A program made the translations under genes and the position numbers. Shown piece by piece: positions 1 to 41,796 of a DNA stretch of 41,796 nucleotides; position 1 is the first letter of the stretch; each line of letters opens with the position of its first letter. The DNA lies in contig CANRGO010000010.1 in the NCBI GenBank assembly GCA_947630125.1, forward strand, positions 1 to 41,796. Direction: 5' to 3'. Source of the DNA: an uncultured Lachnospiraceae bacterium (GTDB lineage: Bacteria > Bacillota > Clostridia > Lachnospirales > Lachnospiraceae). The notes beneath the pieces were generated by a model that had not been told where the DNA came from, ran no database searches, and saw only the letters and a program-made list of their open reading frames with translations.

Positions 1-1
1 T

Positions 2-181
2 CAAATTGATGGGGTTGAAGAATTGCATAAAATTCCTGGGGCATTTTTCCATTTATATGGAAAAGCAGAAACGCAGCCACAGAAAAAAATTGGTCATTTG
101 ACTGCCCTTGGGAGTACACTTGAAGAAGCAGAACAAAAAGGTACATTAGCGTTACATTCATTGCAGGTTAATCCAAGATAA
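2..181 (+). CDS. purK: PurK, N5-carboxyaminoimidazole ribonucleotide synthase (C-terminal end only)
   Basis: This is the last 59 codons of a gene that begins upstream of the window. The translated tail contains the HLYGKAE segment followed by K-IGHLTALG, which is typical of the C-terminal domain of the ATP-grasp enzyme PurK. PurK uses ATP and bicarbonate to carboxylate aminoimidazole ribonucleotide at N5 in purine synthesis. It ends in TAA, 19 bases before purE, so the two probably form one transcript. A PurK partner implies that the PurE next to it is the class I (mutase) type. The identification rests on a short tail, but the motif and the neighbour agree. Confidence 0.85.
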   Translation, partial: QIDGVEELHKIPGAFFHLYGKAETQPQKKIGHLTALGSTLEEAEQKGTLALHSLQVNPR

Positions 182-200
182 TTATATATAGGAGGTTTTT

Positions 201-719
201 ATGGAGCAGACAGGACATGTAAGTACTCCCTTAGTTGGAATTATAATGGGAAGTGATTCAGATTTAAAAGTAATGGTTAATGCGGCAAACATTATGAAGC
301 AGTTTAATATCCCTTTTGAAATCAAAGTTGTTTCAGCACATCGAACACCAGAGAGAATGTTTGAATATGCAAAAAGTGCAAAAAGCCGAGGTCTTGAAGT
401 GATTATAGCAGGTGCAGGTGGAGCAGCACATTTACCTGGAATGGTGGCAGCCATGACATCTTTACCTGTTATTGGGGTTCCTGTTAAATTAAAAGAATTA
501 GATGGTTTAGACTCTTTGTTATCGATTGTACAGATGCCAGGAGGTGTACCAGTTGCAACCGTTGGAATTAACAATGCAAAAAATGCAGGTCTATTGGCAG
601 CAAAAATTCTAGGCATTAAACATGTTGAAATCGCTCAGAAGTTAGAAGCAAACACACAGCAGATCAAAGAGCAAGTGGTGTTTGATCTAGAAGATAGACT
701 AGAAGAAATTACAGATTAA
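201..719 (+). CDS. purE: PurE, N5-carboxyaminoimidazole ribonucleotide mutase (class I)
   Basis: A 172-residue protein of normal length for PurE. It shows the GSDSD phosphate-binding motif at residues 17-21, SAHRTP at 45-50 with the catalytic histidine at 47, and the [11 protein letters not shown] segment further on. The enzyme moves the carboxyl group from N5 to C4 of the imidazole ring (N5-CAIR to CAIR) in the cytoplasmic purine pathway. The ATG is preceded by a GGAGG ribosome binding site about 6 bases upstream. It follows purK closely, so purK-purE are likely co-transcribed. No purine riboswitch is visible because the operon start lies outside the window. Confidence 0.97.
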
Positions 720-766
720 GTGCTTATTTAAATTGACATAGGATATATTAGAAAAAGGGGACCTAC

Positions 767-1999
767 ATGTTATTTAAATCAACAGGAAAACACAAAGTGT
801 CTATTTTAGATTTTTTACCAGCTTTTTCTGGTTTGGTTGGAAAAGTTGCACTTGTTTCTTCTTTTGCCCTTGTCTGGGCACAGGAATTAGAACTTAGTTA
901 CGAAGATTTTGTGTTTGAAAACGTTCGATTAGAACTATTGATTGGAGGAGTGATTACTCTGCTGGCTGCTTTTCTTTATCGAGAAGCCGCGCCAGCAGGG
1001 ACCTTGTCCCCGTTGGTGGTAATGATACCGATTATGGTTGCCTTTGGTGTACACCCATTGATATTAGGTTTGGAAATAGGTATTTTAGGATTTATCCTTG
1101 TAAAAAGTGGTTTGTTTCGCAAGTTAATCAGTCTTGCTGGTGAAATCACCAGAACAAGCGTTACACTAGCATTTGGAATAGCGGGTATTTGGATGTCGGC
1201 TAATAAATTGTCGGATTTTTTTGAAGAACAGTATATTTTTTACATCGTACTGATTTGCTTGATTCTTCTATTTATTATATTGCTTTATACGAAAAAAAAT
1301 TGGCTTATGATTCCTGTAGCAGCATTAGTTGCACTTTGCATTCCTTTGATTTTTGGAATACAGCCTCAATTAACTTATCATACCTTAAGTGTCCATATAC
1401 AACCTGAGTTTTGGTGGTATTCGATTTGGGGAATTGGTTATGGATTTGATTTGGGAACAATCTTTAAAACTTTGCCATTTGCATTGTTTTCCATACTTCT
1501 TTGGACACTGGATACGATTTCTATTCAAGAAGTAGAAAAGATACATTATGATAAAGAACTGGGAGCAACGATTAATATTGAAAAATCCTTTTATATGGTT
1601 TCTTTTCGTAATATACTTGGTGTATCTCTTGGAGGTGCTCAAACCTCGTCATTATGGAGAAGTTATTTAGTACCATTGTTTATGGTGAACCGGCCCATGA
1701 GAAATAGTGCTATCATTCTTGGAGTGTTAGCTATCATAACCAGTTTTTTCTCAGCACCAATTCAGTTAATCTCTTTTACACCACTTGTTTGGTCAGTGCT
1801 GCTATTTGGAATTTTCATGCCATTTACAGTCATTGCTATTAAGAAAGTCTGGAAAGAAAAGAAAAGTACAAATCAAATTGCTATTTTGGCTTTTACCACA
1901 CTAGGAATCATTGTGAATCCAATTTTTACTTGGATTGCAGCCGTTCTTTATGAGCGAATACTTTGGGTAGTAGTAAGTATGAAAAAACAAAAGGAGTGA
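767..1999 (+). CDS. DUF3360-family polytopic membrane protein, permease-like
   Basis: A 410-residue, very hydrophobic protein with about ten or more predicted membrane segments. The N-terminal order of motifs (DFLPAFSGLVGKV, then ENVRLELLIGG, then SPLVVMIPIMVAFGVHPL) resembles DUF3360 proteins, which have a NAT/SLC26-like permease layout. This is from memory of the family, not a search. The substrate is unknown. Its position after purEK suggests, weakly, a purine or related anion substrate. An AAAAGGGGACC stretch just before the ATG serves as ribosome binding site. The next gene starts 4 bases after its stop, so the two are probably translated from one message. The gene appears complete. Confidence 0.65.
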   Translation: MLFKSTGKHKVSILDFLPAFSGLVGKVALVSSFALVWAQELELSYEDFVFENVRLELLIGGVITLLAAFLYREAAPAGTLSPLVVMIPIMVAFGVHPLILGLEIGILGFILVKSGLFRKLISLAGEITRTSVTLAFGIAGIWMSANKLSDFFEEQYIFYIVLICLILLFIILLYTKKNWLMIPVAALVALCIPLIFGIQPQLTYHTLSVHIQPEFWWYSIWGIGYGFDLGTIFKTLPFALFSILLWTLDTISIQEVEKIHYDKELGATINIEKSFYMVSFRNILGVSLGGAQTSSLWRSYLVPLFMVNRPMRNSAIILGVLAIITSFFSAPIQLISFTPLVWSVLLFGIFMPFTVIAIKKVWKEKKSTNQIAILAFTTLGIIVNPIFTWIAAVLYERILWVVVSMKKQKE

Positions 2000-2003
2000 T
2001 TTT

Positions 2004-2363
2004 ATGGATAAACAGAACATCATAACGATCGATGAATATATTGCACAGTTTGCACCTGAAATACAGCTGTTATTAAACAATATACGTGCTGTTATTCAAA
2101 AAGAAGCACCTGATGCGATTGAGAAAATCAGCTATCAGATGCCCACCTATTATTATCATGGTAATTTGGTTCATTTTGCAGCTTATGAAAAACATATTGG
2201 ATTTTATCCTGCACCAAGTGGAATTGCTGCTTTTCAAGATCAATTAAGTGTTTATAAATTTGCCAAGGGTTCTGTTCAGTTCCCACTTTCGAAACCAATA
2301 CCATTTGATTTGATTGCGGAAATTGTACGATTTCGTGTTACTGAAAACAGTATAAATCATTAA
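2004..2363 (+). CDS. DUF1801 / YdhG-like (frataxin-like fold) small protein
   Basis: A 119-residue soluble protein. The segments around ISYQMPTYYYHG and HIGFYPAPSGI, followed by KFAKGSVQFPL, match the DUF1801 family that includes Bacillus subtilis YdhG. Some members are described as iron chaperones with a frataxin-like fold; others have no known role. The ribosome binding site AAGGAG lies inside the last codons of the upstream membrane gene, so translation is probably coupled. It converges with the yitT-like gene, whose stop is only 5 bases away. The family assignment is good; iron binding in this protein is inference only. Confidence 0.8.
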   Translation: MDKQNIITIDEYIAQFAPEIQLLLNNIRAVIQKEAPDAIEKISYQMPTYYYHGNLVHFAAYEKHIGFYPAPSGIAAFQDQLSVYKFAKGSVQFPLSKPIPFDLIAEIVRFRVTENSINH

Positions 2364-2368
2364 CAGTA

Positions 2369-3232
2369 TTATTTTTTTACATATTCTTTTTGTGAACTAA
2401 AACCTCGTCCCTGGACTTCGCTGATTCTGCTTATCATTACAAAAGCATTTTCATCAATTTCATGGATGAGTTTTTCTGCTTTATAGAGTTCACGATTAGA
2501 AACCACAGTAAGAAGAATTTCAGTTTCTCGTTCTAAATATCCTGTCTGGCCATGAATCAGAGTAATGCCACGATCCAGGTCATGAAGAATTCTCTCTTTG
2601 ATTTCCAAAGGTTTTTCACTGATTATTTTAATCTGCATTTTGTTTGTACCAACCATTAATAATTTATCAAGTACTATGGTATATACCAGAACCAGAACAA
2701 TCCCATATAGAATTCTGTCTTTATCTCGAAACGTAGCTTGCAGGGCAAGAATTATGCAGTCAAATAGATAAAGACTGGAAGAAATTGGAATTCTAAAATA
2801 TTTATGCAGAAGTAGTGGTGGAATATCCATACCACCGGTACTTGCGCCAACTCGAATGATAAGTGCGATTGAACAACCGATACAAATACCACCAAACAAT
2901 GTATTTAAAAACAAATCATCAGTCATCGTAAAACGCATAGAATAAGGTTCAATAAAATGAAATAAAACAGGATAGCAGATGGTGCTAATTAAGGTGGTTA
3001 AGGCAAAGTTTTTACCTAGAAACAGTAGGCCGATAAAAAACATCAAGATGTTAAATAGTAAAATAAAAACTGATAATGGGAATCCGGTAATTTCATGGAT
3101 AAAAATACCAATTCCCGTTGTACCACCAGTAATTAAGCCAGAAGGAATGATAAAAAAAGCAATGCCTATGGCATATAGGAAGTTACCGCATAGAATGATG
3201 AGTAGATTTTTTATTAAGTGTATGGATTTCAT
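2369..3232 (-). CDS. YitT-family membrane protein (DUF161 + DUF2179)
   Basis: A 287-residue protein with about five or six hydrophobic segments in the first 200 residues. These include the conserved GLITGGTTGIGI and GASTGGMDI glycine-rich loops of the YitT family. A soluble C-terminal DUF2179 domain (about residues 215-280) follows. The family is widespread in Firmicutes and has no settled function. Its ATG overlaps the last 4 bases of the upstream AraC-type regulator gene (ATGA overlap), so the two are translationally coupled. If the regulator is really frameshifted, expression of this gene may still come from transcription through it. No defect is seen in this coding frame. Confidence 0.88.
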   Translation of the reverse strand: MKSIHLIKNLLIILCGNFLYAIGIAFFIIPSGLITGGTTGIGIFIHEITGFPLSVFILLFNILMFFIGLLFLGKNFALTTLISTICYPVLFHFIEPYSMRFTMTDDLFLNTLFGGICIGCSIALIIRVGASTGGMDIPPLLLHKYFRIPISSSLYLFDCIILALQATFRDKDRILYGIVLVLVYTIVLDKLLMVGTNKMQIKIISEKPLEIKERILHDLDRGITLIHGQTGYLERETEILLTVVSNRELYKAEKLIHEIDENAFVMISRISEVQGRGFSSQKEYVKK

Positions 3233-4072
3233 AGGGTATCCCTTTCTTTGTTATTGTGTTTTAAACGATTTGCTGAGGGTGATTTTCCATAGATTAGCTT
3301 AAACTGTTTGGAAAAATGATATACATTATCATAACCTACCTTTTGAGCAACTTCACTAACGCTGTAACTTTTTGATTCTAATAGAAAACACGCCATATTC
3401 ATACGTTCACTGATCAAATCCTTTTTGGGACTGATTTGAAACAGCTGCTGATAAAAATGACTAAACCTGGATGTACTTAAACCAGTAAGTGCGGCCATTT
3501 CATCGATTGACCAGGGATATTGAAGCCGAGAAAGAATGGTAGATCTTGCACTTCGAAAACTTTCTTCTAACTTTGGATTGTCACTTCTAGAGCTATTGTA
3601 AGTATGATAAGAGCGAGAGATTATAAGTAAAATCTTGCGTAATAATAAATCCAACAATATATCCTGAAAATTGTCATTTTTAAGACTTTCTTCTTCCAAC
3701 TGACGGATGAGATGATGAATCTCATCTGTTTTTTTGATTCGGATAGGTTCATTAAGGGGAAATTGAATAGTCGTTAAAAAATGCAGCACCTGATTGCCAG
3801 AAAAATGAATCCAGTCATTGTCAAAACCTTGAAAAGGCTGATGATAATACTGAGGATGAGTAGGACTATAAAGTATTATAGTTCCTTTTTCATAATGTTG
3901 CTTTTTTTGCTCTAAGCTTATATAAATGTCAGATAAAAATAAAAGGAGTAAATAATTTCCGGAACCAGAGGGACGATTGATCAGAAATCCATTGGATTCT
4001 TTGTAGTGACAACCCATTTTTTCGAGAGTAAGCATTGGTAACCATAGCATAAAATGACAAATTATTAGCCAT
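3229..4072 (-). pseudogene. AraC-family transcriptional regulator, frameshifted near its N-terminus
   Basis: The long frame gives a normal AraC regulator: an N-terminal sugar-sensing cupin (with WIHFSGNQ and the preceding GTIILYSP segment) and two C-terminal helix-turn-helix motifs ending in DNVYHFSKQFKLIYGKSP. That frame has no proper start. A good start, ATG at 4072 with AAAGGAG 11 bases before it, opens a different frame that reads MANNLSFYAMVTNAYSRK. Removing one A from a six-A run (plus-strand T run 4017-4022) joins the two frames into a full-length, family-like N-terminus running into MGCHYKES. This is either a real inactivating indel or a homopolymer sequencing error. The gene is divergent from the GH51 arabinofuranosidase, so it may control arabinose use. 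Confidence 0.75.
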
Positions 4073-4154
4073 ATTATACATTTCTCCTTTCCGGATTTTA
4101 TACTATTCTGAATTATAAAGAAACCTATTATAAAAGTCAATGGATGGAGGATTT

Positions 4155-5636
4155 ATGATGAAATATGTAGTAAATGCAAGAAGTAAAAAAGCAGAAATCG
4201 ATAAAAATATTTATGGTCATTTTGCAGAGCATTTAGGAAGATGTATTTATGAAGGTATTTATGTAGGTGAGAATTCAGAAATTGAAAATACCGATGGAAT
4301 ACGTAATGATGTTTTAGATGCCTTGAGAAAAATGAAAATACCAGTACTTCGCTGGCCAGGTGGTTGTTTTGCGGATGAGTATCATTGGAAAGATGGAATC
4401 GGACCTAAAGAAAATCGTAAAAAAATGATCAATACGCACTGGGGTGGTGTTGTTGAAGACAATAGTTTTGGAACTCATGAGTTTTTAAGACTTTGTGAAT
4501 TGCTTTCCTGTGAACCTTATATTGCAGGTAATGTGGGCAGTGGAACAGTACAGGAAATGAGTGAATGGATGGAATATATGACCTTTTCCGGAGTATCTCC
4601 CATGTCTGCTCTGCGTTCTGAAAATGGAAGAGAAGATGCCTGGAAGATCCCATACTTTGGAATAGGTAATGAAAATTGGGGTTGCGGCGGTAATATGAGA
4701 CCAGAATATTATGCTGACTTATTCCGACATTTTGGAACCTATGTAAGAAATTATGGTGACAATAAAGTGATGAAAATCGCTTGCGGTCCAAATTCAGATG
4801 ATTATCATTGGACAGATACTTTGATGAAACAGGCTAAGAACCAAATGGATGGGTTAACCTTACATTATTATACCTTACCAACAGGTAAATGGGATAACAA
4901 AGGGGATGCAACAGGATTTACAGAAGAAGAATATTTTGCAACTTTAAAGAAGACATATTATATGGAAGAATTACTTCAAAAACATAGTGCAATTATGGAT
5001 TTCTATGATCCAGAAAAAAAAGTTGCCTTAATCGTAGATGAATGGGGAACCTGGTATAATGTGGAAAAAGGGACAAACCCAGGATTTTTGTATCAGCAAA
5101 ACACCATGCGTGATGCTATGATAGCAGCAATAAATCTGAATTTATTTCATAAACATGCCGACCGAGTTAAAATGGCAAACATTGCACAGATGGTAAATGT
5201 TTTACAAGCAGTTATTTTAACTGAGGGGAAAGAAATGCTTTTAACACCTACCTATCATGTGTTTGAAATGTTTGCTAAAAATCAAAGCAGTCAGCTACTA
5301 GAAAGTCATTTGTTTGGTGAATTCATAGGGACTGGAGAACAACAAATTCCTTCCGTAAGTGAATCAGCAGCGTTAGATCAAGATGGAAACATCATTCTTA
5401 ATTTATGTAACACAGATCCACACCTTGCGAAAGAACTCGATGTGGAATTACTAGGGTTTGAAGTAGGTGAGGTTCAAGCTACTTACATTTCCGGAGATAT
5501 CTCGGCTCATAATACTTTTGCGCAAAAAGAACTTATTAAAAAACAAGAATTTTCAGATTATACAAAGACAAATAATGGCCTTTTATTGAAACTTCCTCCT
5601 TGTTCTGTTATAGCTGTAGTTGTAAAAACAAAATAA
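4155..5636 (+). CDS. abfA: Alpha-L-arabinofuranosidase, GH51
   Basis: A 493-residue enzyme of normal GH51 length and (beta/alpha)8 type. It removes arabinofuranosyl side groups from arabinan and arabinoxylan oligosaccharides. The acid/base glutamate sits in GIGNENWG (Glu about 173) and the nucleophile in VDEWGTWY (Glu about 296), the usual spacing for the family. [13 protein letters not shown] near residues 75-85 is also typical. There is no signal peptide, so it acts inside the cell on imported oligosaccharides. I place the start at ATG 4155 (4158 also possible) because GGAGG lies at 4146-4150; the earlier in-frame ATG at 4140 has no ribosome binding site. It is divergent from an AraC regulator. 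Confidence 0.95.
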
Positions 5637-5655
5637 TAATTTGGAGGTAGTCAGC

Positions 5656-6057
5656 ATGGAACAAATTAGAACGTATTTCATTGCGTTACTTGTTTTCTTT
5701 GTCATTGATATCATCTGGTTGGTTGTAATTGCCAGAAAATTGTATCAAAAAGAGTTAGGGTTTATCATGAGTGAAAAACCGAACTGGATAGCAGCAATCA
5801 TATTTTATCTTATTTTTATTGTTGGACTAGTATTTTTTGTTATCAATCCAGCCATGGGAAAAGAAAGTTGGTCCTATGCATTGCTGGCAGGTATGTTGTT
5901 TGGATTGATTACCTACTCAACATATGATTTAACGAACCTGGCAACACTAAAGGATTGGCCCTTAAAGATTACTGTGATTGATTTGATTTGGGGAACTTCA
6001 TTGGGCGGTGCTGTATCAACCATTACCTATTTTATCTGTCAATTTATAAAGAAATAA
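5656..6057 (+). CDS. DUF2177-family small membrane protein
   Basis: A 133-residue protein with four predicted membrane helices. The segment YDLTNLATLKDWPL followed by VIDLIWG is characteristic of DUF2177, a family of unknown function found widely in bacteria. The chosen ATG has GGAGG 8 bases upstream (5643-5647); the alternative TTG start at 5641 would overlap this site and is less likely. It follows the GH51 gene by 19 bases and is closed by a strong terminator, so it is probably the last gene of that transcript. Confidence 0.85.
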   Translation: MEQIRTYFIALLVFFVIDIIWLVVIARKLYQKELGFIMSEKPNWIAAIIFYLIFIVGLVFFVINPAMGKESWSYALLAGMLFGLITYSTYDLTNLATLKDWPLKITVIDLIWGTSLGGAVSTITYFICQFIKK

Positions 6058-6060
6058 AGG

Positions 6061-6105
6061 AAAAGCACCATGTGTATTACAAAAAAAGCATGGTGCTTTT
6101 ATTTT
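6061..6105 (+). terminator. Rho-independent terminator after the GH51-DUF2177 unit
   Basis: A perfect 12-base-pair stem (AAAAGCACCATG at 6061-6072 with CATGGTGCTTTT at 6089-6100) is followed by a T-rich stretch. It lies directly after the DUF2177 stop codon. Confidence 0.9.
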
Positions 6106-6172
6106 TTGCTTGAAAATGTAATACGATTTAGGCATTGTTATTAGAAATATTGAAAATACTGGGTATTAATTA

Positions 6173-6201
6173 TTGTAATTTGTAAAACGTTGTTGTATAA
6201 T
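6173..6201 (+). promoter_or_regulatory. Sigma-A-type promoter of the NERD gene
   Basis: TTGTAA (-35, 6173-6178) and a perfect TATAAT (-10, 6196-6201) are separated by 17 bases. They lie 44 bases upstream of the NERD gene ATG and after a terminator, so the promoter starts a new transcript. Confidence 0.75.
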
Positions 6202-6245
6202 TTTTTTGTAATCGAAAGAAAACATAGTAGGTAAGGAGGTATAAA

Positions 6246-6977
6246 ATGTCAGGAATTATTCTGTTTATGGTAATATGTGCGCTTGTATTTTTTCAGAAAA
6301 ATATCAAGTATAAAAAATCAACATATTATGAACGGACACATCATTCTTACATAAAAGTTCTTACCACCAAAAAAAAATTTTCTACCTATCGTCTGTATTG
6401 TTATCTGCAACACTATGAGTTCTTAGGCATGAAATTTCTATTTCATTGTACCATTCCGAAAGAAGATGGAGAATCACTGGAAGTTGATCTTCTTATGATA
6501 AGTGAAAGAGGTATATTCGTATTTGATATGAAACAATACGGAGGCTTAGTGCAGGGTGATGAGCATAATATTTACTGGATACATCAGATTCGTAACTTTA
6601 TTTGGAGAAAACAAGAATTTACATTTGTAAATCCTGTTTTAAAAATGAAATCACAAAATAAATGGATTTTGAAGACCCTTGTAAAATCTGTACCAATTTA
6701 TCATTTGATAATATTTCCTAAGCATACTACATTTGCAGATCTTGAATTAAGCATATCAAATGTTAAAATTATCTCATTAGATCAAACTGCGTCAAGTGTT
6801 CAAGCCCTCGTGCATCAACAAGAACAACTTTTAACAGAAGATGAAGTTCAACTTTTATATGAGAGTTTATCACAGTATGCATATAATGGAGTGGAGCGTA
6901 ATATGATTTTCAATTTACCGATCGTTCAAAGCAAACAAAACAATATTATTCCCTTTCATGCGTTGAAACAGAAATAA
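6246..6977 (+). CDS. NERD (nuclease-related) domain protein with an N-terminal membrane anchor
   Basis: A 243-residue protein. The first 16 residues form a single hydrophobic segment, so it is likely membrane-anchored with the rest in the cytoplasm. Residues about 45-150 carry a NERD-like domain: EVDLLMISERGIFVFDMKQY matches the D/E-(I/V)-D-x-(L/I)-hydrophobic core and the following E/D-x-K pattern of the restriction-endonuclease-like fold. NERD proteins are inferred to act on DNA, but most have no tested function. The C-terminus has no recognised domain. The ATG follows AAGGAGG by 6 bases. It has its own promoter and no clear partner gene. Confidence 0.7.
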   Translation: MSGIILFMVICALVFFQKNIKYKKSTYYERTHHSYIKVLTTKKKFSTYRLYCYLQHYEFLGMKFLFHCTIPKEDGESLEVDLLMISERGIFVFDMKQYGGLVQGDEHNIYWIHQIRNFIWRKQEFTFVNPVLKMKSQNKWILKTLVKSVPIYHLIIFPKHTTFADLELSISNVKIISLDQTASSVQALVHQQEQLLTEDEVQLLYESLSQYAYNGVERNMIFNLPIVQSKQNNIIPFHALKQK

Positions 6978-7009
6978 AGAAAGATTTACGAAACTGAAGA
7001 AAAGAATGA

Positions 7010-7038
7010 TTGATTATCTTTAACTTCCACTATATAAT
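7010..7038 (+). promoter_or_regulatory. Sigma-A-type promoter of the GGDEF gene
   Basis: TTGATT (7010-7015) and TATAAT (7033-7038) are spaced by exactly 17 bases, 52 bases before the TTG start at 7091. This promoter overlaps the beginning of the longest open frame, which argues that translation begins downstream at 7091. Confidence 0.7.
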
Positions 7039-7090
7039 ATCAAGTAGGGAATTTGTTGGAATATCAAATTATTTTATTGAGGGAATTGTT

Positions 7091-8236
7091 TTGAACAGGG
7101 AAATAGAAGAAGATTTTTCGAGAATTGATGAGAAACAGTTAAATGAAATTAAAAAAGAATATAATCGTATTGATGGGAACTGGCTTACCTTGCATTATAG
7201 AATTTCGGTGGGCTTAGTTTTTTTTGCTTTTTTTATTGAATGTGTAATTAGCATGATTGTAATCAGGTCAGACTTGCTTAAAATATCGGTTTCTTTGTAT
7301 TTTATAAAATATCTTTTTGTTCCTTCTTTATTAAATTGTATCTGTGTTATCATTGGAACAATACTACTGAAACAAAACCGTTTAGAACAAAAATATAAAA
7401 TGATAACGGTTTCAATCATGTTTAGTTTTATTTGTTTCATATTAGTGACGGCACATAGCGTTTTTGTGATTACATTTTTTATTTTTTCGGTGGCAATTAT
7501 GCTGACTTTAGTTTATGCAAATCAGTTTATAACGCTATTAACTTCGTTGATAAGCATTATATTACTTTCAGTTTCGGAATTATATATCAAGTGGAATTTA
7601 GAGAAGGAATCAATTTTTGAAAGTACAACTAGATTAAGTGATTTTCTGATTGCAATATTTACCTTGATTACAGTCAATATAGTTTGTATGATTATCATTC
7701 AATATGAACAAAAAAAGAATTTAGCAAGTATACAGATAGAACTTGAAAGAAGAATACTGGAGAAAAAAATTAAAATTGACGAGTTAACTGGAATTTATAA
7801 TCGCAAAGCATTTTACGATATGCTAAAAGATATCGATGATAATAAGGATGGAACATACATCTTGGCAATTATTGATATTGATAAATTTAAGGAAATAAAT
7901 GACACCTATGGTCATCATCGAGGAGATACCTGCCTTGTACATTTTGCAAAATTATTAAAGGAATATGGAATCGGAGCGATACCCTATCGTTATGGTGGAG
8001 ATGAATTTTGCTTTTTATTTTTTAATAAATGTATTGAAGAAGTTAAAATCATATGTGATCAGATACGTTTGAAAACAAAAGAACTTATAGTGAATGAAGA
8101 AGTCAGATTTACTGCAAGCTTTGGGCTGGCAGAATATGAAGTAGAATCAGGTGCAGCCCAACTTTTTGTTAGAGCAGACCAGGCACTTTATAAAGCAAAA
8201 ATTGTAAGAGATTCTATCGAAGTTCATGAAGGCTGA
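7091..8236 (+). CDS. Membrane-bound diguanylate cyclase (GGDEF)
   Basis: A protein of about 381 residues. Its N-terminal half has about six membrane helices with no recognised sensor family. A short coiled segment leads into a complete GGDEF domain with DELTGIYNR, IIDIDKFKEINDTYGH and an intact YRYGGDEF motif (GGDEF at residues 302-306). It should make cyclic di-GMP from two GTP. The RxxD inhibitory site expected five residues before GGDEF is absent, so product inhibition through that site is unlikely. The start is TTG at 7091 with GAGGG 7 bases before it; the earlier in-frame TTG at 7010 lies in the promoter. The gene converges with an AraC remnant. Confidence 0.85.
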   Translation: MNREIEEDFSRIDEKQLNEIKKEYNRIDGNWLTLHYRISVGLVFFAFFIECVISMIVIRSDLLKISVSLYFIKYLFVPSLLNCICVIIGTILLKQNRLEQKYKMITVSIMFSFICFILVTAHSVFVITFFIFSVAIMLTLVYANQFITLLTSLISIILLSVSELYIKWNLEKESIFESTTRLSDFLIAIFTLITVNIVCMIIIQYEQKKNLASIQIELERRILEKKIKIDELTGIYNRKAFYDMLKDIDDNKDGTYILAIIDIDKFKEINDTYGHHRGDTCLVHFAKLLKEYGIGAIPYRYGGDEFCFLFFNKCIEEVKIICDQIRLKTKELIVNEEVRFTASFGLAEYEVESGAAQLFVRADQALYKAKIVRDSIEVHEG

Positions 8237-8260
8237 TAAAAGAGCCATAAACTTTTTGGT

Positions 8261-8761
8261 TTATGACTCGAGAGTTGTATGTTTCGATAGATATTTATAA
8301 GGTGATATTCCACAATACTTTTTAAATACCTTGCTAAAATAGTCTGGGTCCGAATAGAATAATTGATTGCTAATTTCGTGAATGGTAAATCCGGAATTAG
8401 ACAATAAATAAAGGGCACGTTCCATTTTTATCATGGTAATATATTGAATTAAAGTAATGCCTGTAACTTTCTTAAACAAAGCGCTCATATAGGAGGTGTT
8501 CATATAAACATAATCCGATAGTATTGGAACAGTTATTTTATCATCAACATGGGTTACGATATAAAAGCAAATTCTTTGAATGGTTGTATTTGCTTCGCCA
8601 ATTAGGAATCTTTTTAATATCTGAAATAGTTCAGTAAAGTATTTTTTAATTGGAGTTGCGATATTTAAGAGGTTTTTGCTATTATAGTATTGGATATTTT
8701 TTATCGTATTTTTAGGATAAACAAATACGCACTCCTCTGGAGTGCGTATTTGCATAGTCAT
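8261..8761 (-). pseudogene. AraC-family regulator remnant (DNA-binding domain only)
   Basis: The frame encodes a complete pair of AraC helix-turn-helix motifs over its last 100 residues (YMSALFKKVTGITLIQY and DPDYFSKVFKKYCGISPYKY) but no sensor domain. The first 40 residues are translated from a transcription terminator (8722-8752) and have no family similarity. No ribosome binding site precedes either ATG. I read this as the C-terminal remnant of a larger AraC regulator left behind the chemoreceptor gene. A short functional stand-alone regulator made from an internal start is possible but less likely. Confidence 0.65.
8722..8752 (-). terminator. Hairpin terminator after the chemoreceptor gene
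   Basis: A perfect 14-base-pair inverted repeat (CAAATACGCACTCC / GGAGTGCGTATTTG) with a 3-base loop lies 46 bases beyond the stop of the minus-strand chemoreceptor gene. The following T stretch on the minus strand is weak (TTTATC), so it may be an imperfect terminator. Confidence 0.7.
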
Positions 8762-8797
8762 ATATTACAGAAAAAAAACATATTTGTCTAGAGAAAA

Positions 8798-10840
8798 TTA
8801 TGATTGAAAGAAGGATACTTGTTTTTTTAAATCATCTGATAATTGACCTAAAGCATGAGCAGCATTCATAAAGTCATGGATTAACTCTGTAAATCCTTCG
8901 ATTGTTGCTGAAACTTCCTCGGCGCTGGCTGAGGATTCTTCAGATAGAGCAGAAATATTACTCATACGATCCAGAAGCTCAACTTTTGATTGGTTTGTTT
9001 CGCTAATGGCAGTATCAATATGATTAATTTCTTCCATTAATTGCTGAATAGCAACTTCAATTAAGTTAAAGATTGTTCCAGTTTCAGAAACTGCTTCACT
9101 CTGTTCTGTAATTAACTGATAGGACTGATCCATGGATGTTACCGTATTTTCTGCTTTTACCTGAATTGTCTGTATTAATCCTTGAATTTGTGAGGTTGCA
9201 TGTGTGGACTGTTCTGCTAATTTTCTGATTTCTTCTGCGACTACAGAGAAACCTCTTCCAGCTTCACCAGCACGAGCTGCTTCAATGGCTGCATTTAATG
9301 CCAACAAATTTGTTTGATCTGCTATTTGATGAATGGTATCAGTAATCATTGATATTTTTTCGGTTTCTTGCTTCATCTCATGTACAACTTTTGTTACCAC
9401 ATTAGATGCTTCCATGCTTTGTGAAGTTTTATCAGTCAACCTTCCCATGACATCTTGTCCTTCTAAACTCAATTTGTTTGAAGTGTCAGATATTTCTGAC
9501 ATTTTATCAGATAAGCTTTTTATAGAAGAAATCTTTTCAGACAAACTATGAATCGCCTGCACTCCATGCTGTATATCAGAAGCAGTATCCGAAGCTCCCT
9601 GTGCAACTTGTTCGATGGTAAGAGATATCTCTTTCATAGATTGATTTGATTCAATGGCTTTTTCATTTACATCTCCAGATGTATGCGCTATTGTTTCGGA
9701 GGATTCTTTAACCTGTAATATTAACGTTGACATTTGGTCCATCATTTGATTGTAATCATGGGCCAGTTCTTCGAATTCATCTTTTGAATGGATGGATACT
9801 CTGGATGAGATAACACCAGTAGCGGCATCATGAAAAGATTGTTTTAACTTTTTGATTTTTTTAATCAAAGAGTTGCTATATAGAATGGAAACAAGCAATA
9901 TCATAACAACAGAACCTAGTATTACGAATATATAAATTGATTGTAGATTTTTCGTAATATCAGTTAAATCAGTAGCAGGAATTGCCCCCATAACTTTCCA
10001 ACCAGTAAGTTCACTCGTGTTGTAAACTAAAAATTTATCTTCTCCATTATATTGGTAGGATTCAAATCCAGAAGGGTTTGTTTTCACTGTTTCCCAATAA
10101 CTTTGAGCAGTAGCACGATCGGTTCCAAGTAGGCTGTCATCTGGATGCGCTATCATAATACCATTTCCATCGGTTACGTAAACATAACCTTTGGTTCCAA
10201 CAACAAGTTCTGCGATGGTGTTATTAAAATCGATTAAGTCAACAATAATTGAAACAACACCTATGGTTCGACCGTTATAGGAGACTGCTTTTGATACGGA
10301 AACAACCTGAGTATTAAACTGTTCGTCAAAGTATGGATTGCTGATAAAAATTTCATCAGGTTTTTCTTCAGCAAAAACGTACCATAATTTCGTCGTAGGA
10401 TCAAAATCTGAGGGAACATTTGATTCTGGATAGGAAACAAGATAGGTTTTTCCCTTAGCAAAATATATATTTAGGACATCTTCTCTGGATTCCACCATAC
10501 TTTTTAGTAAAAGATTAATGTTTATGGTATCCGTACCTAGATAAGCATCTTTTTGTAATTCACGGCTACTTGCCAGTAACTTTAAACCACTATAAAAACT
10601 AGTAAAATAGTTTTCAATTTCACGATCTACTTGCTTTAGTGTATCTTCCGCCTGTGTTTGAAAATTTTTCTGAATGACACTTGAAGTCTGCTGATACGTA
10701 TAAGCAGCTGTAAACATCAATGGTAAAAGACTCACTACTAAAAAGATTCCCAATAATTTGGAACGAGTTGAACGAAAGGAAAATCCTCCTGTTTTCTTTG
10801 AAACTTTAAGTTTTGCTTTTTTTTCTTTTTGTTTTTTCAC
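8798..10840 (-). CDS. Methyl-accepting chemotaxis protein, dCache sensor
   Basis: A 680-residue chemoreceptor. Order: basic N-terminal tail, membrane helix at about 30-50, extracellular double-Cache (dCache-like) ligand domain at about 50-295, second helix at about 300-320, HAMP at about 320-375, then a long signalling coiled coil. The hairpin tip carries [20 protein letters not shown] near residues 505-530, the CheA/CheW contact site. It senses a small molecule outside the cell, often an amino acid in this sensor class, and controls the flagellar kinase. The start is GTG at 10840 with an AGAGAGG site about 13 bases upstream. It has its own promoter, back-to-back with marR. Confidence 0.95.
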
Positions 10841-10873
10841 TGTTTGATAAGTCCTCTCTTAAGCGTTAGTGAT

Positions 10874-10902
10874 ATTATATAAGACATTCTATTGTTGGTC
10901 TA
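10874..10902 (-). promoter_or_regulatory. Promoter of the dCache chemoreceptor gene
   Basis: On the minus strand, TAGACC (-35, plus-strand 10897-10902) and a perfect TATAAT (-10, 10874-10879) are separated by 17 bases, 33 bases before the GTG start. The -35 match is 4 of 6. Confidence 0.6.
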
Positions 10903-10955
10903 GTAAAAATTTTTGATGTCATTGTAAAAAATATGGTATATTTTGATGTAATAAT

Positions 10956-11002
10956 AGTTGACGCAACAACTAATTGGCGTTATTATAGTTGACGAAACAA
11001 CG
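10956..11002 (+). promoter_or_regulatory. MarR-MATE promoter with two repeated operator sites
   Basis: Two copies of AGTTG-N6-CAAC(T) lie at 10956-10971 and 10987-11002, 31 bases apart (about three helical turns). The first is an exact inverted repeat; the second has lost its last base. The first overlaps a -35 box, TTGACG (10958-10963), which is followed after exactly 17 bases by TATTAT (10981-10986). The second copy lies at the expected transcription start. This layout fits autorepression by the MarR protein encoded just downstream. Confidence 0.75.
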
Positions 11003-11018
11003 AAAATGAGGTGTAAAT

Positions 11019-11477
11019 ATGGACAATAGCGTAGGTCGTTTAGTATCAATCTTATATCGAAAAAATCAGGTGTATTTAAATGAAGCATTAAAGGAACTTG
11101 GATTAACAGCATCTGAGTTACCGATTATTATTTATGTACTAAAGCACGAGGGAGTATCGCAGGAAGAAATGGCACAGTTTTTATCCATTGACAAGGCTGC
11201 TATAGCTCGAGCAGTGGATACGCTTCTTGAAAAGGGTTTGGTTCAGAAGGAAAAAGATGAACTGGATCGTAGAGCAAATAAGATTACAGTAACTGAGGTT
11301 GGAAAAAAAATAGAGTTTGCCTTAAATCAACGGCTTCTCTATTGGACACAATATTTGACGAAGGATATTGAGGAAAAAGACGTAGATACCATGTATCGAG
11401 TATTGAATATTATGGTAGATAAACTAGAACATAAGGATTGTAGAGAAATTTGGAGGAATCATACGTGTCAGGAATAG
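11019..11477 (+). CDS. MarR-family transcriptional repressor of the MATE operon
   Basis: A 152-residue protein with a central winged helix-turn-helix (about residues 40-105). It contains SQEEMAQFLSIDKAAIARAV as recognition region and DELDRRANKITVTEVGKK as the wing, flanked by dimerisation helices. MarR proteins bind as dimers to short inverted repeats and let go when they bind a ligand. The ATG is preceded by GAGGTG. It overlaps the start of the MATE transporter gene by 13 bases, so repressor and pump are translated together. The two inverted repeats in the promoter are the likely targets. Confidence 0.92.
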   Translation: MDNSVGRLVSILYRKNQVYLNEALKELGLTASELPIIIYVLKHEGVSQEEMAQFLSIDKAAIARAVDTLLEKGLVQKEKDELDRRANKITVTEVGKKIEFALNQRLLYWTQYLTKDIEEKDVDTMYRVLNIMVDKLEHKDCREIWRNHTCQE

Positions 11478-12844
11478 AAGAAATAAGAATAAATCAAGAG
11501 GATCATAATCCTCTTGGATTTGAAAAAATATCATCACTGCTTTGGAAATTTTCCCTACCAGCAATTATAGGGATGTTAGTAAATGCTTTCTATAACATAG
11601 TAGATCGTATTTTTATAGGAAATGCCGTAGAACTTGGTTCTAATGGACTTGCAGGAATAACAATTGGTTTTCCAATCATGGTTATACAATTATCAATTGG
11701 GATACTCTTTGGGGTGGGTGGAGCTACACTTTTTTCCATGAAATTAGGCGCAAAAGAATACAAAGAAGCTGAAAAAGCCATGGGAAATGCTTTTTTGCTT
11801 TTAATAATCAGTAGTTTTCTATTTGCTTTATTTGGGCAGGTTTATTTGGAAAAATTATTACATCTTTTTGGTGCGAGTGAAGTGATTTTACCATATGCGA
11901 TGAAATACATGAGAGTCATTTTCTTTGGTTCAATGTTCCAAATAGTTAGCCTTGGAATGAATAGTTTTTTACGTGCAGTTGGAAAACCAAAACTAGCCAT
12001 GATTACCATGTTTGTAGGAGCTGGTACCAATATCGTTTTAGACCCAATCTTTATCTACGTGTTTAAAATGGGAATGGCCGGAGCAGCACTTGCAACGATT
12101 ATTTCGCAGTTTATATCTATGATCTGGATTTTACATTATTTTCTGAATAAAAAAACAAAACACAGAATCACCCTTGTTGGTATGAGGCCAAGAGCAAAGG
12201 TAATTCGAGATATAACAAGTCTAGGAATTCCGGGCTTTTTAATGCAGATAAGCAATAGTATTTTAAATGTGGTTTTGAATAAGGCTTTATTACAGTATGG
12301 TGGTGATCTTGCGATTTCAGCATTTGGAATAGTGAATAGTGTTCAAACGATTTTGCTAATGCCGATTATTGGACTAAATCAGGGTGTTCAACCGATTGTA
12401 AGTTATAATTTTGGAGCAAAAAAATATGAGCGAATCAAAGAAGTTGAAAGATTAGCTATGATTACAGCGACCATCATTGTTATTGTTGGTTTTATAATTA
12501 CCAGGATTTTCCCTGAACAAATTGTAACACTTTTTAATCAAGAAGAAGCCTTAATTCAATTGGGAAGTAAAGCAGTTACCCTATGGTTTTTATGCTTGCC
12601 TTTTATTGGGTTTCAAGTACTGGGAGCGAATTTTTTTCAGACAATAGGTAGATCAAAAACTGCAACATTTTTAACGCTTAGCAGGCAAGTTGTTTTTTTA
12701 ATTCCAGCGATTGTTCTTTTTTCTAATGCATGGGGCTTAGAGGGGATATTCTATGCCGCTCCCTTTGCGGATGGTATATCGGCTATCATTACAGGGCTAT
12801 TCTTTTTCTTTGCGATAAAAAAACTTAATGAAATAGCAAAATAA
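11465..12844 (+). CDS. MATE-family multidrug/Na+ (or H+) antiporter
   Basis: A 459-residue protein with about 12 membrane helices in two similar halves, matching MATE exporters in the MepA/NorM-like branch (LWKFSLPAIIGMLVNAFYNIVDRIFIG at the N-terminus, with VQPIVSYNFGAK in the second half). These pumps export cationic drugs, dyes or metabolites using an ion gradient. The start is GTG at 11465 with GGAGG 8 bases upstream (11452-11456); an upstream in-frame TTG at 11450 overlaps that site. Control is probably by the co-transcribed MarR protein. The substrate cannot be read from the sequence. Confidence 0.92.
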   Translation: MSGIEEIRINQEDHNPLGFEKISSLLWKFSLPAIIGMLVNAFYNIVDRIFIGNAVELGSNGLAGITIGFPIMVIQLSIGILFGVGGATLFSMKLGAKEYKEAEKAMGNAFLLLIISSFLFALFGQVYLEKLLHLFGASEVILPYAMKYMRVIFFGSMFQIVSLGMNSFLRAVGKPKLAMITMFVGAGTNIVLDPIFIYVFKMGMAGAALATIISQFISMIWILHYFLNKKTKHRITLVGMRPRAKVIRDITSLGIPGFLMQISNSILNVVLNKALLQYGGDLAISAFGIVNSVQTILLMPIIGLNQGVQPIVSYNFGAKKYERIKEVERLAMITATIIVIVGFIITRIFPEQIVTLFNQEEALIQLGSKAVTLWFLCLPFIGFQVLGANFFQTIGRSKTATFLTLSRQVVFLIPAIVLFSNAWGLEGIFYAAPFADGISAIITGLFFFFAIKKLNEIAK

Positions 12845-12898
12845 TTATGGTATGATTTTTCACATGATACATATCCTATTCAGTGAGAAGGTTGTCGT

Positions 12899-13935
12899 AT
12901 GATTATTAAAATACTAAGTATTTATTTGTTTGTAGGAGTGATGCTACTATCCTCTATGTTTAAGTCTGCAAATCTATTTGCTAGGTTGTTTGCTTGAGAT
13001 TAATACGGAATCCTTGGGAAATATGGTTCTTTGGAATCAAATTCAATACTTTGGGATTCCTTTTTTCCCAACATTATGGCTGCTTGTTAGTATGCAGTAC
13101 ACAGGTAGAGTAGAAAAAATGAAAACAATAAAAGGTATCTTACTCTTTTTTATACCAATTATGACATTTTTACTTCGATTTACCAATGAATGGCATCATT
13201 TATATTACAAAAGAATAGAAGTACAGGAAATTGAAGGTGTTCAGGTTTTATATTTAACCAAAGGGCCCTGGTATTTTATTCAGATGGCATATGTTTTATT
13301 TACGTTAATTATTTGTACCTGGTTTTACTTTCAAAGATATCGAAAAAGTGTTGGGGATGAAAGAGTTCAGTTTCGTCTATTGTTAATCGCTTCAATTTTA
13401 CCTTATTTGGCTTTGATTTTGGTATCAACTAATTTTGGTGGAATTGGAATTGATTATACTGCTATTATTTTACCTCCGTGTATTTTGATGATTCATTTAG
13501 CGCTCTCATATTTTAACTTTCTTGAAATACAACTTTTAGCAAGAGAAAGAGTTTTTGAGGATAGTGCAAGTGGACTTATATTACTGAATCGTTATTATCA
13601 ATTAGTTGATCATAATGAAAAAAGCTTGGCAATTTTATCGAATATTCGTGCTGATCTAAAAACGGATAATTTGAAGGATTTATTGACTGATGAACAAGAA
13701 TTTTCGTGAATTGGCAAAGGCAGCATTTGAAAAAGCAGAAATCTTTCGAAAATTAATCGAAGAAACTACAATGAGTTTTGGAACAGAAAGTTTTCATATT
13801 ACTGTAAGCATAGGCGTAGCTGAGTTTTCAAAGAAATTATCAACCCTTGACACCTTATTAAATAGTGCCGATGAAGCATTGTATCAAGCTAAGAAGAATA
13901 GAAGAAATCGTACAGAATATATAATTACCAAATAA
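12899..13935 (+). pseudogene. 7TM-PAS-GGDEF signalling gene, degraded
   Basis: Three pieces in three frames belong to one former gene. A start at 12899 opens with MIIKILSIYLFVGVMLLSS; a shift near 12980 leads into a 7TM sensor region like the N-terminal part of many clostridial histidine kinases and cyclases. This runs to the start of a PAS domain (ILLNRYYQLVDHNEKSLAI). At about 13690 the frame changes again and only the last third of a GGDEF domain remains (FHITVSIGVAEF and ADEALYQAKKNRRNRTEY). The rest of PAS and the GGDEF core with its active site are missing, so an internal deletion of several hundred bases occurred. No cyclase activity is possible. Confidence 0.85.
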
Positions 13936-13965
13936 CCCTTACGTAACAGTATGGGTTATTTTTTT
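13931..13965 (+). terminator. Rho-independent terminator upstream of the isoprenoid operon
   Basis: AATAACCC (13931-13938) pairs with GGGTTATT (13953-13960) and is followed by a run of T. It closes the degraded GGDEF gene and insulates the following operon. Confidence 0.85.
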
Positions 13966-13975
13966 GTAAAACAAC

Positions 13976-14005
13976 TTGCTAATTATAAGTCATAGAATTA
14001 TAATT
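13976..14005 (+). promoter_or_regulatory. Promoter and possible operator of the isoprenoid operon
   Basis: TTGCTA (13976-13981) and a perfect TATAAT (13999-14004) are 17 bases apart, 34 bases before the MarR-type gene. The -10 box lies within the palindrome AATTATAATT (13996-14005), a plausible but AT-rich site for the MarR protein. Confidence 0.65.
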
Positions 14006-14038
14006 GTAATTAACAACTAAATGTTAAAGAGGTAGAAT

Positions 14039-14458
14039 ATGTTTATTTGTGATATCAGTGTTTTTAATCGTTATGGTAAGCAAAAACTAGATGAACAACT
14101 TGAGGTACTAAATCTGAAATGGCATGATTTAGTATTGTTATTAGTGGTTGAACAAATTCCTGGGATAGAACAGGCTAGATTGATTCCATTTCTTCAAACA
14201 GACAAAGCTAATGTTACAAAATTAATACAAAGATTAGAACAAAATAATTATATATATCGTGAAACAAATAAGACGGATAAAAGAAATAAAAATGTATTTT
14301 TAACCAAGGAAGGAAAAAAACTTGTCCCAAAACTTTATGAAATCATGAATATCTGGGAAGATGCTTGTTTTTCTGAAATAGAGAAATCAGAACTGGAATT
14401 ATATAAAAAAATTAGTTCTAAAATCATTACGAATATTATGAGAAATACAAATGAGTAA
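14039..14458 (+). CDS. MarR-family regulator, first gene of the isoprenoid operon
   Basis: A 139-residue winged-helix protein. Residues about 45-105 form the DNA-binding domain (ARLIPFLQTDKANVTKLIQRLEQNNYI, then NKTDKRNKNVFLTKEGKK as the wing). Short helices at each end should form the dimer interface. The ATG has AGAGGT about 6 bases upstream. It has its own promoter after a terminator, and the squalene/phytoene synthase gene follows after 72 bases in the same direction with no terminator between. It is therefore a good candidate for sensing a prenyl compound or membrane stress and controlling the operon; this role is inference. Confidence 0.85.
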   Translation: MFICDISVFNRYGKQKLDEQLEVLNLKWHDLVLLLVVEQIPGIEQARLIPFLQTDKANVTKLIQRLEQNNYIYRETNKTDKRNKNVFLTKEGKKLVPKLYEIMNIWEDACFSEIEKSELELYKKISSKIITNIMRNTNE

Positions 14459-14530
14459 CTTAATAAGAAGGATATCAGGAAGAATTTGCGCGGAAGAATT
14501 GAGACGGGATCAGGTGGAGGATACTTTTTC

Positions 14531-15484
14531 ATGAAATATAAATCAGAAGAACTTAAGACTTCCTATTTTTATGCAGAAAAAATAATGCATGAAAAAGCAG
14601 TAAGTTTTTATCAGGCTTTTTCAAAATTATCTGAAAATAGATTCTATAGTGTCTGTGCGGTATATGCATTTTGTAGATATGTAGATGATTTGGTTGATGG
14701 TTTCGATAATGACAATCTAAAACCTAAGGAAAAAGAGAACGTTTTGAAAGAATTACAGGATATAGAAGACTGTATTCAAAAACTTGAAAAAGAAAATAAA
14801 AAGCAAAACTTGGATTATCCTTGGTGGTTGTCTTTTGAAGATACTTTTCTAACATTTCGTATGAAGGCAGAACCCTTTTGTTGGCAAATACAAGGGCAAC
14901 GTTGTGATTTAGATTTTAAAGAAATTCAAACCATAGAAGAATTAATTGAGTATTCTAAACTAGTGGCAGGATCTGTTGGTTATATGTTGCTTCCTATTTT
15001 AGTGAACGAAACGAACAATTGGGACATAAATCTTGTGAATGCCTGCGTAAATTTGGGAATTGGTATGCAAATTACCAATATTTTGAGAGATGTGGGTGAA
15101 GATTTAACCAAAAGAAACCGAGTTTATTTACCACAAGAACTTCTTAAAAACTATCAATTGGGCATTGAAGATTTGAGAAGGTTTTGCAATAATTTTACAT
15201 TGTATTATGAAACAACAAGTTTTAAACACTTTATAAATCTATGGGAAGAACTTACAACTGTATCAAAAAAATATTATGAATCTTTGGAGCCTTACATCAT
15301 GGATTTCGAAAAAACATGTCGTTTGCCTTTAGCAGCAGCATCGAAAATTTATCAATCCATTGAACAGGCAGTGCGAGATGAACGGTATGATTGCTTTACA
15401 AAGCGTTGTTATACAAATAAAAAATTGAGAAATGCTATTTTAGTACAAGTTTTGAATACTTTAAATAACAAAACAAGAGGGTAA
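14531..15484 (+). CDS. Squalene/phytoene synthase-family enzyme (head-to-head prenyl synthase)
   Basis: A 317-residue protein of about normal length for the family, which joins two prenyl diphosphates into presqualene/squalene, dehydrosqualene or phytoene. Both metal-diphosphate motifs are present: YVDDLVDGFD near residues 55-65, preceded by VYAFCR, and NILRDVGEDLTKRNRVYLP near 185-205. The sequence does not tell whether C15 or C20 units are used. The start is ATG 14531, 10 bases after GGTGGAGG; an upstream TTG would add 15 residues without family similarity. The next gene starts 4 bases after its stop. No desaturase or cyclase gene is nearby. Confidence 0.9.
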   Translation: MKYKSEELKTSYFYAEKIMHEKAVSFYQAFSKLSENRFYSVCAVYAFCRYVDDLVDGFDNDNLKPKEKENVLKELQDIEDCIQKLEKENKKQNLDYPWWLSFEDTFLTFRMKAEPFCWQIQGQRCDLDFKEIQTIEELIEYSKLVAGSVGYMLLPILVNETNNWDINLVNACVNLGIGMQITNILRDVGEDLTKRNRVYLPQELLKNYQLGIEDLRRFCNNFTLYYETTSFKHFINLWEELTTVSKKYYESLEPYIMDFEKTCRLPLAAASKIYQSIEQAVRDERYDCFTKRCYTNKKLRNAILVQVLNTLNNKTRG

Positions 15485-15488
15485 TTTT

Positions 15489-16940
15489 GTGGGAAACTTA
15501 GTGGGACTTTTTATTTCAATGATTTATATACTTTTTATTCTTGTGTTAGGTACAGCTGTTGCAAAACTTAGCAAAGGGGCTTCAGAATCCTCCAGAAAGT
15601 TAGTGCATATTTTAGTAGGAAATTGGGTTTTTTTAAGCCCAATGTTTACGGAACTTATTTTTGTTGTTTTGGTACCCTTTACATTTATTATTGTAAATAG
15701 TCTTAGTCTGAAATATAACCTGATAAAAGCAATGGAACGGGATGATGATAGTCTTGGAACTGTTTATTATGCCATAAGTATGTTTGTATTAACAGGAGTT
15801 GGATATTTACTGCAATGGCCGATACTTCCCTTTATTGGGCTTTTAATTATGGCCTACGGGGATGGTTTGGCAGCTATCATTGGAAAAAAATGGGGCAAAA
15901 ACAAACCATTCACTTTTGCACCAGAGAAAAGCGTAGTAGGAAGTATGACTGTTTTTTTTATTGCATTCTTGGTAACTTGTATCACGATAGTTGTTGCTGA
16001 AGACATTGGTAGGATGGAAAAAACCAATCCGATGTATCTTATTATGATTGGCCTTTTAACAGGGTTTTTTGCAGTGATATTGGAATTATCTGGAAAGAAA
16101 GGAAGTGACAATTTATTGCTTCCTATTGGTACTGGATTTTTTGCTTCCGTATGCTATTATTTAGGTACGACAGGTTTCTATCTTTATATGATGGTAGCTG
16201 CACTCGTCCTGTATCTTGCTTTTTGGTTAAAAGCAATTACCATGGATGGAATTGTTTTCGCACTAATGACCGCAACCTTTCTTTATGGTTTTGGTGGTGT
16301 CTGGATTGGAACTAGTTTGCTCTTGTTTTTTGTACTGGGAAGTCTGGTAAGTAAATTGAAAAATGATCGTAAGCTTAGAGCAGAGAAATTACAGGAAGCA
16401 ACACAGGCAAGAAATTGGATCCAGGTTATTTGTAATTCGTTGCCAGCTACGGTATTGGTGTGGTTATACTTTTTGTTTCCAGGTAAAGAAGTATTCTTGC
16501 TTTTAGCGTTTGCAGTTTTTTCAGCAGCTGCAGCAGACACCTTTTCTTCAGAACTTGGGATGTTGTTCAAAGGAAAAGTTTTTTCTATACTAACAGGTAA
16601 AGAGATTGCCCCTGGTCTTTCTGGTGGGGTATCACTTGGTGGTTTTTTTGCCTCCATATTAGGCGGTTTTCTATTATCTCTGCCAGCGTATCCAATATTT
16701 GACATCCAAGGAGTTTTATTTGTCTTTTTATTAGGTATACTGGGTGGTTTTATAGACAGTATTTTTGGCGCGCTAATTCAGAGAAAATATCGTACAGAAA
16801 CAGGTATTTTGCAAGAAATGGTGAAAACAGAAGGGGATTTACTTGTAGCAGGTTTTTCCTTTGTATCAAATCATATGGTAAATTTGCTGAGTCTTTCTAT
16901 TATCCCTATGATAGGAATGGTTTTTTATTGTTTACTTTAA
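15489..16940 (+). CDS. Fused phytol/dolichol-kinase-like and DUF92 (phytyl-phosphate-kinase-like) membrane protein
   Basis: A 483-residue polytopic membrane protein made of two domains. Residues 1 to about 230 resemble CTP-dependent polyprenol kinases (VTE5/SEC59 type): SSRKLVHILVGN, then AYGDGLAAIIGKKWGK and KSVVGS, the usual motif order. Residues about 235-483 match DUF92 (plant VTE6 type): MDGIVFALMTA, AAADTFSSELG, and the KEIAPGLSGGVSLGG loop, then GFIDSIFGALIQ. In plants VTE5 phosphorylates phytol and VTE6 phosphorylates phytyl phosphate, giving phytyl diphosphate. A fusion of both would take a prenyl alcohol to its diphosphate in one protein, the substrate class of the synthase encoded 4 bases upstream. 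Start codon GTG. The kinase roles are inferred from homology. Confidence 0.8.
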   Translation: MGNLVGLFISMIYILFILVLGTAVAKLSKGASESSRKLVHILVGNWVFLSPMFTELIFVVLVPFTFIIVNSLSLKYNLIKAMERDDDSLGTVYYAISMFVLTGVGYLLQWPILPFIGLLIMAYGDGLAAIIGKKWGKNKPFTFAPEKSVVGSMTVFFIAFLVTCITIVVAEDIGRMEKTNPMYLIMIGLLTGFFAVILELSGKKGSDNLLLPIGTGFFASVCYYLGTTGFYLYMMVAALVLYLAFWLKAITMDGIVFALMTATFLYGFGGVWIGTSLLLFFVLGSLVSKLKNDRKLRAEKLQEATQARNWIQVICNSLPATVLVWLYFLFPGKEVFLLLAFAVFSAAAADTFSSELGMLFKGKVFSILTGKEIAPGLSGGVSLGGFFASILGGFLLSLPAYPIFDIQGVLFVFLLGILGGFIDSIFGALIQRKYRTETGILQEMVKTEGDLLVAGFSFVSNHMVNLLSLSIIPMIGMVFYCLL

Positions 16941-17005
16941 TAACGAAAAGTATAAAAATTATAAATAGGTAATCTGTATTTTTATATGTTAGGTGGTGAA
17001 TTAAC

Positions 17006-18226
17006 ATGAAAAATGTAAGAAAAGTATTATTCTTAGTGGTAATTACTTTAATAATTTTTGCTTCAGATGGTTTCGAAGCAGTTTATGCAACAAATTTTAT
17101 TGATTGTCCAGATTGTAATAATGGACACTCACAAGCATGTAAGTGCGGTGGAGCAGGTGAATATTTGCAATCTTGTGATTTATGTGGTGGAAGCACAACT
17201 TTATTGTGTGACTTATGTAATGGAAGTGGTACATTTGATGGAAGCAGCTGTTATCGGTGTGGTGGAGATGGAGCTATGTTATGTAATCGCTGTGGTGGAA
17301 GTGGAACGCAAATGCTTGGTTGTAATAAACCTTATTGTTCAAGATGTGGCGGTACAGGTGGATACCCTGAAGGGTCACCAGAACATATTCAACAATTGAA
17401 AGATGAAGGTAATTACGTAGAACCAGAAAAGAGTGAAATCACAATACCAAAGATCGAAAATTTTGACGAATTTAATAAAGTTGAAGATATTACTATTATT
17501 GAAAACATAACACCAGAGCTCATTTCTCAAAACAAAGATATAGAAATATCTCCAAATTTGAGTATTTCTATAACAAAATCAACAACAGAACAGCTTGATG
17601 TTCTGAAAAAAATTCCAGAAGAAGAACTGAAAACATTAATTAATTTGATCAGTGATATTGTATCAACTGTGGAAATGGGTAAAGTAAGTAAACAATCTGA
17701 ATCATATATTAATCGTGTAATGGAACAAGAAAATATTAATATGCAACTAATTTGTTTTGAAGAACATGAAAGTATAGAGTTGGGATTTCCTGTTGAAGTA
17801 TTTGTTCCTGTTTTTGACAATCAATTTGATGAAATGGAAAATGCTTATGCCTATCATATTGTTCAAAATGGAAATGAAGCAGAATATTTAGGAGAAGCCA
17901 TTCTTCATAAAAATGAAGATGGAAAAGTATATGAATTATCATTTGTGACGGATGGGTTTTCTGATTTTTTTATTACTACAACACAAATCAAACTTGAGAA
18001 TTTAACTTATAAATCTGAATATGAAATTAGTAATAACATAGAAGAAGATGAAGCTGAAGATGAATATATTGAAACAAAAAAAATAGAAAAAACAGAAAAA
18101 ACAGAAGAAATGCCTAGTCAGGTTAAAGAAGATAGTAATACTCTGATTATTTTTGGAGGAATACTAGGAATAATAGTTGTTATTTTAATTGGATTTTTAA
18201 TTAAAAATATATACAAAAAAAACTGA
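17006..18226 (+). CDS. Secreted, C-terminally membrane-anchored protein with CxxCxG zinc-finger-like repeats
   Basis: A 406-residue protein. Residues 1-29 form a signal peptide with likely cleavage after VYA. Residues about 33-125 hold a row of cysteine motifs (CPDCNNG, CDLCGGS, CDLCNGSG, CYRCGGDG, CNRCGGSG, CSRCGGTG) like the zinc-binding region of DnaJ but with no J-domain. The middle is rich in acidic residues and contains a domain ending in VTDGFSDFFI, seen in clostridial surface proteins. Near residues 378-400 a hydrophobic segment followed by KNIYKKN should anchor it in the membrane, with the body outside. It follows the kinase fusion by 65 bases and ends in a terminator, so it is probably the last gene of the operon. 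Its role is unknown. Confidence 0.75.
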   Translation: MKNVRKVLFLVVITLIIFASDGFEAVYATNFIDCPDCNNGHSQACKCGGAGEYLQSCDLCGGSTTLLCDLCNGSGTFDGSSCYRCGGDGAMLCNRCGGSGTQMLGCNKPYCSRCGGTGGYPEGSPEHIQQLKDEGNYVEPEKSEITIPKIENFDEFNKVEDITIIENITPELISQNKDIEISPNLSISITKSTTEQLDVLKKIPEEELKTLINLISDIVSTVEMGKVSKQSESYINRVMEQENINMQLICFEEHESIELGFPVEVFVPVFDNQFDEMENAYAYHIVQNGNEAEYLGEAILHKNEDGKVYELSFVTDGFSDFFITTTQIKLENLTYKSEYEISNNIEEDEAEDEYIETKKIEKTEKTEEMPSQVKEDSNTLIIFGGILGIIVVILIGFLIKNIYKKN

Positions 18227-18250
18227 GAGAAATTCTCAGTTTTTTTGTAT
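18209..18250. terminator. Bidirectional terminator between the isoprenoid operon and a GGDEF pseudogene
   Basis: An inverted repeat of about 20 bases per arm (ATATAC, an A run, ACTGAGA on the left; TCTCAGT, a T run, GTATAT on the right) has a GAAAT loop at 18229-18233. The A run (8) and T run (7) make it work in both directions. The stop codon of the plus-strand gene (18224-18226) lies in the stem. Confidence 0.88.
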
Positions 18251-18804
18251 ATAACACGGTTTCTTCCTAAATGTTTTGCCTCATATAATTTCTCATCTGC
18301 AGCAGCAATAAAATCTGAAGTCGATTGATTTTTATAAGATTCAACACCTGCACTAATTGTAATTTTTGTCTCTTCAGAAAAAACAAATGCTTCAACTTTT
18401 TTCCGAATTCTTTCTGCTATTAGATAAGCTTTTTCTTCAGTGGTAGATGGGAAAAGGATGATAAATTCTTCGCCACCATAGCGACAGCAAGATCAATATC
18501 AAAGATAGCAATAGAAAAAGGAAATTCACTTTCAGAATATGCCTCCTGATACCTATTTAATACATCCATAATGGCACGTCTGTTATAAAGACCTGTTAAA
18601 GCATCTGTTTTTGATTTTGTTTCCCATTGATTTTTTTCAGATATAAGTTGCATTTCCTGTTCTTTTTTTTCTGTAATATCAAACACGATACCAGCAGCAA
18701 AAAGAGGATTCCCGTTCTCGATCTTCTAATAACTGCTTATTTAATAAAGTTACTTCTTGTAACAATTCAATTAACTCTTCCTTGGTATAGTTGATATAAT
18801 CCAT
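18236..18804 (-). pseudogene. PAS-GGDEF gene with internal deletions
   Basis: A start at 18804 with AGGAGAG before it opens MDYINYTKEELIELLQEV, a coiled segment. At about 18710 the frame breaks and almost the whole PAS domain is missing; only its last strand remains (GIVFDITEKKEQE). The GGDEF domain then begins normally (KTDALTGLYNRRA, ending at IFDID near 18497). A second deletion with frame change removes the segment up to CRYGGEEF, which is followed by an otherwise normal C-terminal half (EEKAYLIAERIRKKV, ADEKLYEAKHLGRNRV). The loss includes the region with the substrate-binding N/D of the cyclase, so the product is dead. It shares the terminator with the convergent plus-strand gene. Confidence 0.85.
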
Positions 18805-18904
18805 ATAGTCTCTCCTGTTCCAGATCTTTCTGACTGAAATAAAGGATGCATGATCGTATATGTTAAATATAGTCTATAATACAAAATACGTCAAATAAAT
18901 CATA

Positions 18905-18933
18905 TTGAAATAATTCTTTTATACAAGTATAGT
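18905..18933 (+). promoter_or_regulatory. Promoter of the TetR-hemerythrin/GGDEF unit
   Basis: TTGAAA (18905-18910) and TATAGT (18928-18933) are 17 bases apart, 69 bases upstream of the TetR gene. The surrounding 18805-19002 stretch is AT-rich and holds no open frame or RNA structure that I recognise. Confidence 0.55.
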
Positions 18934-19002
18934 ATATATAAGGGTTAACATAGGTTTTTTTTATCAATCGTTATATAGAATTTTGAAAGGAAATATATAA
19001 AT

Positions 19003-19599
19003 ATGAAACAAGATTCAAAAAAACAGGAAATATTGAAAATTGCTTTTGATTACTTTTTAAATAAAGGTTATGAAGCAACAACACTTCGAATGATTTGTAA
19101 AAAGGCAAATGTAGAGGCGCCTTCTGTATATTATTATTTTGGTTCAAAAAAAGGTTTGTTTTTTGCTGTTATTGATTATATTTTAGAACAATATCAGGTA
19201 ATAAAAGAAAAAGTGAATGATAATTTGGTTTTTTTAGAAAGAAATCCCGAAAACGTACTTGAACAAATTGCTATAAAAGCAGTGTTTTATTCAATAAAAC
19301 ATGAAAAGGAAACCAAATTTTATATGAGATATACGATGTTTCCACCTTCAGAATTAAAGCGTGATATTAACAGTTACATGAAGCAAACATATGAACAGAA
19401 AGAATTGTTATACAAACAGGCATTAAAATATTTTTTATTAAAAAACAAACTAAAGATTGAGTTGGAAGAAGCTTTTATGAAATATGAAAAATTAATCGAT
19501 TCTTTAACCTTTCACGTGGTGTTTTCTAATTGGAGACCTGAAGAAGATGAAGTAAAAGTTATTGTACAGACATTTTTATTAATACAATTTCAAAAATAA
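19003..19599 (+). CDS. TetR/AcrR-family transcriptional regulator
   Basis: A 198-residue protein. Residues about 8-55 form the TetR helix-turn-helix: ILKIAFDYFLNKGYEATTLRMICKKA, then VEAPSVYYYFGSKKGLF, with the usual tyrosine-rich recognition helix. The rest is an all-helical ligand domain with no named subfamily. The ATG follows GAAAGGAAAT. The GGDEF-hemerythrin gene begins 21 bases after its stop, so the pair is probably one transcript and the regulator may control that gene. The ligand is unknown. Confidence 0.9.
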   Translation: MKQDSKKQEILKIAFDYFLNKGYEATTLRMICKKANVEAPSVYYYFGSKKGLFFAVIDYILEQYQVIKEKVNDNLVFLERNPENVLEQIAIKAVFYSIKHEKETKFYMRYTMFPPSELKRDINSYMKQTYEQKELLYKQALKYFLLKNKLKIELEEAFMKYEKLIDSLTFHVVFSNWRPEEDEVKVIVQTFLLIQFQK

Positions 19600-19620
19600 T
19601 ATTTTATAAAAGGGGAATTT

Positions 19621-21561
19621 ATGAAAAAGGAAAAACAAGATTTTGCTAGACAAACAATATTTAAGTTAGTAATAGCAACAATCATACTAACAACTCTTAT
19701 TTTGACAAAGCATTTTTTTGTTCAAAAGCAGATTTCAAATCAGATGAATATTTCAAATATTATGAATGAAGCTGGAAGGCAGAGAATGTTAAGCCAGAAA
19801 ATCACAAAAGATATCTTATATATAAAAGATGATTCAATCAGCAGAGCGTTCTATTTAAGTGATTTAGATAAATCTCTTCTGGAAATGAAGAGTATTCATC
19901 AGAGATTACAAATTATTAACCAGGAGGAAGCTTTTGTTCAACTTAGCAGAGAAGCGGTGGATGTAAAATATTCAAAAGTAGATGAGCATTTTAAGGATTT
20001 CTATGATGCGGCCACCCAAATAGCAAAAGATTATGAAAGTCAAAAAACATTGGAAAGTAGTAATATGAAGCCAGAATTATTAACGGCAGTTAAACGGTGT
20101 GAGTTATTGTATGTAGAGCATATGGATGATTTGGTAAATCAATATGATCGTCTTGCAAAACGTGAAACAGAACAGTTTCTAAGGAATAATAGTAATTTAT
20201 TTATTTCCATCATTGTAGTAATTGTAATGCTGTCACTTTTTATATATTATCCGATTTTTAGAAACTTTAAAAAGTTAACTATGGATATTGACGAAAGTAA
20301 TGATAATCTGATTAAAATGTTGCATTTAATGAGGGGCTATATCTTTTTAGTAAATAAGCATGGTGATATCATTCTTTCAAATAAAGATGCTGAAGATGTT
20401 ATTCAGAGTAATAAATCACGAAAAAAGAATATAGCCAGAGATATACACTTTTTAGAACTTAATATATTAGAAAATTTTGAAAACTGTAGTTTGGAAAACC
20501 GTTTGATTGATGTGGAAACTATCATAGAAGATAAAAATAAAGAACTGCGAACGGTTCTTTTATCAATTGTTTCAGGGAATTATGATCATGAAAAGGCTTT
20601 TTTGGTTTCCTTATTTGACATTACTGAGCGGAAAAATACAGAGTTGACTTTAAAACGTATTGCAATTAAGGATGAACTTACAGGGCTATATAATCGCCAC
20701 TTTTTGGATCAGATTATTGATGAAGAAATTAATCGAAGTGAACGTTATGAAGTACCATTATCAGCATTTTTATTAGATTTGGATTATTTCAAAGCAGTGA
20801 ATGATAAATATGGACATCCAACGGGTGATTCTGTGTTGAAATTAACAGCGGAAATTATACAAAATCAAATGAGAATGAGTGACTATTCCATAAGAATAGG
20901 TGGCGAGGAGTTTCTTGTCATTTTGCCAAATACATCTTTGGCAGGAGCATTTGACGCAGCAGAAAAAGTTCGCAAGGCAATTGAGAATACACCTCATCCA
21001 GTGATTGGAACCTTTACAGCAAGTTTTGGAGTTGGTGAGCGAATACAAGGTGAAACATACCAAAACTTATATTCCAGGATTGATGGGGCGTTATATCAGG
21101 CAAAAGAAAATGGTCGTAATCAGAGCGTAGAAGCTAAATTAGTAGGTGGTGAATATAGTGGAATTTACATAAGGTGGAATAAGAATTGGAATTCGAACAA
21201 TGAGACGATAGACGAACAACATCGAAAATTATTTTATCTGGTTAGTAGATTAATCGAAGAGTCTCATAAAACGTTTGATAAGGAAAATACCATAAATCAA
21301 ATTGATGAAATCATCAAACATATACAAGAGCATTTTCATGATGAAGAAAAAATTCTTCATAAGATAGGTTTTTCGGAACTTTCAAACCATCAAAAACTTC
21401 ATGGACAATTGTTAAAAAGGACTGCAGAAATAAAAAATTTGGTTTCTATAGATCGCATTAGTAGTATCAAAGCTTTTACAATTATTTTTGATGAAGTTAT
21501 CATAGGACATTTGTTAAATGAAGATACAAAATTTTTCTCTTTCTTTCATAATGAGACTTAA
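19621..21561 (+). CDS. PilJ-like sensor - PAS - GGDEF - hemerythrin diguanylate cyclase
   Basis: A 646-residue multi-domain protein. Order: membrane helix (about 15-32), an extracytoplasmic type IV-pili chemoreceptor (PilJ/NarX-like) segment with NEAGRQRMLSQKITKD, second helix (about 195-215), PAS domain (about 235-340), GGDEF domain, and a C-terminal hemerythrin domain (about 516-646). The cyclase is intact, GGEEF at 427-431, and has the RMSD inhibitory site at 418-421, exactly five residues before it. The hemerythrin part has the di-iron ligand pattern IDEQH, EHFHDEE, NHQKLH and GHLLNEDTKF. It probably adjusts c-di-GMP to oxygen or redox state, as reported for other hemerythrin-GGDEF proteins. 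AAAAGGGGA precedes the ATG. Confidence 0.88.
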   Translation: MKKEKQDFARQTIFKLVIATIILTTLILTKHFFVQKQISNQMNISNIMNEAGRQRMLSQKITKDILYIKDDSISRAFYLSDLDKSLLEMKSIHQRLQIINQEEAFVQLSREAVDVKYSKVDEHFKDFYDAATQIAKDYESQKTLESSNMKPELLTAVKRCELLYVEHMDDLVNQYDRLAKRETEQFLRNNSNLFISIIVVIVMLSLFIYYPIFRNFKKLTMDIDESNDNLIKMLHLMRGYIFLVNKHGDIILSNKDAEDVIQSNKSRKKNIARDIHFLELNILENFENCSLENRLIDVETIIEDKNKELRTVLLSIVSGNYDHEKAFLVSLFDITERKNTELTLKRIAIKDELTGLYNRHFLDQIIDEEINRSERYEVPLSAFLLDLDYFKAVNDKYGHPTGDSVLKLTAEIIQNQMRMSDYSIRIGGEEFLVILPNTSLAGAFDAAEKVRKAIENTPHPVIGTFTASFGVGERIQGETYQNLYSRIDGALYQAKENGRNQSVEAKLVGGEYSGIYIRWNKNWNSNNETIDEQHRKLFYLVSRLIEESHKTFDKENTINQIDEIIKHIQEHFHDEEKILHKIGFSELSNHQKLHGQLLKRTAEIKNLVSIDRISSIKAFTIIFDEVIIGHLLNEDTKFFSFFHNET

Positions 21562-21617
21562 TCACAGAATTCGTATTACAAAAAATGCTAAAATTACTCG
21601 TGTAAAGATAATAATTT

Positions 21618-21625
21618 GCCGATAT
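21618..21625 (+). promoter_or_regulatory. Possible sigma-D (motility) -10 element before a chemoreceptor gene
   Basis: GCCGATAT lies 33 bases before the chemoreceptor ATG and matches the -10 of flagellar sigma-D/sigma-28 promoters in 7 of 8 positions. The nearest TAAA is only 11 bases upstream, not the usual 15, so the -35 half is not convincing. Confidence 0.3.
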
Positions 21626-21658
21626 ATTATGTGAATATTATAAAAAGGGGAAATTTTT

Positions 21659-23356
21659 ATGAAGATTAAATGGAAAATTGTTTTGGCATCAGTAGGGGTA
21701 ATTGTGTTATTAACATCAGTGATTGTTCTCTTTTCCAGAGCAGAAATGAGAAGTCTGGTAAGTGATCAGACTAATGTGGAATTATCAAATTATGCAAACA
21801 TGGGTATGCAGGTTTTAAATTCTTCTTATCCAGGAGACTGGTCAGTGAAGGACAACACGCTCTACAAAGGTGAGACACCAATGAATGAGAATTATGAGGT
21901 GATTGATTCCCTCACCAATGGAACAAAAATCTTAGCTACAGTTTTTCAAGGCGATACTAGAATCGCTACCAATGTGGCAGATGAATCTGGTAAACGTATG
22001 GTTGGTACCAAGGCATCCGACGCAGTAATTAACGAAGTTTTGAAGAATGGACAAACATATCTAGGGACAGCCGATATATTGGGAAAATCAGCGCAGACGT
22101 ATTATGCGCCTATAAAGGATGTGGACGGTCAGATTATTGGAATGTGGTTTGTGGGCATATACACAGATGTGGTAAATGAAAAAATCGACATACTTATGAG
22201 TATTTTAGTTGGAGTTTCTTCTGTTTTATTACTATTTGGAACTGGGATTTCTTTTGTTCTTGGAAATGGAATTGGAAAAGGCGTTCATATGATAGAAGAA
22301 AGATTAAAACATATGGAACAGGGAAAGTTTGATTTTCATTTTGAGGCAAAGGGCTTAAACAGAAAAGATGAGATTGGTAGCATAGTTCGATCTGCACAGA
22401 ACATGAAGGAAAAAATCGTCGAAACCATGTTGAATATCCAGCAAGAATCCGAGAATCTAAGACAAAGCGCTGGGGATAATACCAATAAAATGCAAGAAAT
22501 GTACCGTAACGTGGAAGATATTTCAGCTACTACAGAAGAATTATCGGCAGGAATGGAAGAAACATCCGCATCAACGGAGGAATTGAATGCTTCCACTTAT
22601 GAAATTGAAACAGAAGTATCTAACATGAAGGAAAAAACACTTCATGGTGAACAGATAGCAGCCGAAATCAAACAACGTGCTGGAAAATTAAAAAATAAAA
22701 CTGATATTTCTCACAAAAACACCATCGATATCTATGAGCAAACCAATCGTGCTCTTAGAGAATCCATTGCAAAAACTGCTGCAATAGAAGAAATTAAAGA
22801 ATTATCACAGGCGATTTTGCAAATCACCTCTCAAACAAATTTACTTGCACTAAATGCTGCAATTGAAGCTGCTCGAGCAGGAGAAGCAGGAAAAGGGTTT
22901 GCAGTAGTAGCAGATGAGATCCGTGTTTTGGCAGAAAACTCAAAGAATGCTGTATCCAGAATTAATGACATTACCATTAATGTTTCAGAAGCAGTTGGTA
23001 GTGTGGTGAAAGATTCCACATCTTTATTGGAATTTGTTGACAATCAGGTATTAAAGGATTACGAAACTCTGGTACAAACCAGTGTACAATATAATCTGGA
23101 TGCAGATCAGGTAAAAGAAGTAGTGAGTGATATCAACTCCATTGCAGAACAATTATATGAAACCATTCGTCAAATGAGAGAGGCAATCGATGAAGTAACC
23201 ACAGCAGCTGGTGAAGGAGCTGAGGGAACGACAGAAATTGCAACAAAAATTTCTGATATTGCGCAAAAAACAAATGAAGTACTAAATAAAACCATAGAAA
23301 ATTACAAAACATCGGAAAAACTTGATCAAATGGTTGGTTTTTTTCAACTTCAATAA
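21659..23356 (+). CDS. Methyl-accepting chemotaxis protein, single-Cache sensor
   Basis: A 565-residue chemoreceptor. A membrane helix at about 7-27 is followed by a short Cache-type sensor (about 30-175, with [19 protein letters not shown] and [17 protein letters not shown]). Then come a second helix (about 180-203), HAMP, and a cytoplasmic signalling coil with [20 protein letters not shown] near residues 393-412. The [16 protein letters not shown] pattern is common in receptors for organic acids, but the ligand is not known here. Just before the tip it has a non-canonical region ([19 protein letters not shown]) that its downstream neighbour shares. It ends with a terminator. Confidence 0.93.
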
Positions 23357-23370
23357 ATAGTATTTAGGAC

Positions 23371-23405
23371 AAAAGAGTCGCAATTTTACCTTGCGGCTCT
23401 TTTTT
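23371..23405 (+). terminator. Rho-independent terminator between the two tandem chemoreceptor genes
   Basis: AAAAGAGTCGCAA (23371-23383) pairs with TTGCGGCTCTTTT (23391-23403), with one G-T pair, followed by T residues. It lies 14 bases after the first receptor's stop. Confidence 0.9.
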
Positions 23406-23447
23406 GTTGAAATTATACAAAAAGTATGTAAAAATAAGGAAAAATTA

Positions 23448-23476
23448 TTTACTTTCATACAATTTTAAGGTAATAT
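23448..23476 (+). promoter_or_regulatory. Candidate promoter of the second tandem chemoreceptor
   Basis: TTTACT (23448-23453) and TAATAT (23471-23476) are separated by 17 bases, 35 bases upstream of the ATG. Both boxes match sigma-A consensus imperfectly in an AT-rich stretch. Confidence 0.4.
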
Positions 23477-23511
23477 TTCTATATATTATAAAATTCTAAG
23501 GGGGGATTTTT

Positions 23512-25566
23512 ATGAAGTTTAAAAGTATTCGAGTTAAAATGTTAGCATTTATTATTCCTGCCATTATGATTACCATGGGAGTTTTGACCTTTATTAGTGC
23601 AACCAATAGTAAAAGCATCATAGATCGTGAAATAAAGGGGCGTATGTCACAGGCTTTGAATGCAAATATTTACCAGATTGAAAGTTATTTAACCAATGTA
23701 GAAACCACCGCTACGCTTCTTTCCAGAACTATAGAAAACACTTATCAAGAAGTTTCACTGGCAGATTATGAAAAAATCCTTGGTGAAATCAACCTGGATA
23801 ATGATTTGATTTTAGGAAGTGGAATCTGGTTTGAGCCCTTTGTTTATGATACGGCTGAAAAGTATGTGGGGCCCTATGTATATAAAGATGGCACAAAAAA
23901 TGTGGTAACCTACGATTATTCGAATGCGGAATACGATTATCATAATCAAGAGTACTATACCATTGCAAAAGCTTCGAAAGAGGCTATTATTACAGAACCT
24001 TATTATGATGCAACCTTAGGTATGATTTCTTCCTGTACCATGCCGATTTTAGATACAAATGGAAAGTTTTTAGGCTGTGTAACCATAGACATTGAACTTG
24101 GAACCATAAAAAGCCTGGTTGAAGAAATTCGAGTGGGAGAGCTTGGTACAGCAATGCTTCTAAATGGTTCGGGTGTTTTTCTTGGTGGTGTTGCAGATGA
24201 GAAAATACAGAATTCTGCTTCTATATTAGAAGATGAGAATGCAGCTCTTGTTTCAGCAGGAGACGTAATGTTAGGAACAGAACAGGGATTTGCTACTTAT
24301 GAAAAAGAAGACGGTATCTATAATCTATATTTTGATACCATTGCAAAACAAGGCTGGAAACTGGCAATACAAATTCCTGAGGCAGAACTTAACAAACCAG
24401 TGGAACAATTAACCATTACACTGATTGTTGTATGTTTGCTTGGCATTTTGTTGGCAGGAATACTCGTTACCATTCAGGTGAATACCATAACCCATAGTCT
24501 TAGAAGAGTAAAAGCATTAGCAGGGTCTCTTGCTACTGGTGATTTTACAGTTGATTTGCTTCAGGTGAAAACGGTAGATGAATTAGGCGACATGGGGACC
24601 TCCTTAAATGAAATGTATGGAAGCAATAAGGATATTATTTTAAGTATCTCAAAACATGCCATGGATATTCATCAATCTAGCAATACTTTAAATCAATCAA
24701 CAAATGAACTTGTTCAAGAATTTAAAAATATCGAAACCTATATGGTGAAAGTAAATGAAGCAATGATGAATGCATCCTCCGCAACACAAGAGGTGAATGC
24801 ATCAGCGGAAGAAGTAAATGCATCGATTTTTGTTTTATCTGATGAAACCTTAAAAAGTAAGCAGATGTCAGATGAAATCAAACATCGTGCCCATGAAATT
24901 GGAACATCTAGTCAAAAATCCTTTGATTATGCAACCAAAATTTCAGGAAAATTCAATCAAAGTCTGCTTAGAAGTATAGAAAATGCAAAGGTAGTTGAAA
25001 GCATTGGAGAAATGACAGAGTTTATATCTGAGATTGCCAGCCAAATTGATTTGCTTTCACTGAATGCTTCTATTGAAGCTGCCAGAGCAGGAGAAGCTGG
25101 AAGAGGATTTGCGGTTGTTGCTTCTGAGATTGGAAAACTTTCTCATGCAACCAGCGATGCGGTGACCAGAATTCAGCATACGATTGAAGATGTAAAAACA
25201 GCCTTTTCAGGTTTGGTTACGGAAGCGGATTCGATGCTTTCCTTTGTTCAGGAAACAGTTACCCCAGATTATAATCGCTTTGTTACAATTGCCAGTCAAT
25301 ATGTATCAGATGCAGAGGCAATTGAGTCAAACACGGAAAAAATATCCGAAATGACAACCAATATCAGAGAGATAATGAATGAAGTAATTCTTGCCATTCA
25401 AAATATTGCAGAGTCTGCGCAGGAAACTGCGGATAATGGGGTGAAAATCATGACATCTGTGGGGCAAGTTTCAAGTGAAGTAGAGCATGTGTTGCATATG
25501 TCTTCAAAATCACAGGAAATTGCAGATCGATTACAGGAAGTTGTTAGTAAATATAAACTGCAATAA
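23512..25566 (+). CDS. Methyl-accepting chemotaxis protein, dCache sensor
   Basis: A 684-residue chemoreceptor. A membrane helix at about 10-30 is followed by a double-Cache extracellular domain (about 35-295), including the WFEPFVYD region and [12 protein letters not shown], typical of ligand pockets in this class. A second helix (about 300-325), HAMP and a long signalling domain follow. The tip reads [20 protein letters not shown], close to the consensus. The flanking helices ([31 protein letters not shown]) resemble those of the preceding receptor, so the two share an ancestor in the cytoplasmic half but differ in their sensors. The ATG is preceded by AAGGGGGGA. It was probably transcribed separately from its neighbour. 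Confidence 0.94.
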
Positions 25567-25633
25567 TATAATTTTCAGTGTTGTGTTTGTTAAGATTAGC
25601 ATAAAAATTTAGGTATGGGACAGGAATAACATC

Positions 25634-27241
25634 ATGGAATTCAGAAAGAAAAAATTGCGTTTAGGTGATGCCTTAGTATTAAGTTGAGCAAAAACAGATG
25701 CACAACTTGGAAAAGGCTTGGAACTGCAAAAAGGGACGGGAAAGAAGCTTGGAGAAATTCTGGTGGATGCAGGTTTTTTAACAGAAGATAATCTGGTACC
25801 TCTTGCAGTGTTAAAAAAATATATGGTTCTTCCTTTTGAATATGCCAAACAAAATCCGAATGTAATTCGTGTTGCTATTGCCAATCCACTTGATTTTCAT
25901 GCGATGGATGATATCTCGATTGTGACGAATCTTCAGGTGGAACCTGTTGTGGCAACTAATCGAGGAATTTTGTTAGGATAAGTATTTTGGACAAGAAGAT
26001 GTTATGAATGAAATTGTTCAATATGCCAAAGAGAAGGAAGAACAGTTACTGGAACAGGATACCAGCTACGAAGATGATATCAATAATTCACCCATCGTAA
26101 AACTGGTAAAAACATTAATAGAACAAGCGGTACGTCAACGTTCTTCGGATATTCATGTCGAACCAATGGAACACCAGATACGAGTTCGCTATCGTATTGA
26201 CGGGGCTTTATATGAGAAGTCAACCTATTCCATTCATTTACTGCCGGCCATTGTAGCCAGAATTAAGATTATTGGTGGAATGGATATTTCGGAAAAAAGA
26301 AAACCCCAGGATGGTCGTATAACACAAGTTGTTGACCGTCAGGAATTTGATGTACGTGTTTCTGTTTTGCCAACTGTGTTTGGTGAAAAAGTGGTAATGC
26401 GTCTAACATCAAAGGCCGTTCTTACCAAAGAAAAAAGCAAATTGGGATTATCCCATGAGGAACTACTTAAATTCGATCACATTCTTGAAAATCCTCATGG
26501 GATTTTACTCGTCACTGGACCTACTGGAAGTGGTAAATCTACCACACTATACACCGCACTGAGTGAACTAAACAAAGAAGATGTAAATATTATTACGGTG
26601 GAAGATCCTGTGGAAGCAAATGTGGATGGAATTAACCAGGTACAGGTTAATTCAAAAGCAGATTTGACTTTTGCAACAGCTCTTCGATCTATTTTAAGAC
26701 AGGATCCAGATATTATTATGATTGGAGAAATACGTGATAGCGAAACGGCTACCATCGCGGTTCAGGCCTCAATTACAGGACATCTTGTGGTGAGTACACT
26801 GCATACCAATTCTGCAGCTAGTACCATTACCAGATTAGAGGATATGGGGATTGAATCTTATTTGCTTGCAGATTCCATCATTGGTGTTATTGCGCAGCGT
26901 CTGGTTCGAAGACTTTGCCCACACTGTAAAAAGAAACGGGAAGCAGAGCTAGAAGAGAAAATCCTATTGCAAATTCCAGAAAGTCAGGACCTGATTATTT
27001 ATGAGGCTGTGGTTGCTCAAAATGTGATGAAATGGGGTGTTTAGGGCGTATCGGTGTATATGAAATCATGGAAGTCACCCATGCACTGAAACGAGTGATT
27101 GCGCAAAATGGCAATGCAGACCAGATAAAAGAAGTTGCATTAGAAGAAGGTATGTCTACTCTTCGCATGAGTGCCAGTCGTTATGTGGTTGAAGGAATTA
27201 CAACAATCGATGAGATGAAGAAAGTATCATTTGAACTATAA
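25634..27241 (+). pseudogene. pilB: Type IV pilus assembly ATPase PilB, broken
   Basis: The remains of a full-length PilB/GspE ATPase are spread over three frames. The frame from ATG 25634 starts RKKKLRLGDALVLS, meets TGA at 25685-25687, then continues through the MshEN-type N-terminal domain. Near 25970-25978 the frame shifts into DKYFGQEDV. The ATPase core is intact: Walker A GPTGSGKSTTLYTA at about 26518-26545, Asp box, Walker B-like QDPDIIMIGEIRD, and the CPHCKKK pair. Near 27010 one missing base (GTGGTT instead of GTGGGTT would fit) shifts the frame. The restored end reads VGCSKCDEMGCLGRIGVYEI, the normal zinc-binding tail. It should have powered pilus extension. Three lesions make a functional product unlikely. 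Confidence 0.9.
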
Positions 27242-27271
27242 AAATGCAGCTTGCTGCAGGTGGGGGTATAC

Positions 27272-28483
27272 ATGGCAACCTATGGATATTTGGCAATTGA
27301 TAAAAGTGGAAAAGAATTAAAGGGAAGTATAGATTCGGATAATGAAAAACTCGCACTTGCCACATTGTGACAGCAGAATCTGATACCGATTGAACTAAAA
27401 GAACAGAATCTACTGACAAAAGATATATAGTTTGATTTTGCTTCAAAAGTTACGTCCAGAGATTTGAGTGTATTCTGTAGACAGTTTCATAGTATGATCA
27501 AAGCTGGTGTTACTATTATTGAAGCTTTACGACTGATGGAAGAACAAACAGAGAGTAAAAAATTAAAAAGAGCAATTAAAGAAGTGCAGGCAAGTGTAGA
27601 AAAAGGAGAATCTTTAGCAACTGCTATGGCAGAGCAGAAAGTGTTTCCAAACCTTATGGTGACTACCATTGCAGCTGGAGAAGCATCCGGTAGTATTGAT
27701 GTAGCTTTTGAACGAATGAGTGTGCATTTTGAAAAAGCAGCAATGACAAAGGCTCTGATTAAAAAAGCAATGATTTATCCTGCCGTGGTTGCCATGGTAG
27801 CAGTAGTCGTAGTTGTGGTGATTCTTGTTGTGGTTATTCCGAATTATGCAAGCATGTTTGAAGATTTGGGAACAGAATTACCGGCAATCACGGTTGCGGT
27901 TATGAATGCCAGTAATTTTATCATTGATTTTTGATATTTACTGATTCCATTGATTATAGTTATTGTAGTTGGAATGTGGACTTTTTTAAGGTCGCCGGCA
28001 GGGCAGCTCACAGTTGGTCGTATTGCCATTCGCTTACCCATCGTGAAAAACCTCAGTGTAAAAAGTGCTTCCTCTCAGCTTGCCAGAACCTTAACCACCC
28101 TTTTATCGGCAGGGGTATCCTTAAATGAAGCAGTAGAGATCACAGCAAATACCATGAACAATGTATTATTTAAGAATGCCTTAATGGATGCGAAAGAGGA
28201 AATTCTTCGTGGTATTCCACTATCCCAGCCTTTGGAAAGCTGTCATTTATTTCCCCCCATGGTGTATCATATGGTACGAATTGGGGAAGAGGCAGGAACG
28301 ACAGAAGAAATGTTAGAAAAGCTGGCAGATTATTATGACGAAGAAGTGGAAATGGCAACCCAGTCTCTGATGGCAGCCATGGAGCCTATGATTATCATTG
28401 TCATGGCTTTGATCGTAGGAGTTTTAATCGCAGCGGTTATGGAGCCTATGATGGAAATGTATACCGGTCTGGATAATTTATAA
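27272..28483 (+). pseudogene. pilC: Type IV pilus platform protein PilC, three in-frame stops
   Basis: One unbroken frame of 404 codons encodes a full PilC/GspF inner-membrane platform: two GspF domains (FCRQFHSMIKAGVTIIEAL and SSQLARTLTTLLSAGVSLNEA), each followed by membrane helices, with RIGEEAGTTEEMLEKLADYYDEEV typical of the second. The frame has stop codons TGA at codon 33 (27368-27370), TAG at codon 53 (27428-27430) and TGA at codon 221 (27932-27934), but no indel. By alignment with the family pattern, the first could derive from an Arg CGA and the last from a Trp TGG, both single transitions. It follows pilB by 30 bases. The gene looks recently inactivated, because the rest is well kept. 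Confidence 0.9.
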
Positions 28484-28492
28484 GGACTTTCG

Positions 28493-28520
28493 CATTCCTG
28501 TTATAGGGGCAGGAATGTTT
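28493..28520 (+). terminator. Hairpin between pilC and the pilin gene
   Basis: CATTCCTG (28493-28500) pairs perfectly with CAGGAATG (28510-28517), followed by TTT. It could be a partial terminator or a processing/stabilising hairpin that sets higher pilin expression than pilBC. Confidence 0.5.
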
Positions 28521-28555
28521 AAGATAAAGATGTGTAAAATGAAAAGGAGAATCAT

Positions 28556-28971
28556 ATGAAAAAAGCAAATAATCAAGGTTTTTCATTAGTAGAATTAATT
28601 ATTGTTATCGCCATTATGGCAGTTTTGGTTGGAGTTTTGGCTCCACAGTTTATTAGATATGTGGAAAGATCAAGAACACAAAAAGATGCATCAGCAGTAC
28701 ATAAGTAGAAAACACGATTGGAATTGCTTTAGCAAATGAAGATATTTATCAGGATGTTATTACGGCAATTGGTACAACCAGTGTAGTAGTAACAATCAAT
28801 GTTAATGGAACAATTGTTTCCGCTCCAGTTGTTGCTAGTTTAGATACTGAATTAGCAGCTAGTTTAGGAAATTTTGAATTGACATCAACTCGTTATAGTG
28901 GAGGGGCAACAATAACAATAACACAAGCAGGTGGAGTGTTTAGCTATGTTCAAAATCCACTTCAACCATAA
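28556..28971 (+). pseudogene. pilA: Type IV pilin (PilA-like), frameshifted
   Basis: The start is a textbook prepilin: short leader KKANNQG, cleavage before FSLVELIIVIAIMAVLVGVL with the conserved Glu at position 5 of the mature part, then the long N-terminal helix to about residue 48. The frame then hits TAG at 28706-28708. One base over, the reading resumes as VENTIGIALANEDIYQDV and runs as a beta-rich pilin head to TAA at 28971. So a single indel near 28700-28705 separates helix from head. AAGGAG precedes the ATG at 28556. If read in one piece the pilin would be about 138 residues. The truncated form would have no head domain. Confidence 0.9.
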
Positions 28972-29001
28972 CTAAACTCTCACGCAAAGGACATTATCCC
29001 A

Positions 29002-29760
29002 ATGACCATGGATCTCATTTTTTATAGCATTGTATTTTTATATGGATTGATAATCGGCAGTTTTCTTAATGTCTGTATTTATCGTATTCCAAAAGGTGAG
29101 GATCTGGCAAAAAAGCGTTCTCATTGTATGAGATGTGAATATCAGCTAAAGTGGTATGATTTAATACCACTGTTTAGCTGGATTTGCCTGGGTGGTCGAT
29201 GTCGTAAATGCAAAGAAAAAATATCAATACAATATCCATTGATAGAACTAACCAATGGACTATTATATCTTATTGTAGTTGCTGTAAAAGGGTTTACCCT
29301 TGTCAGTTTGATTTATTGTTTGATGGCATCGGCCTTATTGGTTTTAGCCATCATAGATTTTAGAACGTATGAAATTCCATTTGGAATCAATTTGTTTTTA
29401 CTGACATTGGGGCTGCTACATGTAGGACTAGATTATAGAAATTGGCTCACCTATTTGATTGGCCCATTTACTGTCGGTTTATTTTTATGGTTATTAATTA
29501 TAATTACCAAAGGAAAAGCCATGGGTGGAGGTGATATGAAACTTATGGCCGCCTGTGGATTACTGCTTGGATGGCAGTCTATTATTTTGGCATTTTTAAT
29601 CGGTTGTATATTGGCATCTGTGATTCATTTGATTCGAATGAAAATAACACATGTTTCTCATGTACTGGCATTTGGACCTTATCTCGCGGTTGGAATCTTT
29701 ATTTCAGCCCTCTTTGGAGAAAACATCATACAAGCATATCTATCTTATTTAGGAATTTGA
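29002..29760 (+). CDS. pilD: Prepilin peptidase / N-methyltransferase PilD (A24 family)
   Basis: A 252-residue membrane protein and the only intact gene of the pilus cluster. It has the N-terminal methyltransferase-type region (SFLNVCIYRIPKGED) with two CxxC pairs (CMRC and CRKC) around WYDLIPLFSWICLGGRC. About six further membrane helices follow, carrying the two catalytic aspartates in IDFRTYEIP and GGGDMKLMAACG. It cleaves prepilins on the cytoplasmic side before the Phe of the mature pilin and may methylate the new end. It follows the pilin gene by 30 bases; no strong ribosome binding site is seen before ATG 29002. It might still process other pilin-like proteins encoded elsewhere. Confidence 0.93.
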   Translation: MTMDLIFYSIVFLYGLIIGSFLNVCIYRIPKGEDLAKKRSHCMRCEYQLKWYDLIPLFSWICLGGRCRKCKEKISIQYPLIELTNGLLYLIVVAVKGFTLVSLIYCLMASALLVLAIIDFRTYEIPFGINLFLLTLGLLHVGLDYRNWLTYLIGPFTVGLFLWLLIIITKGKAMGGGDMKLMAACGLLLGWQSIILAFLIGCILASVIHLIRMKITHVSHVLAFGPYLAVGIFISALFGENIIQAYLSYLGI

Positions 29761-29814
29761 AAAATATAAATCAATCAAGATTTTTTATGATAAAAAGGAA
29801 GCTGAAAGAAGTTA

Positions 29815-30340
29815 AGTGGAATGGGGCTTGTAGCGTGTAGCTCTGGAAAGCATAAAGGCCAAACCAAAATCAGCCACAGAGGACGTAAGCGGCTAAGATA
29901 CTGGTTGTTCCAAGCTGCAAAATCAGCGGTAGTACATTCAAAGGAATTCAAAGAACTCCATATATACTATACGACTAGGACAGATAATCCACTGAAAAAA
30001 ATGCAGTCATTGATTGTCATTGCGTGCAAGTTGCTTCGAGTAATATATACGATACTGACAAAGGGGATGATTTATGATCCGAAAATGATGGAGTACGAGT
30101 TGTACTGCATTTGCAACAAGACCAACTGTAATAGGCAAGGTAAAGCGTCCACTGATTATCAGTACCTTGGTAGGAGCAAGAGGTCAGTAAAATCAAATAC
30201 AAATAAGAGCTGTAGCTGGCAGTAGTTCTCCCCGTAGGGCATGACCCTGTTTGAAAGCTTAGTCAGCACTCAGTGTATGAACAGGTGGGACGAAGGAAGT
30301 TGGAACACGATTCCATTAGACACGGAAGGTTCACCATCAT
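29815..30340 (+). mobile_element. IS110-type transposase fragment (C-terminal part plus 3' non-coding end)
   Basis: An open frame of 134 codons (29821-30225) matches the C-terminal Transposase_20 domain of IS110-family recombinases: SSGKHKGQTKISHRGRKRLR, then FKELHIYYTTR and NPLKKMQSLIVIACKLLRV. The N-terminal RuvC-like DEDD domain is absent, so it cannot transpose by itself. About 115 non-coding bases follow (30226-30340); part of them may be the element's end. Base composition is higher in GC than the neighbours. Boundaries are approximate. It lies between pilD and a broken gene and probably interrupted or deleted the start of that gene. Confidence 0.75.
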
Positions 30341-30342
30341 AG

Positions 30343-31367
30343 CTAATCAGAGGATTTTATAATATCAATCAGTTTGATATCTTGCCTACTGAAAATCAAA
30401 GTGCGGCAACCATAGACTATACCTTTTTACCCACCAAATATGACACACTGTGGCTTCCTCAGAAACGTATTTCAAATGAGGAACTAAATGCTCAAATATT
30501 AAGTAATCCAAATAATGAATACCTGTATATTTATCGTAACAGACAGGCTTATTCAGATTTTGTAATTTTGAGAAATGGGTATTTTTTAATGAATGGAAGT
30601 AACAATCAAAATTTTACGTTTTCCTCTTTGCCTTTTGGAAGTTATAGTAATTACGATGGACATAAGATCTTTGTTACAAAACTTAACGAAGGCCAAATAA
30701 CAGAATATCCATTTCAGATTCCAGATACCTTTGAGGTATCCAATACTCATGGGCAATGGTTGCAGTTAAATCTGGATACGGATAAAAGAGATCAGTATAC
30801 CAATGATGACATTGTTGTCTGGTATGCAATTTCAAATGCAAAGAGTAGCAATAATACGGATGTTATGGATTACTATCAATCCTCCATAATCAGGCTGCTG
30901 TTATAGATAAAATATACCTGCCATTTGATTCGGCCAGTGGAAGTCAGACGTTTGTAGATGCAACAGCGGAAATCTTTTTTGATGTAATTGATACCAATAT
31001 CAAGTATGGAACAAAAGAAATTAAGGCAACGTATTTCATAGAAGTCTCAGCCACCATGCCTTATGATGTGGTTAAAACGATGAATGGAAAAACCATTTAT
31101 CTAAAAGAAATCGAGCCGGAAATCAAAAAAATATCCAATAACTCTTTAGTGTCGAACATTCATACTTTAGAAGATGGAAACCGTTATTCTTTTATTTTAA
31201 ATCATCAGGATATATCCCTAGATGCAAAAAACAGTACTTTTGTGTGGATTTTTACAGAAGTTACTTATCGAAGAATGGGAGAAAATAATGTGGAAATCGT
31301 GGAATCCTCAGTTCCAGGCTTTTCAAAAATAGAAATTGTGAACTTAGAACTTTTTGAATTACGATAG
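30343..31367 (+). pseudogene. Unrecognised pilus-cluster protein, 5'-truncated and frameshifted
   Basis: Coding-like sequence starts right after the IS110 fragment with no start codon of its own (QFDILPTENQSAATIDYTFLP), runs to TAG at 30904-30906, and continues one frame over from about 30888 (NQAAVIDKIYLPFDSASG) to the stop at 31367. Joined, it gives about 340 residues of a soluble, beta-rich, Asn/Asp-rich sequence with no catalytic motif. I do not recognise the family. Its place at the end of a pilB-pilC-pilin-pilD cluster suggests a pilus accessory or minor-pilin-type surface protein; this is inference from position. The beginning was probably lost when the IS fragment arrived. A strong terminator follows. 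Confidence 0.65.
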
Positions 31368-31377
31368 AATTTAATTT

Positions 31378-31408
31378 TAAAATAGCGTGTATTTGCACGC
31401 TATTTTTT
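31378..31408 (+). terminator. Rho-independent terminator after the pilus cluster
   Basis: AATAGCGTG (31381-31389) pairs with CACGCTATT (31396-31404), with a 6-base loop and a T run. It separates the decayed pilus genes from the glycine cleavage operon. Confidence 0.9.
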
Positions 31409-31441
31409 TAGAAAAACATCCTGTTAAAAGTCTGACAATCA

Positions 31442-31470
31442 TTGATGATATAACCAAATAGTGCTACAAT
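31442..31470 (+). promoter_or_regulatory. Promoter of the glycine cleavage operon
   Basis: TTGATG (31442-31447) and TACAAT (31465-31470) are 17 bases apart. The leader from there to the gcvT ATG is about 60 bases, too short for a tandem glycine riboswitch, and its conserved core is not seen. Confidence 0.6.
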
Positions 31471-31537
31471 TTATCTGATAATGTTTTATTCATTTGTTTT
31501 AGCAAGTAACCTGTAAAAGGTACAGTCTGGAGCGTGT

Positions 31538-32620
31538 ATGGAAAAGAAAACACCATTGTATCAGTGGCATGTAGAGCATCAGGGTTTGATGGTGCCCTAT
31601 GCCGGTTATTTATTACCAGTTCAGTATCAGGATATTATCATAGAGCATATGCAGGTTCGTACCAAAGCAGGTTTGTTTGATATTTCCCACATGGGAAGAA
31701 TTGATATTTTGGGTAATGAGGCAGAAGAATATGTAAATTACTTATGTACCAATCAAATCCAAGGTATGAAAGATGGACAGATTAAGTATGGTTTGCTTTG
31801 TAATGATGAAGGTGGTGTTTTAGATGATGTTTTAGTTTATCGAAAAAGCAAACAACATTTTTATATGGTTGTTAATGCTTCTAATCGAGAAAAGATTGTC
31901 AAACACTGTATCAAGCAAAATAGCTATGGGGTATCTATTACAGATGTAAGTAGTGAAACTGCAGCACTAGCACTGCAAGGACCAAATGCAAAAATCATTT
32001 TGAATAGTGTTATACAGGAGGATGAAATACCATTAAAATATTATACCTTTCTGGAACACATAAAGATAGACGGAATAACCTGTGATATTTCTAAAACAGG
32101 ATACACTGGTGAAGAAGGCTTTGAAATCATTTGTGCAAAAGATCAGATCGAACATTTGTGGAAGTTGCTTCTGATGAAAGGAGAAGCCTATGGACTGATT
32201 GTTTGTGGACTTGGAGCTAGAGATACCTTGCGTCTAGAGGCTGCTATGCCATTATATGGTCATGAATTATCGGAAAATATAACACCACTTGAAGCTGGAC
32301 TGACAAAATATATTGCTTTTGAGAAGAAAGATTTTATAGGGAAAACAGCTCTTTTAAAACAAAAGATTATAAAGACAAGAGTAGGTATCAAGGTGTTAGA
32401 ACGCGGAATTGTAAGAGAGAATTGTACACTTATGTATGAAGACCGGGAAGTGGGCCACACAACTTCAGGCACCTTCCTTCCGTATATCAAAGGTGCATAT
32501 GCCATGGCATATGTAGAACTTAAGCATTCTTTAATAGGAAGCAAACTTATTGTCAATGTTAGAAATAGACAGCTACAGTGTGAAGTCTGTAGTCTGCCAT
32601 TTTATAAAAAAGGAGACTGA
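31538..32620 (+). CDS. gcvT: GcvT, aminomethyltransferase (T-protein) of glycine cleavage
   Basis: A 360-residue protein of normal length. It moves the methylene group from the lipoyl-bound aminomethyl of GcvH to tetrahydrofolate, releasing ammonia. Typical elements include KAGLFDISHMGRI near residues 43-55, ALQGPNAK, SKTGYTGEEGFEI in the middle, and RDTLRLEAAMPLYGHEL toward the end of the folate domain. A TGGAG site lies 7 bases before ATG. It is the first gene of a six-gene cluster (T-H-PA-PB-L-ligase) with gaps of a few bases or overlaps, and gcvH starts 5 bases after its stop. Confidence 0.97.
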   Translation: MEKKTPLYQWHVEHQGLMVPYAGYLLPVQYQDIIIEHMQVRTKAGLFDISHMGRIDILGNEAEEYVNYLCTNQIQGMKDGQIKYGLLCNDEGGVLDDVLVYRKSKQHFYMVVNASNREKIVKHCIKQNSYGVSITDVSSETAALALQGPNAKIILNSVIQEDEIPLKYYTFLEHIKIDGITCDISKTGYTGEEGFEIICAKDQIEHLWKLLLMKGEAYGLIVCGLGARDTLRLEAAMPLYGHELSENITPLEAGLTKYIAFEKKDFIGKTALLKQKIIKTRVGIKVLERGIVRENCTLMYEDREVGHTTSGTFLPYIKGAYAMAYVELKHSLIGSKLIVNVRNRQLQCEVCSLPFYKKGD

Positions 32621-32625
32621 TTAAT

Positions 32626-33000
32626 ATGGAAAAAGAATTAAAATTATTTTCAAAAACACATGAATGGGTAGAACTATTAGATGGAGGCAGGGCTCTTGTA
32701 GGATTAAGTTCTTATGCAGTGGAGCAATTGGGAAGTATTGTATTTGTGAATTTACCCATGAAAGGAGATACGGTTCAGGCAGAGCAAAGTTTTGGAGATG
32801 TAGAAAGTGTGAAAGCAGTTTCTGAAATGATAAGTCCGTTAACCGGAACTGTTGTAAAGGTAAATGAGGCTGTATTTGATGAGCCAGGATTATTAAATGA
32901 AGATCCTTATAATACTTGGTTGTTAGAAATCGATGATATTAAAAATCAGGAAGAACTACTTACCTATTCACAATATCAAAGTCTTATTGGAAAATCTTGA
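32626..33000 (+). CDS. gcvH: GcvH, lipoyl carrier protein of glycine cleavage
   Basis: A 124-residue protein, normal for GcvH. The lipoylated lysine is Lys63 in GDVESVKAVSE, and the entry motif THEWVELLDGGRALVGLSSYA is present near the N-terminus. It shuttles the aminomethyl group between the P, T and L proteins on its lipoyl arm. AAAAGGAG lies just before the ATG inside the gcvT end. It is the substrate of the lipoate ligase encoded as last gene of the same operon. Confidence 0.98.
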   Translation: MEKELKLFSKTHEWVELLDGGRALVGLSSYAVEQLGSIVFVNLPMKGDTVQAEQSFGDVESVKAVSEMISPLTGTVVKVNEAVFDEPGLLNEDPYNTWLLEIDDIKNQEELLTYSQYQSLIGKS

Positions 33001-33046
33001 CAACATCATTTTCTAAAATACAGGTTAGAGAAAGGAATGATTTAAC

Positions 33047-34381
33047 ATGGGTAATTATCTTGGGGTTACAAAAGAACAGCAGGAAGAAATGAAACATGTT
33101 TTAAATATTCAATCTACAGATGACTTATATCGGGATATCCCGGATTCCATTTTTCAAAAAGAAGGTACGGATTTAAAAGAAGGATTGTCACAGCTTGAAG
33201 TTATAAAAATAATGAAACAAAAGGCGGCAACCAATACAATATACGCTTCTTGTTATCGTGGAGCCGGTGCCTATCGACATTTTATTCCTCCAATTGTTGA
33301 TTTGATTGCGCAAAAAGAATCCTTTGTAACTTCTTATACCCCGTATCAACCTGAAATTTCTCAAGGTATTCTGCAAATTATTTTTGAATTTCAAACGCTA
33401 ATCTGTATGTTGACGGGGATGGATGTTTCCAATGCTTCTGTATATGATGGAGCTACTGCAGCTGCTGAAGCAATTGCAATGTGTGTAGAGAAGCAAAAAA
33501 AACATGTTTTAATAAGTGAAACAATTAATCCAGAAGTAAAAATGGTCCTAAAAAATTATGAATTTGCTTTCGGAATTGAACTTGAATTTATACCTGAAAA
33601 AAATGGAAAAACTGATTTGCATGCCCTTCCTAGTCTGATTACTGAAAATACGGCATGTATCTATGTAGAAAGTCCAAATTTTTTTGGTATTTTGGAAGAT
33701 TTAGATACTTATAGTACCCTTGTTAAGGAGAAGGGAATCAAGTCGATTTTAGGTGTAAATCCAATGAGCCTAGGGATTTTAAAATCACCTTCTGTATATG
33801 GAATAGATATTGTTGTTGGAGAAGGTCAGCCTTTAGGGATTCCCTTATCGTACGGTGGTCCCTATCTAGGATTTATGGCAACCAAGCAGGAACTTGTTCG
33901 AAAATTACCAGGCAGAATTGTTGGAGAAACCATTGATCATGATGGAAAAAGAGCTTTTGTTTTAACGCTTCAGGCAAGAGAACAACATATTAGAAGAGAA
34001 AAAGCCAGTAGCAACATATGCTCAAATCAGGCATTGTGTGCACTACGAGCCTCTGTTTATCTATCTGTAGTGGGACCAAATGGTTTTCGTCAGGTTTCCA
34101 ATTCTTGTGCTGCAAATGCCCATTACCTTGCTGAGGAAATGTTTAAAATTCATGGGTTTTATAGAGGTTATCCAGGAGAGTTCTTTCATGAATTTGTTTC
34201 GGTCAGTCAGATACCCTCAAATGATATTATTGCAAAACTAGAAGAACATCATATACTTGCGCCTCTACCCTTATCAGAAAACAAATTACTCTGGTGTGTG
34301 ACAGAAGTAAATCAAAAGGAAGAGATGGATTTTGTTCTTTCATTATTGAAGGAGGTAAGTGAAGATGGAATTGCTATTTGA
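33047..34381 (+). CDS. gcvPA: GcvPA, glycine dehydrogenase (decarboxylating) subunit 1
   Basis: A 444-residue subunit of the two-part P-protein found in Firmicutes, Thermotoga and archaea. It resembles the N-terminal half of single-chain GcvP: MGNYLGVTKEQQEEM start, SCYRGAGAYRHFIPP, TPYQPEISQGILQ, and SVYDGATAAAEA. It does not bind PLP itself but forms the alpha2-beta2 enzyme with GcvPB that decarboxylates glycine. AGAAAGGAATG lies before its ATG. Its last 17 bases overlap gcvPB. Confidence 0.97.
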   Translation: MGNYLGVTKEQQEEMKHVLNIQSTDDLYRDIPDSIFQKEGTDLKEGLSQLEVIKIMKQKAATNTIYASCYRGAGAYRHFIPPIVDLIAQKESFVTSYTPYQPEISQGILQIIFEFQTLICMLTGMDVSNASVYDGATAAAEAIAMCVEKQKKHVLISETINPEVKMVLKNYEFAFGIELEFIPEKNGKTDLHALPSLITENTACIYVESPNFFGILEDLDTYSTLVKEKGIKSILGVNPMSLGILKSPSVYGIDIVVGEGQPLGIPLSYGGPYLGFMATKQELVRKLPGRIVGETIDHDGKRAFVLTLQAREQHIRREKASSNICSNQALCALRASVYLSVVGPNGFRQVSNSCAANAHYLAEEMFKIHGFYRGYPGEFFHEFVSVSQIPSNDIIAKLEEHHILAPLPLSENKLLWCVTEVNQKEEMDFVLSLLKEVSEDGIAI

Positions 34382-35750
34382 AAAAACTGTTTCGGGAAGA
34401 CAAACATCTTATATACCAGAGCTAGAGGTACCTTTTTATCAGTATGAGGACAAATATCTTAATGAACAATCTCTTGATTTTCCAGAATTAAGTGAACTTG
34501 ATGTAAGTAGACATTATAGTGAGTTGGAAAGAAGAACGTTTGGAATTAATCAGGGATTTTACCCTTTAGGTAGTTGTACCATGAAATACAATCCAAGATT
34601 TCATGAACAAGTGGCATCATTACCTGGATTTTGTGACATTCATCCATTACAATCCTTAGAAAGCGTTCCAGGTGCAAAGTTTATTTATGAGAAATCAGAG
34701 GAATTACTTTGTAAAATAACTGGGATGGATTACATGTCCTTCCAACCAGCAGCAGGAGCACAGGGCGAATTCTTAGGCATTCTTTTAATAAAGAAGTTTC
34801 ATGAAAAAAATGGAGAAGGGGGAACTCGTTCAAAAATATTGATACCAGACAGTGCACACGGGACAAATCCTGCGACGGCAGCCTTATGTGGTCTGAACGT
34901 GGTAACAGTCCGTTCTACCAATGAGGGATATATGGATTTAAACCATTTGCGAGAACTCGCCAATACTGAGATTGCAGGGTTAATGCTTACAAATCCTAAT
35001 ACTTTGGGAGTTTTTGATCCTAATATATGTGAAATTACAAAAATAGTTCATGAGGCAGGTGGACTTTGTTATTACGATGGGGCAAACTTAAATCCGATTA
35101 TGAACATAGCAAGACCCGGCGATATGGGATTTGACTGTATTCATTTGAATTTACATAAAACATTTTCTACCCCCCACGGAGGCGGAGGACCAGGTGCAGG
35201 CGCAGTTGGTATGAAAGAATTATTAAAAGAATGTTATGATGAAGTCTGGAAAGTAAAGGCATTCCATGGACACTTTCTTGTAGTTGTCAGAGCTCTTTGC
35301 TATCTTTTGACCCTTGGTGAAAAGGGAATTCGTGATTCAGCAGTACAATCCGTTTTGTCTGCGAATTATATGAAAAAACAATTAGAGGATACCTTTACTA
35401 TAAAGCAAAAAGGGTTTTGTATGCATGAATTTGTTATTACCTTAGAGGAAGAATCCAAAAACTATGGATTCCGCGCACTTGATGTAGCAAAAGCGTTTAT
35501 TGATTATCAAATGTATCCACCAACCATGTACTTTCCACAAATTATTCCAGAAGCGCTGATGGTAGAACCTACGGAAACGGAGTCTAAAGAAACACTGGAT
35601 TATGCTGTTGAAATCTATAAAAAAGTGTATCAGGATTTAAAAAGAGATCCAGACTCAGCAAAGGACTATCCAAAAACCACTCCAATTCATAGACCAGATG
35701 AAGTGAGTGCTGCAAGAAATCCCAAACTTCGATGGAGAAAGGAAACATAG
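34365..35750 (+). CDS. gcvPB: GcvPB, glycine dehydrogenase (decarboxylating) subunit 2, PLP-binding
   Basis: A 461-residue subunit that carries the PLP lysine (Lys265) in NLHKTFSTPHGGGGPG. Other family signatures are YPLGSCTMKYNP and QPAAGAQGE, then DSAHGTNPA. I prefer ATG 34365 (GGAGG at 34351-34355, 9 bases away) over GTG 34359, which would be only 3 bases from the site. The overlap with gcvPA points to coupled translation in equal amounts, as expected for the alpha2-beta2 enzyme. The lpdA ATG follows after 1 base. Confidence 0.97.
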   Translation: MELLFEKTVSGRQTSYIPELEVPFYQYEDKYLNEQSLDFPELSELDVSRHYSELERRTFGINQGFYPLGSCTMKYNPRFHEQVASLPGFCDIHPLQSLESVPGAKFIYEKSEELLCKITGMDYMSFQPAAGAQGEFLGILLIKKFHEKNGEGGTRSKILIPDSAHGTNPATAALCGLNVVTVRSTNEGYMDLNHLRELANTEIAGLMLTNPNTLGVFDPNICEITKIVHEAGGLCYYDGANLNPIMNIARPGDMGFDCIHLNLHKTFSTPHGGGGPGAGAVGMKELLKECYDEVWKVKAFHGHFLVVVRALCYLLTLGEKGIRDSAVQSVLSANYMKKQLEDTFTIKQKGFCMHEFVITLEEESKNYGFRALDVAKAFIDYQMYPPTMYFPQIIPEALMVEPTETESKETLDYAVEIYKKVYQDLKRDPDSAKDYPKTTPIHRPDEVSAARNPKLRWRKET

Positions 35751-35751
35751 C

Positions 35752-37170
35752 ATGACAACTAAGACATGTTTTTATGATTTGATTGTTATTGGTGCTGGAC
35801 CTGGAGGGTATACGCTTGCAATAAATTCGGCTAAGTTGAATAAAAAAGTACTTTTAATTGAAGAACAACAAGTAGGAGGAACTTGTTTAAACCGTGGTTG
35901 TATACCAACAAAAGCACTTTTACATAGCGCCAAATTAATGGCATCTTTGATACAGGGGACTTTGTTTGGAATTACTAGTACGGAAGTAGAGTTAGATCTA
36001 GAACAGGTATATAGACAAAAAGAACAAGTGGTATCCTCTCTGCGAGAAGGTCTTGAAAAATTAATTGATTCAAAAAAAATTGAAGTGTTGTACGGCAAAG
36101 CAAAGGTTTTGGATAGCCAGATTGTTGAAGTAAACAATCAAGTGGTTACAGGAGAAATAGTCGTTCTGGCAACCGGCTGTACCCCTCATATTCCTTCTAA
36201 ATTTGAGCAAGTTGCTCATCAAATACTAACCAGTGATCAGGTTCTACTACATGCAGATTCCATAAAAGAAATACTTATTGTTGGTGGTGGTGTTATAGGA
36301 ATTGAGATGGCATTTTTTTATCAAAATATAGGTTGTCAGGTGACGATCATGGAACAAGAAAATCGTTTATTATCCAACTTTGATCGAGAAATAAGTCAAA
36401 ATTTATCCCTTATCTTAAAGAAGTTGGGAGTTTCGATACGAACAGAATATTCGATTCAATCTATAGAAAAAGAAGGAGAAGGATTTTTGGTGGAATATGA
36501 AACACCGAAATCTGTGAGTGGTGAAACGAGTAAACAAGTTATGAGAATAGAAACTATTTTTTTTGCAACAGGAAGAAAAGCAAACACAGCAGAATTATTT
36601 GGAGAAAAATATGCACATCTTTGTGGGAAATTCATTCCCGTAACAGAGGATTTTCAAACAGAAATACCAGGAGTTTATGCAATAGGGGATGTAGTGCTTA
36701 ATAATCAACAATTTGCACATAAGGCAATGATGGATGCTAAAATACTATGTAATCAATTGTTTCGGGAAGGATGGAAAAAGGATGAAGTGAAGCAGAACAT
36801 ATTTGTTCCATCCTGTGTGTATATTCAACCAGAAATCGCAATGGTAGGGCTACAAGAATCGGAAGCGAAAGCAGAATTTGAACATATAAAGATTGTAAAA
36901 CAGGTTATGCATCAGTTGGGAAAGCAAAAAATAGTGAATGGAGAAAGAAGTTTTTTGAAGTTATTTGTGGATACAGATCAAATGATTCTTGTCGGAGCGG
37001 TACTCATGTGTGAGCAGGCATGTGAACTGATTTCCTATCTGACATTAGCAATTCAAGAGAAAATTCCAATTTCCAGATTGGCAAGTATTATATATCCTCA
37101 TCCAACTTTTTCAGAAGCACTGGGAGAATGTTTTGACCAAATTCAAGAGGACAGAAGTTATGGATTATAA
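35752..37170 (+). CDS. lpdA: Dihydrolipoyl dehydrogenase (L-protein)
   Basis: A 472-residue flavoprotein that reoxidises the dihydrolipoyl arm of GcvH with NAD+. FAD-binding GAGPGG is at the N-terminus, the redox disulfide is Cys45/Cys50 in GGTCLNRGC, a GGGVIGIEMA NAD-binding motif is in the middle, and the His450-Glu455 dyad is in HPTFSEALGE. The start is ATG 35752, 1 base after the gcvPB stop; a longer in-frame version from 35707 would overlap gcvPB and is unlikely. Its position ties it to glycine cleavage rather than to a 2-oxoacid dehydrogenase. Its end overlaps the lipoate ligase gene. Confidence 0.97.
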   Translation: MTTKTCFYDLIVIGAGPGGYTLAINSAKLNKKVLLIEEQQVGGTCLNRGCIPTKALLHSAKLMASLIQGTLFGITSTEVELDLEQVYRQKEQVVSSLREGLEKLIDSKKIEVLYGKAKVLDSQIVEVNNQVVTGEIVVLATGCTPHIPSKFEQVAHQILTSDQVLLHADSIKEILIVGGGVIGIEMAFFYQNIGCQVTIMEQENRLLSNFDREISQNLSLILKKLGVSIRTEYSIQSIEKEGEGFLVEYETPKSVSGETSKQVMRIETIFFATGRKANTAELFGEKYAHLCGKFIPVTEDFQTEIPGVYAIGDVVLNNQQFAHKAMMDAKILCNQLFREGWKKDEVKQNIFVPSCVYIQPEIAMVGLQESEAKAEFEHIKIVKQVMHQLGKQKIVNGERSFLKLFVDTDQMILVGAVLMCEQACELISYLTLAIQEKIPISRLASIIYPHPTFSEALGECFDQIQEDRSYGL

Positions 37171-38185
37171 ACCACAACCTTATTTATATAGTAGTAATAG
37201 TTATGATCCTTATACAAATCTTGCCTTTGAGGAATTGTTATTTGAGAATTTATCAGAGGAACAGGTTATTTTATATTTATGGCAAAATGAAAACACCATT
37301 GTAATTGGGCAAAATCAAAATGCATGGTATGAAGTTAATCTGGAGGAATTTCATAAAAATAGTGGCAAAGTTGCAAGAAGGCTTTCGGGTGGGGGTGCAG
37401 TATTTCACGATTTAGGCAATCTTAATTTTACGTTTCTATCAAAGAAACCATTTTTTGATAAGCAAAAACAGGCCCAAATAATATGTGATGCGGTAAATCG
37501 TTTTGGTTTGAAAGCAGAGCAAAGTGGAAGAAATGATATTTTGCTAGATGGGAAAAAATTTTCAGGAAATGCATATTATGAGAAAAAAGATTCCTGCTAT
37601 CATCATGGAACGATTCTTATTCAAGCAGATTTTAATAAAATGTCTTCCTACCTAACACCATCCAAGGAGAAGATGCAGGCCAAGGGTATTAAAAGTGTTG
37701 CACAAAGAGTTACAAATCTAGCTGACTATTCTTCTCTGATCAACGTAGAGTCCATGAAAAGGGCATGTATTGAAAGTTTTCAAACGCATTTTCAACAACC
37801 CATACAGGTAATCAATCCTTCAAGCATCAACCATATGAGATGGGAGGAGTTAATTGAGCAGTATAAAAGTGAACAATGGATTTATGGAAAACAATCTGAA
37901 TTTCAATATGAAATAAAATGCGGATTGTCTGCTGGTTTCATACATCTTCAATTTCAAGTTCTAAATGGGAGTGTCGAAGCCCTTTCCTGTTATAGTGACA
38001 TTCTAAATACGGATTGGATTGAGCGTATCAAAGTAATTTTTTTAAAGAGTTTGTTTTCAAAAGAAGCGTTGCTGCATCATGTAGAAGCTGAAATCCAGAA
38101 AGAAAAAATCTACGGATCAAAAGAATATGAATTATTTTTGAAAGAATTAGAAATTGAAATTGAAAATGCTTTCAAAAAATATTGA
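37160..38185 (+). CDS. lplA: Lipoate-protein ligase A-type enzyme
   Basis: A 341-residue ligase that attaches free lipoate (via lipoyl-AMP) to the carrier lysine, here most likely GcvH. It shows RRLSGGGAVFHDLGNLNFTF and GRNDILLDGKKFSGNAYY, the classic lipoate/ATP-binding motifs, and a C-terminal accessory domain, so it is a full bacterial LplA. ATG 37160 lies inside the lpdA end (11-base overlap). Its place as last gene of the gcv cluster suggests that the cell salvages lipoate to activate this system. No lipA or lipB is in the window. Confidence 0.94.
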   Translation: MDYKPQPYLYSSNSYDPYTNLAFEELLFENLSEEQVILYLWQNENTIVIGQNQNAWYEVNLEEFHKNSGKVARRLSGGGAVFHDLGNLNFTFLSKKPFFDKQKQAQIICDAVNRFGLKAEQSGRNDILLDGKKFSGNAYYEKKDSCYHHGTILIQADFNKMSSYLTPSKEKMQAKGIKSVAQRVTNLADYSSLINVESMKRACIESFQTHFQQPIQVINPSSINHMRWEELIEQYKSEQWIYGKQSEFQYEIKCGLSAGFIHLQFQVLNGSVEALSCYSDILNTDWIERIKVIFLKSLFSKEALLHHVEAEIQKEKIYGSKEYELFLKELEIEIENAFKKY

Positions 38186-38254
38186 CTAGTTATCTTACTT
38201 GAAGTAGTCTAATATACGTAGTGAAATAAAACGAAGGACACAAGGGATTTTTAG

Positions 38255-41188
38255 ATGCAGATTCTACTTTTCATTTTGCTTATGATTACAGCAGCTTTTG
38301 CGTTGTGTGCAGGTATTTATATTCTTTATCTTAATCATAATCATCATTTACATAAACTGGTATATTTAATTAGTGTAGCTCTGACCATAATGGCTTATGG
38401 TATGGAGCGCTCTTTAACTGCTGAGTCCATGGAAATGGCTGTAAATTGGAGACGTTTTTCGAATGCCGGAACGTTGTTTTTATATGCCTTTGTATTGGAT
38501 TTTGTATATTTGAAATTTCGTGATGAATTAAAAAAATCAACCAAGATACAAAGAATATCGATTTATGTACCAGCAATCTTTTTTATTTATTTAACATCAG
38601 TTTCAGAGGTTTTTGTGCAGGATATTTACCATTTACAAAACAGGACTATCGGGTATGCCTATGTTCCAGGGAATGCATTTTGGGATGCTGTGATAGGTTT
38701 TTATTTGGCAGCATATATTATTGCAACCTTCCTTGTAATTCTACTCCGCATTCGAAAACATGAGAGTAAAAAACTTATAAATAATCGCCAGGAAAAGATT
38801 TTATTACTTGTTTTTGCAATGGGAACTCTATATTTTATTATCAATCAAGTATATTATCATGTGTTGCATTTTATCTATTTACAGGAAATATTTCCTTTGT
38901 TTGTACCATTGCCTGCAATGCTTCTTTTTTATAGAATGCTAAAATATAGCTTTATAGAGAAAAGAGAAGAAGATAAAGTGATGGAAGTATTCCGTAAACG
39001 TATCTTAAATTTTCTTTTAGTGGGTTATTTTCTTGGAGGAATTCTTTATTTTTCGACACAGATGTTTCTTAATGGAACTGAAAACAAAGCACAGGTTATT
39101 TTAGGTAGCACTGTACTTATTTTCTTTGCTTTTACGGTATTTGTGGCTAAGAAATACACCAGGAGCACGCAGGTACAAACTATTATTTTTTCCATTCTTT
39201 TAACGATTACAGTTGCATTTTTATTTAAGTGTTTTGAAGGAAGTGGAGTTATCACTGTTTGGGCCTTTCCCTTTATCATAATTATTGCCAGTGTGATGCT
39301 TTATGATTCCGCTGTATTTATTATGTGCTCTACAGTAACAATTATTATGATGGGATATTTTTGGATTTTCACCCCCAAAATTGTGGTTCAGTTAAATGAA
39401 ACAGATCACTTTGGGAGAATCCTTTTATTTGCGATTTCCATATATTTAATTGGCTATATTCGAAAAATATATATGAAACGTTTGCAGCAATTATCCGAAA
39501 AAAACCAAGACTTAGATTTGTTATTACAGGTTTCTACAAAAATTTTGGATATAAACTATGCCAATAAAAAAGATGTCCTATATGAGATTCTTGAAATGAT
39601 AGGCTTATGTTGGAAAGCAGAGAAAATAGTTTTATACCAAAAATATAAGGAGTCCTATACAGGAGCAGTAGAATCTATTGTTTGGGATCATTACTTGTTA
39701 GAGACAACTCCAGAGTTATATCAAAGAAAGTTTGTTTTTTTAAGAGTATCCGTTTATGCAGAGAATATCGAAGAATCTTATCTGCAGATTGACTTCCATG
39801 AGAAAAGCCGAATACATAAGGAATCCATGCTTCGAATGATGAATACGATTGCGAATATCATTGGAAAGGCAGAAGATAAAAACCTTCTAGAGATTCAAAA
39901 AGAAAATATGTCATTTTACGATCAGCTAAGTGGACTTCCAAACCGTCATTTATTTGAACATCATTTGGAGCAATGGATACTTTCAGCAAAAAAGAAGCAG
40001 CAGCAATTTGCCGTTTTATTTTTGGATGTTGATTTATTTAAGAACATCAATGATGTATATGGACACCAATTTGGAGATCGTGTTTTACTTGCTCTTTCAG
40101 ATAGACTTCAGGTTTTATTAACAAAAGAAGATGTACTTTGCCGTTTTGGTGGTGATGAATTTTTGATAATGACAAATCGTTTTTTTGGTCTTGATCTATT
40201 GGCTGAACTTATCCGAGACTTGTTGCTTGAGTTATCAAGACCTATTCAGATACAAGAATTTGAGGTTAATCTTACACTTAGTGTTGGTGTTGCCCTTTAT
40301 CCAGATAACGGAAGTGATAAGGATACTTTGATTAAAAGCGCTGATATCGCATTATTTCAAGCAAAAGATAAGGGAAAAAATTCTTATGTTTTCTGTTCGG
40401 AAAAAATGAAGGATGAATTGTCGAAAGAAATGATTATTCAAAATCAATTGGTCAAAGCATTGGAGAAGAATGAATTTGAACTTGTATATCAACCACAAAT
40501 TCAAACCAGTACGAAAAAAATAGTTGCAGTGGAGGCATTACTTCGTTGGAAAAACCCATTACTTGGATCGGTTTCACCAGGCGTGTTTATACCAATTGCA
40601 GAAAAATCAAGTGTGATACTTGCTATTGGTGATTATGTTCTTCGTGAAGCTTGCAGACAGCAAAAGGAGTTTTGTTACAAGGGATATGAACCCATTAGAG
40701 TAGCGGTTAATATTTCGGTGCATCAGTTAGTCAGTGACTTTTTTGCAGAACGTGTTTTTGAAATTATACAAGAGTCGGGTATTCATCCATCCCATTTGGA
40801 ACTTGAAATAACCGAAACAGCGGCAATGCAAGAGTCAGTGAAAATGATTGAAACACTAACAAAATTACATATGGCAGGAATTTCTATCGCTATAGATGAT
40901 TTTGGTATCGAATATTCCTCATTAACCAGGATAAAAGATTTACCTGTCGACCGTATTAAACTAGATATTCATTTTATACGAAATCTATTACATAATGAAA
41001 AAGAGCGTCAGCTTACAGAAGCAATCATTGGATTGGCAAATAAATTAAATTTAAAAGTAATAGCTGAAGGTGTTGAAGAAGAAGAACAGTATCAATATTT
41101 GAAAAAGAAGAAATGTGATGAAATACAGGGATATTTCTTTTATCCTCCGCTTCCGGTTCAGGAAATAGAACTTATACTGGAAAAATAA
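38255..41188 (+). CDS. Membrane GGDEF-EAL protein with GAF-like linker
   Basis: A 977-residue c-di-GMP protein. The N-terminal 410 residues hold many membrane helices (a 7TM-type region plus about six more), followed by a GAF-like domain (about 425-555), a GGDEF domain (GGDEF at 632-636) and an EAL domain (EALLRW, Glu760). The RxxD inhibitory site is not kept (TKED). The EAL domain keeps VNIS, ITET, the IKLD lysine, EGVEEE and QGYFF, but loop 6 reads DDFGIEYSS (881-889) instead of DDFGTGYSS. Cyclase activity is likely; phosphodiesterase activity may be weak or conditional. The ligand of the membrane part is unknown. Confidence 0.9.
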   Translation: MQILLFILLMITAAFALCAGIYILYLNHNHHLHKLVYLISVALTIMAYGMERSLTAESMEMAVNWRRFSNAGTLFLYAFVLDFVYLKFRDELKKSTKIQRISIYVPAIFFIYLTSVSEVFVQDIYHLQNRTIGYAYVPGNAFWDAVIGFYLAAYIIATFLVILLRIRKHESKKLINNRQEKILLLVFAMGTLYFIINQVYYHVLHFIYLQEIFPLFVPLPAMLLFYRMLKYSFIEKREEDKVMEVFRKRILNFLLVGYFLGGILYFSTQMFLNGTENKAQVILGSTVLIFFAFTVFVAKKYTRSTQVQTIIFSILLTITVAFLFKCFEGSGVITVWAFPFIIIIASVMLYDSAVFIMCSTVTIIMMGYFWIFTPKIVVQLNETDHFGRILLFAISIYLIGYIRKIYMKRLQQLSEKNQDLDLLLQVSTKILDINYANKKDVLYEILEMIGLCWKAEKIVLYQKYKESYTGAVESIVWDHYLLETTPELYQRKFVFLRVSVYAENIEESYLQIDFHEKSRIHKESMLRMMNTIANIIGKAEDKNLLEIQKENMSFYDQLSGLPNRHLFEHHLEQWILSAKKKQQQFAVLFLDVDLFKNINDVYGHQFGDRVLLALSDRLQVLLTKEDVLCRFGGDEFLIMTNRFFGLDLLAELIRDLLLELSRPIQIQEFEVNLTLSVGVALYPDNGSDKDTLIKSADIALFQAKDKGKNSYVFCSEKMKDELSKEMIIQNQLVKALEKNEFELVYQPQIQTSTKKIVAVEALLRWKNPLLGSVSPGVFIPIAEKSSVILAIGDYVLREACRQQKEFCYKGYEPIRVAVNISVHQLVSDFFAERVFEIIQESGIHPSHLELEITETAAMQESVKMIETLTKLHMAGISIAIDDFGIEYSSLTRIKDLPVDRIKLDIHFIRNLLHNEKERQLTEAIIGLANKLNLKVIAEGVEEEEQYQYLKKKKCDEIQGYFFYPPLPVQEIELILEK

Positions 41189-41212
41189 AGTCCTTAAAAA
41201 AAGGAGATTGTG

Positions 41213-41796
41213 ATGTTTAAAAATAAAGTGGTTCAAGTAGAAGAAACAACTCTTGAACATAAGAAACAATTTTTGTTAGATTTTTTTTATCTTAAAAATC
41301 CATATGAAGAGATGCAGAATTTTTTGAATCATGTATTTCCTGAAGAACTTTACTTGATCGTGGATAGTAATCTAATGTATAGTCAAAAACCAGTAACAGA
41401 TCATGAGCGTAAGCAATTGATGGAAGGTTTGAAAGAGCATTATGATAAATCAGAAGTTCAATCCTTCGTTAAGGAGAGACAGGTTGAAAAACAAGTTTCA
41501 ATCCTAGGGGTGCCTATGAATTTAGGTAAGGACAAAAAGATCACGCACTATCAAATGGGATTATTTTTTCAAAAAAATAAGAAAGATTTTCTTACATTAC
41601 TAACAAGATGTAGTTTCTTTTGCAAACAGGCGAAGACGGATGCAGAAGAAATAGATTTTGAAACCTACTTACAAGAGGAGTATTCAAGTTCTGGTTTTCC
41701 TGTTTATGTGGACACGTTTTTTAAAAGAATTAAGCTTTTGGTAGAACCAGAAGAAGAGGAAAAAATTATTAAGCAACTAGATAATGAAAATAATAT
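41213..41796 (+). CDS. Unrecognised protein, start only
   Basis: ATG 41213 follows AAAGGAG and opens a frame of 194 codons to the window edge. It begins 24 bases after the GGDEF-EAL stop, so it is likely co-transcribed. The visible part is soluble, rich in Lys, Glu and Phe, mostly helical in look, with no signal peptide. I recognise no family. Its N-terminal part (FLNHVFPEELYLIVDSN) and the rest give no catalytic motif. Confidence 0.7.
   Translation, partial: MFKNKVVQVEETTLEHKKQFLLDFFYLKNPYEEMQNFLNHVFPEELYLIVDSNLMYSQKPVTDHERKQLMEGLKEHYDKSEVQSFVKERQVEKQVSILGVPMNLGKDKKITHYQMGLFFQKNKKDFLTLLTRCSFFCKQAKTDAEEIDFETYLQEEYSSSGFPVYVDTFFKRIKLLVEPEEEEKIIKQLDNENN

Follow-up and report, generated by a model that had tools for sequence, protein, structure and literature searches.

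A predicted clostridial C30 carotenoid operon, its desaturase deleted in place, may recycle farnesol through a fused kinase

The window, a stretch of 41,796 nucleotides from an uncultured Lachnospiraceae bacterium of anaerobic gut type, carries an operon that is, by sequence comparison, a C30 carotenoid operon whose desaturase was deleted in place (Table 1). Its possible role is the salvage of farnesol for a colourless C30 lipid. In our main reading, to which we give a probability of roughly 50%, farnesol would be phosphorylated twice by a fused membrane protein to FPP, from which CrtM would make colourless dehydrosqualene, the pathway descending from a carotenoid operon minus crtN. The ancestry of the operon, the scar of the deletion, the conserved linkage of kinase and synthase and the intact catalytic residues are all visible in the window and its relatives.

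Table 1. Features of the operon and its flanks.
Feature	Position	Strand	Details
Upstream intrinsic terminator	13931..13965	+	fold -13.7 kcal/mol, z -3.0, then T run
Promoter-like site overlapped by inverted repeats (candidate MarR operator)	13976..14016	+	TTGCTA-17-TATAAT
MarR-family regulator	14039..14458	+	139 aa; PF01047 E 1.3e-11
27-codon mini-ORF that overlaps the stop of marR and ends in the crtN C-terminal remnant (18-19 codons)	14451..14534	+	MSNLIRRISGRICAEELRRDQVEDTFS*
crtN (diapophytoene desaturase) deletion scar	14475..14534	+	SGRICAEELRRDQVEDTFS*, 18 residues
CrtM-type, predicted dehydrosqualene (4,4'-diapophytoene) synthase, SQS/PSY family	14531..15484	+	317 aa; PF00494 E 7e-51
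Fused membrane protein, putative prenol kinase and putative prenyl-phosphate kinase	15489..16940	+	483 aa; PF01940 E 6e-56
Protein of secreted type: CxxCxG clusters, membrane anchor at the C-terminus	17006..18226	+	co-directional with the operon
Downstream bidirectional terminator	18217..18245	.	fold -15.4 kcal/mol, z -6.7

The scar lies directly 5' of the synthase gene and had been overlooked in the first-pass annotation. Aligned with the C-terminus of CrtN from a relative (L015), it reaches a BLOSUM62 score of 81, the runner-up scores being 20 within the window and 26 in 418 kb. The scar stop overlaps the synthase ATG (ATGA), which is the same overlap as that of the relative's crtN. No intact crtN is found beside the window crtM, and the relatives have crtN adjoining crtM. 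Thus, the operon appears to be a carotenoid operon minus its desaturase. The earlier annotation had expected an unusual end product from the lack of a nearby desaturase; the scar and the crtN genes of relatives indicate that this lack was not part of the original design. A complete carotenoid pathway, with crtN located elsewhere in the unassembled 15% of the genome, is very unlikely in our view. The assembly is just 84.7% complete, but it yields no crtI/crtN-type gene over the cut-off and only short Rossmann-motif matches; moreover, crtN sequence adjoins crtM at every other locus inspected, and the scar shows in-place loss of this copy.

The start of the synthase gene is corrected here to the ATG at 14531, which is preceded by a strong ribosome site. 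The PF00494 match (173.9 bits, cut-off 26) agrees with the earlier assignment to the squalene/phytoene-synthase (SQS/PSY) family, which can now be narrowed: the top PDB matches are all CrtM (8is6, 1e-40; 5iys, 6e-37; S. aureus 2zco, 3e-21), as against E-values of 8e-8 for HpnC and about 1e-6 to 1e-5 for other squalene synthases. Both Asp-rich motifs are kept (DDLVD and DVGED), as are 48 of the 50 residues that are invariant in the alignment with relatives. On these comparisons the protein is a CrtM-type enzyme and a predicted dehydrosqualene synthase. The Phe equivalent to CrtM F26, which we take to favour a C30 product, is conserved in all relatives aligned. The product had been annotated as a C30 or C40 lipid; since the synthase falls among CrtM enzymes and retains this Phe, C30 is favoured and C40 is less likely. 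A C40 route, in which salvaged phytol or geranylgeraniol diphosphate is condensed head to head to a phytoene- or lycopane-like product, would fit the phytol substrate of plant VTE5/VTE6 (PMC9782597) and the presence of Cys, not Trp, at the site equivalent to S. aureus CrtM W38, where it could widen the pocket. The retained Phe and the grouping with CrtM structures nevertheless make this route highly improbable. We also rejected a hopanoid route (HpnCDE plus cyclase). The synthase is weakly similar to the HpnD and HpnC models, below their cut-offs, but it stands alone in the window, and squalene-hopene cyclase (PF13243) has no match in the 84.7% complete genome.

The C-terminal half of the fused protein is DUF92/VTE6-like, with PF01940 matching at residues 236-470 (190 bits, cut-off 27.5) and TIGR00297 at E 1e-29 (104 bits, below its cut-off of 205.9). 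The N-terminal half is VTE5/SEC59-like and aligns with the separate VTE5-like genes of relatives. Its motifs RK..H, GD..A...G, K..G and E..DN..P are invariant or nearly so across 16 aligned sequences, and RK..H, GD..A...G, K..G and DN..P presumably correspond to those of plant VTE5. Neither this half nor its separate homologues match any curated model of Pfam or NCBIfam at E up to 10, a search of PDB sequences with this half returned no solved relative, and the single-sequence structure model of the fusion (pLDDT 46) was too poor for a fold search. The VTE5-like assignment follows from the conserved motifs and from the separate gene beside DUF92 in relatives. The fusion had been described as VTE5-like plus DUF92/VTE6-like; PF01940 confirms the second half, and the first is placed by motifs and context. 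All 33 invariant residues of the kinase are retained in the window.

We surveyed the linkage of kinase and synthase in whole-genome samples at the level of the order (344 genomes) and the class (391 genomes). VTE5-like and VTE6/DUF92 genes lie immediately downstream at 10 of the 11 CrtM/SQS loci, and the order crtM-VTE5-VTE6 is constant wherever SQS/PSY and kinase co-occur. The two kinase genes are separate in five genomes and fused in the window's clade. Within the order, SQS/PSY is found in 6 genomes and full-length fused kinase (counted at E<=1e-40) in 7, with both present and adjacent in 5 (Fisher p 3e-9). At class level, VTE5 and DUF92 genes are downstream at 6/6 SQS/PSY loci, and crtN is adjacent at all of these besides the window, in the same or in opposite orientation. 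Every sampled locus other than the window keeps a crtN/crtI-type desaturase, whole or partial. The conserved-neighbourhood check proposed earlier for the link between prenol kinase and head-to-head synthase thus did not refute it, and the pairing is conserved throughout the sampled bacterial class. No published crtM-VTE5/VTE6 linkage was found in the searchable literature.

The kinase pair might instead carry out general salvage of farnesol or other prenols, supplying FPP for undecaprenyl phosphate and quinones, with crtM as one dispensable customer. Many genomes of the phylum have the pair, fused or adjacent, beside unrelated genes and without any CrtM, and the kinase may thus supply a different prenyl sink. 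One fused copy adjoins two undecaprenyl-diphosphate-synthase-like genes (G295), one VTE5-like gene clusters with a UbiA prenyltransferase (G051), and the fused clade has 5/6 kinase copies intact, against several with a broken crtN or crtM. The G295 and G051 neighbourhoods also give the kinase family a prenyl setting, in line with farnesol recycling. The fixed gene order and the 10/11 co-occurrence, however, imply a specific link, and we hold general salvage to be unlikely.

The main rival to farnesol recycling is that the operon is a relic in neutral decay, in which crtN was lost first, crtM and the kinase are intact because little time has passed, and no product is made. The operon is rare and patchy in the samples, and related copies are damaged piecemeal: one crtM has an in-frame stop (G057), in another copy (G189) crtN residues about 11-108 have gone, as has the junction between crtM and VTE5, and the window copy may therefore be decaying too. 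A further genome (G1017) has lost crtN separately, down to about 50 codons; its nearest kin in both trees (G140) still has crtN sequence at the locus. Eubacterium limosum grown anaerobically makes neither 4,4'-diapophytoene nor 4,4'-diaponeurosporene (PMC11611032). Against decay, G1017 retains synthase and kinase with 50/50 and 33/33 invariant residues after its own loss, the window copy is almost as complete, and neither the ribosome sites nor the translational overlap has been lost. Differences from G140 lie mostly at third codon positions, a pattern that largely reflects older history. We consider a relic a serious possibility, though on balance a doubtful one.

The ancestor was a clostridial C30 carotenoid operon, crtN-crtM-VTE5-VTE6, whose two kinase genes were joined in the window's clade and whose crtN was deleted in the window's lineage, the last codons being left as a scar that still bears the crtM overlap. 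For farnesol recycling, we infer substrate, nucleotide, product and benefit as follows. With CTP, the N-terminal half of the fusion would add one phosphate to a short prenol, most likely farnesol released by FPP turnover or taken from the gut contents; a second phosphate, added by the DUF92 half, would give FPP. CrtM, translated in step, would join two FPP via presqualene diphosphate to colourless dehydrosqualene or squalene, and this C30 hydrocarbon would be the end product as the desaturase is absent. Farnesol is a likelier substrate than phytol, given the linkage to a C30 synthase. The genome encodes de novo polyprenyl synthases, and a need for salvage is therefore not evident. More tentatively, the clostridial kinase pair may feed CrtM specifically, with a colourless C30 product rather than a pigment as the useful one and desaturase loss tolerated or favoured under anaerobic conditions. 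One of the two enzymes would then act as a bacterial farnesyl-phosphate kinase, a type with few known genes.

The window shares its CrtM-type synthase, and its relatives an adjacent desaturase, with the crtM-crtN systems of Firmicutes (S. aureus, Lactiplantibacillus, E. limosum; PMC11611032). A clostridial pair works in E. coli, where E. limosum crtM yields 4,4'-diapophytoene (PMC11611032). In contrast, the window has only a desaturase scar and a downstream prenol-kinase fusion, a neighbour unmentioned in that study. The fusion resembles the VTE5 phytol kinase and VTE6 phytyl-phosphate kinase of Arabidopsis and Synechocystis, a pair of membrane proteins of which one is DUF92/TIGR00297, but the window pair is in one chain, in a non-phototrophic anaerobe, and linked to a C30 synthase. 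The CTP-dependent VTE5/VTE6 biochemistry was worked out in plants and a cyanobacterium, as were the very few proven genes for prenol and prenyl-phosphate kinases (PMC9782597); malaria parasites are reported to have a further prenol kinase (PMC10849223). In the compact clostridial set the two predicted kinases follow a C30 synthase immediately, which makes it convenient for testing, and with the fusion both predicted steps can be assayed on one protein. Why strict anaerobes keep carotenoid genes is a question raised for E. limosum (PMC11611032); the separate desaturase losses with synthase and kinase kept suggest that what is retained may be either the colourless precursor or the salvage of FPP.

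The operon had been described as four genes under one promoter between two terminators. The MarR regulator, the synthase, the fused membrane protein and the CxxC protein are indeed there, and both terminator stems are far more stable than shuffled sequences (regions 13925-13972 and 18212-18252), but promoter matches like that at 13976-14004 are about as many as chance predicts (37 sites found, 37.3 expected). Inverted repeats at 13976-13988/14004-14016 and 13981-13991/13995-14005 overlap this promoter-like site and form a candidate MarR operator. No marR stands beside the homologous operons in the relatives inspected, and the CxxC protein is absent from their homologous loci; we rejected both as conserved pathway members. 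Plasmid and phage collections contained no relatives of the fusion, and a contig scan with the lone fusion protein recovered a single VTE5-like gene, a distant one from a Neomarinimicrobiota genome.

The four-gene operon that the first-pass annotation had placed between two terminators is confirmed by the features listed below. The window, contig C10, comes from a genome of 2.64 Mb (170 contigs; 84.7% complete). The promoter-like site upstream of the operon, which inverted repeats overlap, has a frequency no lower than expected by chance. The region 12978-13935, directly upstream, reads as a gene for a diguanylate cyclase that has suffered a frameshift or lost an internal segment.

Features of the operon and its flanks, in window coordinates
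Feature	Position	Remarks
Sensor of 7TM histidine-kinase type, N-terminus (PF16927)	12978-13709	upstream of operon
Apparent GGDEF domain, C-terminal half only	13690-13935	other frame, after the sensor N-terminus
Upstream terminator stem	13931-13965	z -3.0
MarR gene	14039-14458	between both terminator stems
SQS/PSY-family synthase	14531-15484	ATG preceded by strong ribosome site
Membrane fusion, 483 aa	15489-16940	
CxxC-rich secreted-type protein	17006-18226	surface-type; at least five CxxCxG clusters like DnaJ zinc repeats; no Pfam match
Downstream terminator stem	18217-18245	z -6.7
Second fragmentary GGDEF-type gene	18240-18800 (- strand)	convergent on operon terminator; frame broken near 18490

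The synthase matches PF00494 (E 7e-51), and its closest solved structures are CrtM enzymes (8is6, E 1e-40; 5iys, 6e-37; S. aureus CrtM, 3e-21), and squalene synthases, HpnC among them, match it far less well. The alignment shows both Asp motifs and, at the position of F26 in S. aureus CrtM, the Phe that favours C30 products. The C-terminal half of the fusion belongs to DUF92, which also includes the phytyl-phosphate kinase VTE6 of plants (PF01940, E 6e-56; TIGR00297, E 1e-29, under that model's cut-off). The N-terminal half and its stand-alone homologues match none of the Pfam or NCBIfam models, and 16 sequences share invariant RK..H, GD..A...G, K..G and E..DN..P positions. These positions would fit the VTE5/SEC59 kind, and we infer that this half is VTE5-like. 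The fusion probably belongs to the VTE5/VTE6 salvage pair, the assignment of its VTE5-like half being putative.

The first-pass annotation had proposed a search for a conserved kinase-synthase neighbourhood, and such a neighbourhood exists. Only 7 of the 344 genomes sampled from the order contain the fusion at full length (E <= 1e-40); SQS/PSY is present in 6 of the same genomes and both in five, always in the order synthase to fusion (Fisher p 3e-9). A crtI-family desaturase lies upstream in the relatives G370, G057, G140 and G189. SQS/PSY was found in 6 of 391 class genomes, the window's included, and all five other loci (G433, G529, G738, G654, G703) carry crtN, crtM, VTE5-like and DUF92 as separate adjoining genes; crtN lies on the other strand in G433 and G529. 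The unfused operons of the latter two also have an M48 CAAX-prenyl-protease-like gene directly 3' of crtN (L045 11818-13053 and L044 12948-14183, respectively; PF01435/PF16491 matched in L044). Over both samples, with loci ascertained by the synthase, the kinase pair is present at 10 of 11, the sole exception being G056 (crtM and a divergent crtN only), and the genomes with synthase-kinase loci span several families of order and class. When the search was widened to the phylum, many genomes lacking SQS/PSY turned out to carry the kinase pair, fused or side by side, in unrelated gene contexts. The pair is thus a more widespread module, which in the class as sampled is linked specifically to crtM.

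The first-pass statement that no desaturase is nearby holds for an intact crtN in the window, but a remnant of one directly precedes the synthase. A relative's CrtN, searched against the window, gave a single short match at exactly this place. It reads SGRICAEELRRDQVEDTFS in frame to its stop, aligns with the C-terminus of the G140 CrtN (SGKICAEELRRDEPEDNFS, stop), and ends in an ATGA stop/start overlap with the synthase, the same as in G140. The match scores 81, the runner-up being 20 elsewhere in the window and 26 in 418 kb of other DNA. This match is the scar that a crtN deletion has left. Elsewhere in the 84.7% complete assembly, no crtI/crtN gene over the cut-off was found. Another relative, G1017, harbors a different deletion: here MDKKVIVVGA... 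runs straight into the C-terminal end of CrtN, and both synthase and fusion are intact. In both the kinase and synthase trees G1017 pairs with G140, which kept crtN sequence, and not with the window (support 94/94 and 86/96, under the strict threshold), so crtN appears to have been lost twice independently. Elsewhere, G1017 carries a crtI-like gene that is more distant, and also a second synthase, which is degenerate (L106 7340-8182; SQS/PSY family, HpnD-like, E 5e-23) and apparently lacks the usual Asp-rich motifs.

Such losses raise the alternative that the operon is a relic in decay, and decay is real in part of the fused clade. The G057 crtM (L017 8209-9225; single-contig assembly) has one in-frame TAA after codon 221, with crtN and fusion intact, and the G189 operon (L020 6172-9025) has lost crtN residues ~11-108 in frame and, in a second internal deletion, joins crtM residue ~271 to kinase-fusion residue ~187. 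The kinase is most often the intact gene in this clade. However, of 50 residues that do not vary among crtN-bearing synthases, the window synthase has retained 48 since the loss of crtN, and its fusion has retained all 33 invariant kinase residues; in G1017 the counts are 50/50 and 33/33. This retention argues for continued use.

The best-supported scheme for a functional operon leads from a prenol through its diphosphate to a C30 product. The VTE5-like half would convert the prenol, most likely farnesol, to prenyl phosphate and the DUF92 half would convert this to the diphosphate; CrtM would then join two FPP into dehydrosqualene (or squalene), with no subsequent desaturation. Two polyprenyl synthase genes are present in the genome, so de novo synthesis can also supply FPP. 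No hopanoid cyclase was found in the whole assembly (84.7% complete). VTE5 and VTE6 enzymes prefer CTP, and very few of their genes have been proven (PMC9782597). The crtM of the clostridial E. limosum yielded 4,4'-diapophytoene in E. coli, and under strict anaerobiosis neither carotenoid nor precursor was detected in E. limosum (PMC11611032). Heliobacteria, which are anaerobic Firmicutes in which no crtM has been identified, produce C30 carotenoids and use farnesol as the esterifying alcohol of their bacteriochlorophyll (PMC7143216), and CrtN function under anaerobiosis is thus possible in principle.

The window operon descends from the C30 carotenoid kind of operon but is without its defining feature, an intact crtN. 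Its fusion would work like the VTE5/VTE6 pair, although only the DUF92 half matches a family model (PF01940). We found no description of a crtM-VTE5-VTE6 linkage in the open-licence literature searched. Other kinase settings include G295 (L021 5374-10623), a possible prenyl-phosphate cluster in which a sulfatase-like gene, a pair of undecaprenyl-diphosphate-synthase-like genes (PF01255) and one nucleoside-diphosphate-kinase-like gene come after a divergent VTE5-VTE6 fusion, and G051 (L023 862-7320), a putative prenyl-lipid cluster in which genes for a UbiA prenyltransferase and for a DUF3419 protein accompany that of a VTE5-like 440-aa protein. Both settings support a putative prenyl-diphosphate role of the kinase family.
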